A DNA stretch of 47,114 nt from Thermoflexus sp. Lineage in GTDB: Bacteria > Chloroflexota > Anaerolineae > B4-G1 > SLSP01. The position numbers and the translations under genes are program-made. Positions 1-47,114 of the stretch are shown here, in pieces. The notes beneath the pieces were generated by a model, which had not been told where the DNA came from, did not search any database, and saw only the letters and a list, made by a program, of their open reading frames with translations. The stretch is taken from NCBI GenBank assembly GCA_020722365.1, contig DYKY01000006.1, positions 1 through 47,114 of the forward strand, written 5' to 3'. Position 1 is the first letter of the stretch; every line of letters starts with the position of its first letter.

Positions 1-50
1 GTGGGCGTGTGGGCGTGTGGGCGTGTGGGCGTGTGGGCGTGTGGGCGTGT
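1..50. repeat. Octamer tandem repeat at window edge
   Basis: Six exact tandem copies of the octamer GTGGGCGT fill positions 1-48, followed by GT and a T-run. The array is cut by the window edge, so its full length is unknown. It is noncoding in any convincing frame and strongly G/T biased on this strand. No gene lies between here and 384. Confidence 0.9.
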
Positions 51-132
51 TTTTGACGCTCAAAACGAGTACAAGGCCTAGGCTACAACTGAAATGAAAC
101 ACACCCAAACGATATTATAGGCCGAGCGCCGG

Positions 133-326
133 GGTAGTGGTTACATATTGACTGATGCGCTGTGATTGCATCGATTCGGCAAGGAAAAATGCCCCACTTT
201 GACGCATAAAGGCCCTGTTTTCAGGCAAAATGGTGCTAAAAAGACGCATTTTGAGGCGATTTGATCCACCCATGCTCTGTTGCTCAGTCACTTGGTGAAG
301 TCATCAGTCAAAACCTAACCACTACC
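133..326. mobile_element. MITE-like inverted-repeat element (194 bp)
   Basis: The arms 133-157 and 302-326 are inverted repeats of 25 bases with 22 matches (outer block GGTAGTGGTTA, inner block TTGACTGATG). The interior of about 145 bases has no credible ORF. This is the form expected of a nonautonomous miniature transposable element, but no target-site duplication is evident and no matching transposase lies in the window. It could also be a decayed IS end pair or a structured leader. The rest of 51-383 holds nothing I recognise apart from the ribosome-binding site of the next gene. Confidence 0.5.
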
Positions 327-383
327 ATTTATTGTAGGACTATCCCACTCAGGATTATCAGACTGTTGTCAAGGGAGTATGCT

Positions 384-827
384 ATGAAAGGCGAACCTCT
401 CATCATTTTACTGGTTGAAGATAATCTTGCTCATGCCGAGATGGTGATTCGCAATTTTCAAGATCACAGGGTGGCGAACAAAGTCATCCATCTCCTTGAC
501 GGGGAAGCAGCGCTGGACTACTTGTTTCGCCGCGGTCAGTTCGTCAACCCGGAAACCAGCCCGCGCCCACACGTGATCCTGCTTGACCTGCGCCTGCCCA
601 AAATCAGCGGCCTACAAATTCTCCAGGAGATCAAGAAAAACGAAGCCCTGCTCAGTATTCCTGTAGTGATCCTGACAACTTCTGAAGCAGAGTGTGATTT
701 AGTGATGGCCTACCAAAACTATACCAACAGTTATCTGGTCAAACCTGTCGATTTCGCCAAATTTTCACAGTTGATCAATGACCTGGGGCTATACTGGCTG
801 GACTGGAACCGGCAGCCCTGGAGTTAG
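384..827 (+). CDS. Rcp1-like single-domain response regulator
   Basis: A 147-residue stand-alone receiver protein. The acidic pocket is at E12-D13 and the phospho-acceptor Asp at about D68 in LLDLRLP. The conserved Thr lies near residue 98 in ILTTSE, and Lys120 sits in YLVKPVDF. The short acidic stretch after the first strand and the DYLFRRG segment match the cyanobacterial Rcp1/CheY-like subgroup, which usually accepts phosphate from phytochrome-type or hybrid kinases. The ATG at 384 follows a GGGAG site and starts just before the receiver fold; an upstream in-frame ATG at 261 would add unrelated sequence. No cognate kinase is adjacent; the nearest, near 43.3 kb, carries its own receiver. 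Confidence 0.88.
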   Translation: MKGEPLIILLVEDNLAHAEMVIRNFQDHRVANKVIHLLDGEAALDYLFRRGQFVNPETSPRPHVILLDLRLPKISGLQILQEIKKNEALLSIPVVILTTSEAECDLVMAYQNYTNSYLVKPVDFAKFSQLINDLGLYWLDWNRQPWS

Positions 828-866
828 CCCGCACACCCACCGCAGCAGAAACCGCACTTACGAATT

Positions 867-988
867 ATGAATCATGAATCATGAATCATGAATTCACGAT
901 TCGTAACTCGTAACTCGCAACTCGTAACTCGTAACTCGCCACTCGCCACTCGCCACTCGCCACTCGTAACTCGCCACTCGCCACTCGT
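867..988. repeat. Heptamer tandem arrays (ATGAATC)n and (TCGYMAC)n
   Basis: Positions 867-893 hold nearly four copies of ATGAATC. Positions 901-984 hold twelve consecutive in-phase copies of TCGYMAC, mixing TCGTAAC, TCGCAAC and TCGCCAC. The array ends within four bases of the stop codon of the convergent RACo-like gene. The unit is too short and lacks spacers, so this is not CRISPR. It resembles the short tandemly repeated repetitive sequences known from cyanobacteria, and similar period-7 sequences occur in other spacers of this window. Confidence 0.92.
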
Positions 989-989
989 A

Positions 990-2885
990 TCACAGGTACA
1001 TCGCATTCATATAGACCGCCGTGAAGCTCGGGTGGATGGTCAACTCGACGTAGCGAACACGCTCGCCGATTTGTGCGGCCAGACGACGCTGTTCGGCGGA
1101 GATCAGCATCTGCCGTGCGCCGGTCCCGGCGGCGTTCCCCACCTGCTGGAAGCGTTCTAGCGGCAAGGGCGGGAACATCCCGATGCGGATTGCGCTTTCC
1201 AGGTCGAGGTACGTGCCAAACGCCCCGGCGACGATGAACGTGTCGATGTCCTGCGCCGTCAACCCGGCCTCCAACAGCAGCACCTCCACACCCGCACGGA
1301 TCGCCCCCTTTGCCAACTGGATCTCATTGACGTCCCGGCGCGTCACGATCAGGTCGTGACCGTTGCCGGTGTTCGCCGCGGGCGCGAGCAGGAACGCGCC
1401 GCCGCCGTCCCACGGCACGATGCGCGGGTGATTCGGCTGGAAGCGTCCGGTGCGCTGGATGATCCCGGCGGCGCGCAGTTCCGCCACTGTGTCGAGGATA
1501 CCGGAGCCGCAAATGCCTACCGGCGGTTTTCCGCCAATCGTTTGGATATGCACACCGTCATCCAATATCTGCACATATTCCACTGCGCCGGGCGCAGCGC
1601 GCATGCCCGCGTGGATGTGCGCACCCTCGAACGCCGGGCCGGAGGCGCAAGAGCAACTCAGGATTTGCCCCTCCACCGCCAGGCTGATCTCCGTGTTGGT
1701 GCCGATGTCGAGGGCAACCGTCGGTTTCTGCGCCCGCCAGGCATCCGTCGCCAGCAGCATCGCGACGTGATCTGCGCCAACGTATCCGGCGACGTTCGGC
1801 GGCAGGTACACCTTCGCGCCGGAAGCCAGCTTCAGTCCCAGATGGCACGCGCAGATGTCCAGTGGCTCGGTGACGGCGGCGATATAGGGCGACTCGCCCA
1901 ACTGGCGCACCGGCAGCCCTGCAAAGAAATGATGAATAGCCGTATTCCCCACCACCACCGCTTCGACGATCTGTTCGTGGGTGACGCCGGCCTCCTGACA
2001 AAGCTGGTCAATCAGGTCGTTGAGGCTCTCCATCAGCCGTGCTTGCAGCAAGTGACGCCCATCGGCATGCCGGTTGGCATAGGCGATGCGGCTGACGACG
2101 TCCTCGCCATAGGCAATCTGCGGATTCATCAGCCCTGCTTTGGCCAACGTATGGCCGGTCGTCAGATCGAGCAAATAGGCCGCCATCTTCGTCGTGCCGA
2201 TGTCCACCGCGAGGCCGAGCAGCGCCTGCTCCGGGCGCAGCACACCGACGACTTCGCCGCGCGGACGCGGTTCGCTACGGTGATTCCGCCGGCGCAAGGC
2301 CAGGCGCACGGACCAATTCTGCTCGCGTAGCTTCCCGGAGAGGTCGTGCAGCACCGGCTGGTCGAAGAAGGGGCGCGGGACGTCCTGCTCCGCGAGGGCG
2401 TCGGTCAGGCGGACGGTGTCGGAGCGCAAATCGTGTAGCGTCGCCGGGACGACGGTGACATCCACACGCTTCACCACGGGATCGACGGCAACCTCACTCT
2501 CCTGGCCCTCGACCTGCAAACGCTGTGGCGTGCTCAATGAGGCGGGGGGAATGTCGATCTTCACGTCGCCTAGAGGTCGAGCCTGGCAGGCCAGCCGGTG
2601 GCCCGCCGCCAGTTCCGCCGGGTTGAACGTGCGCGTTTCAACGGAGGTGGGCGGCGTCAGTTCGCCCTGCACCAACCGCACATGGCACTTGCCGCACGCG
2701 CCCATTCCACCGCACACGGAGACGATCTCCACGCCCGCGCGCCGCGCCGCGTCAAGCAGCGTCATCCCAGGTGCGATGAGCGCCCGGCGCCCGACGGGTT
2801 CCAAATCCACTTTGTATTGTATTTCGGTATGCTGTCCAGAAAGATGCTGTTGATTTCCCACGCGCAAACCTCGCCCACTTGTCAT
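990..2885 (-). CDS. RACo-like corrinoid-protein reductive activase (2Fe-2S + ASKHA)
   Basis: About 631 residues. The N-terminal part is a plant-type [2Fe-2S] ferredoxin domain with CGGMGACGKC and a fourth Cys in LACQ (Cys 58, 64, 67 and 100 from the ATG). After a linker comes a long DUF4445/ASKHA ATPase region containing GLAVDIGTTK, VALDIGTNTE and GICGSGILD. In this family the protein reductively reactivates cob(II)alamin on corrinoid iron-sulfur or methyltransferase corrinoid proteins, with ATP use driving uphill electron transfer. No methyltransferase or corrinoid protein is nearby, so the partner is unknown. The ATG at 2885 has only a weak AGG site; a GTG at 2906 is an alternative. It converges with the response regulator across the heptamer array. 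Confidence 0.85.
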   Translation of the reverse strand: MTSGRGLRVGNQQHLSGQHTEIQYKVDLEPVGRRALIAPGMTLLDAARRAGVEIVSVCGGMGACGKCHVRLVQGELTPPTSVETRTFNPAELAAGHRLACQARPLGDVKIDIPPASLSTPQRLQVEGQESEVAVDPVVKRVDVTVVPATLHDLRSDTVRLTDALAEQDVPRPFFDQPVLHDLSGKLREQNWSVRLALRRRNHRSEPRPRGEVVGVLRPEQALLGLAVDIGTTKMAAYLLDLTTGHTLAKAGLMNPQIAYGEDVVSRIAYANRHADGRHLLQARLMESLNDLIDQLCQEAGVTHEQIVEAVVVGNTAIHHFFAGLPVRQLGESPYIAAVTEPLDICACHLGLKLASGAKVYLPPNVAGYVGADHVAMLLATDAWRAQKPTVALDIGTNTEISLAVEGQILSCSCASGPAFEGAHIHAGMRAAPGAVEYVQILDDGVHIQTIGGKPPVGICGSGILDTVAELRAAGIIQRTGRFQPNHPRIVPWDGGGAFLLAPAANTGNGHDLIVTRRDVNEIQLAKGAIRAGVEVLLLEAGLTAQDIDTFIVAGAFGTYLDLESAIRIGMFPPLPLERFQQVGNAAGTGARQMLISAEQRRLAAQIGERVRYVELTIHPSFTAVYMNAMYL

Positions 2886-2914
2886 TTTGTGCCTAAAGGG
2901 TAACACCTATTTCG

Positions 2915-3841
2915 TTGGCGTCAACTTGTCACCGCAGCGTCGAATACTTCGAAAAGACCGGCCTCGCCGTCGCCAGGCTGCAATGGCAGCTCAAGAGCCA
3001 GCCGCCGCCAATCACCCAATGGCGCGGCGAATACTTCAACGACATCACGCTCGGCGGGACGCCCGTGTTGGTGCGCAACGATGCCGCGATCAACTTCGAC
3101 TGGGGAACCGGTGCGCCTGCGCCCAGTGTGAACGCGGATCGCTTCTCGGTGCGCTGGACGCAAACGGTCAACTTCACCGCCGCGATGTACCACTTCACCC
3201 TCACGGTGGATGACGGCGCGCGGCTGTGGGTGAACGGTCACCTGCTTGTAGACGCCTGGGTTGATCAAGCCGCGCGCACATACACAGGCGATCTCTACCT
3301 GCCCAACGGCCCGGCGACCATCGAGTTGCAATACTACGAAAATGCCGGCTATGCTGTCGCCAAGCTCGCGTGGAGCGGCGGCGGGACGACACCCCCACCG
3401 CCCACACCGCCCCCTGCCGGGACCGTCATCCTGGATGATCGGGATGCCGGCTTCATCAAGGGCGGTCCGGCTGCCGGCTGGCGTTACGAGAAGGAGGGCT
3501 ACAACAATACACTCACGTGGACGACGAACAACTACAATGCCAACTCGAACTACAACTGGGGGCGCTGGTATCCCTCGCTGGCCGCGCGACGGTACGAGGT
3601 CTTCGTCTACATCCCGCATCGCTTTACCACCACCGGGCAAGCGCGCTACTGGATCAACCACGCCGATGGCTACACGCTGCGCATCGTGGATCAATCGGCG
3701 TACAGCAACCAGTGGGTGTCTTTGGGTACCTATCGCTTCCGGGGCACCGGCGAGGACTACGTCTCTCTGGCCGACGTGACCTTCGAGACCACGCGCTCCC
3801 GGCTCGTCGCCTGGGACGCAGTGAAGTGGGAGCCACGTTAA
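2915..3841 (+). CDS. 5'-truncated PA14 / golvesin-like surface protein
   Basis: The frame is open for about 308 residues but appears to begin inside a domain. Its first residues (VEYFEKTGLAVARLQW) look like the last strand of one PA14 domain, and a second PA14 domain follows at about residues 38-155 (YFNDITLGG, DDGARLWVNG, IELQYYENAGYAVAKLAW). A Pro-rich linker at about 157-167 leads to a golvesin/xanthan-lyase CBD-like beta domain to the end. PA14 domains bind glycans on secreted proteins, yet there is no signal peptide and no clear ribosome-binding site. The first possible start is a TTG only about ten bases from the divergent RACo-like gene. I infer loss of the 5' part by a deletion or rearrangement; a functional fragment is unlikely. 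Confidence 0.6.
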   Translation: MASTCHRSVEYFEKTGLAVARLQWQLKSQPPPITQWRGEYFNDITLGGTPVLVRNDAAINFDWGTGAPAPSVNADRFSVRWTQTVNFTAAMYHFTLTVDDGARLWVNGHLLVDAWVDQAARTYTGDLYLPNGPATIELQYYENAGYAVAKLAWSGGGTTPPPPTPPPAGTVILDDRDAGFIKGGPAAGWRYEKEGYNNTLTWTTNNYNANSNYNWGRWYPSLAARRYEVFVYIPHRFTTTGQARYWINHADGYTLRIVDQSAYSNQWVSLGTYRFRGTGEDYVSLADVTFETTRSRLVAWDAVKWEPR

Positions 3842-3852
3842 GTCAGGCATCA

Positions 3853-3885
3853 CGCGCCCGCTCTACACAGAGCGGGCGCGTTTTT
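3853..3885 (+). terminator. Rho-independent terminator after PA14 gene
   Basis: A perfect 12-bp GC-rich stem (3853-3864 with 3869-3880) has a four-base loop and is followed directly by five T. It lies 11 bases after the stop codon. Confidence 0.92.
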
Positions 3886-3902
3886 ATCGACCGCTATTGC
3901 CT

Positions 3903-3936
3903 TTGACAGAAAAAGTTGTTATAATATATATTATAT
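3903..3936 (+). promoter_or_regulatory. Putative promoter with 16-bp AT palindrome
   Basis: TTGACA at 3903-3908 is followed by AT-rich DNA. A -10-like TATATA or TATATT lies 16-18 bases downstream. An exact TATAAT at 3920 sits only 11 bases from the -35, too close for a normal sigma-70 pair. Positions 3920-3935 form a perfect 16-bp palindrome across the -10 region, which could be an operator. It is placed to drive the L,D-transpeptidase gene. Confidence 0.6.
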
Positions 3937-3980
3937 AAAGGTCTTAATATTCTTTGTTACGTAGCATGAGGAGAACGACG

Positions 3981-5042
3981 ATGAAGCGGCTTTATCTCTT
4001 ACTTTGTACGATCCTCGCGCTCAGCCTCTTCGCAGCTGTACCCTCAGCGTTGGCCGCAGAGTCACGTTACACTGTCCGGCCGGGTGACACGCTGTACAGC
4101 ATCTCGCGGCGCTACAATGTCAGCGTGAGCGCGCTGGCCTCGGCCAACGGGTTGACGCTGAACTCGTGGTTGTACACGGGGCAGCAGTTGGTGATCCCCG
4201 GCGCGGCTGCCGCGCCCGCACAGGCCCCGGCTGCTGCACTCTCCACGGGCAACGGCTACACCGTGAAGGCAGGCGACACGCTGCTGACCATCGCCGCGCG
4301 GCACGGCCTGCGGGTGAGCCAACTGGCAGCGGCTAACGGGCTGGCGTGGAACGCCTGGGTCTATGCCGGGCAGAGGTTGACCATCCCCGGGGTGGTGGCG
4401 GAGACGCCCGCGACCAACGAACCATTGCCAGCAGAAACGCCTGCGGAGGAAACATCAGCGCCGGTGGAAGAACCGGCAACAGTTTCAGATGGTGTCTATG
4501 TGGTGAAAGCAGGGGACAACCTTTTCCGGATTGCGCTGCGACACAATGTCACCCTGGCGGCGCTCAAAGCGGCTAACGGATTGTATTCCGACATCGTCTA
4601 CGTGGGCCAACGGCTGAAGATCCCTGCTCCCGGCAGCGCGCCGGTCGCCGCGCCCGCTGCTGCGCCGGCTCAGGGCCATGGCGCATCCGGCGAAAAGTGG
4701 ATCGACGTGAACCTCTCGGCGCAGACGATCACCGCTTATCAGGGTCAGACGGCGGTATACTGGGCGTTGGCTTCGACGGGGTTGTGGGGGACGCCCACGG
4801 TCGTCGGGACATACTACGTTTACGCCAAATACGTCTCCGCACCGATGTCCGGTCCGGGGTACTATCTGCCGAATGTGCCCCACATCATGTATTTTCATAA
4901 GGGTTATGCGATTCACGGCGCATACTGGCACACCAACTTCGGCGCGCCGATGAGTCACGGTTGCGTCAATCTGTCGCTGGCGGATGCGGAGTGGTTCTAC
5001 ACTTGGGCGCCGATGGGCACGAAGGTGGTCACGCACTACTGA
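3981..5042 (+). CDS. LysM-repeat L,D-transpeptidase (YkuD)
   Basis: 353 residues. An N-terminal signal peptide (KR then a hydrophobic stretch, cleavage near ALA-AE at about 25) is followed by three LysM peptidoglycan-binding repeats at about 30-73, 93-136 and 173-215, then a YkuD domain at about 239-351. The catalytic signature is visible: His312 in IHGAYWH and SHGCVN with Cys328. The family makes 3-3 peptide cross-links or attaches proteins to peptidoglycan outside the membrane. A GAGGAGA site precedes the ATG at 3981, excluding the slightly longer upstream start. The next gene encodes another exported protein, so the pair may serve the cell envelope. Confidence 0.93.
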   Translation: MKRLYLLLCTILALSLFAAVPSALAAESRYTVRPGDTLYSISRRYNVSVSALASANGLTLNSWLYTGQQLVIPGAAAAPAQAPAAALSTGNGYTVKAGDTLLTIAARHGLRVSQLAAANGLAWNAWVYAGQRLTIPGVVAETPATNEPLPAETPAEETSAPVEEPATVSDGVYVVKAGDNLFRIALRHNVTLAALKAANGLYSDIVYVGQRLKIPAPGSAPVAAPAAAPAQGHGASGEKWIDVNLSAQTITAYQGQTAVYWALASTGLWGTPTVVGTYYVYAKYVSAPMSGPGYYLPNVPHIMYFHKGYAIHGAYWHTNFGAPMSHGCVNLSLADAEWFYTWAPMGTKVVTHY

Positions 5043-5117
5043 GATCGGTATGAGTTAAAGCACTATTTTCCGCTGTACAATAAAGTAAGACTAGGACGAT
5101 CAGGAGGGTTAAAGAAA

Positions 5118-5714
5118 ATGAATCCGCTAACTCTGTTCAACCGGTTCAAACAAAGCGTGTCATGGTCCAAAAACATGCAACGCGGCATCATCCTGCTTTT
5201 GTGCATCGTGAGCGCCTTCTCGATCGCCGCAGGACATGCGTATGGCCCAGATCAAGGCACGATCCGCGGGGCGGCGTTTGTGGATAGCAATCGCAATGGC
5301 AAGATGGATGCCAACGAGAAGGGCCTGGGAGGGGTTTATTTCACCGTCTCCAATGGCGAATATAGCCACACCTACTATTCGGAAAACCGCACCGTGGATG
5401 AGGTCGGCAACACGTATGCGACGGGAACTTTTGGACCGGCGCCACTATCGAATGGCGGTTGGCGTGTGAAGTTCAACGTCCCTCAAGGCTACGTCGCTAC
5501 CACGCCGGCAGAGCGCGTGGTCTACGTGCCAGAATCAGGGCAAGTCACCTACGTTTACATGGGACTCTACCCCACGCGGGGCGTACCGGGTTCCGGCGGG
5601 GTGTTGCCCTTGAGCGGTATGCAGGACACCCACGCTCTGAGGGGCGCGTTGGCGCTTTTTGTGCTCGGCAGCGTTTTCTCGATTGGATTGGGAATAACGC
5701 GGCGGCGTTCGTAA
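5118..5714 (+). CDS. Exported SdrD-B-like protein with C-terminal membrane anchor
   Basis: 198 residues. An N-terminal hydrophobic segment (about 22-41) acts as signal or anchor. Then comes one SdrD-B/Cna-B-type beta-sandwich with the calcium-loop-like signature FVDSNRNGKMDANEKG at about 55-70, followed by GLGGVYFTVSN. The C-terminus has a short Pro/Gly linker, a hydrophobic helix (about 176-193) and a basic tail TRRRS, a surface-anchor layout without a clear LPXTG motif. A CAGGAGGG site precedes the ATG. It lies 75 bases after the transpeptidase gene and is probably cotranscribed. No enzymatic motif is seen; a structural or adhesive role is inferred. Confidence 0.75.
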   Translation: MNPLTLFNRFKQSVSWSKNMQRGIILLLCIVSAFSIAAGHAYGPDQGTIRGAAFVDSNRNGKMDANEKGLGGVYFTVSNGEYSHTYYSENRTVDEVGNTYATGTFGPAPLSNGGWRVKFNVPQGYVATTPAERVVYVPESGQVTYVYMGLYPTRGVPGSGGVLPLSGMQDTHALRGALALFVLGSVFSIGLGITRRRS

Positions 5715-5744
5715 CCACGCCTCCTCCCCCACCACGTGACACAG

Positions 5745-5769
5745 ACGGCGTGTGACACTCACACGCCGT
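5745..5769 (+). terminator. Hairpin, probable terminator
   Basis: A perfect 10-bp stem (5745-5754 with 5760-5769) with a five-base loop lies 31 bases after the SdrD-B-like gene. It lacks a strong T-tract, having only TTATT after the stem, so it may work weakly or with Rho. Confidence 0.6.
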
Positions 5770-5811
5770 TATTCTGTGCCAAAAGGCGATTTTATCACGA
5801 AGACGTCAGCT

Positions 5812-5846
5812 TTCGTAATTCGTTATTCATAACTCGAAATTCTCAA
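5812..5846. repeat. Degenerate heptamer-type spacer repeat
   Basis: Degenerate tandem units of the TTCGTAA / TTCATAA / CTCGAAA type occupy the spacer just before the thiI ribosome-binding region. The words resemble the TCGYMAC array near 900 but are more eroded. Confidence 0.5.
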
Positions 5847-5856
5847 CGGAGTATCT

Positions 5857-7020
5857 ATGCAAACGTATATCGTCCATTTTGGCGAGCTTGGCTTGAAGGG
5901 TCGCAACCGCGTTTTCTTTATACGCCAGTTGGCCGAGAATATCCGCGCGGCGCTGCACGACGCACAAGAAACAGAAGTAACGCCCTTTCACAGCCACGTC
6001 CTCGTCAAAGTGTTCGCTGACCTATCTGCTGAGGTTATCGAAGCGCGGCTCAGCAAAGTATTCGGCATCGCCTACTTTGCTCCAACGGTCATCACGCCCG
6101 CTGACTTCGAGGCGATCAGCCAGGCTGCATTGCGGCTCGCTGAGGGTGTGGTGACATCTGCCACGACGTTCAAAGTGGACACCACGCGCGGCGACAAGCA
6201 ATTCCCGATCTTCTCCCAGGACATGGATCGAGAAATCGGGGCGCGCATCGTGGCGCAGACCGGCGCACCGGTTAAACTCAAAAATCCAGATGTGACGGTC
6301 AACATTCAGATTTATGAGGATGCGGCTTACTGCTTCGTGCGGCGGCTGCCGGGGGCGGGTGGGTTACCGGTAGGCGTGAGTGGTCGCGTGCTGACCTTGT
6401 TTTCCGGCGGTATCGACTCGCCCGTGGCGGCGCACATGATGTTGAAGCGCGGCTGTACCCTCGACCTCCTGCACTTTCATCTGCTGCCGAATGCCGAACT
6501 GGCGCGCGTGTCCAAGATCGTGGACATGGCGCGCGCGGTACTGGCGCCTCATTACCTCGCGGCACCGCTGTACTTGATCTCCGCTGCGCCTTTCGAAGCG
6601 GCGATGGCAGACATCAACACGCGCGCCGCTACGGTCGTCTTCCGCCGCTTCATCATGCGCGCTGCTGAGCGGCTGGCGCTGCACCGCAAAGCCCTGGCGC
6701 TGGTGACAGGAGAGAGCATCGGGCAAGTGGCATCGCAAACGTTGCCGAACATCAACCTGATCAGCCAGGCGACGACGCTGCCCATTTTGCGCCCGCTCAT
6801 CGGCTACGACAAAGCCGAAATCGTCGCTGCTGCGCAGGAGATCGGCACCTACGATCTTTCGATTCAGCCATACAAAGATCCCTGTTCTATCCACGCGCGC
6901 AATCCGGCGACCTGGGCCAGTCCAGAGGAAGTCCAGCGCGTTGAGGACGAGATCGACGTGCCGACTTTGCTCGAAACGACCCTGCGCGACTACATGGATG
7001 AAGTGTGGATCGAGTTTTAG
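5857..7020 (+). CDS. thiI: tRNA 4-thiouridine synthase ThiI
   Basis: 387 residues. The order is the N-terminal ferredoxin-like part (YIVHFGELGLKGRNR), a THUMP domain at about 60-165, and a PP-loop AMP-forming domain starting with LFSGGIDSPV at about 182-190. A conserved Cys-containing block, DPCSIHARNPAT, lies near residue 345. ThiI adenylates U8 of tRNA and transfers sulfur to make s4U, and in some bacteria also supplies sulfur for thiamine thiazole. There is no C-terminal rhodanese domain, as in many non-enteric homologues, so sulfur probably comes directly from a cysteine desulfurase encoded elsewhere. The ATG at 5857 fits the family N-terminus. Confidence 0.93.
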   Translation: MQTYIVHFGELGLKGRNRVFFIRQLAENIRAALHDAQETEVTPFHSHVLVKVFADLSAEVIEARLSKVFGIAYFAPTVITPADFEAISQAALRLAEGVVTSATTFKVDTTRGDKQFPIFSQDMDREIGARIVAQTGAPVKLKNPDVTVNIQIYEDAAYCFVRRLPGAGGLPVGVSGRVLTLFSGGIDSPVAAHMMLKRGCTLDLLHFHLLPNAELARVSKIVDMARAVLAPHYLAAPLYLISAAPFEAAMADINTRAATVVFRRFIMRAAERLALHRKALALVTGESIGQVASQTLPNINLISQATTLPILRPLIGYDKAEIVAAAQEIGTYDLSIQPYKDPCSIHARNPATWASPEEVQRVEDEIDVPTLLETTLRDYMDEVWIEF

Positions 7021-7128
7021 ACTGCGTTCGCCGGTGGCAAATTCGTGAATCGAAGCTAAAATGGGGTACTACATTTCTTACAATTTGCAATCTGTAACCG
7101 GCAACTATTTTTCTGAGGAGGGTAAAAG

Positions 7129-7821
7129 ATGAGTACAATTAACCGTGTTATCATTGTCGTGGCGCTCTTGGCCCTGATGGCGTTGCTCACCGCCGTTTGC
7201 GTCTTGCCCCACATCATTCTCACCAATGTTGGGCAATGGCTGGTCGATTTAGGCCGGTACTTCAACGGCGTGCAGCCGGCCTTGCGGTTGGTTCTGGGCG
7301 TGTTGCTGGCATTGTTCCTGAACATCGTCATTCTACTTCTGATCTTCCTGGAAGTGCGTCCTGAGCACCGGCGATTCATCCGCGTGCAGCAGGTGACCGG
7401 CGGCATGGCCACCATCAGCACGGACAGCATCACGCAGCAGGTCACTTATAAGCTTGACCCGATCCCCGGTGTGCTCAAAGTCTCTCCCAAAATCAACGCG
7501 AAAGGCGACAAAGTGCGGGCCGTCGTCGATGTCGAGGTTGCCGCCGGCAGTGATGTCCCTGACCTGGCAACGCAATTGATGGAGGCGGTGAAGACGGTGT
7601 TGACCGATAGCCTGGGTCTGCAAGTCTACGGTCAGCCAGAGGTGCGGATCAAAGTTGCGGCCAGTCCCACACCTGTGGTGAAGAAACCGCAGCCCAAGCC
7701 GGAGAAACCGGCCCCAGAAATGCCGCGCCAGGTTCCGCCGGAAAAGCCCATCGAAGTTCCACCGGCGCAGGAATGGGCTGGACCGCCGCCCCTTCCCACT
7801 GCAGAGGATCGCCGAAGGTGA
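7129..7821 (+). CDS. AmaP/Asp23-like membrane-anchored envelope protein
   Basis: 230 residues. Two hydrophobic segments at about 7-30 and 50-72 form a hairpin, as in AmaP (alkaline-shock membrane anchor). An Asp23-like domain follows at about 84-182 (MATISTDSITQQVTYKL, VRAVVDVEVAAGSDVPDLA). A Pro/Lys/Glu-rich tail runs from about 184 to 230 and is probably disordered and cytoplasmic. In Firmicutes, AmaP tethers Asp23 to the membrane and links to envelope stress; here both functions appear to be in one chain. GAGGAGGG precedes the ATG. Its TGA overlaps the GTG start of scpB, so the two are translationally coupled. Confidence 0.72.
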   Translation: MSTINRVIIVVALLALMALLTAVCVLPHIILTNVGQWLVDLGRYFNGVQPALRLVLGVLLALFLNIVILLLIFLEVRPEHRRFIRVQQVTGGMATISTDSITQQVTYKLDPIPGVLKVSPKINAKGDKVRAVVDVEVAAGSDVPDLATQLMEAVKTVLTDSLGLQVYGQPEVRIKVAASPTPVVKKPQPKPEKPAPEMPRQVPPEKPIEVPPAQEWAGPPPLPTAEDRRR

Positions 7822-8357
7822 GCGAAACGACAACGCTCGCGCCGGATGCGCGTCTCGAGGCGCTCCTCTTCGTCGCCCCGCAGCCGTTGCCGCTGGAAAT
7901 GCTGGCCGAGGCGGCGGGCCTTTCGCTCGAAGAGGCTGAGGCTGCCCTCGCCACACTGGAAGCCCGTCTCGCCACGACGGGCTTGCGGATACAGCACAGC
8001 AAGAAACGCCTGCAAATCGTCTCCGCGCCCGAAGCTGCATCGCACGTCGAGAAACTGCTCGGTTTGGAAGTGCGCCTGCACCTTTCGCAGGCGGCGTTGG
8101 AGACGCTGGCGATTGTGGGCTACGCCCAACCGATCACGCGCCCGCAGATCGAGGCCATTCGCGGCGTCAGCTCCGACAGTGTGCTGCGTACCTTGCTGAA
8201 TGCCGGTCTGATCGAGGAAGCAGGCCGCGCCGAGACGGTCGGGCGCCCTATCCTCTATGGGACGACGTTCGAGTTCCTGCAGCAGTTTGGACTGCAAAAA
8301 CCGGAGGATTTGCCGCCACTGGAACAGCCCGAAAAACCTCGCGAAGGTCCTGCATAG
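7818..8357 (+). CDS. scpB: Segregation and condensation protein B (ScpB)
   Basis: About 179 residues from the GTG at 7818. Two winged-helix domains are visible: LEALLFVAPQPLPLEML at the start, and the typical LSQAALETLAIVGYAQPITRPQIE then IRGVSSDSVLRTLLNAGLI in the second. The GRPILYGTTFEFLQQFGL segment is diagnostic. ScpB dimers bind the kleisin ScpA in the SMC condensin complex that organises chromosomes. Here scpA is not adjacent, although the two often are. The GTGA overlap with the preceding stop fixes the start; an upstream in-frame ATG at 7773 would lie inside the AmaP-like gene. Confidence 0.92.
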   Translation: MSETTTLAPDARLEALLFVAPQPLPLEMLAEAAGLSLEEAEAALATLEARLATTGLRIQHSKKRLQIVSAPEAASHVEKLLGLEVRLHLSQAALETLAIVGYAQPITRPQIEAIRGVSSDSVLRTLLNAGLIEEAGRAETVGRPILYGTTFEFLQQFGLQKPEDLPPLEQPEKPREGPA

Positions 8358-8387
8358 TTCGTTCGCAAGGTTAGCAGAACACCGGAA

Positions 8388-11078
8388 ATGAAGCCACGTG
8401 AGAGCTGCCTGCCACAACGCACCGGCGCGCGGATGCGGTCGCGCGTCGGGTGTTCGCGCCTGGGGTGGCTTTTCGTGGCGCTGGCGCTGCTGATTTCTCT
8501 CAGCGGCAGCACCGCCCGCGCGCAGACGCCCACTGCGCCGGTGGGTGTCTACTACGTAGGCCTCGAAGATACCATCGCCGAGGCTATCAACCTGGCGGAA
8601 CCTTACATTGTGCGGGTGGATCAGCCGGAACTGGCTCAGGTGTTGGTGTTCAACGACTTTCTGCCGCGCGACGCAGAGACCCTGGAATTATTAAGCGGTA
8701 TAGTGCAACGCAGCGACATCGGGCTGGTGATCTTTTGCGGCCCGCAGTTCCCCAAAAGCGCTGAAGATTTGAGCGTGCTGTTGGGCGCGGGTACGTTCGG
8801 TATGACGCAATCGCGCGCCGCACTAGCCGTCCAAACTGGCGACCCCGACGACGCGCTCCAACGTACCATCACGTGGAGCGCTGCGCCGGCTATCCAGGCG
8901 CGCACCGTCATCTCGAACCCCAATCTGCTACGGCCGATCATCATCACCAGCGCGCGTGAGCCGGTCATTGAGCGCGTTCGGGGGCGTGAGCGCGCACAAT
9001 CTTTTGTCGTCGGCGGGTGGCTTGCGCATCCATCCAACTCTGAGTGGCAAAGCTGGCCCTATTTTCGCTATCTGATCTATCGCCTGATCCTCGAAGCGGC
9101 TGATGCGCCGCGCATTCTGGCTTTCGCCAATTATCCCCTCTCCCCCGTCCCCCAGGGCCAGGTTCGATGGGGCATCATCGGTGGCGGCGGCGCGGCCATG
9201 TTCATCGCTGCGTGGGCGCTTTACCTGGCGCGACGGCGGCTGTTTATGCATCCAGAACTTTGGAACGAGATTCGCGTCCGGTCCCGCAGAGAATCGCAGC
9301 GTGAATCCTCGCGCCATAGTGATTGGGAGCAGGTCGGATTCCACCGCCCGTTAGGCGGGCTGCTGACATTGCTGTTGCCCTACTTTCTGCTGCTGATTCC
9401 CATAGTTGCGTACCGGGGCGACGTGCTGCCCTGCGAGTTAATCCCCTGGGCGCAAACATTGCGCACCTGGGAAATTCTGGGGCTTGGGCTGAGCACGCTG
9501 GGCTTGCTTTTGGACATGGGCACCGGCATCGCGGCAGTCTACTACTTCGCCACGCTGCGCATCCGCTACCCACACGAAGCCTTCCGCTACTTTCAGTACT
9601 CCCTATGGTGGCAACTCCTCAGCGGCGCAGTGCAACTCGGTCTTGCTGCTGTTGTCGCCGCCTTCATCCTGCCTGGCACCACGCAGGCGTACCTCGCATT
9701 TTTCCTGGTGGCGCACGCAGTGATCCAGTTCCCTGGCTTCTTCCAGTGCTTCCGGTTTTTCTTCCGCGCCGTACAGCGGCTCGATTACGACCAATACCTG
9801 TCACTGGCGATGGTGGGGGGAACCGTTCTAATCCAGGGCTGGGCCGTGCGAATGATGCGGCAGTGGGGGGCGACCCAACCGGCGCTCGGCGAAAGTATGG
9901 GTGGGATACTGGGGTTGGGTCTGGGGCTATATTTGACCGAACTGTTGGCCTTCGTGATCGGCCTGGGACTGTATAAACATCTGGGCTACGCGCTGCGCGC
10001 GCTGCTGTTGCCGGCGTTCGATCGGCACATCACAGGGCGCATGATGAACTTTGGCGGGCGTTTGGCGTTCGGCGCGGTCGCTGTCCCGTTGGGCGCTTTC
10101 GTCCAGGCGCTGCTCCTGCCCCGCTTGTTCCCCGGTTACAGCGTCTTGCATAACGCGTGGACGTTGGTGACCGCCTTCGCGGCTGTGTTTGAGGTTCTGC
10201 AAATCGGTCTGTACACCGGCCTGCTGCCCGCCATCGTCGAGGCGCATATCCAGGGATACGAGCGATTGCTGCGCTATTACGTCAGCCAGAGCGTCCATTA
10301 TGGGCTGTGGTTCAGCCTGTTCCTGTTCACCGTGCTGTACGCCGTAGGAGATCGTGTCATCCTCGGTACGATCGGCCCGTCGGTGGTGGAAGTCGTCCAT
10401 TGGATGCTGCCGGTTCTACTGTGGGGGGTGTTTCAATGGTTAGCCTGGTCCGCCAACCAGATTTTGATCGCGCTGGGTCGACCGGCGACGGTCTCGTGGC
10501 TGACCATCGGCGAGCAGGCAGCGCGTGTGGGCCTGTTGGCCGTGTTGGTTCCACCTTACGGCATGGTAGGATTGCCGATTGCTTTTGCCGGCGCGTTGAT
10601 GTTGCGCGGCCTGGCGAGCTGGTGGTTCGTCGGGCGAGCGACCGGGCGGACACGCGTCTACGTGTGGCGGACGTTCGTCGCGCCCGTCGGCGCTGCGGCG
10701 GCGCTCCACGGTCTCTTGCGGGTCGTGGGCGAATGGGCGTGGACGCCAACGATTCCGGCCAGCGTCACACTGTTACTCGGCGGGCTGATCGGGGGACTGG
10801 CAGTGTATGGCTTTTTCACCGCGCTGTTGGGCGGGTGGGATGACGGCAGCATCGTCGAACTGGCGCGCGCGGCGCGCTTGAGTGGCCTCGGCCGGCCATT
10901 GGCGTGGTTACTGACCGTGTCCGTGCGCCTGGGCGCTCAACTCTCACCGTTACACGGGCGCTTTCCGGCGACGCTGCGCGAATTTGCCGAGGAGGAGGCG
11001 CGCGCTGCCACGTTAGGCATGCGCGAATTTGCGGGCGATTCAAAAGTCATTCGCAGCCCATCGGCGGAGAAGGTGTAA
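8388..11078 (+). CDS. MATE/Wzx-type flippase-like protein with N-terminal extracellular domain
   Basis: 896 residues. A signal-like segment (about 24-46, LGWLFVALALLISL then ARA) is followed by a soluble domain at about 50-250 with alternating beta/alpha pattern (VGVYYVGLED, QVLVFNDFLP, IGLVIFCGPQFP) that resembles a Rossmann-like or amidotransferase-like fold but shows no catalytic triad. One membrane helix near 262-280 and a basic segment lead to about twelve membrane helices at 310-840, patterned like the MOP superfamily of MATE, Wzx and MurJ exporters. A lipid-linked glycan flippase role is inferred. The last 142 bases overlap the convergent NUDIX gene. The ribosome-binding site is weak and the gene follows scpB by 30 bases. 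Confidence 0.6.
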   Translation: MKPRESCLPQRTGARMRSRVGCSRLGWLFVALALLISLSGSTARAQTPTAPVGVYYVGLEDTIAEAINLAEPYIVRVDQPELAQVLVFNDFLPRDAETLELLSGIVQRSDIGLVIFCGPQFPKSAEDLSVLLGAGTFGMTQSRAALAVQTGDPDDALQRTITWSAAPAIQARTVISNPNLLRPIIITSAREPVIERVRGRERAQSFVVGGWLAHPSNSEWQSWPYFRYLIYRLILEAADAPRILAFANYPLSPVPQGQVRWGIIGGGGAAMFIAAWALYLARRRLFMHPELWNEIRVRSRRESQRESSRHSDWEQVGFHRPLGGLLTLLLPYFLLLIPIVAYRGDVLPCELIPWAQTLRTWEILGLGLSTLGLLLDMGTGIAAVYYFATLRIRYPHEAFRYFQYSLWWQLLSGAVQLGLAAVVAAFILPGTTQAYLAFFLVAHAVIQFPGFFQCFRFFFRAVQRLDYDQYLSLAMVGGTVLIQGWAVRMMRQWGATQPALGESMGGILGLGLGLYLTELLAFVIGLGLYKHLGYALRALLLPAFDRHITGRMMNFGGRLAFGAVAVPLGAFVQALLLPRLFPGYSVLHNAWTLVTAFAAVFEVLQIGLYTGLLPAIVEAHIQGYERLLRYYVSQSVHYGLWFSLFLFTVLYAVGDRVILGTIGPSVVEVVHWMLPVLLWGVFQWLAWSANQILIALGRPATVSWLTIGEQAARVGLLAVLVPPYGMVGLPIAFAGALMLRGLASWWFVGRATGRTRVYVWRTFVAPVGAAAALHGLLRVVGEWAWTPTIPASVTLLLGGLIGGLAVYGFFTALLGGWDDGSIVELARAARLSGLGRPLAWLLTVSVRLGAQLSPLHGRFPATLREFAEEEARAATLGMREFAGDSKVIRSPSAEKV

Positions 11079-11524
11079 TGGCCGTAGATCAACGGTCCGG
11101 GTTCCAGGACGCGCGGGAGCAGTTCCGGCAGATCTTCGACCAGGGGGAGTTTGGCGATATCTGAACGCGCGACCCAGACCGGCGCGCCCTCGGTCGAGGC
11201 GTGGAGTTCGCCCGGCGGCGCCGCGCCGGTAAAGACGAAAAAGAGCACGCCGGGCGCAGAGGCCAGCGTCACGTGGACGATGGCGCGCAGCGTCAGCGCC
11301 GTCAACGTCAGCCCGGCTTCTTCCTCAACCTCGCGTATGGCTGCTCGATGTGGTGTTTCCCCCGGCTCAATGTGCCCGCCCAGACCGTTATACTTCCCGG
11401 CCCACAGCTTCTTGTCCGGCGCGCCGTGCAACAGCAGTACCTCGTCGCCGCGTGTCAAAAACACCAGCACGCGCGGGATGACGGTGTAGCGCACACCGGC
11501 ATTCAGTTGGTCCTCAGGGCGCAT
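10937..11524 (-). CDS. NUDIX hydrolase
   Basis: About 195 residues from the ATG at 11524. The full Nudix box GX5EX7REVXEEXGU is present at about 50-72 (GHIEPGE, then REVEEEAGL), with the preceding LWAGKYNGLGG typical of MutT-like 8-oxo-dGTP diphosphatases. Substrate specificity cannot be read from the sequence. The start lies inside the 3' end of the preceding gene (11-base overlap), suggesting coupling; a start at 11539 is possible. After the fold ends near FSADGLRMTFE, the last 34 or so residues are translated from DNA antisense to the flippase gene and are Ser/Ala/Arg-rich, so they are probably an unstructured accidental tail. Confidence 0.88.
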   Translation of the reverse strand: MRPEDQLNAGVRYTVIPRVLVFLTRGDEVLLLHGAPDKKLWAGKYNGLGGHIEPGETPHRAAIREVEEEAGLTLTALTLRAIVHVTLASAPGVLFFVFTGAAPPGELHASTEGAPVWVARSDIAKLPLVEDLPELLPRVLEPGPLIYGHYTFSADGLRMTFESPANSRMPNVAARASSSANSRSVAGKRPCNGES

Positions 11525-12482
11525 AGATGGTATCCCCATAAGTCAGCGTTAGAGCGTGGATGGCCTCGAACGTGAGCCAGCGGCTGGGATGATGCAGGCG
11601 TTCTTCGAACAACACGGGGGTTGGACGCGCTTTGTTCCAGCGGCCTTCCTCGGTCTTGAGCGAGAGCAACAAGTAGAGCCACCCCTGGAAACGGGGATGC
11701 GTGCGGAAGTCCGTCTGCGCCACCACACGGCACAGCTCGACGATGTCGGAGCGATAATAGCGCGGGAACGTGGGCTGGAGCCAGTCCGCGTCGCACCCGC
11801 TAAAATCGAAGAGATGATTGATGAGGGATTCACCCAACACCGCGATCGCGGCTTCTTCGTCTGCGCCGCGCTGTTCGGCGGGCATACTGACCAGCGCGGC
11901 CAATGCTTTGACCAGTCCATGCGCACAGGCGCCGTTGGCGATCGGGCAAGCCAACTGTTCCGGGCGCAAGAGAACGGCGTGGAGCAACGCCGCCAGGGCC
12001 GAACGCGCGCGCAGATCGTTCCCATAGCCGAAGCGCCACATGATCTGCAACGCCATGCCGGTATAACAGAGCCACGGCACGCTATCGCCGCCGATGGCGG
12101 CGCGGGCGGTGGCAAAACGCCCATCCTCACCGCGCCCCTGGTTGAGCAGGTTCTCGCACGCCGGTTCGGCTTCTGGGAAGCGCGACGCGCCGATCTGTGT
12201 GAACAGATACAACGTGCCAAAATTGCCTAGCGCGCCGCCGAAATACGGATCGTGTTCGCGGCCCCAGAAGTTGACGTGGTTCCAGTGTTCTCGTAGTAAG
12301 GCAATGGGCGACCAGGCCAGCAGCCGCGCGTTCTCCTCGTGCAAGGTAGCCTCAGCTCTCTTGAACAGGTGGCGCAACGTCAGCAAGCGCGCAGAAGGAT
12401 TCGCGGGATCCAGAAGCCAGGGGACCGGATCCCGTTTGACCAATTCCAGCCAGCGCGTCGCTGGTACCCGGGTGGATGGCAT
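11514..12482 (-). CDS. Conserved protein, prenyltransferase/terpenoid-cyclase-like helical repeat
   Basis: 322 residues, all helical in pattern with repeated hydrophobic and Trp-rich helices (WLLDPANPSARLLTL, LREHWNHVNFWG, RYYRSDIVELCRVV). It contains Gly-Gln/Asp-Gly turn motifs such as GRGEDGRF and KTEEGRWNKARP, which are reminiscent of alpha/alpha-toroid repeats of the squalene-cyclase and prenyltransferase superfamily. No catalytic DxDD motif or isoprenoid-related neighbour is seen, so I assign no function. It is 16 bases behind the adenosine-specific kinase gene and overlaps the NUDIX start, so these three genes form a tight unit. Confidence 0.6.
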   Translation of the reverse strand: MPSTRVPATRWLELVKRDPVPWLLDPANPSARLLTLRHLFKRAEATLHEENARLLAWSPIALLREHWNHVNFWGREHDPYFGGALGNFGTLYLFTQIGASRFPEAEPACENLLNQGRGEDGRFATARAAIGGDSVPWLCYTGMALQIMWRFGYGNDLRARSALAALLHAVLLRPEQLACPIANGACAHGLVKALAALVSMPAEQRGADEEAAIAVLGESLINHLFDFSGCDADWLQPTFPRYYRSDIVELCRVVAQTDFRTHPRFQGWLYLLLSLKTEEGRWNKARPTPVLFEERLHHPSRWLTFEAIHALTLTYGDTIYAP

Positions 12483-12498
12483 AGCGTGCAGTGTTGGG

Positions 12499-12990
12499 TC
12501 AGAGCTTGTAGCCGATCATCCGCAAGAAGCCCTTGCGCCAGGCGATGTCCTCTTCTCCCTCGATCCCTTGCGTCAACATTCCGTCGATGACGCCCAGGAT
12601 GCCACGCCCTAGTTCGGTCTCGGCGACGATGACCTGGGTGGGATTAGCCGTTGCACAGAAAATATGCACAACTTCCGGGACCATTTTGACGGTGTTGAGC
12701 ACGTTGACCGGATAGAAACCCTCGCCCAGGAAAATAATGAAGCTGTGCCCTGCGCTCAGCGCCAGCGCGTTGGTGCGCGCCAATTCGAGCATGGCATCGT
12801 CGGTGCCGGACCAGCGCACCAGCGATTTACCCGATGCCTCGCAGAAAGCGAGGCCGAATTTGATGCCAGGGATAGCGGTGACGAGCGCCTCGTGCAGGTC
12901 TTCCACTGTTTTGATAAAGTGGGATTGCCCCAAGATGAAGTTGATCGGTTCCGGCTTTTCAATAGGAACGACGGCCAATTTTAAGTCCAT
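12499..12990 (-). CDS. Adenosine-specific kinase (DUF355 family)
   Basis: 163 residues, full family length. Features include NFILGQSHFIKTVEDLHEAL, KFGLAFCEASGKSLVRWSG, and the closing GILGVIDGM and IEGEEDIAWRKGFLR segments. The family is known mainly from archaea and thermophilic bacteria and binds adenosine/AMP; the kinase label rests on limited biochemistry from that family. An excellent AGGAGG site precedes the ATG at 12990. It leads the three-gene unit with the helical protein and the NUDIX hydrolase, which suggests a nucleotide-related theme, but that link is inference. Confidence 0.88.
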   Translation of the reverse strand: MDLKLAVVPIEKPEPINFILGQSHFIKTVEDLHEALVTAIPGIKFGLAFCEASGKSLVRWSGTDDAMLELARTNALALSAGHSFIIFLGEGFYPVNVLNTVKMVPEVVHIFCATANPTQVIVAETELGRGILGVIDGMLTQGIEGEEDIAWRKGFLRMIGYKL

Positions 12991-13010
12991 AAAGACACCT
13001 CCTGGGAATA

Positions 13011-13050
13011 GTCCAAAGTTGAAAGTCTAGCGTCTAAAGTCCGCTGAAAT
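13011..13050. repeat. Degenerate heptamer-type spacer repeat
   Basis: Units of the AAAGTYY/GTCTARM type with period 7-8 (CCAAAGT, GAAAGTC, TAAAGTC) fill the spacer between the adenosine-specific kinase gene and the cinA-like gene. Confidence 0.5.
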
Positions 13051-13054
13051 CTGG

Positions 13055-13885
13055 TCAATCCGTTGAGGCATGGATCTCACCGACTGACAGGCCGGCGGCT
13101 TCTGCTGTGCGGCGCAGGTCATCCAGCGTGGCTTGAGCGGCGGCATGCGCCTCGGCAGCGGTCGAGGCCAGCGCCCCGGCGATCACCTGCAGGCCTTCAA
13201 CACTGGCCGCGGGAAACGGCTTGGCCAGGGATTTGAGATAGACGTCGGGATGGCGCCGGGCAACGTCACGTAAAGGAATGGCAAGGTCGGCCTCGTCGTC
13301 ACAGTGGACGAGCAGTGTATGCTCGGCCCACGTCCCCGGGTTGAAACGGTGCAGCAGTTCCGGCGCAATCGAAGCGGCGAAGATCGCTTCCAATTCCGCG
13401 GGCACGCCGGGCAGGACGTAGATCACGGTCCCCTGATGCTCAAGCTTGACGCCAGGCGCGGTCCCCACCGGATTGGGAAGGGGTGTGGCGCCAAGGGGCA
13501 ACATCGCCATCTTTATTCGCGCGAATGTCGGTCCTCGCTGTGTAAGATAGTGTTGCGTCAACAGACGATCGTAGTGGTTCTCGACGAGGTCCGCTGCCGT
13601 GCTGTTGAGGGCAAGTGGTAATTGCAATGCTTCCGCCAACGCGGACAACGTCAGGTCATCTTCGGTGGGGCCGAGACCGCCACTGCACAGCAATACATCC
13701 GGCTGCTGGGCGAGGAGAAACAAAAGCCCATGTGCGATTTTAGTCGGGTCATCGCGAACCATGGCCGCATAGTCTACGCTAAACCCCATCTGCGTGAGGT
13801 ATTGGCTCAACGCGAAGAGGTTGGCGTCGCGGACGACACCGTTGAGCAGCTCATTGCCAATCGCCAACAAGCTCGCTGTGGGCAT
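13055..13885 (-). CDS. CinA-like protein, MoCF domain only
   Basis: 276 residues. The N-terminal molybdopterin-binding-like (MoaB/MogA fold) domain is clear: SLLAIGNELLNGVVRDAN, VLLCSGGLGPTEDDLT and VIYVLPGVPAELEAIF. This domain of CinA/COG1058 proteins has ADP-ribose or NAD-related pyrophosphatase activity in characterised members. The C-terminal PncC (nicotinamide-nucleotide amidase) domain is absent; after about residue 180 comes a KSLAKPFPAASVEGL region and then the stop. The start is at a good AGGAGAG site. It lies downstream of the frameshifted receiver gene in the same orientation. Confidence 0.87.
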   Translation of the reverse strand: MPTASLLAIGNELLNGVVRDANLFALSQYLTQMGFSVDYAAMVRDDPTKIAHGLLFLLAQQPDVLLCSGGLGPTEDDLTLSALAEALQLPLALNSTAADLVENHYDRLLTQHYLTQRGPTFARIKMAMLPLGATPLPNPVGTAPGVKLEHQGTVIYVLPGVPAELEAIFAASIAPELLHRFNPGTWAEHTLLVHCDDEADLAIPLRDVARRHPDVYLKSLAKPFPAASVEGLQVIAGALASTAAEAHAAAQATLDDLRRTAEAAGLSVGEIHASTD

Positions 13886-13927
13886 GGAGACTCTCCTGAG
13901 GGATCGATTGCGAATCAGGCGCCGCGC

Positions 13928-14310
13928 CTAACTCTCCATTCCCAACACACGTTTTACATTGTCCCGGAGTTCGTGGGTACCAAATGGTTTGACGAGGTAC
14001 ACCTGTACTTTGGCAACATGCTCACCGAACACCTTGTCGATGGGGGCGCCGCGCGCGGTAATGACGATGACCGAATATCGCGCATGGTCAGCTCCTGTTT
14101 TATGGCCTGGTAGACTTCCCACCCGCCCATGTCGGGCAACATCAGATCAAGCAGAACGAGCGCCGGTTTGACCTGGCGAATCGTCTCCAACGCTTTTTGT
14201 CCTTCACGCACACCAACGATCTCAAAATTATCACGGCTCAAGATGACGCCGACGAGGTCAATCATATCCTGGTCATCTTCGATGTAAACGATCTTCGTGC
14301 GTTCCGCCAT
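13928..14310 (-). pseudogene. Response regulator receiver, single-base frameshift
   Basis: The 5' frame encodes IVYIEDDQDMIDLVGVIL and LVLLDLMLPDMGGWEVYQ, a normal receiver start with its phospho-acceptor Asp. After QELTMRDI the reading frame must change by one base near 14072 to continue into VIVITARGAPIDKVFG, then VYLVKPFGTHELRDNV. The paralogue next door reads straight through the same place as HIPVIVVTAK, so one base, probably a C, is missing here. Repairing it gives a 127-residue receiver. It may be a real pseudogene or an assembly error. Start: ATG at 14310 after GTGGGGA. Confidence 0.8.
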
Positions 14311-14459
14311 ATTGTTCCCCACTTCCCAACACGCAGCTTCCTTTCGAGAAATCGGAGCGCCGGGCCTGCAACAGCCCAGCGCTCGGAACGTCTATGCCAG
14401 TCTTACCCAAGGGTGTAAAGCAGACAGCCTTGCACTATGACGTTAAAAGCGGCCAGCTA

Positions 14460-14900
14460 TTATAGTTTTGTGCCCAATACTTTGTTGACGTTGGCGAGCA
14501 GTTCTTGCGGACCAAAAGGCTTGGTCACATAATCGTCAACTTTGGCGATGTGCAGACCGAGGACCTTGTCGATGCTCTGCGCTTTGGCCGTGACCACAAT
14601 GACCGGGATGTGGCTCAATTCTTCGTCCGCCTTCATCTGTTGGTAGACTTCCCAACCGTCGATATCCGGCATCATCAGATCGAGCAACACCAGCTTTGGC
14701 TTGATTTTGCGCACGACCTCCAGGCCTTCGCGCCCGCCTACAGCGCCAATCAGCTCAAAATTGCGTCGCCCCAAGATCAGGCGAATCAATTCAATCATTT
14801 CGGGTTCGTCCTCGATACAAACGACCTTGAGTTTCTCTTGTGCAGGCGCAGCGTCTTTCTGCGCTTCTGCGAGGGTGGATTGTGGATTTCGTTCTGCCAT
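14460..14900 (-). CDS. Stand-alone response regulator (receiver)
   Basis: 146 residues. A 24-residue Ala/Gln-rich N-terminal leader is followed by a receiver domain: acidic pair E30-D31, phospho-acceptor D74 in LLDLMMPDIDG, Thr104 in IVVTAK and Lys127 in YVTKPFG. There is no output domain, so it must act through protein contacts or as a phosphate relay. GAGGAGG precedes the ATG. It is a close tandem paralogue of the frameshifted gene at 13.9-14.3 kb; both share IDKV(F/L)G and KPFG-(T/P) blocks. Confidence 0.9.
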   Translation of the reverse strand: MAERNPQSTLAEAQKDAAPAQEKLKVVCIEDEPEMIELIRLILGRRNFELIGAVGGREGLEVVRKIKPKLVLLDLMMPDIDGWEVYQQMKADEELSHIPVIVVTAKAQSIDKVLGLHIAKVDDYVTKPFGPQELLANVNKVLGTKL

Positions 14901-15124
14901 AGCTTGCCTCCTCAGTCATACACCTCAAGTTCAGTTTAGCACAACCCTTGGGGATGTCAATAAGCCATTGTTCGGATTCCGTTAATAGTTTACCATATTT
15001 TCACAAAAGGGTGAATGGGCATCTGACCATGGTTGTGCTTTCCAGAAACGCTATGTCCCCCTGTCCAAAGCAATCTTGTGTTTTCCCGGTTATTCACCAG
15101 GGGCTTGTACTTCATAGCGGAGCG

Positions 15125-15153
15125 TTCGCCCTCTCCCCTTTTTGGGGTATAAT
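15125..15153 (+). promoter_or_regulatory. Putative gyrA promoter
   Basis: An exact TATAAT at 15148-15153 has a weak -35 candidate TTCGCC at 15125-15130 with a 17-base spacer. This predicts a start near 15160 and an untranslated leader of about 128 bases before gyrA. The remainder of the 14901-15124 spacer shows no gene. Confidence 0.55.
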
Positions 15154-15198
15154 ATTTCTTTGGAAACCCTCACGTTTCCTGATCGTCTGTCACAAATT

Positions 15199-15280
15199 CC
15201 ATGAATTTGGCACATCTTCGTTAAATTCATGGCGCTTGTGGGGCAACCATCACCATCCCACAAGGTTGAACCTGTGGAGG
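15199..15280 (+). promoter_or_regulatory. Structured gyrA 5' leader
   Basis: Two perfect hairpin stems lie in the predicted leader: 10 bp (15199-15208 with 15223-15232) and 8 bp (15235-15242 with 15257-15264). A third, CCAC-AGGT pairing with ACCT-GTGG (15258-15277), would compete with the second stem and reach the first bases of the GGAGG ribosome-binding site at 15276-15280. The layout could allow alternative folding that controls gyrA translation; that role is inference. Confidence 0.45.
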
Positions 15281-15287
15281 AACAAGC

Positions 15288-17900
<2,613 letters not shown>

Positions 17901-17998
17901 TAACTGGAGGTTGAGGTTGGTAACTGGTAACTAAGGATTAGGCCACATGCTAGTTTCCGACACCCAATCACCGATTACCGATTACCAATCCCTACCAA
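17901..17998. repeat. Heptamer-type repeats with opposed arms
   Basis: The left part has GGTAACT/GGTTGAG-type units and the right part has CCGATTA/CCAATCC-type units, roughly complementary, so the spacer can fold into an imperfect long hairpin. It lies right after the gyrA stop and before the AAAGGAG site of the next gene. It could act as a weak terminator or transcript stabiliser; that is inference. Confidence 0.6.
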
Positions 17999-18014
17999 AC
18001 AAAGGAGCGTCGAT

Positions 18015-19445
18015 ATGCGCGACACAATCCGGCCTCGCTCCGGTCAATTGACGGCGCTGCTGCCCACGGCAGATGCCGAACTGCTGGCTGAAACGCTGGT
18101 GGCGTTCGCCAACGCCGACGGCGGCACGCTCTATGTCGGCGTCGCCGACGACAGCGACACTGCCGAAGATGGCGCGCCGGCTCCTGGCACGCCCACCGGC
18201 GACCTCTATCCCGACGAGTTCGGGGAAGTCGTACAGCAGGCCGAGCGGCTCTGCCGTCCGCCGGTTCCCGTGCATTGGGAGCAGGTCGAGACCGGCGGGG
18301 CGTTTGTCTTCGTGGGGCGCGTGCAGCGCAGCACCGAATTGCACACGCTGCACGACGGTCGGGTGCTGGTGCGGGCGGGCGTGGAAAACCGCGCGCTTTC
18401 CGGCGCGCAGTTGCAGCAGATCGTCGCCAGCCGCTCCACGGGGGAATACGAAGCCGAACCGGTCCCCGGCGCAACCCGCGACGATTTTGACGACGACACG
18501 CTGCGCGAATTCGTCGAGATGTGGGAAAAGCGCCAGGGACGCCCGTTGAGCCGCCCGCTTGACGACGTGCTCGTGGAAATGGGATGGCTGCTCCCTGGAG
18601 GCACGCCAGGAACTGGCACGCCAGCTGCTGGCGTACCGACTGTGGCGGGCATCCTCCTCTTTGGCAAGAATCCACAGGCGTTCATCCCCCGCAGCGGATT
18701 AACGTTTGTGCGTTTCGATGGCACGCAGGTTCATCGGGAAGGCGACGATCCCGGCTACGGGCGACGCGTGGAGTTCAGCGGTCCGCTGGCGCACATCATC
18801 CAGCGCGCGTGGGACATCCTCCAGGACGAAATCCGTGTGGGCGCGGTGGTGCGCGGTCTGGAACGCAAAGAACAGTGGCAGTATCCGCCGACCGCCATCC
18901 GCGAGGCGCTGGTCAACGCCGTGGCGCATCGCGACTATCGCGTGCGCGGGCGCGCCATCGAGGTGCGCATGTTCGCCGACCGGTTGGAGATTTCCAGTCC
19001 GGGTGGATTGCCCGGCTTTATCACCATCGACAACATCGTGGATGAACACTTCTCGCGCAACCCGCGCATCGTCAACGGGTTGTTTCAATGGGGCTACATC
19101 GAGGAGCTGGGGCTGGGTGTGGACCTGATGATCCAGGACATGGTGAACGCCGGACATCCGCCGCCGCAGTTCCGCGCGCTGGATTACGCGTTCACCGTCG
19201 TTTTCGAGAATGTGCATCAGCGCCAGCCCATCGCACCCGTTGCCGTCGATCTGACGACGAACGAGCGCCAGGCCAAGGCGCTGACCTACCTGCAAAAGAA
19301 CGAGCGCATCACCAACCGCGACTACCAGGCGCTCTGTCCCGACGTGACCGCCGAAACGCTGCGCCTTGATCTGGCAGATATGGTCGAGCGCGGTGTACTG
19401 CTCAAGATTGGGGAGAAGCGGGGGACGTATTATATTTTGAAGTAG
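18015..19445 (+). CDS. AlbA_2 (Schlafen-like) / HATPase_c_4 transcriptional regulator-like protein
   Basis: 476 residues. The N-terminal AlbA_2-type domain shows TLVAFANADGGTLYVGVADD (about 31-50) and RSTELHTLHDGRVLVRAG. The middle contains the ATP-binding HATPase_c_4 block: PPTAIREALVNAVAHRDY, then DRLEISSPGGLPG and NPRIVNGLFQWGYIEELGLG. A C-terminal winged helix ends the chain (ITNRDYQALCPDVTAETLRLDL). Such proteins are annotated as transcriptional regulators or ATP-dependent helicase-like, with few characterised; some AlbA_2 proteins occur in defence loci, but nothing around this one supports that. An AAAGGAGCG site precedes the ATG. A Gly/Thr/Pro-rich insertion at about 195-208 looks like a linker. 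Confidence 0.85.
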   Translation: MRDTIRPRSGQLTALLPTADAELLAETLVAFANADGGTLYVGVADDSDTAEDGAPAPGTPTGDLYPDEFGEVVQQAERLCRPPVPVHWEQVETGGAFVFVGRVQRSTELHTLHDGRVLVRAGVENRALSGAQLQQIVASRSTGEYEAEPVPGATRDDFDDDTLREFVEMWEKRQGRPLSRPLDDVLVEMGWLLPGGTPGTGTPAAGVPTVAGILLFGKNPQAFIPRSGLTFVRFDGTQVHREGDDPGYGRRVEFSGPLAHIIQRAWDILQDEIRVGAVVRGLERKEQWQYPPTAIREALVNAVAHRDYRVRGRAIEVRMFADRLEISSPGGLPGFITIDNIVDEHFSRNPRIVNGLFQWGYIEELGLGVDLMIQDMVNAGHPPPQFRALDYAFTVVFENVHQRQPIAPVAVDLTTNERQAKALTYLQKNERITNRDYQALCPDVTAETLRLDLADMVERGVLLKIGEKRGTYYILK

Positions 19446-19543
19446 GGAGTATGGAGTACGAAGTAGGGAGCGAGATTGACCAAATCCCGACTCCCTACCC
19501 CAACCCATGCTCCATACTTCTTACTTCTTACTTCTTACTCCCT
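19441..19543. repeat. Heptamer repeats forming an inverted repeat between convergent genes
   Basis: The left part has GGAGTAT/GGAGTAC/GAAGTAGG units and the right part three ACTTCTT units ending in ACTCCC. The two arms are imperfect inverse complements sharing GTATGGAG and TAGGGAG. The stop codon of the AlbA_2 gene lies in the left arm, and the last codons and stop of the ABC permease lie in the right arm. A bidirectional terminator role is plausible. Confidence 0.7.
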
Positions 19544-20784
19544 TTCCTGAATTCCTCCATCACCCGCGCCCAGCTCATGCTCGCGCTGGAAAGCAGCGTG
19601 TCGGCGCGGAAGAAGCGCGCGGCGATCAGGACGAAGAGGTATGTCGTCGCGGCCAATGCCACCAGCCCCACCAGGGGTTGCCAGAATGGCACGCCGCCCA
19701 CCGCCAGGCGCGGCAACATCGATGTGGGCGCGGTCAGCGGGAAGAGGCTCATGATCGTCGCCAGCAGGTCATTCGGTGCTTGGGCAAAGGCGGAGCTGAG
19801 CCACAAAGGCAGCATTAACGGCAGCATAGCGAGGAAGGTAAATTGCCCGGTCTCGCGAGTGTTCGGCGCCAGTGCGCCGATAGCGCCCAGCAGCGAAGCG
19901 TAGAGGATGTAACCGAGCACAAAGTAAAGCAAGCCCCACACCACAAATCCTTTCGGCAGTGTGATACTTTCAATGAAGATGCCGAATGATGCCAGCGCCG
20001 AGCCGCCGCGATTCAGTGTCAGATAGCTGCCGCCCAGCCAGATTGCCATCTGCAGCAGCGCCACCACGCCCAGGCCGAGGACTTTCCCCAGCATCAGATC
20101 GCGCGGACGCAGGCTCACCAGCAGCACTTCCACCGTCTGGTTCTCCTTCTCCCGTGAGACGCTGCGCAGCATAAAGCCGCTGCTCATCGTCAGCACGAAG
20201 AAGAAGATGAAGAGCACACCGTAACCGACGATGAAGCGTGTCCCGTAGTCTTGATTGGCGTTCGAATCCGGCGCTTCGACGGCGGTCGTTTCCACGCTGA
20301 AGAGGGGCGTGGCGATCCGGCGGGCTAAAACGGCATCACCCACCAGGTTGTAACTCACAATGTAGCGGAGGATGTCGATTGTGCCGAGGTTGCCCAATGG
20401 AGCGAACTCTTTCTCCACTGCCACCAGTTTGCCGGTCGCCACGTAATCCGCCGGGATCACGTAAAACTCGCGCAGTTGTCCGTCCACCAGGGCCGCCTGC
20501 GCAGTCTCTTCGTCGGGGAACGCCTGCACCAACGTCGCGGGAATCTCGGGCGGCAGCGCCTTGATCAGCCCTGCATAATCGACGTACCCCACAGCTACTG
20601 CACCGGTCTCCCCCTGCCCGGATAACACATCCTCCTCTGTCTCAAAGGCGCTGCGGCTGAGAAATTGCGCGCCAAAGGAAAAGACCATGATGACGGCGGG
20701 CAAGAGGAACGTCGTCAGCCAAAATGAAGGCTTACCTAGCGTGTTGCGAATCTCATGTTTGATGACGATTATAACGTTACGCAT
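19528..20784 (-). CDS. ABC-2 type permease (NatB-like), second subunit
   Basis: About 418 residues from the ATG at 20784, chosen because GAGGTG sits five bases upstream. One N-terminal membrane helix (about 17-39) is followed by a large extracytoplasmic domain (about 45-175) and then five to six helices. The cytoplasmic loop MLRSVSREKENQTVEVLLVSLRP is the typical conserved COG1668 motif. It pairs with the preceding permease and the ATPase of the same operon to form an exporter of the sodium-efflux NatAB type, although the actual substrate is unknown. The last codons run into the heptamer repeat. Confidence 0.85.
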   Translation of the reverse strand: MRNVIIVIKHEIRNTLGKPSFWLTTFLLPAVIMVFSFGAQFLSRSAFETEEDVLSGQGETGAVAVGYVDYAGLIKALPPEIPATLVQAFPDEETAQAALVDGQLREFYVIPADYVATGKLVAVEKEFAPLGNLGTIDILRYIVSYNLVGDAVLARRIATPLFSVETTAVEAPDSNANQDYGTRFIVGYGVLFIFFFVLTMSSGFMLRSVSREKENQTVEVLLVSLRPRDLMLGKVLGLGVVALLQMAIWLGGSYLTLNRGGSALASFGIFIESITLPKGFVVWGLLYFVLGYILYASLLGAIGALAPNTRETGQFTFLAMLPLMLPLWLSSAFAQAPNDLLATIMSLFPLTAPTSMLPRLAVGGVPFWQPLVGLVALAATTYLFVLIAARFFRADTLLSSASMSWARVMEEFRKGSKK

Positions 20785-20800
20785 CATATCACCTCGCTCA

Positions 20801-22027
20801 TCATCGCTCCGCACGCAGTCCGTTGCGGCGCAGCGACAAGAGGATCGTTTTGACGTTCAAGTTCTGCCCGTAGCGCAGCATCCCCAGGCGGAAGATGCGC
20901 GCCGCGAGCCATACGCTCACCACGGCGGACGTGACCAACAGCGCCCAGCTCAACCCCAGTTGCCACAGTGGCACCGTCGTCATTGCCCAGCGCATGGTGA
21001 TGGTGACAAAGGCTGTTGTCGGGAACAGCGTCAAGACAATAAGCAGCGGGCTGTTGGGCTTCGCCATGATCAGCGCGACGAAGAAGAAGGGCAATGTGAA
21101 GAAAAGGTTGAGGATGCCCGTGATCTGCTGGCCCTGGCGCAAATCGGTGACCATGCCGCCCACGGCAGTCATCAGGCCGGCGATCAGCGCGTAGGCCGGC
21201 ACGAAAAAGAGCACGGCGACGACGAGGAATGACCACGGGATGCGCAATCCCTGTACCTCCGGCACGAATGGCGCAGCCACGAGCAGCGCGATCACGGTGG
21301 TGAGCACCCAGATGCCCAACTGTGTCAATCCAACGCTCATCAGGCCCACTGCCTTGCCGCCGATCAGCTCTTCGGGGCGGATGGACGTGACGAGAACCTC
21401 GATGGTGCGATTCTCCTTCTCATCGGTCACGGCTTGGAGCATATAGCTGCCCGCGTTCATCACCGCAAAGACGAAGAAAAACGCCGCCACGAACGGTACG
21501 ATGAACCCGACTACATTCTCGCTTTTAAGCTCCCGCTTCCCATCGATGGAGCGGAAGGTCACATCCGAACCTTCCAACATCCGTTGCTGGACGTCGGCGG
21601 GGTGATCGGCGAGCAGGTTGGCCCGCAGAAAATCCGCGAAGTCCTCCTGCGCCATTTCGCCGGGCCGTTTCTTGAGGAAGAAAAGCTGGACGCGTCCAGA
21701 TTGTACGTAATCGGCAGGCACGACGTAGTACGCCTGAATGGTGTTGACTTCCAGGGCAGTCTGGGCGGCGGTCTCATCGGCGAAGGCGCGAATGGCGACC
21801 GGTGGCTTGCCTCTGTCAGGCACGGACAGCGTCACGGATTCGTTTAGGATGCCCGTGTGATCCATGTAGCCGAGTGGCAGATTCCCACGCTGGCCCAGCG
21901 CCACCAGAATGCTCACCCCCATCACCACGATAATCAACACCGGTATGCCGAGCGTGCCAATTAGAAACGATTTTTGCCGGACGATCTTCAAATACTCGTG
22001 TTTAGCGATCAGCCAGAAGTTACGCAT
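20801..22027 (-). CDS. ABC-2 type permease (NatB-like), first subunit
   Basis: About 408 residues. The true start is the ATG at 22027, preceded by AGGAGG inside the ATPase gene, so the two overlap by eight bases. The open frame extends farther upstream but that part is antisense-like low-quality sequence. One N-terminal helix, an extracytoplasmic domain (about 45-180), then several helices are seen. The motif MLQAVTDEKENRTIEVLVTSIRP marks COG1668. It is homologous to the following permease, suggesting a heterodimer born of duplication. The intergenic distance to the next permease start is 16 bases. Confidence 0.87.
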   Translation of the reverse strand: MRNFWLIAKHEYLKIVRQKSFLIGTLGIPVLIIVVMGVSILVALGQRGNLPLGYMDHTGILNESVTLSVPDRGKPPVAIRAFADETAAQTALEVNTIQAYYVVPADYVQSGRVQLFFLKKRPGEMAQEDFADFLRANLLADHPADVQQRMLEGSDVTFRSIDGKRELKSENVVGFIVPFVAAFFFVFAVMNAGSYMLQAVTDEKENRTIEVLVTSIRPEELIGGKAVGLMSVGLTQLGIWVLTTVIALLVAAPFVPEVQGLRIPWSFLVVAVLFFVPAYALIAGLMTAVGGMVTDLRQGQQITGILNLFFTLPFFFVALIMAKPNSPLLIVLTLFPTTAFVTITMRWAMTTVPLWQLGLSWALLVTSAVVSVWLAARIFRLGMLRYGQNLNVKTILLSLRRNGLRAER

Positions 22028-22937
22028 TCGCCGCCTCCTCGTGTCCGGCGCGCTGCACGACGGTGACGAAGATGTCTTCGAGCGACGGCTCGGCGATCTC
22101 AAAGCGCTCCAGCTTGACGTTGTCCTGGCGCATAATCGCTCGCAGCACGTCCTGCGAATCCACACCGGTATCCAACGTCAGGTTCCACGTCCCGTTGTGA
22201 CGGCGGGCTTCCAGCACACCGGGCAGATTGGTGAAATCCCCCTGTCCTTCGATGGTCAGTGCGTTTCCGGCGAAGTCACGCTTGATCTGAGCCACTTCAC
22301 CGTAGAGGACATTGCGCCCGTGGTCGATGAGGAGGATGCGATTGCACAGCTCCTCCACCTGGTGCATCTGGTGGGCCGACATGATGATCGTCTTGCCCTG
22401 CTGCCGCAGTTCCTCGATGATGTCCTTCACCAGGCGCGTGTTCACCGGGTCCAGTCCCGCAAACGGCTCGTCGACGACCAGCAGTTCTGGATCGTGGAGC
22501 AACGTGGCGATGAGTTGCGCTTTTTGCTGCATGCCTTTGCTGAGGTTTTGCACCTTCTGCTGCCGGAAGCCGGTCAGATCGAAACGCTCCAGCCAGGGTT
22601 CCAGGCGCGCCTTTGCCGTTGCCTCGTCGATGCCCTTCAATGTTGCCAAAAACAGCAGCGTCGGCTCCAACTTCAGGTCTTTGTACAGCCCGCGTTCTTC
22701 CGGCATGTAGCCGATGCGGTTCTTTTTGTCCTCGGTCAGCTTGCCGTCGAAGATGGTGATCTCACCATGGTCGGGCCGGAAAATATCCAGCATCATGCGG
22801 ATCGTCGTCGTTTTGCCCGCCCCGTTTGGCCCGAGCAGGCCGAACACCTCGCCCGGATACACCTCGAACGAGACATCCTGAACGGCCTTGACCTCACCGA
22901 AAGATTTGCTGACGTGAGAAACTTTGACTGTGGTCAT
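22020..22937 (-). CDS. ABC transporter ATP-binding protein (NatA-like)
   Basis: 305 residues. Walker A GPNGAGKT at about 36-43, signature NLSKGMQQK near 131-139, Walker B LLVVDEP at 152-158 and the switch His189 in SAHQ are intact. A C-terminal DUF4162-type region (about 215-300) is typical of multidrug, bacitracin and sodium exporters. It is the first gene of the operon and should energise the two permeases that follow. A GGGGGG run precedes the ATG. Confidence 0.93.
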   Translation of the reverse strand: MTTVKVSHVSKSFGEVKAVQDVSFEVYPGEVFGLLGPNGAGKTTTIRMMLDIFRPDHGEITIFDGKLTEDKKNRIGYMPEERGLYKDLKLEPTLLFLATLKGIDEATAKARLEPWLERFDLTGFRQQKVQNLSKGMQQKAQLIATLLHDPELLVVDEPFAGLDPVNTRLVKDIIEELRQQGKTIIMSAHQMHQVEELCNRILLIDHGRNVLYGEVAQIKRDFAGNALTIEGQGDFTNLPGVLEARRHNGTWNLTLDTGVDSQDVLRAIMRQDNVKLERFEIAEPSLEDIFVTVVQRAGHEEAANA

Positions 22938-22951
22938 GAATCCCCCCTTAA

Positions 22952-23004
22952 CGAATCGCGAATTACGGTAAGCGTTCAGCCGTCAGCTTTCAGCTATCAG
23001 CTTT
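22952..23004. repeat. Heptamer-type spacer repeat (TCAGCTW)n
   Basis: CGAATCG/CGAATTA words are followed by GTCAGCT, TTCAGCT and ATCAGCT units with period 7. It lies in the 121-base spacer between the ABC operon start and the azlD stop. Confidence 0.6.
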
Positions 23005-23058
23005 GCGACTCTCATAAAGCTCTGATGCTGTCTAAAGGATGCCAAATAGTCCGGTCAG

Positions 23059-23364
23059 CTACCTTAAAGCCAATAACGTGATCATCCCCGCTATAATCGT
23101 CAACAACGTGTTCTTCGTCCGCCAGGCAACGAGAATGGCAACGACTCCCGCCATCAGATGAACATTGCTCAAGCTCAAGTCCAGCGTATTGTCTGGCATA
23201 AACAGCCCAGGGGCGATGATCGCAGATAACACTGCCGGCGGGACGAATCTGAGCGCACGCTTCACCATCACCGGAATTTCGAAGCGCCCGAACAAGTAGA
23301 TGAACGACAGCCGCATCCCGAACGTCAGTGCGCCGCCCAAGAGCATCACCAACCAGATATTCAT
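23059..23364 (-). CDS. azlD: AzlD-type branched-chain amino acid exporter subunit
   Basis: 101 residues with four predicted membrane helices. MNIWLVMLLGGALTFGMRLSF and LRFVPPAVLSAIIAP are the typical AzlD signatures. AzlD is the small partner of AzlC in export of branched-chain amino acids and analogues, with related pairs exporting other amino acids. Its ATG overlaps the azlC stop in an ATGA arrangement (four bases), which fixes the start and indicates coupling. Confidence 0.92.
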   Translation of the reverse strand: MNIWLVMLLGGALTFGMRLSFIYLFGRFEIPVMVKRALRFVPPAVLSAIIAPGLFMPDNTLDLSLSNVHLMAGVVAILVAWRTKNTLLTIIAGMITLLALR

Positions 23365-24044
23365 CGACGGCTCTCCAAATACGTGCCGGTGACAATGCCG
23401 ACCAACGCCGCCAGGATGAGTCCGAGTTTGAACGGCAATCCCTGGGTCAGCAAGGCCACTGCCCCCGCCGATAACGCCGCGGCCAGCATCGGTTTGTCTT
23501 TGAGCAGTGGCATCACCATCGCGATAAACGTGAGCGGCAGCGCGAAGTCGAGCGGCCACGCAGATGGCAGCGCCGCGCCGAGGAATATGCCCAATGCACA
23601 GCTAACTTGCCACGTGGTCCACAGTGCCAGACCTGCGCCGAGAAAGAACCAGTGCCCCGTCGATGTCAGCCCGTTGCTCTCGTAATGCAGGCCGACCGCG
23701 GCATACGCCTCGTCGGTCAGGAGGTAGGCCAACACCGTTTTCCAGCGTCGTGGCAGATGTTTGAGATAGGGCGCGACGGCGGCGCTGTACAGCATGTGCC
23801 GCAGGTTGACGACGGCAATCGTCAGCACGATGATGAGTCCCGGCGCAGCATCGCCCACCAACTGCGCGGTGATGAACTGGGCCGATCCCGCGAAAACGAT
23901 GGACGACATCATCTGCGCCTCCAGCGGCGCAAGCCCCGCGCCGAGCGCCAGCGCGCCGTAGATTAGCCCAAAAGGGAAGACGCCGATCAACAGCGGAAAT
24001 TCGGCGCGCACGCCTGCCCAGAATGATTTCGCTGCTTGATTCAT
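23361..24044 (-). CDS. azlC: AzlC-type branched-chain amino acid exporter subunit
   Basis: 227 residues, mostly hydrophobic. The family signatures PLLIGVFPFGLIYGALA, MSSIVFAGSAQFI and VVNLRHMLYSAA are intact, and LTDEAYA follows. It forms a two-component exporter with AzlD. The ATG at 24044 follows GAGGGA. The two genes form a bicistron bounded on both sides by heptamer-repeat spacers, with no visible Lrp-type regulator gene next to it. Confidence 0.93.
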   Translation of the reverse strand: MNQAAKSFWAGVRAEFPLLIGVFPFGLIYGALALGAGLAPLEAQMMSSIVFAGSAQFITAQLVGDAAPGLIIVLTIAVVNLRHMLYSAAVAPYLKHLPRRWKTVLAYLLTDEAYAAVGLHYESNGLTSTGHWFFLGAGLALWTTWQVSCALGIFLGAALPSAWPLDFALPLTFIAMVMPLLKDKPMLAAALSAGAVALLTQGLPFKLGLILAALVGIVTGTYLESRR

Positions 24045-24067
24045 GGTTCCCTCGGCAATGGTTACAG

Positions 24068-24103
24068 GGTCAAAGTTGAAGGTTGAAAGTTAAAGGTTGA
24101 AAA
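24068..24103. repeat. Heptamer-type spacer repeat (GTTGAAR)n
   Basis: GTTGAAG, GTTGAAA, GTTAAAG and GTTGAAA follow one another in phase, immediately after the stop of the DUF218 gene and before azlC. Confidence 0.7.
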
Positions 24104-24787
24104 TTAATCGGCATGTTTGGGCGGGGCGATCCCGGAGAACATGCGCTGGTGTTCGGTTTCCATAAATCGCTGTAGGGCTTCATCATCGCCTGCGGCAATG
24201 GCACTGATCAGATGTGTCTTGACGTAATCGGTCAGCATTTTCTCAAAGTGATCCCGGCGCTCTCTTTCCTCCACGCTGAGTTGCGTAGGGGCCTCCGCAC
24301 ACGCGACGGTATACCGAGGCCCTAAAACCCACTCGAAAATGACCCTGGAGCGTTCGATGTGATAGTCGGATGTGACAACGATGCAGGAAGTGATCCCCAG
24401 CGGTTCAAGGCAAAGCTTTTTGGCGTACCAGGCATTGCTGATCGTGTCGATTGATTGGTCTTCACAGCAAATGCAGTCCTCAATCCTGCGCGCGCCGGAA
24501 GCAGCCTCTCCTTGCGCTTTGGCCCTAGCGATGAGGTACTGTTTTCCCACCTCTGCCTCGGTGCGCGGCCCGATCACATCAGGATCGACAGTTGCCATAA
24601 CGGAATACTTTCCCGTCGAAATGATGTAGTCGGCTTTGCCTTCTTCAAAGAGGGCATAGGCTCTATCCAGCCTTGCTTTCGCTTGCTCCTCCGGTTCGTA
24701 CCAAAACTGTCCCTGGACTTCGATCTTTTTCAAACCGCCGCCCAGAACAATGGCAGCGATTTTCTCTGAATTTGCATGGTCCGGCAT
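24104..24787 (-). CDS. DUF218 (YdcF/SanA-like) protein
   Basis: 227 residues. Family blocks are IAAIVLGGG, DYIISTGK, SIDTISNAWYAKK and CIVVTSDYHIERS, matching the DUF218 Rossmann-like fold. No signal peptide or membrane helix is seen, so it is like soluble YdcF (which binds S-adenosylmethionine) rather than membrane-bound SanA or ElyC. A Cys pair in DCICCEDQ near 104-110 is unusual. An AAGGAGAG site precedes the ATG. It is transcribed away from the M24 peptidase gene; the 197-base divergent spacer holds only weak promoter candidates. Confidence 0.85.
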   Translation of the reverse strand: MPDHANSEKIAAIVLGGGLKKIEVQGQFWYEPEEQAKARLDRAYALFEEGKADYIISTGKYSVMATVDPDVIGPRTEAEVGKQYLIARAKAQGEAASGARRIEDCICCEDQSIDTISNAWYAKKLCLEPLGITSCIVVTSDYHIERSRVIFEWVLGPRYTVACAEAPTQLSVEERERRDHFEKMLTDYVKTHLISAIAAGDDEALQRFMETEHQRMFSGIAPPKHAD

Positions 24788-24984
24788 GTGCTCTCCTTGG
24801 ACTGGTTATGAAGTGTATCACCTGCTCACGAATCTAACAGTATACCTCTTTTGTACAAAACTTACAGTGAAAATCACGCTCGTCATGTCCTCTTTAACTT
24901 GCCGCGCCCCATTTCGATGCTATGATCAAAGCGGTGGCGCGCCCATTCACAACCTTCACAAGGGTAGCCTAGGAGGCAGACACT

Positions 24985-26223
24985 ATGCACCGTGATCTCG
25001 ATACACTGATGGCAGACCGCAACCTTGACGCTATCGTCGTGAGCGGGAAAGTGACGGGAAATTCGCCGCTCATCTACATGCTCAACGGCGCGCGGATGAC
25101 GCAGGGCCTGCTCGTCAAAAGGCGCGGCGAAACGCCTTACATCATCGCCGGCCCCATTGAGCGGGAAGAGGCTGCCGTGGCGGGGTATCCGGTGATCATC
25201 AACACCCGCTACGACTACGGTGGGCTGTTGAAACAACACGACGGCGATGTCCTGGCAGCCTCCGTGGCCTACCAGGCCGCCATCTTTGACGACCTGGGCG
25301 TGACCGGGCGCGTGGGCGTCTACGGCTACCGTGATCAGGGCAACGCCTACGCCTTCCTCAAGGCGCTGGATGCGGCGCTGCCTGCTGTCGAGATCGTCGG
25401 TGAAATGGATCCCAACCTCATTGAGGAAGCGCGCGCCACGAAGGACGCCGCTGAAGTCGCCCGCATCCGCGAAGTGGGCCGCCGCACCGCCGAAGTCGTG
25501 CGCCAGACGGTGGCGTTCTTGCAAGGGCACGCCGTCGGCGCGGACGAGACGCTGCGCCATGCGACCGAAAATCGCGCGCTCACCGTCGGCGATGTGCACG
25601 CGCACATCCACCAGCTCATCATCCAACAGGGGCTAGACGATGCCGAGGGCTTTATCTTCGCCGCCGGGCGCGATGCGGGCGTGCCGCACAATCATGGCAC
25701 GCTCGACATGCCGCTGCGCCTCGGCGAGACGATCATCTTCGACATCTACCCGCGTGAGATCGGGGGCGGCTACTTCTTCGACATGACGCGCACTTTCTGC
25801 CTGGGATACGCGCCGGATGCCGTCACACGCTTGTACCGCGACGTAGCGGACTGCGTGGCGCATCTGAGAGCGGCGTTCAAGGCGGGAGAGGAAACGCGCA
25901 GTTACCAGCGCATGGCCTGCGCCTTCTTTGAGTCGCGCGGACATCCCACCATCGGCAGCAACCCGGCAACGCTCGAAGGCTATATCCACGGCCTGGGGCA
26001 CGGCGTGGGGCTGGACATTCACGAAGCGCCCTCATTCTTCGATTACGCGGGGAACACCGTGCGCCTGACGCCTGGCCATGTTTTCACCCTCGAACCCGGG
26101 CTGTATTATCCCGACCAAGGAATGGGCTGCCGCATCGAGGATACCCTCTGGCTGGATGAGCACGGTGACGTCTGCAATCTCACCGCTTATCCTTACGACC
26201 TGGTCGTGCCGATGCAAGCGTAA
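24985..26223 (+). CDS. M24B metallopeptidase (Xaa-Pro aminopeptidase-like)
   Basis: 412 residues. An N-terminal creatinase-like domain spans about 1-150 and a pita-bread catalytic domain about 155-410. The five metal ligands are present: Asp253 and Asp266 (IIFDIYPR then FFDMTRT), His339 (GLGHGVG), Glu370 (TLEPGLYY) and Glu385 (CRIEDT). This predicts a two-metal aminopeptidase acting on Xaa-Pro peptides or a related dipeptidase; the exact substrate cannot be read. CTAGGAGG precedes the ATG. Confidence 0.9.
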   Translation: MHRDLDTLMADRNLDAIVVSGKVTGNSPLIYMLNGARMTQGLLVKRRGETPYIIAGPIEREEAAVAGYPVIINTRYDYGGLLKQHDGDVLAASVAYQAAIFDDLGVTGRVGVYGYRDQGNAYAFLKALDAALPAVEIVGEMDPNLIEEARATKDAAEVARIREVGRRTAEVVRQTVAFLQGHAVGADETLRHATENRALTVGDVHAHIHQLIIQQGLDDAEGFIFAAGRDAGVPHNHGTLDMPLRLGETIIFDIYPREIGGGYFFDMTRTFCLGYAPDAVTRLYRDVADCVAHLRAAFKAGEETRSYQRMACAFFESRGHPTIGSNPATLEGYIHGLGHGVGLDIHEAPSFFDYAGNTVRLTPGHVFTLEPGLYYPDQGMGCRIEDTLWLDEHGDVCNLTAYPYDLVVPMQA

Positions 26224-26289
26224 TGGGACGCTGATTTTCGCGGATTTACGCAGATTCTTTTGTTTTCTTGAACGAGGACGAAATTTCAC

Positions 26290-26350
26290 TACCAAGCCCA
26301 CCAATGTTGTTGACTATCCGACTACAAGACTGACGACGATCAGACTATTT
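26290..26350. repeat. Degenerate heptamer-type spacer
   Basis: GACTATC/CGACTAC/AGACTGA/AGACTAT words with roughly seven-base spacing lie in the 138-base spacer between the peptidase and acyltransferase genes. They match the word set found again near 29.73 kb. Confidence 0.45.
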
Positions 26351-26361
26351 CAGAAGGGCTT

Positions 26362-27267
26362 ATGCGTAAACGTCAACTCATTACAACCGGGAGTTTTGTG
26401 CGACTGGCGCTTCGCATTATGAAGTACCTGCCTTTCTTTGGGAGGCGCGTCATCGGCTCACTCTGGGCGCGCCTCGTCACGTGGATCAAGCCGCCGATGT
26501 ACCATGCCGCGCGGGCCAACCTGCGCCACGTCCTGGGCGAGACGGCGTCTCCGGCGCTGCTCAACAGAACGTTGTACCGGCTTTTCTACAACACCGGGCG
26601 ACGCTACTACGAAACCTTCTACAATCTCGGGCGGGGGATCACGCGCGCGCAGGATTTTCGCCCACCGGTGATCATCCCCCCGGAGACGGCGGCGTACTTC
26701 GAGCAGGCGCTGGCGATGGGACGTGGGGTGTTTGTGTTAGCGTGCCACATGTCGAACTTCGATTTGTGCGGGATCGCGCTGGTGCAGCATTTACCGGTGA
26801 CATTGCAGGCGCTTTCGTTAGCCGATCCCACGCCTGACGTCGAAGCGTTCAACCAACTGCGCGAACGCTGCGGCGCGCACATGACACCCATCGGCCCGGA
26901 TGCACTGCGCGAGGCGTTCGAACGCCTGAAAAACGGCGGCGCCGTCGTCACCGGGCCGGATTACCCCATCCACGGCGAGGATGAACCGGTGATGTTCTTC
27001 GGCGCGCCGGCGAACCTACCGAGCGGCTACGTCCGCATTCCCTTGCGGACCAAAAGCCCCGTCGTCGTCTTAGCGCCGCGCTTCGAGGATGGCGTGTATA
27101 AAGTCATCGCCAATCCGCCGCTGGAACTGGAATATACCGGCGACCGGGAACAGGATGTGGCGGTGAATCTGCGGCACATTCTGGCACAGGTCGAGGACTT
27201 CATCCGCCAACGCCCCGACGAATGGATGATGTTTAGCCCGGTGTGGGCGGATGGGGCAGAGAGTTAA
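26362..27267 (+). CDS. LpxL/HtrB-like lysophospholipid acyltransferase
   Basis: 301 residues. The HX4D catalytic motif is at His129-Asp134 (ACHMSNFD), with GPDYPIHGEDEPVMFFG as the later substrate-binding block. The family transfers acyl groups to lipid A precursors or, in other phyla, to glycolipids and mannosides. Since Chloroflexota generally lack LPS, a glycolipid or phospholipid acceptor is more likely here (inference). There is only a modest membrane-associated N-terminus. It sits 27 bases before tsaD in the same orientation, with AAGGG before the ATG. Confidence 0.82.
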   Translation: MRKRQLITTGSFVRLALRIMKYLPFFGRRVIGSLWARLVTWIKPPMYHAARANLRHVLGETASPALLNRTLYRLFYNTGRRYYETFYNLGRGITRAQDFRPPVIIPPETAAYFEQALAMGRGVFVLACHMSNFDLCGIALVQHLPVTLQALSLADPTPDVEAFNQLRERCGAHMTPIGPDALREAFERLKNGGAVVTGPDYPIHGEDEPVMFFGAPANLPSGYVRIPLRTKSPVVVLAPRFEDGVYKVIANPPLELEYTGDREQDVAVNLRHILAQVEDFIRQRPDEWMMFSPVWADGAES

Positions 27268-27293
27268 GGGATTTGGGTGTGGGGAGGATAACC

Positions 27294-28307
27294 ATGCGAA
27301 TCTTGGGGATCGAAACGTCGTGCGATGAGACGGCAGCGGCTGTCGTCGAAGATGGATGCACAATTCTGTCGAATGTGATCGCCTCGCAGGTGGATCTGCA
27401 CGCGCAGTACGGCGGGGTGTTCCCGGAACTGGCCTCGCGCGCGCACGTCGAAGCCATCGCGCCGGTTGTCGAGCAGGCGCTCCGCGACGCGCACGTGGGA
27501 TGGGATGACCTGGATGCCATCGCCGTGACGTATGGACCGGGATTGCCCGGATCACTGCTTGTGGGACTGAACTTTGCGAAGGGCGCGGCGCTCGGCGAGG
27601 GACTGCCGCTCGTCCCGGTGAATCACCTGGAAGCGCATCTGTACGCTCACTGGTTACATACAGATACCGATGGCGCGCTCGACGAAGCGACGACATTTCC
27701 TGTCCTGGCCCTCATTGTCTCCGGAGGACATACAGAGCTGATCCTGATGCACGATCACGGGCATTACACCTACCTCGGCGGCGCATTGGACGACGCGGCA
27801 GGAGAGGCGTTCGACAAAGTGGCGCGGCTGTTGGAACTCGGCTATCCCGGCGGCCCCGCCATCGAGCAGGCTGCGCGGCAGGGGAACGCGCGCGCGTTTG
27901 ATTTTCCGCGCGCCTGGCTGCACGGCACGTACGATTTCAGTTTCAGCGGATTGAAGACGGCGGTGCTGCGCACGTTGCAGCGGTTCAACGGGCCGCGCCC
28001 GCCCCGGTTCGTCGCCGACATGGCTGCGTCGTTTCAGGCCGCCGTGGTCGAGGTGCTGGCGGAAAAGACCGCGCAAGCCGCGCAAGCCCACGGCGCGCAG
28101 GCCGTGCTTCTGTCGGGCGGGGTCTCGGCCAACACTTCACTGCGGACGGCAACGCGCGCTCGCGTGGAAGTTCCCGTCCACACGCTGCCGCTCATCCTCT
28201 GCACCGACAACGCCGCGATGGTCGCCGCGGCCGGGACGTATCGCTATCGAGCCGGTGTGCGCGCCGGCTGGGATCTGGACATCGAACCGGGATTGCGGTT
28301 GGCATAA
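27294..28307 (+). CDS. tsaD: tRNA N6-adenosine threonylcarbamoyltransferase TsaD
   Basis: About 338 residues from the ATG at 27294 after GGGGAGG; the upstream in-frame extension is not conserved. ILGIETSCDETAAAVV at the start, the metal-binding HLEAH (His111, His115) and the late LCTDNAAMVAAAG are diagnostic. TsaD transfers the threonylcarbamoyl group to A37 of ANN-decoding tRNAs with TsaB, TsaE and TsaC, none of which is adjacent here. A T-rich terminator follows. Confidence 0.96.
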   Translation: MRILGIETSCDETAAAVVEDGCTILSNVIASQVDLHAQYGGVFPELASRAHVEAIAPVVEQALRDAHVGWDDLDAIAVTYGPGLPGSLLVGLNFAKGAALGEGLPLVPVNHLEAHLYAHWLHTDTDGALDEATTFPVLALIVSGGHTELILMHDHGHYTYLGGALDDAAGEAFDKVARLLELGYPGGPAIEQAARQGNARAFDFPRAWLHGTYDFSFSGLKTAVLRTLQRFNGPRPPRFVADMAASFQAAVVEVLAEKTAQAAQAHGAQAVLLSGGVSANTSLRTATRARVEVPVHTLPLILCTDNAAMVAAAGTYRYRAGVRAGWDLDIEPGLRLA

Positions 28308-28339
28308 CAAACTTTGTCTTAACCCAAATAATATCCCAA

Positions 28340-28369
28340 ATATCCCAAATTTTATTTGGGATATTTTTG
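28340..28369 (+). terminator. Rho-independent terminator after tsaD
   Basis: An 11-bp stem (28340-28350 with 28354-28364) is followed by a T-run. A second copy of ATATCCCAAA upstream (28331-28340) could compete for the same right arm. Confidence 0.85.
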
Positions 28370-28395
28370 TTTATCCCAGAGGACTCAATGGAGTA

Positions 28396-28570
28396 AGAAT
28401 CTATCCGAAAATTCGCCGGGCACAGTATTTTGCGCCTAAAGGCGCGGGTGAAAGGGCGTTTTTGCGCTTGCGGGCGCTGCCCGCAAGCGCAAAAACGCCT
28501 TAAGAAAAAGCGGCTTTAGCCGCCCATACCGACGACAGCGTGAAATCGTGACAATTTTCGGATAGGTTCT
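28396..28570. mobile_element. MITE-like element, 175 bp, with internal hairpins
   Basis: The 18-base terminal inverted repeats 28396-28413 and 28553-28570 match at 17 positions (core CTATCCGAAAATT). Inside lie a perfect 21-bp hairpin (28455-28475 with 28479-28499) and two small GC hairpins (GCGCC-TAAA-GGCGC and GCGGC-TTTA-GCCGC). AGTA occurs directly left of the element and again one base right of it, a possible imprecise target duplication. There is no ORF and no transposase in the window. It sits between the convergent tsaD and glycosyltransferase genes, only seven bases from the latter's stop. Confidence 0.72.
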
Positions 28571-28577
28571 CAGTAGA

Positions 28578-29729
28578 TCAACCGGAGGGGATATTCAAGA
28601 GGTTTTCGATGACGGTCAAGACAGTTTGGGCCGTAGTCTCCCACGAGAAACGCCGCAAGTTGGCCGAGCCTAGCGCGACAAGGGTGCGCCGCAGCATCAT
28701 ATCGTCCAGCAAACGGGTCAGTCCCTCGGCGATGGCAGTCTCGTCCAGTGGGTCGACCAGCAAGCCGCCGTCGCCTACGACCTCGGGCAGGCTTGAGGTG
28801 TTGCTCGCTAGCAGTGGAACGCCGCACGCTTGCGCCTCCAATACGGGAAACCCGAACCCTTCGTACAGCGAGGGATAGGCGAAGACCTGCGCCCCGGAGA
28901 TCAGCGCCGCTTTGTCGGCGTCGGCGACGTAGCCGGGGAAAAGCACCCGTTCCTCCAGTCCTAGTTCGCGCACCCGCGCGCGGATCGGTTCGGCCAGCCA
29001 GCCTGCCGGTCCGGCGAGCACCAACGACAGATCCGGCCTATCCGGTGCAAGGCGCGCAAATGCCTCAATCAGCCGCGCCAGGTTCTTGCGCGGTTGCAGC
29101 CGTCCGATAAAGAGGATGTACGGACCGGGGATGGCGTAGCGCGTCTGCACGGCAGCCAGCGTAGCAGCATCGCGTACCGGCGCGAGGTTACTGTCGTAGC
29201 CGGGATAGGCGACGGTGATTTTTGCAGCGTCGGTCCCATACTCCCGTACCAGCGCGTCCCGTGTAGCGCACGAGTCGGCGAGGATGTGGCTGGCGACGCG
29301 CGCATTCCAGCGGGTGCTCCAGTCCAGGTAAAGGCGCTGGCGACGCGGGTGCGCCTCGGGGAAATAGCAGTAGCCCAGATCGTGGATCGTGACCAACGTC
29401 CGTTTGGGGCGCACCGGCGGGAGGACGTGCGCCGGGACGAAGAGCAGGTCGGGGGCGTGGCGCGCCATCTCCCACGAGAGCCGCACGTGCGTCCACAGCC
29501 GGGGAAAGGGGATCACGCGCAGTTCAGCGCCGGGAAAGGCATCTGGAGCCGGCGTGGAGCGGAAGTACAATCGCGTTCGGCGCTGGGCGCCAAGATGCGG
29601 CAGCAACGCGCGAATCAGGTGGTAGGAGTATCCCTCCGTACCGGTCGGCGCATCGTTGAGCGCGCGGCTGGCATCGATCCCAATTGTCGGCTTTTTGGCG
29701 GTCAAAGACGTTTTCCCACTCATCCTCAT
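28578..29729 (-). CDS. GT4 family glycosyltransferase
   Basis: 383 residues, GT-B fold. The N-terminal half has DASRALNDAPTGTEGYSYHL; the C-terminal half has YILFIGRLQPRKNLARLIEA and the EX7E-type donor site in SLYEGFGFPVLEAQACG. It is expected to use a nucleotide-sugar to build a cell-surface or exopolysaccharide glycan; the sugar is unknown. The stop is seven bases from the MITE-like element. It is closely related in layout to the three GT4 enzymes at 36-41 kb. The start is 29729 or the second Met at 29723. Confidence 0.9.
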   Translation of the reverse strand: MRMSGKTSLTAKKPTIGIDASRALNDAPTGTEGYSYHLIRALLPHLGAQRRTRLYFRSTPAPDAFPGAELRVIPFPRLWTHVRLSWEMARHAPDLLFVPAHVLPPVRPKRTLVTIHDLGYCYFPEAHPRRQRLYLDWSTRWNARVASHILADSCATRDALVREYGTDAAKITVAYPGYDSNLAPVRDAATLAAVQTRYAIPGPYILFIGRLQPRKNLARLIEAFARLAPDRPDLSLVLAGPAGWLAEPIRARVRELGLEERVLFPGYVADADKAALISGAQVFAYPSLYEGFGFPVLEAQACGVPLLASNTSSLPEVVGDGGLLVDPLDETAIAEGLTRLLDDMMLRRTLVALGSANLRRFSWETTAQTVLTVIENLLNIPSG

Positions 29730-29765
29730 CGTTTATCCGACTAACGACTATCGGACTAATGACGC
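29724..29765. repeat. Degenerate heptamer-type spacer
   Basis: TATCCGACTAACGACTATCGGACTAATGAC shows period-7 CGACTAN units. Part of it carries the start region of the GT4 gene. Confidence 0.5.
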
Positions 29766-29802
29766 GCGAAGACTCGCGCCGCGAAAATTCGCGCTTGGCG
29801 TA

Positions 29803-31011
29803 CTACAGCGTCACCGTCATCCAGGGAATCGGTGTGAGCAGCAAGAAGAAGATGACGACCATCGCCCAGCCCAACGTCTTGCGCTTTGCATCCAGCGGCG
29901 TGAGATCGTTGAGGGGGGCCGGGTGGCGCGGGCCGATGAAGAGGCCCAGCGAGCCGATCATCAGCCAGGTCATCCCGCCGTAGTTTTGCCGCAGCAGCAG
30001 GAAAATGCCCCAGCCCCATATCGCCATCAGCGTGTACCGGGCGATCTTCCACGCTGTACGGCCCCACATCGCGTAGGCGACGTGTCCGCCGTCCAATTGC
30101 CCCACCGGGAAGAGGTTGAGCATCGTCACCAGCAGCCCCACCCATGCAGCGAAGGCGATCGAACCGCCCGCGCTCGGCGGGGAAAGCCATACATCCTCAC
30201 CGGTCGCCTTATCCGGCAGGATGCGCCCGTGGACGATGTACTTGGCGGCGAGGTAAATCACCGAATTCCCCTCCTGGAGGACTTCGACAGACTCACCGGC
30301 GGGAATGTCCATAAACGTCTGCGGCCTCCCCACCTCTGAAAGCGCGAGGCCGAGGAGGAGCAGCGGGATGGCGACGATCAGGCCGCCAATCGGCCCCGCT
30401 ATGCCGATGTCGAAGAGCGACTTGCGGCTGCGCATAGGGCTGCGCTGCACGATCACCGCCCCCAATGTCCCCAGGCTGCCCGGCAGCGGCAGCGGGATGA
30501 AATACGGCAGGCTCGCGGGCGAACCGTGGCGGCGTCCGGCAAAGTAGTGGCTCATCTCGTGCGCCGTGAGGATCGCTAACAAGGTCAACGCAAAAGGCCA
30601 CCCCTTCAAGATGTCTTGGAGTCGCGTGGGGATTACGTTTTCGTGGAACGCGCCGATGTACAGGGTAGAGAGCAGCGTGAGCACGAAAAGCAGGATATTG
30701 ACCCACGGTTTGCCCGTTTTCTTCTCGAACACCGCCGGGATAGCATGCAAGTGATGCTCATCTTCTGCCTTGGTCAAGGACGGTGTGTAGCCCAGGGCTG
30801 CAAAACGCTGTACGATTTCCTCGAAAATGGCGTCCTGATCGCCCTCGACGAGGTGTCCGGCAAACTGCACGGGCGGCTTTTGCTCGTTGGAGAGCACGCG
30901 CACTTCCTCAATGTCCATAAGCGAGCGCAGTGCCGCGCGGAGCCGATCTACCGCCAGCGATTCCGGTACAGGCGCATAACTGCGATGTTCACCTTCAAAT
31001 GGTTCTTCCAC
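29803..31011 (-). CDS. Site-2 protease family intramembrane metallopeptidase
   Basis: 402 residues. A soluble N-terminal domain of about 100 residues is followed by about seven membrane helices. The zinc site is complete: HEMSH at 151-155 and, distal to it, NLFPVGQLDGGH with Asp307. This resembles the EGY1 / ydiL-like plastid and cyanobacterial S2P subgroup. S2P enzymes cleave membrane-anchored transcription factors or signal peptides within the membrane; the target here is unknown. Translation starts at a GTG with AAGGA upstream and overlaps the 3' end of the Lgt-like gene by 17 bases, indicating coupling. Confidence 0.9.
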   Translation of the reverse strand: MEEPFEGEHRSYAPVPESLAVDRLRAALRSLMDIEEVRVLSNEQKPPVQFAGHLVEGDQDAIFEEIVQRFAALGYTPSLTKAEDEHHLHAIPAVFEKKTGKPWVNILLFVLTLLSTLYIGAFHENVIPTRLQDILKGWPFALTLLAILTAHEMSHYFAGRRHGSPASLPYFIPLPLPGSLGTLGAVIVQRSPMRSRKSLFDIGIAGPIGGLIVAIPLLLLGLALSEVGRPQTFMDIPAGESVEVLQEGNSVIYLAAKYIVHGRILPDKATGEDVWLSPPSAGGSIAFAAWVGLLVTMLNLFPVGQLDGGHVAYAMWGRTAWKIARYTLMAIWGWGIFLLLRQNYGGMTWLMIGSLGLFIGPRHPAPLNDLTPLDAKRKTLGWAMVVIFFLLLTPIPWMTVTL

Positions 31012-31756
31012 GGTGTGTTCCTTTCGTCTTGATCAACATTATGAGCATAATGCTTGTTGCCAGCGCCAGGTCGAGTACAGTATCCAGACGTAGATGGCCC
31101 CCTGCTGGCACAATTAGCATCGGCGCGGGATCGGCTCGCAGCAACGTCAGTCCGGCAGAGCCGAGCCAATACAGAGCCAGAGCTAATCCTCCATACTTTC
31201 TCAGAGCTACCGCCAGCAGCGCCAGGATTAACGCCCACCCTGCGCCTAACGGCTGGACGGCATAGCGCAGGGTCACCGTCTGGTAAACGTCGGGCAGCAG
31301 CGCGGTGAACCGGCGCGTGCCATCCAGCGCGGGGACGATCTCATGTCCCCAGGCGCAGCCGGCATTCACACAGCCCCACCAGGCCCCCGCCGCAACAAAG
31401 AGCACTGCCGGCGACAAAAAGCTCACGATCATCGATACAGGTCGGTGCGCCATGGCGGACCACAACCCGAACACGAGCAACGCTCCGAGCATTGCGCCGC
31501 CGCCATACAATCCGCCAACGCGATCCACTCGCAGACTCAGCACCGGGTGCTGCGCGAAATACGCCGCATGGCCGAACACGTAGCCCGCCCGTCCACCGAT
31601 CAATGCCGCCAATGCCACACCCCAAATCCAGGGACGTATGGTTCGGCGGTCGAATCCGGCGTGTGGCGCCCGCAGCCACAGCCACAACCCCGCGATAAGC
31701 GACCCGGCGGCGACCTTCAGCGTATACACGGAGATCCACCACAACCCTATGCGCAT
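30995..31756 (-). CDS. Divergent Lgt-like membrane protein
   Basis: About 253 residues from the ATG at 31756. Seven or so membrane helices share the pattern of prolipoprotein diacylglyceryl transferase, including GGRAGYVFGHAAYF, GGLYGGGAMLG and GCVNAGCAWG. In true Lgt the block corresponding to GGLYGGG carries a His (FHGG) and the block before NAG carries an Arg (ARIG or RIGN); here I read Tyr-Gly-Gly and Trp-Trp instead. So the two residues known to be needed for catalysis appear missing. It may be a non-catalytic or differently acting relative. It overlaps the S2P gene. Confidence 0.7.
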   Translation of the reverse strand: MRIGLWWISVYTLKVAAGSLIAGLWLWLRAPHAGFDRRTIRPWIWGVALAALIGGRAGYVFGHAAYFAQHPVLSLRVDRVGGLYGGGAMLGALLVFGLWSAMAHRPVSMIVSFLSPAVLFVAAGAWWGCVNAGCAWGHEIVPALDGTRRFTALLPDVYQTVTLRYAVQPLGAGWALILALLAVALRKYGGLALALYWLGSAGLTLLRADPAPMLIVPAGGHLRLDTVLDLALATSIMLIMLIKTKGTHRGRTI

Positions 31757-31842
31757 CTCGCCGGGAAGTATAACACAACGCGGGAAGTTAGCCACCAGCC
31801 AGCAGAAGCTGCCTGCTGAAAGCTGAGAGCTAATCGCTACAA

Positions 31843-31878
31843 ACAACAAAGCCCCTCTCTGGAGAGGGGGGCTGTTTG
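31843..31878 (-). terminator. Terminator after rplL
   Basis: On the minus strand a GC-rich stem (about AGCCCCCCTCTC with GAGAGGGGCT, two-base loop, one mismatch) follows the rplL stop by about 20 bases and ends in a T/G-rich run TTTGTTGTTT. It separates rplL from the Lgt-like gene. Confidence 0.8.
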
Positions 31879-31898
31879 TGCGAGCGTAGTCGAGAGAA

Positions 31899-32276
31899 TT
31901 ACTTCAGTTCGACGACGGCGCCGGCCGCTTCGAGCTTGGCCTTGGTATCCTCGGCCACTTCCTTGCTCACGGCCTCGACGACGTTGGAAGGCGCGCCTTC
32001 GACCAGTTCCTTGGCCTCTTTCAGACCCAGGTTGGTGATCTGGCGGACGACCTTGATGACCTCGATCTTCTTCGGGCCAAAGTCCTTGAGGACCACGGTG
32101 AACTCGGTCTGCTCTTCTTCCGGCTCGGCTTCCACGGCCGCCGGGGCCGCACCGATCATCGCCACGGGCGCGGCGGCGCTCACACCGAGCTTATTCTCGA
32201 GCGCCTTCACCAGTTCGGCGGCCTCGAGCAACGTCAACGCGCTAATTTCCTCGACCAGCTTTGCTAAATCTGCCAT
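31899..32276 (-). CDS. rplL: 50S ribosomal protein L7/L12
   Basis: 125 residues, normal length. The N-terminal dimerisation helix region (residues 1-33), an Ala/Glu hinge at about 35-56, and the C-terminal factor-binding domain with [20 protein letters not shown] and [13 protein letters not shown] are all present. It forms the stalk that recruits translation factors together with L10. It is the last gene of the operon here; rpoB does not follow. Confidence 0.97.
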
Positions 32277-32372
32277 TGTAATTCAACCTCCGTTTTTTTA
32301 CCTTTCAGGTTAATGATTTTTGTTCTTTATGAATGATAATCAAGCCTCACGGCTGATTAAACCACACGGTCG

Positions 32373-32933
32373 TCAAGCCGCTGCTTGGGCGGTGGTGCCG
32401 CCCTTACCCTCGAGCTTGTCGACATACGCTTGCAATACATTGAGCACCTGGCGGATACCGCCGGCGACCACGCCGACCACCTGTGTTGCGGGCGCGTTGA
32501 TGGTGCGCAGCACCTGGCTCAACATCACCTCGCGGGTTGGCAAATCGGCCAGCGACTGGGCCTGCGCCTGGTTCAGGAACCGCCCCTCCATAATGCCGCC
32601 CTTGATGCGGAAGTTATCCTCGGTGACTTCTTTAGTAAAGTCGAGGAACAACTTTGCCATCGGCGCGACATCCCGGTGACAGAAAGCTGCCATCATCGGT
32701 TTGGCGAACAATCCTTGCGGCGCTTCCATCCCCTGCTCTTTCAGGACGACATCCAGCAACGTGTTTTTGATCACAAAAACGTGCCCGTCGTACTCCTGGG
32801 CGCGGCGGCGCAGATTCTGCATCTGCGGCATCGTCAACGCTGAATAGTTCGCCAGGATAATGCCGTTGCTCTCTGCCATTTGTTGCTTATAGATCGCAAC
32901 CAACTCTTCTTTACGTTCGCGTGATATAGCCAA
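32373..32933 (-). CDS. rplJ: 50S ribosomal protein L10
   Basis: 186 residues. RERKEELVAIYKQQMAESNGIILANYSAL and FVIKNTLLDVVLKE are the conserved L10 N-terminus; the C-terminal helix for L7/L12 docking ends in an Ala/Gln-rich tail. The start is a TTG at 32933, with AGGAGGTGAG five bases upstream; no ATG is available near the family N-terminus. The preceding L10 leader probably mediates feedback by the L10-L12 complex. Confidence 0.96.
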   Translation of the reverse strand: MAISRERKEELVAIYKQQMAESNGIILANYSALTMPQMQNLRRRAQEYDGHVFVIKNTLLDVVLKEQGMEAPQGLFAKPMMAAFCHRDVAPMAKLFLDFTKEVTEDNFRIKGGIMEGRFLNQAQAQSLADLPTREVMLSQVLRTINAPATQVVGVVAGGIRQVLNVLQAYVDKLEGKGGTTAQAAA

Positions 32934-32965
32934 TTTTTCTCACCTCCTTATAGATTTGTACCAAA

Positions 32966-33120
32966 CAACAAAAAGGTCCTTGCACCTACCGCTGCAAGGA
33001 CCATAGTATGCTCATTAAAGAAGCACACGGCGGCGTAGCACCGCCCTCTCATTATGGTCTTGCCTCGGCAGGATGATTATGCCCGAAGGCCCCTGCTGTC
33101 TTCAGCAGACAATCTAGTCT
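32966..33120 (-). ncRNA. L10 leader (r-protein autoregulatory RNA) with attenuator
   Basis: Between rplA and rplJ the minus strand carries the typical L10-leader blocks: a GCTG-CAGC hairpin, GGCCTTCGGGC, then CCTGCCGAGGC, as in RF00557. They are followed by a perfect 10-bp hairpin GGTCCTTGCA-TGCAAGGACC (32975-33002) and a T-run that ends just before the rplJ ribosome-binding site. Binding of L10-(L12)n to the leader is known to favour termination in other bacteria. Confidence 0.85.
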
Positions 33121-33138
33121 AAAAACGTATTGGCGATA

Positions 33139-33858
33139 TTACTTGGCGCTCTCCAACGCCAGGGCCTGCGCTGCATCTACATGCACGCCCGGCCCCATCG
33201 AAGGCGCCAGGGTGACGCGCTTGACGTAGACACCCTTAGCCGCAGCAGGTTTCACCCGGCGGATCGTGTCCATAATCGCGGCAAAGTTGCCGAGCAGTTG
33301 CTCTTCCGGGAAACTCACTTTACCGATCGCGCAGTGAATGTTACCAGTGCGGTCAAGGCGGTATTCCACACGGCCAGCCTTCGACTCATCGATCACGCGC
33401 GGCAGGTCTTCCGGCTGTACCACTGTGCCGGTCTTCGGCGTGGGCATCAAACCGCGACGGCCCAACACACGCCCGAGGCGTCCGACCTGGCGCATCATAT
33501 CGGGGACAGCAATGGCGATATCGAAATCGGTCCAACCGTTCATAATCTTCTGGATGCCTTCGTCATCGCTGATGATGAAATCGGCGCCGGCTGCGCGAGC
33601 GATTTGCGCATCCTCCCCGGCGGCAAAAACCAACACACGCACAGATTTACCCAGACCATAGGGTAAACGCACGATACCGCGAATTTGTTGTTCTGAGCGC
33701 CGGGGATCCAAGCCCATGTGCAGGTGTGCTTCGACCGTTCCATCGAAAGAGGTATAACTCATTTCCTTCACCAGTTTGACTGCCTCTTCCGGCGTGTATA
33801 GACGGTCGCGGTCAACTTTTTTAGCAAGCTCTAGATACTTTTTCCCTCGTTTTGGCAT
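33139..33858 (-). CDS. rplA: 50S ribosomal protein L1
   Basis: 239 residues, full length. MPKRGKKYLELAKKVDRDRLY, then GTVEAHLHMGLDPRRSEQQIRG, and the hallmark GLMPTPKTGTV are present. L1 forms the mobile stalk by the E site and represses its own operon in many bacteria. GGAGGAG precedes the ATG. It is followed by the L10 leader. Confidence 0.97.
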   Translation of the reverse strand: MPKRGKKYLELAKKVDRDRLYTPEEAVKLVKEMSYTSFDGTVEAHLHMGLDPRRSEQQIRGIVRLPYGLGKSVRVLVFAAGEDAQIARAAGADFIISDDEGIQKIMNGWTDFDIAIAVPDMMRQVGRLGRVLGRRGLMPTPKTGTVVQPEDLPRVIDESKAGRVEYRLDRTGNIHCAIGKVSFPEEQLLGNFAAIMDTIRRVKPAAAKGVYVKRVTLAPSMGPGVHVDAAQALALESAK

Positions 33859-33945
33859 TTCAATACTCCTCCCGGGCGTCTTTCCCGGCGTGGTTAATAA
33901 CGGGATTTCCCTCCCACGTATAAGCCGGCCCTTGTTGGGCGGGCA

Positions 33946-34374
33946 CTACTCCTGAATCGCAATCCCCATACTGCGCGCGGTGCCGCGAATCATCATTTCG
34001 GCAGCCTCGACGTCGTTTGCGTTCAGGTCTTTCATCTTCATCTCGGCAATCTCGCGCAACTGTTGGCGAGTGATCTTGCCTACTTTGTTGCGGTTGGGTT
34101 CCGCCGAGCCTTTGGGGACGCTGGCAGCCTTGCGCAGCAGGTCCGGGGTGGGCGGGGTGCGCAACTCAAAGGTAAATGATGAGTCCTGGTAAATCGTGAT
34201 TTCTGCGGGAACGATGTTGCCCACCATGTGGGCGGTCTTCGCGTTGTATTCCTTGCAGAAACCCATCAGATTGATGCCGTGCTGAGCCAGCGCGGGACCA
34301 ATCGGCGGAGCCGGATTGGCCTTACCCGCCTGAATTTGTAACTTCACAACTGCTTTGATCTTTTTCTTCGCCAT
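33946..34374 (-). CDS. rplK: 50S ribosomal protein L11
   Basis: 142 residues. [28 protein letters not shown] at the start and [23 protein letters not shown] at the end are typical. L11 lies at the base of the GTPase-associated centre and is needed for RelA-type sensing. It sits between nusG and rplA in the standard order, about 61 bases after nusG. Confidence 0.97.
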
Positions 34375-34435
34375 CTTTCTATTTACTCCCTCAATCTGGG
34401 TTTATACGCAAACACCCAGGCGCTTGCTAGATACT

Positions 34436-35233
34436 TTATGCTTTTTCGACTTGCAAGAAATCCAGTTCAACCGGTGTTTCTCGCCCGAAGAACGAAACCA
34501 AAACACGAACCTTCGCGCGTTCTTCATCAATGTCATCGACAGTCCCAATGAAATCGGCAAACGGCCCTTCGATGATACGCACTTTCTGGCCTGGCTTGAA
34601 CGTCGCGCGCACCTGTGGCGCGGCGGCTTCCATCCGGCGCAAAATACCCTGGACAGCCTCCGAACGCAACGGCGTGGGGTTGTTCCCCATTCCCACAAAT
34701 CCCGTCACACCCGGCGTGTTGCGCACGACGTACCAGGAGTCATCCGTCAACTGCACTTGCACCATAATATAACCGGGATAAAGACAGCGCTCTACGGTGC
34801 GGCGCTTGCCATCTTTAATCTCGATCTCTTCCACGGTGGGGACAACCACCTGGAAAATATAGTCTTGCATCCCCATCGATTCGATACGTTGTTCGAGGTT
34901 GTGCTTGACCTTGTGCTCGTACCCTGAATAGCAGTGGATGATGTACCAGGCGCGTTCTTCGGTCTCGGCTTTGCTTTCCTCATCAGCAAATGGGTCTGGC
35001 AGCACGCCAACCACGTCAGCCGCTTTCTCTTCCGCCGGAGCGAGAAGCGCCTCTTCCTCGACCTGGGGCTGCTCAAGTCCAAACCGCTCAAACAGCGCCG
35101 TGGGCGACAAATCTAGCTCTGGCAGGGATTCGAAATCCTCAGCCAACTCAAATTCGTCCGGCTCGAGCGTATCCGTCTCAGCCTCGTTGGCCTCGAACGC
35201 TTCGTCGTCTGGGTACAAACGATCATCCCGCAT
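34436..35233 (-). CDS. nusG: Transcription antitermination protein NusG with acidic extension
   Basis: 265 residues from the ATG at 35233. The NGN domain begins at about 94 with RAWYIIHCYSGYEHKVK and holds LYPGYIMVQ and VRNTPGVTGFVG. The KOW domain at about 205-262 has FKPGQKVRIIEGPFADF and VLVSFFGRETPVELDF. The first 92 residues are an extra acidic tail with 32 Asp/Glu and 5 Lys/Arg, absent from typical 175-190 residue NusG. NusG binds RNA polymerase and couples it to ribosomes or Rho. It begins seven bases after secE. Confidence 0.95.
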   Translation of the reverse strand: MRDDRLYPDDEAFEANEAETDTLEPDEFELAEDFESLPELDLSPTALFERFGLEQPQVEEEALLAPAEEKAADVVGVLPDPFADEESKAETEERAWYIIHCYSGYEHKVKHNLEQRIESMGMQDYIFQVVVPTVEEIEIKDGKRRTVERCLYPGYIMVQVQLTDDSWYVVRNTPGVTGFVGMGNNPTPLRSEAVQGILRRMEAAAPQVRATFKPGQKVRIIEGPFADFIGTVDDIDEERAKVRVLVSFFGRETPVELDFLQVEKA

Positions 35234-35240
35234 AAAATGT

Positions 35241-35537
35241 CTACCCTTCTTCTCCACGACCGATCAGATAAGCGGCGCCAAGCAGCGCAGCCACAACCAC
35301 GACGCTCAAGATAATGTACAGGATGTTTAGGTTGACCAGGTTGCTCAGCAGCCAGCCAAAGAGGGAATCCAGCACCCACAGGAAAAGCCCCATAGCGACC
35401 GTGACCGCCAACACGATCTTGGTCATGGTCCAGCCTTGTTCCATGGTTGGCCATTTCACTTTCCGCAGTTCGGCGCGCGTGCTCCGCAGATACGCCAGGA
35501 GCGGATTTTCCTTCTTTACCTTTTTTTGCTCAACCAC
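35241..35537 (-). CDS. secE: Preprotein translocase subunit SecE
   Basis: About 98 residues. The amphipathic helix LLAYLRSTRAELRKVKWPT, the SecE hallmark, lies at about 13-31; two hydrophobic segments follow (about 40-60 and 68-92). SecE clamps the SecY channel. I prefer the GTG at 35537, five bases after GGAGG; a GTG at 35549 is the alternative. No rpmG separates it from the tRNAs. Confidence 0.92.
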   Translation of the reverse strand: MVEQKKVKKENPLLAYLRSTRAELRKVKWPTMEQGWTMTKIVLAVTVAMGLFLWVLDSLFGWLLSNLVNLNILYIILSVVVVAALLGAAYLIGRGEEG

Positions 35538-35568
35538 ACCTGCCTCCACATCCGACTTGGACTCTAAA

Positions 35569-35591
35569 ACACCGCCTGGCTAAGGCGGTGT
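35569..35591 (-). terminator. Hairpin between tRNA-Trp and secE
   Basis: A perfect 9-bp stem ACACCGCCT-AGGCGGTGT with a five-base loop is followed on the minus strand by TTTAG. It can act as a partial terminator that lowers secE-nusG transcription relative to the tRNAs. Confidence 0.7.
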
Positions 35592-35690
35592 AGACTGACC
35601 TGAGTATTGATTCTTCATACCTTTTCGACTCGGACAAAAAGCCTGGTTCCAACAACCATCTATTCGAGTCAGTAGTTCATACATACAGAC

Positions 35691-35762
35691 AGGCGAGGCA
35701 GGAATTGAACCCGCAACCTACGGTTTTGGAGACCGTTGCTCTGCCAATTGAGCTACTCGCCT
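35691..35762 (-). tRNA. tRNA-Trp (CCA)
   Basis: 72 nt without an encoded CCA end. The acceptor stem AGGCGAG pairs with CTCGCCT. The anticodon loop CTCCAAA carries CCA, the D arm has AGCTCAATTGGCAGAGC, and the T arm contains GGTTCAATTCC. Confidence 0.95.
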
Positions 35763-35820
35763 ATGCTAATTTACCATTCGGACGCTCGCGTCGGGTCTGT
35801 GCTGACCACGTCACACCTAA

Positions 35821-35892
35821 GCCCATGATCAGACTTGAACTGATGACCCCTTTCTTACCAAGAAAGTGCTCTACCGACTGAGCTACATGGGC
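35821..35892 (-). tRNA. tRNA-Thr (GGT)
   Basis: 72 nt. Acceptor GCCCATG pairs with CATGGGC. The anticodon stem CTTTC-GAAAG holds the loop TTGGTAA, so the anticodon is GGT. T-arm sequence AGTTCAAGTCT is normal. Confidence 0.95.
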
Positions 35893-35905
35893 GCGCCTCC
35901 TAGAA

Positions 35906-35990
35906 TGGGCAGTGAGGGACTCGAACCCCCGAAGGCGTTGCGCCAACTGATTTACAGTCAGTCTCCTTTGCCGCTCGGAACAACTGCCCA
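35906..35990 (-). tRNA. tRNA-Tyr (GTA)
   Basis: 85 nt with a long variable arm, as expected for bacterial tRNA-Tyr. Acceptor TGGGCAG pairs with CTGCCCA. The anticodon stem ACTGA-TCAGT holds CTGTAAA, anticodon GTA. Confidence 0.95.
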
Positions 35991-35996
35991 GAAAAA

Positions 35997-36068
35997 GCCG
36001 ACGGTGGGAATTGAACCCACAACCCTCCGCTTACAAGGCGGATGCTCCGCCGTTTGAGCTACGTCGGC
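35997..36068 (-). tRNA. tRNA-Thr (TGT)
   Basis: 72 nt. Acceptor GCCGACG pairs with CGTCGGC. The anticodon stem TCCGC-GCGGA holds CTTGTAA, anticodon TGT. It is the first tRNA of the minus-strand unit, just behind a strong promoter. Confidence 0.94.
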
Positions 36069-36076
36069 GTCACGAC

Positions 36077-36104
36077 ATTATAACACACCAACATGAAGGG
36101 TCAA
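36077..36104 (-). promoter_or_regulatory. Proximal promoter of tRNA-secE-rpl operon
   Basis: On the minus strand TTGACC and TATAAT are separated by 16 bases, with the -10 only eight bases before the tRNA-Thr(TGT) 5' end. The strength suits a stable-RNA unit. Confidence 0.8.
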
Positions 36105-36127
36105 GGTTTTCCCTACCGAGCGGGGTA

Positions 36128-36155
36128 AGTATACACAAATCAGGGGATTTGTCAA
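36128..36155 (-). promoter_or_regulatory. Distal promoter of tRNA-secE-rpl operon
   Basis: On the minus strand TTGACA and TATACT are separated by 16 bases, about 50 bases upstream of the proximal promoter. Tandem promoters are common for tRNA and ribosomal operons. Confidence 0.72.
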
Positions 36156-36179
36156 TTTGTTGAAATCTTCTTTAGTCGC

Positions 36180-36207
36180 TTGCTCTTACAGCAACACTAT
36201 GTATAAT
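36180..36207 (+). promoter_or_regulatory. Promoter of glycan cluster
   Basis: An exact TATAAT at 36202-36207 has TTGCTC at 36180-36185 and a 16-base spacer. The ATG at 36216 is only eight bases beyond the -10, so the transcript would be leaderless or nearly so, and no Shine-Dalgarno site is present. Confidence 0.68.
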
Positions 36208-36215
36208 GTAGCATT

Positions 36216-37355
36216 ATGACGATCTATGTAGACATTTCCGCCGCTGCACATCGTCGCGCCGGGTTGGGGCGGTATGCCGAAAACTTGACGCGCGCTCTAG
36301 TTCCACGCCTCACGCATAAGCTGGCGCTGTTTTACAACCGGGAGAAAGGCGTGACATTGCCACCTGGGTTGGAGCACCTCCCGTCACGCACGGTCGCCCT
36401 CAGCTACAAATCCTGGCGGATGCTGGTGTGGGCAGGACAACTGGCGCGCATTCCCTTCAACCGTCTGATACCGGATGCGGCGCTGTTCCATGCCGCCGAG
36501 CATCTGTTGATGCCGCTAAAAAACATCCCGACCGTATTGACCGTCCACGATTTGATTTTTCGCTACTTGCCGGAGCATCACAAGCCGCTCAATCGCTGGT
36601 ACCTGAATTGGACAATGCCGCTATACTGCCGCCGAGCCAATCACATTATCGCCGTCTCGGAAGCCACGCGGAGCGATATCATCAATGCCTATCACATTCC
36701 ACCGGAGAAGATTTCCGTGATCTACGAAGCAGCGGACCCCCGCTTCGAGCCGCAATTGCACACCGTTGTGGAGGCGATGCGCGCACGGTATCATCTGCCG
36801 GAGCAATACCTTTTATACGTAGGCACTATTGAACCGCGCAAAAATCTGGTGCGACTCTTGAAAGTGTGGGAACCGCTTTATCAGGCACAAGAGGTACCCT
36901 CTCTGGTGATCGCCGGTCACCAGGGCTGGCTCTCGGAAGATTTCTTCACGGCGCTAGAGAATAGTCCCGCGCGTGATGGCGTGTTGCTCACAGGGTACTT
37001 CCAAGAAACGGATTTGCCGGCGCTCTATTCCGGGGCAACGGCGATGATTTTCCCCAGTCTCTATGAGGGGTTTGGGCTGCCGCCGTTGGAGGCAATGGCC
37101 TGCGGCACGCCGGTGCTGTGCTCTAACGTGTCTTCGCTGCCCGAAGTCGTGGAGGACGTGGCTTTGATGTTCGATCCGACCGACGACGAAGCGATGGCCC
37201 AGGCCCTACGGCGTATTGTGAGTGACCAGGATCTACGCACTACTCTCAAGGAAAAGAGTCTCTATCAGGCTGCGCGTTTCTCGTGGGGTCGAGCGGCACA
37301 AGAGACGAAGCACGTGTATGAGCAGGTGTTATCCTCATGCCACGCTACGCCCTAG
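36216..37355 (+). CDS. GT4 family glycosyltransferase
   Basis: 379 residues, GT-B fold. The N-terminus [22 protein letters not shown] and [16 protein letters not shown] are typical; the C-terminal half has [18 protein letters not shown] and [19 protein letters not shown] with the donor-binding Glu pair. First gene of the divergent glycan cluster, directly behind a sigma-70-like promoter without a leader. It overlaps the next GT gene by 19 bases, so the two are coupled. Confidence 0.92.
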
Positions 37356-38464
37356 ACGCCCGCACGGCGACGCCACATTTTCCCGGTATTGGACGTTACG
37401 TCACCAATCTTGCCCGTGCGCTGATTCCGCAGCTTGCATCGGATGAACATCTCATTGTATTTTTCGACCCCGCGTATCCTCTGGATATGCCATCCGGTGA
37501 TGCTGTACATAGCCAGGCTGTCGATGTTTCTCCCTTCTCCCCGCGCCAGCAATGGGTGATCCCGCGCTTGCTGCACAAGCACAAAGCAGATGTGTATCAC
37601 AGCGCCTACTACCTGATGCCTTATGTTACCGGTATCCCCACGCTGCTTACACTCTACGATCTTATCCCGATTCATTTTCCCGAACACAGCACACTCAAGG
37701 CGCGCCTGCTCTTTCGCTGGACGACGAGGTTGGCGCTGCGGGTGGTGCGACACACGCTGACCATTTCTGAAGCGACGCGGCGCGATTTTCTGGCCTGTTT
37801 TCCCCTGCGACCTGAGCGGATCACGGCGATCCCGCTGGCAGCCGATCCGGCTTTCACCCCGCAATCGCCGGACACTGTCGCGGCCTTGCGCACACATTAT
37901 CGCCTGCCAGACAGGTTTATCTTGTACCTGGGAAGCAACAAGCCACACAAAAACCTCGTGCGGCTTATCGAAGTCTGGGCCGTTGTACAGGCTGAAGCGC
38001 CGAACTATACGCTCGTTATTGCAGGTGCATGGTCGCCGCAGCACCCGGAGCCGCGCCAGCGCGCGCAGGCTCTTGGAATCGACAATCGCGTGTGCTGGCT
38101 AGGGCCGCTGCCCGACGCGGATTTGCCCGCGCTGTATACGGCAGCCGACGTGTTCGTCTTCCCTAGCCTGTATGAAGGATTTGGTCTGCCGGTGCTCGAG
38201 GCCATGGCGTGCGGGACGCCGGTCGCCTGCGCCAATACCTCATCGCTGCCGGAGGTCGCGGGAGAGGCGGCGGTGTTGTTCGAACCAACGCGAACCGGCG
38301 CCATCGTTGATGCCCTGCGACGACTGCTCGGCGATGCCGGTCTGCGCGCTGACCTGCGTCAACGGGGTTTGGCACAAGCCGCTAAATTTTCCTGGGTGCG
38401 CACCGCGCAGGAGACGCTTGCGCTGTATCGTGTAGAGAATCACGTACTTGGGTCATCCATATAG
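37337..38464 (+). CDS. GT4 family glycosyltransferase
   Basis: 375 residues, clear paralogue of the preceding enzyme. [22 protein letters not shown] opens the acceptor half; FILYLGSNKPHKNLVRLIEV and [19 protein letters not shown] form the donor half. It is expected to add a second sugar of the same surface glycan. The start overlaps the previous stop region. Confidence 0.92.
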   Translation: MPRYALDARTATPHFPGIGRYVTNLARALIPQLASDEHLIVFFDPAYPLDMPSGDAVHSQAVDVSPFSPRQQWVIPRLLHKHKADVYHSAYYLMPYVTGIPTLLTLYDLIPIHFPEHSTLKARLLFRWTTRLALRVVRHTLTISEATRRDFLACFPLRPERITAIPLAADPAFTPQSPDTVAALRTHYRLPDRFILYLGSNKPHKNLVRLIEVWAVVQAEAPNYTLVIAGAWSPQHPEPRQRAQALGIDNRVCWLGPLPDADLPALYTAADVFVFPSLYEGFGLPVLEAMACGTPVACANTSSLPEVAGEAAVLFEPTRTGAIVDALRRLLGDAGLRADLRQRGLAQAAKFSWVRTAQETLALYRVENHVLGSSI

Positions 38465-38476
38465 GGGTATGTGGTT

Positions 38477-40015
38477 ATGAAACAAGAAAAAGTGATTGTA
38501 TTGTTGATCTTGTTGTGTAGCACCTTTCTCTTATTTCTCAATTTGGAGTTTCTGAGTTTTTCAGTGGATGAATTTTACAATGTAGAGATTGACGTCAACC
38601 ATCCTACTGATATTCTCCGCGAGCTTGTACATGGGTCTGATCTGCATCCATCTTTATCCCACTTCATTTCGCATATCTGGATGCGTATTTTTGGTACAAG
38701 CGAGTGGGCGGCCCGTTCTGTTTGGGCGCTGATTGGAGTTCTTGTCATCGCAATGATTTATCGTTGGGGAAAGATGACGATTGCCTCATCGACAGGTTTG
38801 TTGGCAGCTATCATATTGGTCTCACTTCCAACTTTCCTACTATATACACGTTTTGTGAAATACTATAGTCTGACAATCGCTTTGGCCTTATTGACAGCGA
38901 TTATGTTTGTTTCCTGGCTGCGCTCTCCTAGTGTCGCAAGGCTTGCCGTATATAGCGGAGTTCTCACGCTTTATCTTTACACAGATTATTTCGGCCCGGC
39001 AACCTGGATTATTTGGAGCAACATCATCACTGTAAGCTTGATGCTTCAACGTTCAGCACACTTGTCTTTGCGCTCATGGAAATGGTTTATTATCGGACAA
39101 GCCATCAGTGGCGTTCTTTGGTTTCCATGGATTTTCACGGCTTTTCTCCAGGCAGACACAGTATTTTCGATGGGTACAGCTGATTTAGCAGGGCAGGGCC
39201 TTGGCTTCGTACTTAACATTATGCAAGCACTGTATGCTTTTGCTGTAGGAGAGACTGTATTTCCTTGGCATATTGCGGGTATTATAGGAACGGCTATCGT
39301 GTCAGTAGCAGGAATTCGCTTTTTAAGGTCTCTCTGTAAGGCCAGTATCGTGTCTGCTGTATTATGGTCTGCCGGTTATGTTCTGTTGAGTTTGGGGGTA
39401 ATAAGTCTTCTAACTTCGACAATAATTCAAGGTGTGCCATTTATCGCCTTTGCTAATCATATTTTGTTTGCGTTACCCTTTTTCACAATTTGCCTAAGTG
39501 CCGGGTTGCTAAGGATTCAAAACGACAAACTCCGTTACGGTTTAATACTGGGATTATTAGCTGTGCGTCTGATAGGCTTGTCGCACTATTTTACCGGACA
39601 AGATTTTCAAAATCCCATTTATACCGTTCCTGTCCGAGAAATCGTCTCACAGATGGCAACAGAGATAAGTCACAATGATTTAGTGCTTGCAGCGCCCGAT
39701 ACAGGAATTGGTTTTTACGCTCAACGTGTAGCCGGGTGGGAGACTCCAGTTCTAGATCCACGTGAGAGCAAACAAAGTCAAGACTGGATTATAGAAAACA
39801 CTCCCTACCATATCTGGCTATTTATTTTTGGACGCGATCGCACACGAACAGACGAGCCATTAAGATTAGCAGAATGGATTGACGATCGCTGTGCTCTGGA
39901 ATTAGAGCAAGGGTATACAGAGCAGGATGCTCTCTATCGATCCCTAAAAAGCTTGTTATTCCAGCGTCCAGCTTATCATTATAAACTTACGTTGTATCGA
40001 TATAATTGTCAGTGA
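38477..40015 (+). CDS. Polytopic GT-C-like membrane glycosyltransferase (PMT/ArnT-type)
   Basis: About 512 residues. Roughly ten or more membrane helices are followed by a soluble C-terminal part of about 110 residues. The first extracytoplasmic loop has FSVDEFYNVEID, placing an acidic DE pair where GT-C enzymes of the PMT/ArnT group have theirs, followed by HPSLSHFISHIW. Such enzymes use polyprenyl-phosphate sugars outside the membrane. Base composition is far lower in GC than its neighbours: 21 of 60 bases are G or C at 39421-39480 against 39 of 60 at 40261-40320. This suggests acquisition by transfer. Start: ATG 38477 after AGGGG. Confidence 0.68.
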   Translation: MKQEKVIVLLILLCSTFLLFLNLEFLSFSVDEFYNVEIDVNHPTDILRELVHGSDLHPSLSHFISHIWMRIFGTSEWAARSVWALIGVLVIAMIYRWGKMTIASSTGLLAAIILVSLPTFLLYTRFVKYYSLTIALALLTAIMFVSWLRSPSVARLAVYSGVLTLYLYTDYFGPATWIIWSNIITVSLMLQRSAHLSLRSWKWFIIGQAISGVLWFPWIFTAFLQADTVFSMGTADLAGQGLGFVLNIMQALYAFAVGETVFPWHIAGIIGTAIVSVAGIRFLRSLCKASIVSAVLWSAGYVLLSLGVISLLTSTIIQGVPFIAFANHILFALPFFTICLSAGLLRIQNDKLRYGLILGLLAVRLIGLSHYFTGQDFQNPIYTVPVREIVSQMATEISHNDLVLAAPDTGIGFYAQRVAGWETPVLDPRESKQSQDWIIENTPYHIWLFIFGRDRTRTDEPLRLAEWIDDRCALELEQGYTEQDALYRSLKSLLFQRPAYHYKLTLYRYNCQ

Positions 40016-40021
40016 CAGACC

Positions 40022-41104
40022 ATGAAAATCCTACACGTGTACAAAGATTACTTTCCCGTCCTGGGCGGCATCGAAAACTATATGAAAGTGCTTGCCGAAG
40101 CCCATGCCGCAGCCGGGCATCAGGTGATTGCTGCCGTGTGCGATCCAGGCATGGCTACACACATTGAGGAGATTAACGGGGTCAAGGTGATCAAATCACG
40201 GCGGTGGGCCACGGTGGCTTCCATGCCGTTGAGCATCAGTCACCCGCTGATCGTGGCGCGGCTCAAGCCGGACGTGGTGCATGTCCATTCGCCCTATCCG
40301 TTAGGCGAGGTAAGCGCCTGGATGTTCAAGGCGCGCGTGCCGTTGGTTATCACCCATCATTCCGACGTGGTGCGCCAGCAGGGATGGCTGCGCCTGTACG
40401 CGCCGTTACTCCGACGCGTCTTGAAACGCGCCGATCGCATTATCGCCACCAGCCCGCGTTACATCGAAACGTCGCCGTGGCTCACGCCGATCAAGGATAA
40501 ATGCACGATCATCCCCCTGGGCGTCGATCATCGACACTTTGCGCCGCCGCCAGCGCCCTTCGATGGCCCGCCGACCGCGCTCTTTGTGGGACGCCTGCGC
40601 TATTACAAAGGACTGGACACGCTGTTGCACGCACTGGCGGATGTGCCGGAGGTGTCCCTGAAGATTGTGGGGACCGGCCCGATGCAGGACGAATGGGAGG
40701 CGCTGGCGCACAGTCTGGGACTGACCGAGCGCGTGCACTTCCTGGGAGAAATCCCGGATGCGGACTTGCCTGCACAGTATCACGCCGCGCATTGCTTTGT
40801 GTTACCCGCCAACGCTCGCGCGGAGGCGTTTGGCACAGTCTTGCTCGAAGCGATGGCCTCAGGGCTGCCGTGTGTCAGTACGGAGGTGGGGACCGGTACG
40901 TCGTGGGTGGTGCAGGATGGCGTCACCGGGCGGGTTGTGCCGCCGCAGGATCCGGCGGCGCTCGCGGCGGCGCTACGCGAGTTGGTGGGCAATCCCGAAA
41001 AACGCCGCGCGATGGGACAGGCCGGGCGCTTGCGCGTCGAGACGGAATTCACCCAGGAACTGATGACGCAGCGCGTGATGGCGGTCTACGCGAGTCTGGT
41101 GTGA
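40022..41104 (+). CDS. GT4 family glycosyltransferase
   Basis: 360 residues. KILHVYKDYFPVLGGIENYM is the GT4 N-terminus; VVHVHSPYPLGE, TALFVGRLRYYKGLDTLL and the EAFGTVLLEAMASGLP donor site follow. It is closer to the PimA/WbaZ-like GT4 group than to the two paralogues upstream. It ends just before a bidirectional terminator. GC content returns to the window's level. Confidence 0.92.
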   Translation: MKILHVYKDYFPVLGGIENYMKVLAEAHAAAGHQVIAAVCDPGMATHIEEINGVKVIKSRRWATVASMPLSISHPLIVARLKPDVVHVHSPYPLGEVSAWMFKARVPLVITHHSDVVRQQGWLRLYAPLLRRVLKRADRIIATSPRYIETSPWLTPIKDKCTIIPLGVDHRHFAPPPAPFDGPPTALFVGRLRYYKGLDTLLHALADVPEVSLKIVGTGPMQDEWEALAHSLGLTERVHFLGEIPDADLPAQYHAAHCFVLPANARAEAFGTVLLEAMASGLPCVSTEVGTGTSWVVQDGVTGRVVPPQDPAALAAALRELVGNPEKRRAMGQAGRLRVETEFTQELMTQRVMAVYASLV

Positions 41105-41120
41105 TTTTCTACTGTGCGGG

Positions 41121-41155
41121 AAAAGCGGCGCGATGTAATTCATTGCGCCGCTTTT
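41121..41155. terminator. Bidirectional terminator between convergent genes
   Basis: AAAAGCGGCGC (41121-41131) pairs perfectly with GCGCCGCTTTT (41145-41155) around a 13-base loop. Runs of A on the left and T on the right make it work in both directions. The stop codon of the phospholipase-D-like gene lies in the loop. Confidence 0.88.
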
Positions 41156-42243
41156 GCTTGTGCATACACGCGCTCGAATTCCTCTTGATACTGTCCGGCA
41201 ATTTCCGCGCTGTGCAGAATCAGTACATTTTCGTCGTTGTAATTGGCGGCGTTGCTGCTGAAGTTGTACGATCCTGTGATAACGACGGCCTGGTCGATGA
41301 TGATGACCTTATGGTGCATCATGTAGGAATTGCCGTCTGGCAGAACATCGATGCCGGCTTGTTGAAAAGCGGCGACGTCTGAACCATCGGCGTCGAGGTT
41401 GCGCGTCTCGACAACTATGCGCACAGGAACGCCAGCGCGATGGCGCGCCACGAGCGCACTGGCGATGTCATCATCGGTGAACACGAAGGCCATGACATCC
41501 AGGCTGGACTTTGCACCTTTGATCAACTGGATTATCTGCGTACGCGCGTTCCCTTCCGCTTCGAAGATATTCTCTACCTGTACGCCGGCAATCTCGATTT
41601 GCGGATGGGGCGTGTTGTCAGGCGAAGTCACCCCAAACTCACGTTGAACGAACATCTCCTCGAACTCTGCCGTGTAATTCTCCGCCAATAGCTTGGAGTC
41701 GGCGACAATGATGTTATTGTTGTTGCGATAAGTTCCGTTGGTCGTCAAATTCCAGGAGCCGGTCCACACTTGTTTGCCGTCGATGACCACAAATTTGTCG
41801 TGCATGAACGGCTCGGCGCTGTCGAAGACGACGGGTATCTGCGCTTGAAGCAGGCTCGTTGGCCCTAGGGAGTCGGCATAATCCGAATCCGTCACCAGGC
41901 GCACGCGCACACCGCGTTGATGCGCGCGCACCAACGCATCGGTCACACTGGCCAGATTGAACTCAAAAGCGGCAACGTCAACGCTCTTCTGGGCGCTGTC
42001 GATAGCTGCTGCCAGGCGTTCGTCAATTCCACCGTGGCGGTCTGTGGGCCGGTCAGGGTAACGCGGTGCTGTGAAGAAGACCTGGATGTTGGCCTCTTCG
42101 GAGACTTCAACGGGCTTGGAACTGCCGCCAAATCCCAAAAGGTCTGCGCCGGCCCACACGGCGATGATGACGAAAAGAGAAACCAGCAGCTCTTTCCAGC
42201 CGAACGGGCGTTTTTTCGTTTGCGTGGACGTTGGAGGGGTCAT
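41140..42243 (-). CDS. Membrane-anchored phospholipase D-like protein
   Basis: 367 residues. An N-terminal membrane anchor (about 18-36) is followed by two PLDc domains. Both HKD motifs are intact: His148-Lys150-Asp155 (HDKFVVIDG then TGSWNLT) and His310-Lys312-Asp317 (HHKVIIIDQ then TGSYNFSS). Substrates may be phospholipid, nucleic acid or another phosphodiester; the outward anchor suggests an envelope or extracellular target. The gene starts four bases after the stop of the next upstream gene, so the two are probably coupled. The stop codon lies inside the terminator hairpin. Confidence 0.88.
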   Translation of the reverse strand: MTPPTSTQTKKRPFGWKELLVSLFVIIAVWAGADLLGFGGSSKPVEVSEEANIQVFFTAPRYPDRPTDRHGGIDERLAAAIDSAQKSVDVAAFEFNLASVTDALVRAHQRGVRVRLVTDSDYADSLGPTSLLQAQIPVVFDSAEPFMHDKFVVIDGKQVWTGSWNLTTNGTYRNNNNIIVADSKLLAENYTAEFEEMFVQREFGVTSPDNTPHPQIEIAGVQVENIFEAEGNARTQIIQLIKGAKSSLDVMAFVFTDDDIASALVARHRAGVPVRIVVETRNLDADGSDVAAFQQAGIDVLPDGNSYMMHHKVIIIDQAVVITGSYNFSSNAANYNDENVLILHSAEIAGQYQEEFERVYAQAKAAQ

Positions 42244-42246
42244 CAA

Positions 42247-42585
42247 TTACATCTCATCGGCATAGGCAGGTGGTGATGCCAGGAGCAGGTGCAACATGAC
42301 GGCGGGATCGTCGGTGTCTGCGCTGGTGTTGGCCGTTTCGCGGATGTAGCGCCGCAACTTGCGCAGTGCCGGGTTGAGATGAAGCCAGGCCTCTTCATCG
42401 TCCATATCGACAGTTTCCAGCACCAGCCGCTCAATCTCCGTCTCGGCCCAGTGCAGCAAGGTAAGCGCTTCATCGTCGGCGAGGGCTGCTGTCAGTTCCG
42501 GATCCCCGGCGACGCGCTCGATGGCGGCGTGCACACGGTTCTGGATGTGCGGTGCGTTCAGTGCGTTGTCTTCCTTTGTCCCCAT
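42247..42585 (-). CDS. Small conserved hypothetical protein
   Basis: 112 residues from the ATG at 42585 after GGGGAG. It is acidic and helical in pattern (HAAIERVAGDPELTAALADDEA, then WAETEIERLVLETVDMDDEEA), with no Cys, signal peptide or membrane segment. I do not recognise a family. It sits between the phosphatase and the phospholipase-D-like gene in one direction, coupled to the latter, which suggests a partner or regulator role (inference). Confidence 0.6.
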   Translation of the reverse strand: MGTKEDNALNAPHIQNRVHAAIERVAGDPELTAALADDEALTLLHWAETEIERLVLETVDMDDEEAWLHLNPALRKLRRYIRETANTSADTDDPAVMLHLLLASPPAYADEM

Positions 42586-42628
42586 TGTGTCGCTCCCCAG
42601 AAAATATCTCAGGTCGTCAGTCTGGTAA

Positions 42629-43261
42629 TCAGATCGGTACCTTGGTGCTACCTGAGTTAGCCTGGATATCGTCATTGTGTTGTGCGGCGTAGGCATCAAG
42701 GGCGCTGATTTGTGGCGGCGTCGGGCGGATGAACGGGCGCACCCGACGGATGGCATCCCACGCCTGCGCTGCGCTCATACCGGTGTGCACCAGGTAGGCT
42801 GCGGCCATCATTGGAGCGCGTCCCACACCTGCCGCGCAGTGGATGTAAACCCCGCGTCCCTCGGCGATGTGATGACGGATAAAGTCCACGCCCCGTTCCA
42901 GGTTTTCCGGCGTCGGGGGGGTATCATCGGTGGTGGAGAGCCACAGGTAATGATCCAACGCCAGCCCGCGCTGCGCGTCATCGGATTCTGCGCGCATATT
43001 GAGCACGGCGCTAATGCCCAGGGCGCGCATCTGCGCCAGCCCGCGCCGCCTGTGTTGCCCGCCGACGTAGAGATTGGGCTGCACCCGGCTGATGTGCGGC
43101 AGCGAAAAACCATGTGTACGGCGCACGATTTTGTCTTGTATCCAGAGAAAAGTGGCGCGCGCCCCATGCTCAAGCAAACGCCGGTAAATGATGTAGACAA
43201 GCGCAAATGGCGGGAACGTTTTGAGGCGGGTTTGTTTCTCGAAAGTCGTTTGTTCCATCAT
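42629..43261 (-). CDS. Dual-specificity protein phosphatase-like protein
   Basis: 210 residues. The CX5R loop HCAAGVGRAP gives Cys142 and Arg148, with a general-acid Asp probably at 112 or 113 (TTDDTPPT). The segment RVQPNLYVGGQ before it is typical of DSPs. Bacterial members dephosphorylate proteins or inositol-like substrates. The N-terminal 55 residues (FALVYIIYRRLLEHG) hold a short hydrophobic helix that may tether it to the membrane. It begins five bases after the kinase stop. Confidence 0.87.
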   Translation of the reverse strand: MMEQTTFEKQTRLKTFPPFALVYIIYRRLLEHGARATFLWIQDKIVRRTHGFSLPHISRVQPNLYVGGQHRRRGLAQMRALGISAVLNMRAESDDAQRGLALDHYLWLSTTDDTPPTPENLERGVDFIRHHIAEGRGVYIHCAAGVGRAPMMAAAYLVHTGMSAAQAWDAIRRVRPFIRPTPPQISALDAYAAQHNDDIQANSGSTKVPI

Positions 43262-43266
43262 GATCG

Positions 43267-44463
43267 TTATACAACGAGGTTGTCTGCGTCAGTTATAACC
43301 GCCGGCAGGGTGAAGAAGAATGTGCTTCCTTGTCCCGTCGTGCTTTCAACGCCCACTTCGCCATTCAGCCTGTTGACGATCCGCTGCACAATCGAGAGTC
43401 CCAGACCATGGCCTTCGACCGAAGTTTGTCCCAGACGGGTGAACGCGGCGAACAGGCGAGACTGTTCTTCCGCGGTTAATCCATTGCCGTTATCGTGTAC
43501 CCAGAAGCGCACCATGCCCGGCGGCTGCGGCGTTGCGCCCGGCGTGATATGAGGCGGGCTTCCACCATACTTGATCGCATTGCTCAAGTAATTGACCCAT
43601 ACCTCTTCAATCCACGGGCCATAGCCGTAAGCGGCGGGCCAGACTTCAGGTAAGTCGATCTGGACGGTGTGCTCTTTGAACATATCGACAAGGCGGTCTC
43701 TCGCAGCGTCGACGATGCTCTCCATATCCAATGATCTGATTGGCACTTCGCTCATTTGCCGCACGCTGGCAAGCAGCAGCAGTTCGTTGATGATGTTCGC
43801 CATGCGCCGCCCGTTCTGCGCGATGATCGTCAGTGTGTCACCCAATTTGTCATCCGGCATCTGCATGTGACGTTTCATCAACAGATCGCTGAATCCCACC
43901 ACGGCAGTCAATGGGGTCTTAAGGCCATGAGCGACGGTATGTGCGAAGGCATCCAATTCTGCATTGCGCGCTTCCAATTCGGCGGTTTGCTGGCGCAACG
44001 CCTCTTCGACCAACTTCCGTTCAGCAATCTCCTGCTGTAAGGAAAGGTTTCTCTCCTCCAGGGCTTTTTGCAGGTGTCGCAGGGTCAGATGCGTCTTGAT
44101 GCGCGCCAAAACTTCCTTCACCTGGAAGGGTTTGGTGATGTAATCCACGCCGCCCACCGTGAAGGCCTGGACTTTGTCCAATTCCTGGTTCAGGGCGCTG
44201 AGAAAGATGACGGGGATGTCGCCCGTTTTCTCGTCGGCTTTCAGTTGGCTGCACACCTCGTAGCCTGAAAGTCCCGGCATCATAATGTCGAGCAGCACTA
44301 AATCCGGGGAAAGTGTTTGCACGAGTTGTATGGCTTGTTGCCCATCGGTTGCTGTATAGGTAGTGTATCCTGCCCGGTTCAAGACATCCGCCAGGAACCG
44401 CAGGTTGAAGGGCGTATCATCAACGATCAAAATGCTCGCGCCAGGTACACTGGTCTCGTTCAT
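43267..44463 (-). CDS. Receiver-histidine kinase (atypical hybrid)
   Basis: 398 residues. An N-terminal receiver domain (about 8-125) has DD15-16, phospho-acceptor Asp59 in LLDIMMPGLSG and Lys111. A coiled coil at about 128-170 connects to a HisKA-type region with His179 in VAHGLKTPL, then a HATPase domain with Asn295 in the N box and DNGNGL and GLGLSIV. The receiver is upstream of the kinase, unlike the usual hybrid order, so it probably takes a signal from another kinase to control this one. There is no membrane segment. GAAGGAAG precedes the ATG. Confidence 0.92.
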   Translation of the reverse strand: MNETSVPGASILIVDDTPFNLRFLADVLNRAGYTTYTATDGQQAIQLVQTLSPDLVLLDIMMPGLSGYEVCSQLKADEKTGDIPVIFLSALNQELDKVQAFTVGGVDYITKPFQVKEVLARIKTHLTLRHLQKALEERNLSLQQEIAERKLVEEALRQQTAELEARNAELDAFAHTVAHGLKTPLTAVVGFSDLLMKRHMQMPDDKLGDTLTIIAQNGRRMANIINELLLLASVRQMSEVPIRSLDMESIVDAARDRLVDMFKEHTVQIDLPEVWPAAYGYGPWIEEVWVNYLSNAIKYGGSPPHITPGATPQPPGMVRFWVHDNGNGLTAEEQSRLFAAFTRLGQTSVEGHGLGLSIVQRIVNRLNGEVGVESTTGQGSTFFFTLPAVITDADNLVV

Positions 44464-44553
44464 CGCTTCCTTCTATATCGTTTTACACTGCACCACATTA
44501 TCCACGAAATACTATAGCACAATTTCGATTTATAACCATCCGCAACTCGCGCG

Positions 44554-46188
44554 TCAACCAAACAGTGCAGAAGTTGCATCGGCGATGTCGATGCCTTTGC
44601 CGGCGATCTCGCCATACAAGTCTTGATAGTCGCGGGTGCGCACGACAATCGGCATAGGCACGGCGTGACCGAGGATAAGCGCCTGCTGCCGGGTCTCCAG
44701 GCGCGCCAGCACTTCCCGCAGCGCCGCCGTCCCTGCCAGACCCGAAAAGACGGCGCGAATGTCGTTCTCCTCGTCCAGCAGCGCCGTCACCCGCGTGCCG
44801 ATCTGGCTCATCACCTCCGGGTCGATGCCGCTCGGTCGCTGATCCACTACCAGCAGGGTGACGTTGTACTTGCGCATCTCCCGCGCAATTGTGCCGAAGA
44901 TGGTGTGGCGCGCAATCGCCGGATCGAGGAACTTGTGCGCCTCTTCGATAGTGATGATCAACGGGCGCGGTTCGCTGTCCTTGCCGCCGAGCGCCGATTC
45001 CTTGCGATCCACGTATGCTTTGTGAATCCGCCGGGTGATGTAGTTCGCCACCAGGATGTAGGCTTCGAGGGCGTTGCCGTAACGGCCAAACTCCAAAACC
45101 ACACTGACATTGCTGTTGATATAGTCGAGGATGCGGCCAATCGGGTCGTCGGTGGCCCTGTCCACCAGAAAATCGAAACGCCGCAGTTGCTCCAGTTTGC
45201 GTTTGATCGCGCCGAGCGTGCCTTCGTGCAACTGATTGTTTTCGAGAATGGTAATCAGGGCTTCGTCCGGCTCTTCGGCCAGCAGACGGCGTACCCAGGA
45301 CGGGCCAAGCCGACGCCGTAGCATATACAGTGCGTTCGTCTGCACGTCGGTGAAGCCGAACAGCGGGGCCAGCATTTCCAGATCCTCCGGCTCCAATTGA
45401 TCGTAGCCGATGGAGACTTTGAAATCCACCTTGCTGCCGCGCCGTTGTGACGACTCGGGATCGAGGGTGAACACGCTCACCCGCCCGTCAAAAAAGAGTT
45501 GGCGCAGTCCTTTGACGTCCTGTTTGGCTTCGTCCTGGCTCTTCCAGCCGTACTCGTTGTGCATGTCGAAGATCAGGTTGACGGCGGCGCGCTCCTGGAT
45601 GATGCCCGCCAGTACCATGCGCGTGAGGAAAGTCTTGCCGGTGCCGCTTTTTCCAAAGATGCCGCTGGAGCGTTCGACAAAGCGCTGCAAATCCAACGCG
45701 ATACGCGTGCCCTCCATCTCCAAAGGCTCACCGATGTAGAACCGGCCGGGTTCGTCGGGGTCGCCGAAGACTTGGGCGACTTCTTCCGGCGTGGCTTCGT
45801 ACACGCGCGTGAAGTGCGCGGGGATGGTTTTGGCGGGTCGCACGTTGCCATCTTCGACGACCAACATCGGCGTGATGTGCATCTGCCCGTAGGTGAGTGT
45901 GCCGCGATAAACCTGCGCCAGGAAGCCGTCCGGGTCCTCCGGCGGCGACTGCTCCACCTCCGGGTGACGGCTTGCCAATGTCACGTCGGTGATCATCCCA
46001 AAGAAGCGGCGCTCCGTCTGCCCGCGTACAACGACGTAACGGCCCACCGCCAGCCCTTCGATGAGTCGGTTGGGCGACAGCTTGGCCTCCAGACCCTTGC
46101 TGAGGCTGCCGCTGACGACCGCGCCTAACACGGTCGGCTCTACCGGCTTAGGCCGTGGAAACCAGGCATCCAGTTCACTCTCGCTCAT
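44554..46188 (-). CDS. HerA-like ATPase (FtsK/HerA superfamily)
   Basis: 544 residues. A HAS-barrel-like N-terminal region (about 15-130) is followed by the P-loop GKSGTGKT at 179-186 and Walker B IITIEEAHKFL near 410. After it come FGTIAREMRKYNVTLLVVDQRPS and a C-terminal VMSQIGTRVTALL segment as in the HerA hexamer. HerA works with the NurA nuclease in DNA end resection in archaea and some bacteria; nurA is not visible here, so the partner is unknown. AGGAGG precedes the ATG. Confidence 0.88.
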   Translation of the reverse strand: MSESELDAWFPRPKPVEPTVLGAVVSGSLSKGLEAKLSPNRLIEGLAVGRYVVVRGQTERRFFGMITDVTLASRHPEVEQSPPEDPDGFLAQVYRGTLTYGQMHITPMLVVEDGNVRPAKTIPAHFTRVYEATPEEVAQVFGDPDEPGRFYIGEPLEMEGTRIALDLQRFVERSSGIFGKSGTGKTFLTRMVLAGIIQERAAVNLIFDMHNEYGWKSQDEAKQDVKGLRQLFFDGRVSVFTLDPESSQRRGSKVDFKVSIGYDQLEPEDLEMLAPLFGFTDVQTNALYMLRRRLGPSWVRRLLAEEPDEALITILENNQLHEGTLGAIKRKLEQLRRFDFLVDRATDDPIGRILDYINSNVSVVLEFGRYGNALEAYILVANYITRRIHKAYVDRKESALGGKDSEPRPLIITIEEAHKFLDPAIARHTIFGTIAREMRKYNVTLLVVDQRPSGIDPEVMSQIGTRVTALLDEENDIRAVFSGLAGTAALREVLARLETRQQALILGHAVPMPIVVRTRDYQDLYGEIAGKGIDIADATSALFG

Positions 46189-46293
46189 AACGCCTCCTGT
46201 GCAAGCTTTGAGTCCTCAATACGTGCAAATCTCGCGCATGAAATGATGCGTCCCATACTACCGGCCGGTGAGCCTCTGCGGTACTGAATCCGT

Positions 46294-47114
46294 TTACTCT
46301 GTGGCGAGATCTTGGAGTATTTTAGCGAACCCGTCGAGCGATAGGTTGCCCTTCACGCGGATACGGGGCCATGTGTACCGGTTGTCCAGCCGCAGTTCGG
46401 TTCCCCAGGCGGTGGTCACTGCGCCCCAATATCCGGCGGATTCTACTACGGCAATGGTGTCGTCATCATAACGCCCGGAAGGATAGCAGAAAAAGCGCAC
46501 GGGGCGTCCGCTGTGCGCCTCGACCGCTTCGCGCGCGCCCAAGATTTGATAGACGAGAAATTCGTAGGAGCGCGCGGTGAGGTCGTAATGGTCACGGCCA
46601 TGCGCCTGCATCGACATGCCGGCATCGGCCATCGCCCGCACGTCATTCCAGGTGAGATACTGGGGCGCTTCGTAGTGTGCGGGGGTCGCCAGCAGGAAAA
46701 ATTCACCCACAAAGCCGTACTTTTGTAGCAGCGGCAGCGCGTCGGTGTAGGCGTCTTTGTAGCCATCATCGAACGTCAGCACAATGGGCTTCTCCGGCAG
46801 AGGTTTGCCGGTCGTCAGCGTTTCGTAGATGTCCGCCAGCAGGACGCTCTGATAGCCCTGCGATTGCAGGTATTGCAGTTGTTCCTCGAAGTGCGCCGGG
46901 ATCACAGTCAGATCGCGGCGATACACATCTGCGTCGGGCGGAAGTTCGGAGATGTAGTGGTACATCAGGATCGGCACATGCACGGCCTCCGGCGGTGGGG
47001 GATAAGTAGGCGTCGGTGAAGGTGGGAGAGGTGTCTCCAGCGGTGATACGGGTGGCTCCGGTGTGACCGCGAGTGTAGGCGTGGCTGTAGGTTCGGGTGT
47101 CGGTACAGGTGTAG
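46294..47114 (-). CDS. Polysaccharide deacetylase, 5' end beyond window
   Basis: The catalytic NodB-type domain is complete: VPILMYHYISE, the metal Asp in LTFDDGYKD, HGRDH as the HXXXH motif, and FFCYPSGRYDDD. It removes acetyl groups from peptidoglycan or a glycan. In front of it the same frame stays open to the window edge for about 43 codons of Pro/Thr-rich sequence, so the gene starts outside; the missing part should carry a signal peptide or lipobox. A GTG at 46983 is not a convincing start. Confidence 0.9.
   Translation of the reverse strand, partial: TPVPTPEPTATPTLAVTPEPPVSPLETPLPPSPTPTYPPPPEAVHVPILMYHYISELPPDADVYRRDLTVIPAHFEEQLQYLQSQGYQSVLLADIYETLTTGKPLPEKPIVLTFDDGYKDAYTDALPLLQKYGFVGEFFLLATPAHYEAPQYLTWNDVRAMADAGMSMQAHGRDHYDLTARSYEFLVYQILGAREAVEAHSGRPVRFFCYPSGRYDDDTIAVVESAGYWGAVTTAWGTELRLDNRYTWPRIRVKGNLSLDGFAKILQDLATE

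Follow-up and report, generated by a model that had tools for sequence, protein, structure and literature searches.

The reference for Lgt, the phosphatidylglycerol:prolipoprotein diacylglyceryl transferase, is the E. coli enzyme (PDB 5azb/5azc). In this enzyme a phospholipid is held at a first site by Y26 and arm-2, and the donor ester is activated at a second, catalytic site lined by R143, E202 and R239; the R143A mutant is inactive, keeps the pattern of stabilisation by phospholipid and shows raised thermostability (PMC4728403). A subgroup of Lgt homologues lacking both R143 and R239, Anaerolineales included, has been reported, for which another acyl substrate or mechanism was proposed (PMC13251419; mBio, May 2026). 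The main text of that report deals with neither genomic context, clade structure nor the pattern of residue retention. A literature search for Lgt pseudoenzymes detected none.

Here we describe lgtL, a gene for an Lgt-family membrane protein in a window (the whole stretch of DNA that was analysed) of 47,114 nucleotides from Thermoflexus sp. LgtL is a PF01790 homologue from which the same two arginines are absent, and the class sampled here includes the Anaerolineales; as the main text of PMC13251419 defines the subgroup, this locus is a further member of a kind already reported, and a protein of this kind is not new. The present analysis goes further in resolving the clade, in recording which residues are retained and in showing that a true Lgt coexists with LgtL, and it contributes an estimate of selection and the genomic context.

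Organization of the lgtL locus

The genes are aligned on the minus strand in the order rplL, lgtL, S2P and GT, with the following features (positions in the window).

31899..32276, minus strand: rplL (L7/L12), conserved neighbour upstream of lgtL
31852..31869, minus strand: terminator-like hairpin with CTTTGTTGTT after it, in the interval from rplL to lgtL; consensus match only
30995..31756, minus strand: lgtL, from ATG at 31756 to the stop at 30995, 253 aa, Lgt-family membrane protein (product P0001, LgtL)
30995..31011, minus strand: stretch of 17 nt shared by lgtL and S2P, each gene being read in its own frame
29803..31011, minus strand: S2P gene, intact, site-2 protease (M50), from GTG at 31011 to the stop at 29803, 402 aa (product P0002)
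28578..29729, minus strand: glycosyltransferase gene (GT; family 4-like), following S2P family-wide with or without lgtL

The 17-base overlap noticed in the sequence-only reading (31756–30995 against 31011–29803) was confirmed, and an AAAGGA-type ribosome site can be read in front of the GTG of the S2P gene. A sigma-70 scan found no promoter at the locus. P0002 matches Peptidase_M50 (PF02163) with an E-value of 2.4e-18 and shares with M50 site-2 proteases the HExxH and LDG motifs, present as HEMSH and as GQLDGGH with the third zinc ligand; a search by family gave two further M50 matches in the same genome. The ribosomal protein block is surrounded by three glycosyltransferase genes of similar type (window 36216-38464 and 28578-29729).

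Between the copies of this genome (G000) and the relative G003, dN/dS by the Nei–Gojobori method was highest for lgtL (0.24), followed by the glycosyltransferase gene (0.12), S2P (0.064) and rplL (0.024). The lgtL gene is evidently under purifying selection, yet it is the least constrained gene of its block.

Residues lost and retained in LgtL

LgtL, like E. coli Lgt, exceeds the curated cut-off of PF01790 (LGT), with 43.2 bits against 24.9 (E 3.9e-11). By TIGR00544/PRK00052 it is not an Lgt equivalog, scoring 28.3 bits against a cut-off of 118.9, and other NCBIfam models gave far lower scores. Annotation based on Pfam would label the gene as lgt, though the presumed lipid-activating residues are missing. 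With E. coli Lgt 5azb as the ruler, R143 is replaced by W126, N146 by C129, E151 by C134, R239 by Ser and E243 by Thr, and the E202 equivalent is also absent; the motif reads A-W-W-G-C-x4-C-A-W-G. The two arginines taken as invariant in functional Lgt, R143 and R239, are thus both gone. In contrast, Y26, R73, G98-G99, G154, R246 (R207 in LgtL) and the Asp after R246 are common to both proteins. An AlphaFold2 model of P0001 built from only 3 sequences, too shallow an alignment, gave a pLDDT of 47.

The sequence-only reading had described LgtL as apparently lacking the catalytic residues, and the losses at R143 and R239 bear this out. Its argument from the histidine was dropped: Tyr in place of His had been taken as a sign of lost activity, and canonical Lgts have Tyr there too. 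At the H103 column, LgtL itself has Gly (GGLYGGGA), its taxonomic family mostly Pro, Ser or Gly, and 21 of 40 class members His. The residue is Tyr, Phe or Trp in every one of the 23 canonical Lgts from relatives (Tyr in 20) and Tyr in this genome's own canonical Lgt, so that loss of H103 is not diagnostic; many true Lgts with Tyr, Trp or Phe at this position are also described in the main text of PMC13251419.

The true lgt of the genome was located at G000:C241:4052–4831, as the check proposed for it demanded, and lgtL is not the sole lgt. Its product scores 237.7 bits against PF01790, compared with 43 for LgtL, and retains R143, N146, R239, E243 and R246. Two lspA genes are also present. Lipidation of lipoproteins would be carried out by this true Lgt and not by LgtL. 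Two canonical-type lgt genes, each above 220 bits, were also observed close together in two relatives, about 100 nt apart in G004:C245:8896-10515 (L058, L084) and about 1.7 kb apart in G008:C439:885-4090. A PF01790 match was absent from G006, G020 and G022, genomes of genus g4 that are 72-95% complete, each with two lspA genes; these absences are probably assembly gaps, and may reflect loss of lgt.

The LgtL clade and its possible function

Of 40 close relatives, 27 gave a match to LgtL, with canonical Lgts accounting for a few of the lowest-scoring ones; a class-wide search gave strong matches across many families. R143 was missing at 39 of 40 class-level loci (Trp in 36, Ser in 3), a non-random set drawn mostly from the better-scoring matches; the remaining one is a canonical Lgt. 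In a phylum-wide sample R143 was kept by 27 of 30 homologues, and one of the three exceptions came from the Anaerolineae-type class. The 64 aligned R143-less sequences come from many Anaerolineae families, and in a maximum-likelihood tree, the root of which is not known, a branch with values of 100/98 separates them from all R143-bearing sequences. Since the latter all stand on one side of this branch, a single loss suffices. The LgtL family is ancient, and Anaerolineae-type Chloroflexota would have inherited it vertically as a second protein of the Lgt family.

Residues of this clade fall into two groups. R73 and G154 are invariant (64/64 each) and G99 (63/64), D248 (61/64) and R246 (60/64) nearly so; G99, R195, D248, R246, G98 and Y26 are each retained in 88–98% of the 64 sequences. 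Those replaced include R143, E202, R239, N146, E151 and N149, with E202, R239 and E243 mostly so; among class-level members E243 persists in about a third and R239 in a few. R143 is gone from all 64, and the 63 other members lack it in the same column as LgtL, indicating that the residue has not simply shifted in position. Cys occurs at both 146 and 151 in 53 sequences, at neither in 9 and at one in 2; the joint presence or absence is significant (Fisher p 2e-9) before correction for ancestry. Because the two cysteines are kept or lost together, a C129-C134 disulfide is suggested for LgtL, the sequences being related and therefore not independent.

From this pattern, we infer that lipid entry and the lid are preserved in LgtL and the chemistry gone. 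LgtL would still adopt the 7-TM membrane fold of Lgt, and its lipid-entry side (Y26, R73 and G98-G99 of arm-2) and head-domain clamp (G154, R246 and D248) would be retained, with the putative disulfide as a stabiliser; the catalytic pocket for diacylglyceryl transfer has been lost (R143 to Trp, E202 and R239 gone, N146 and E151 to the Cys pair). LgtL is then a candidate non-catalytic membrane protein that binds phospholipid or lipopeptide. Such retention and loss is what would be expected of a lipid-binding pseudoenzyme, or of an altered transferase. The protein is likely to be non-canonical and probably no transferase. Taken as a whole, an ancient LgtL that has lost the transfer pocket, binds a lipid or lipopeptide and is encoded in a family-specific operon is the reading that we favour, at slightly better than even confidence.

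One objection to a non-catalytic LgtL is that a Cys-bearing, R143-less protein could catalyse something else. LgtL might still be a transferase that uses another lipid donor or mechanism, for instance via R246/D248 and the Cys pair, in agreement with the proposal made for R143/R239-less Lgts in the main text of PMC13251419. The class-wide conservation under selection, the near-invariance of the polar R73, R195, R246 and D248, and the retention of His103 and Glu243 by some class members are all consistent with this alternative. However, R143, R239 and Y235 are situated where the donor ester is activated, substitution of R143 or R239 kills E. coli Lgt, 9 of the 64 members are without the Cys pair, which hence is no universal nucleophile, and a true Lgt is present in the genome. 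We regard an altered transferase as possible, though rather unlikely.

The observation that lgtL diverges faster than its neighbour genes and is missing from some relatives could also be explained if it were a functionless, decaying duplicate. This is very improbable, given the dN/dS ratio, reading frames that are open nearly everywhere, and the class-wide presence with invariant residues. Matches of the lgtL family with in-frame stops were seen in two genomes, G059:C142:15676-16356 (one TGA) and G246:C15:46412-47026 (two TAA), and are probably pseudogenes or assembly errors.

Since LgtL and a true Lgt coexist across a bacterial class, LgtL offers a natural case for studying the role of the Lgt fold in the absence of transfer chemistry, and the retention of lipid entry and head clamp with loss of the catalytic pocket makes this question directly testable.

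Paralogues of the GCxxxGCC type (L125-L133) resemble LgtL in carrying Cys in both column 146 and column 151, and differ from it in keeping R143 and, in almost all cases, R239. Derivation of LgtL from these paralogues, considered for the shared Cys pair, was rejected after the tree placed them with canonical Lgt. N146C is also found in M. smegmatis MSMEG_5408 and Leptospira Lgt. Seven loci (L125, L126, L127, L128, L129, L131 and L132) have the form GRxGCxxxGCCYG, with R143 and R239 kept and Cys at 146, 151 and 152, often as two copies within 3 kb (two copies each in L126, L127 and L132).

Linkage of lgtL with the site-2 protease gene

In the taxonomic family of the window, the recurrent gene order is secE-nusG-rplK-rplA-rplJ-rplL-lgtL-S2P-GT. 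S2P directly follows lgtL in 13 of 15 full-length cases, spanning about ten genera; in G001, contig ends cut both genes, which is compatible with adjacency and no proof of it. The spacing ranges from −32 to +3 nt in most of the relatives and from 83 to 121 nt in three. From the overlap, the sequence-only reading had concluded that the two genes are coupled. Operon-like packing is indeed seen in the family, but the exact −17 overlap is common to G000 and G003 only, other relatives ranging from −32 to +121 nt, and it was dropped as a mark of conserved coupling.

The same reading had proposed that LgtL is a non-enzymatic, lipoprotein-binding partner presenting substrates to S2P; we considered this adaptor as one that binds either lipoproteins or signal peptides. 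Lgt and S2P both act on signal-peptide-like helices, and the adjacency, mostly as an overlap or within 3 nt, agrees with such an adaptor. The tight packing of the pair in most of the family also speaks against the reading that we favour, for a purely incidental neighbour need not be so packed. The link is, however, broken in both directions. In G002, G006, G018, G020 and G022, rplL and S2P are directly adjacent with no lgtL between them. Conversely, G007 and G010 have lgtL with S2P located elsewhere; in the two sister families (f2/f3), 6 of 10 loci keep lgtL downstream of rplL, S2P is on another contig, and no relative has an adjoining S2P; and no S2P of this kind was found near lgtL at any of the 40 class-level loci. 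A dedicated LgtL-S2P system, judged by co-occurrence and linkage across lineages, was not borne out, the linkage being confined to one taxonomic family. Furthermore, dN/dS of lgtL is about four times that of S2P, and the S2P-GT and rplL-lgtL links are equally conserved.

The adjacency of lgtL and S2P is thus genuine and resembles an operon, but it is limited to one lineage, and its specificity does not exceed that of rplL and lgtL or of S2P and GT; rplL is a steadier neighbour of lgtL than S2P is. Because the link is broken both ways, a dedicated protease-presenting role is unlikely, and we consider the substrate-presenting adaptor improbable. What survives of that proposal is the lost pocket, the true lgt and lspA genes elsewhere, the purifying selection and the operon-like packing in this family, not the specific partnership with S2P. 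Its stronger form, in which a dead Lgt would have become, in this family, a cofactor of S2P that is coupled to it in translation and supplies it with signal peptides of lipoproteins or with lipidated remnants, appears quite improbable; no earlier Lgt pseudoenzyme would then have served intramembrane proteolysis as an adaptor. We know of no M50 protein that requires an Lgt-like partner. For the favoured lipid or lipopeptide binder, the overlap with S2P would reflect the family-specific operon rplL-lgtL-S2P-GT, with no dedicated protease adaptor.

At the class-level loci (L168-L206), outside the taxonomic order of the window, lgtL often has a nucleotidyltransferase gene upstream (at 12 of the loci) and a nitrilase-like gene downstream (at 14), both named by eye only. 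Neither of these neighbours pointed to a link with lipoproteins.
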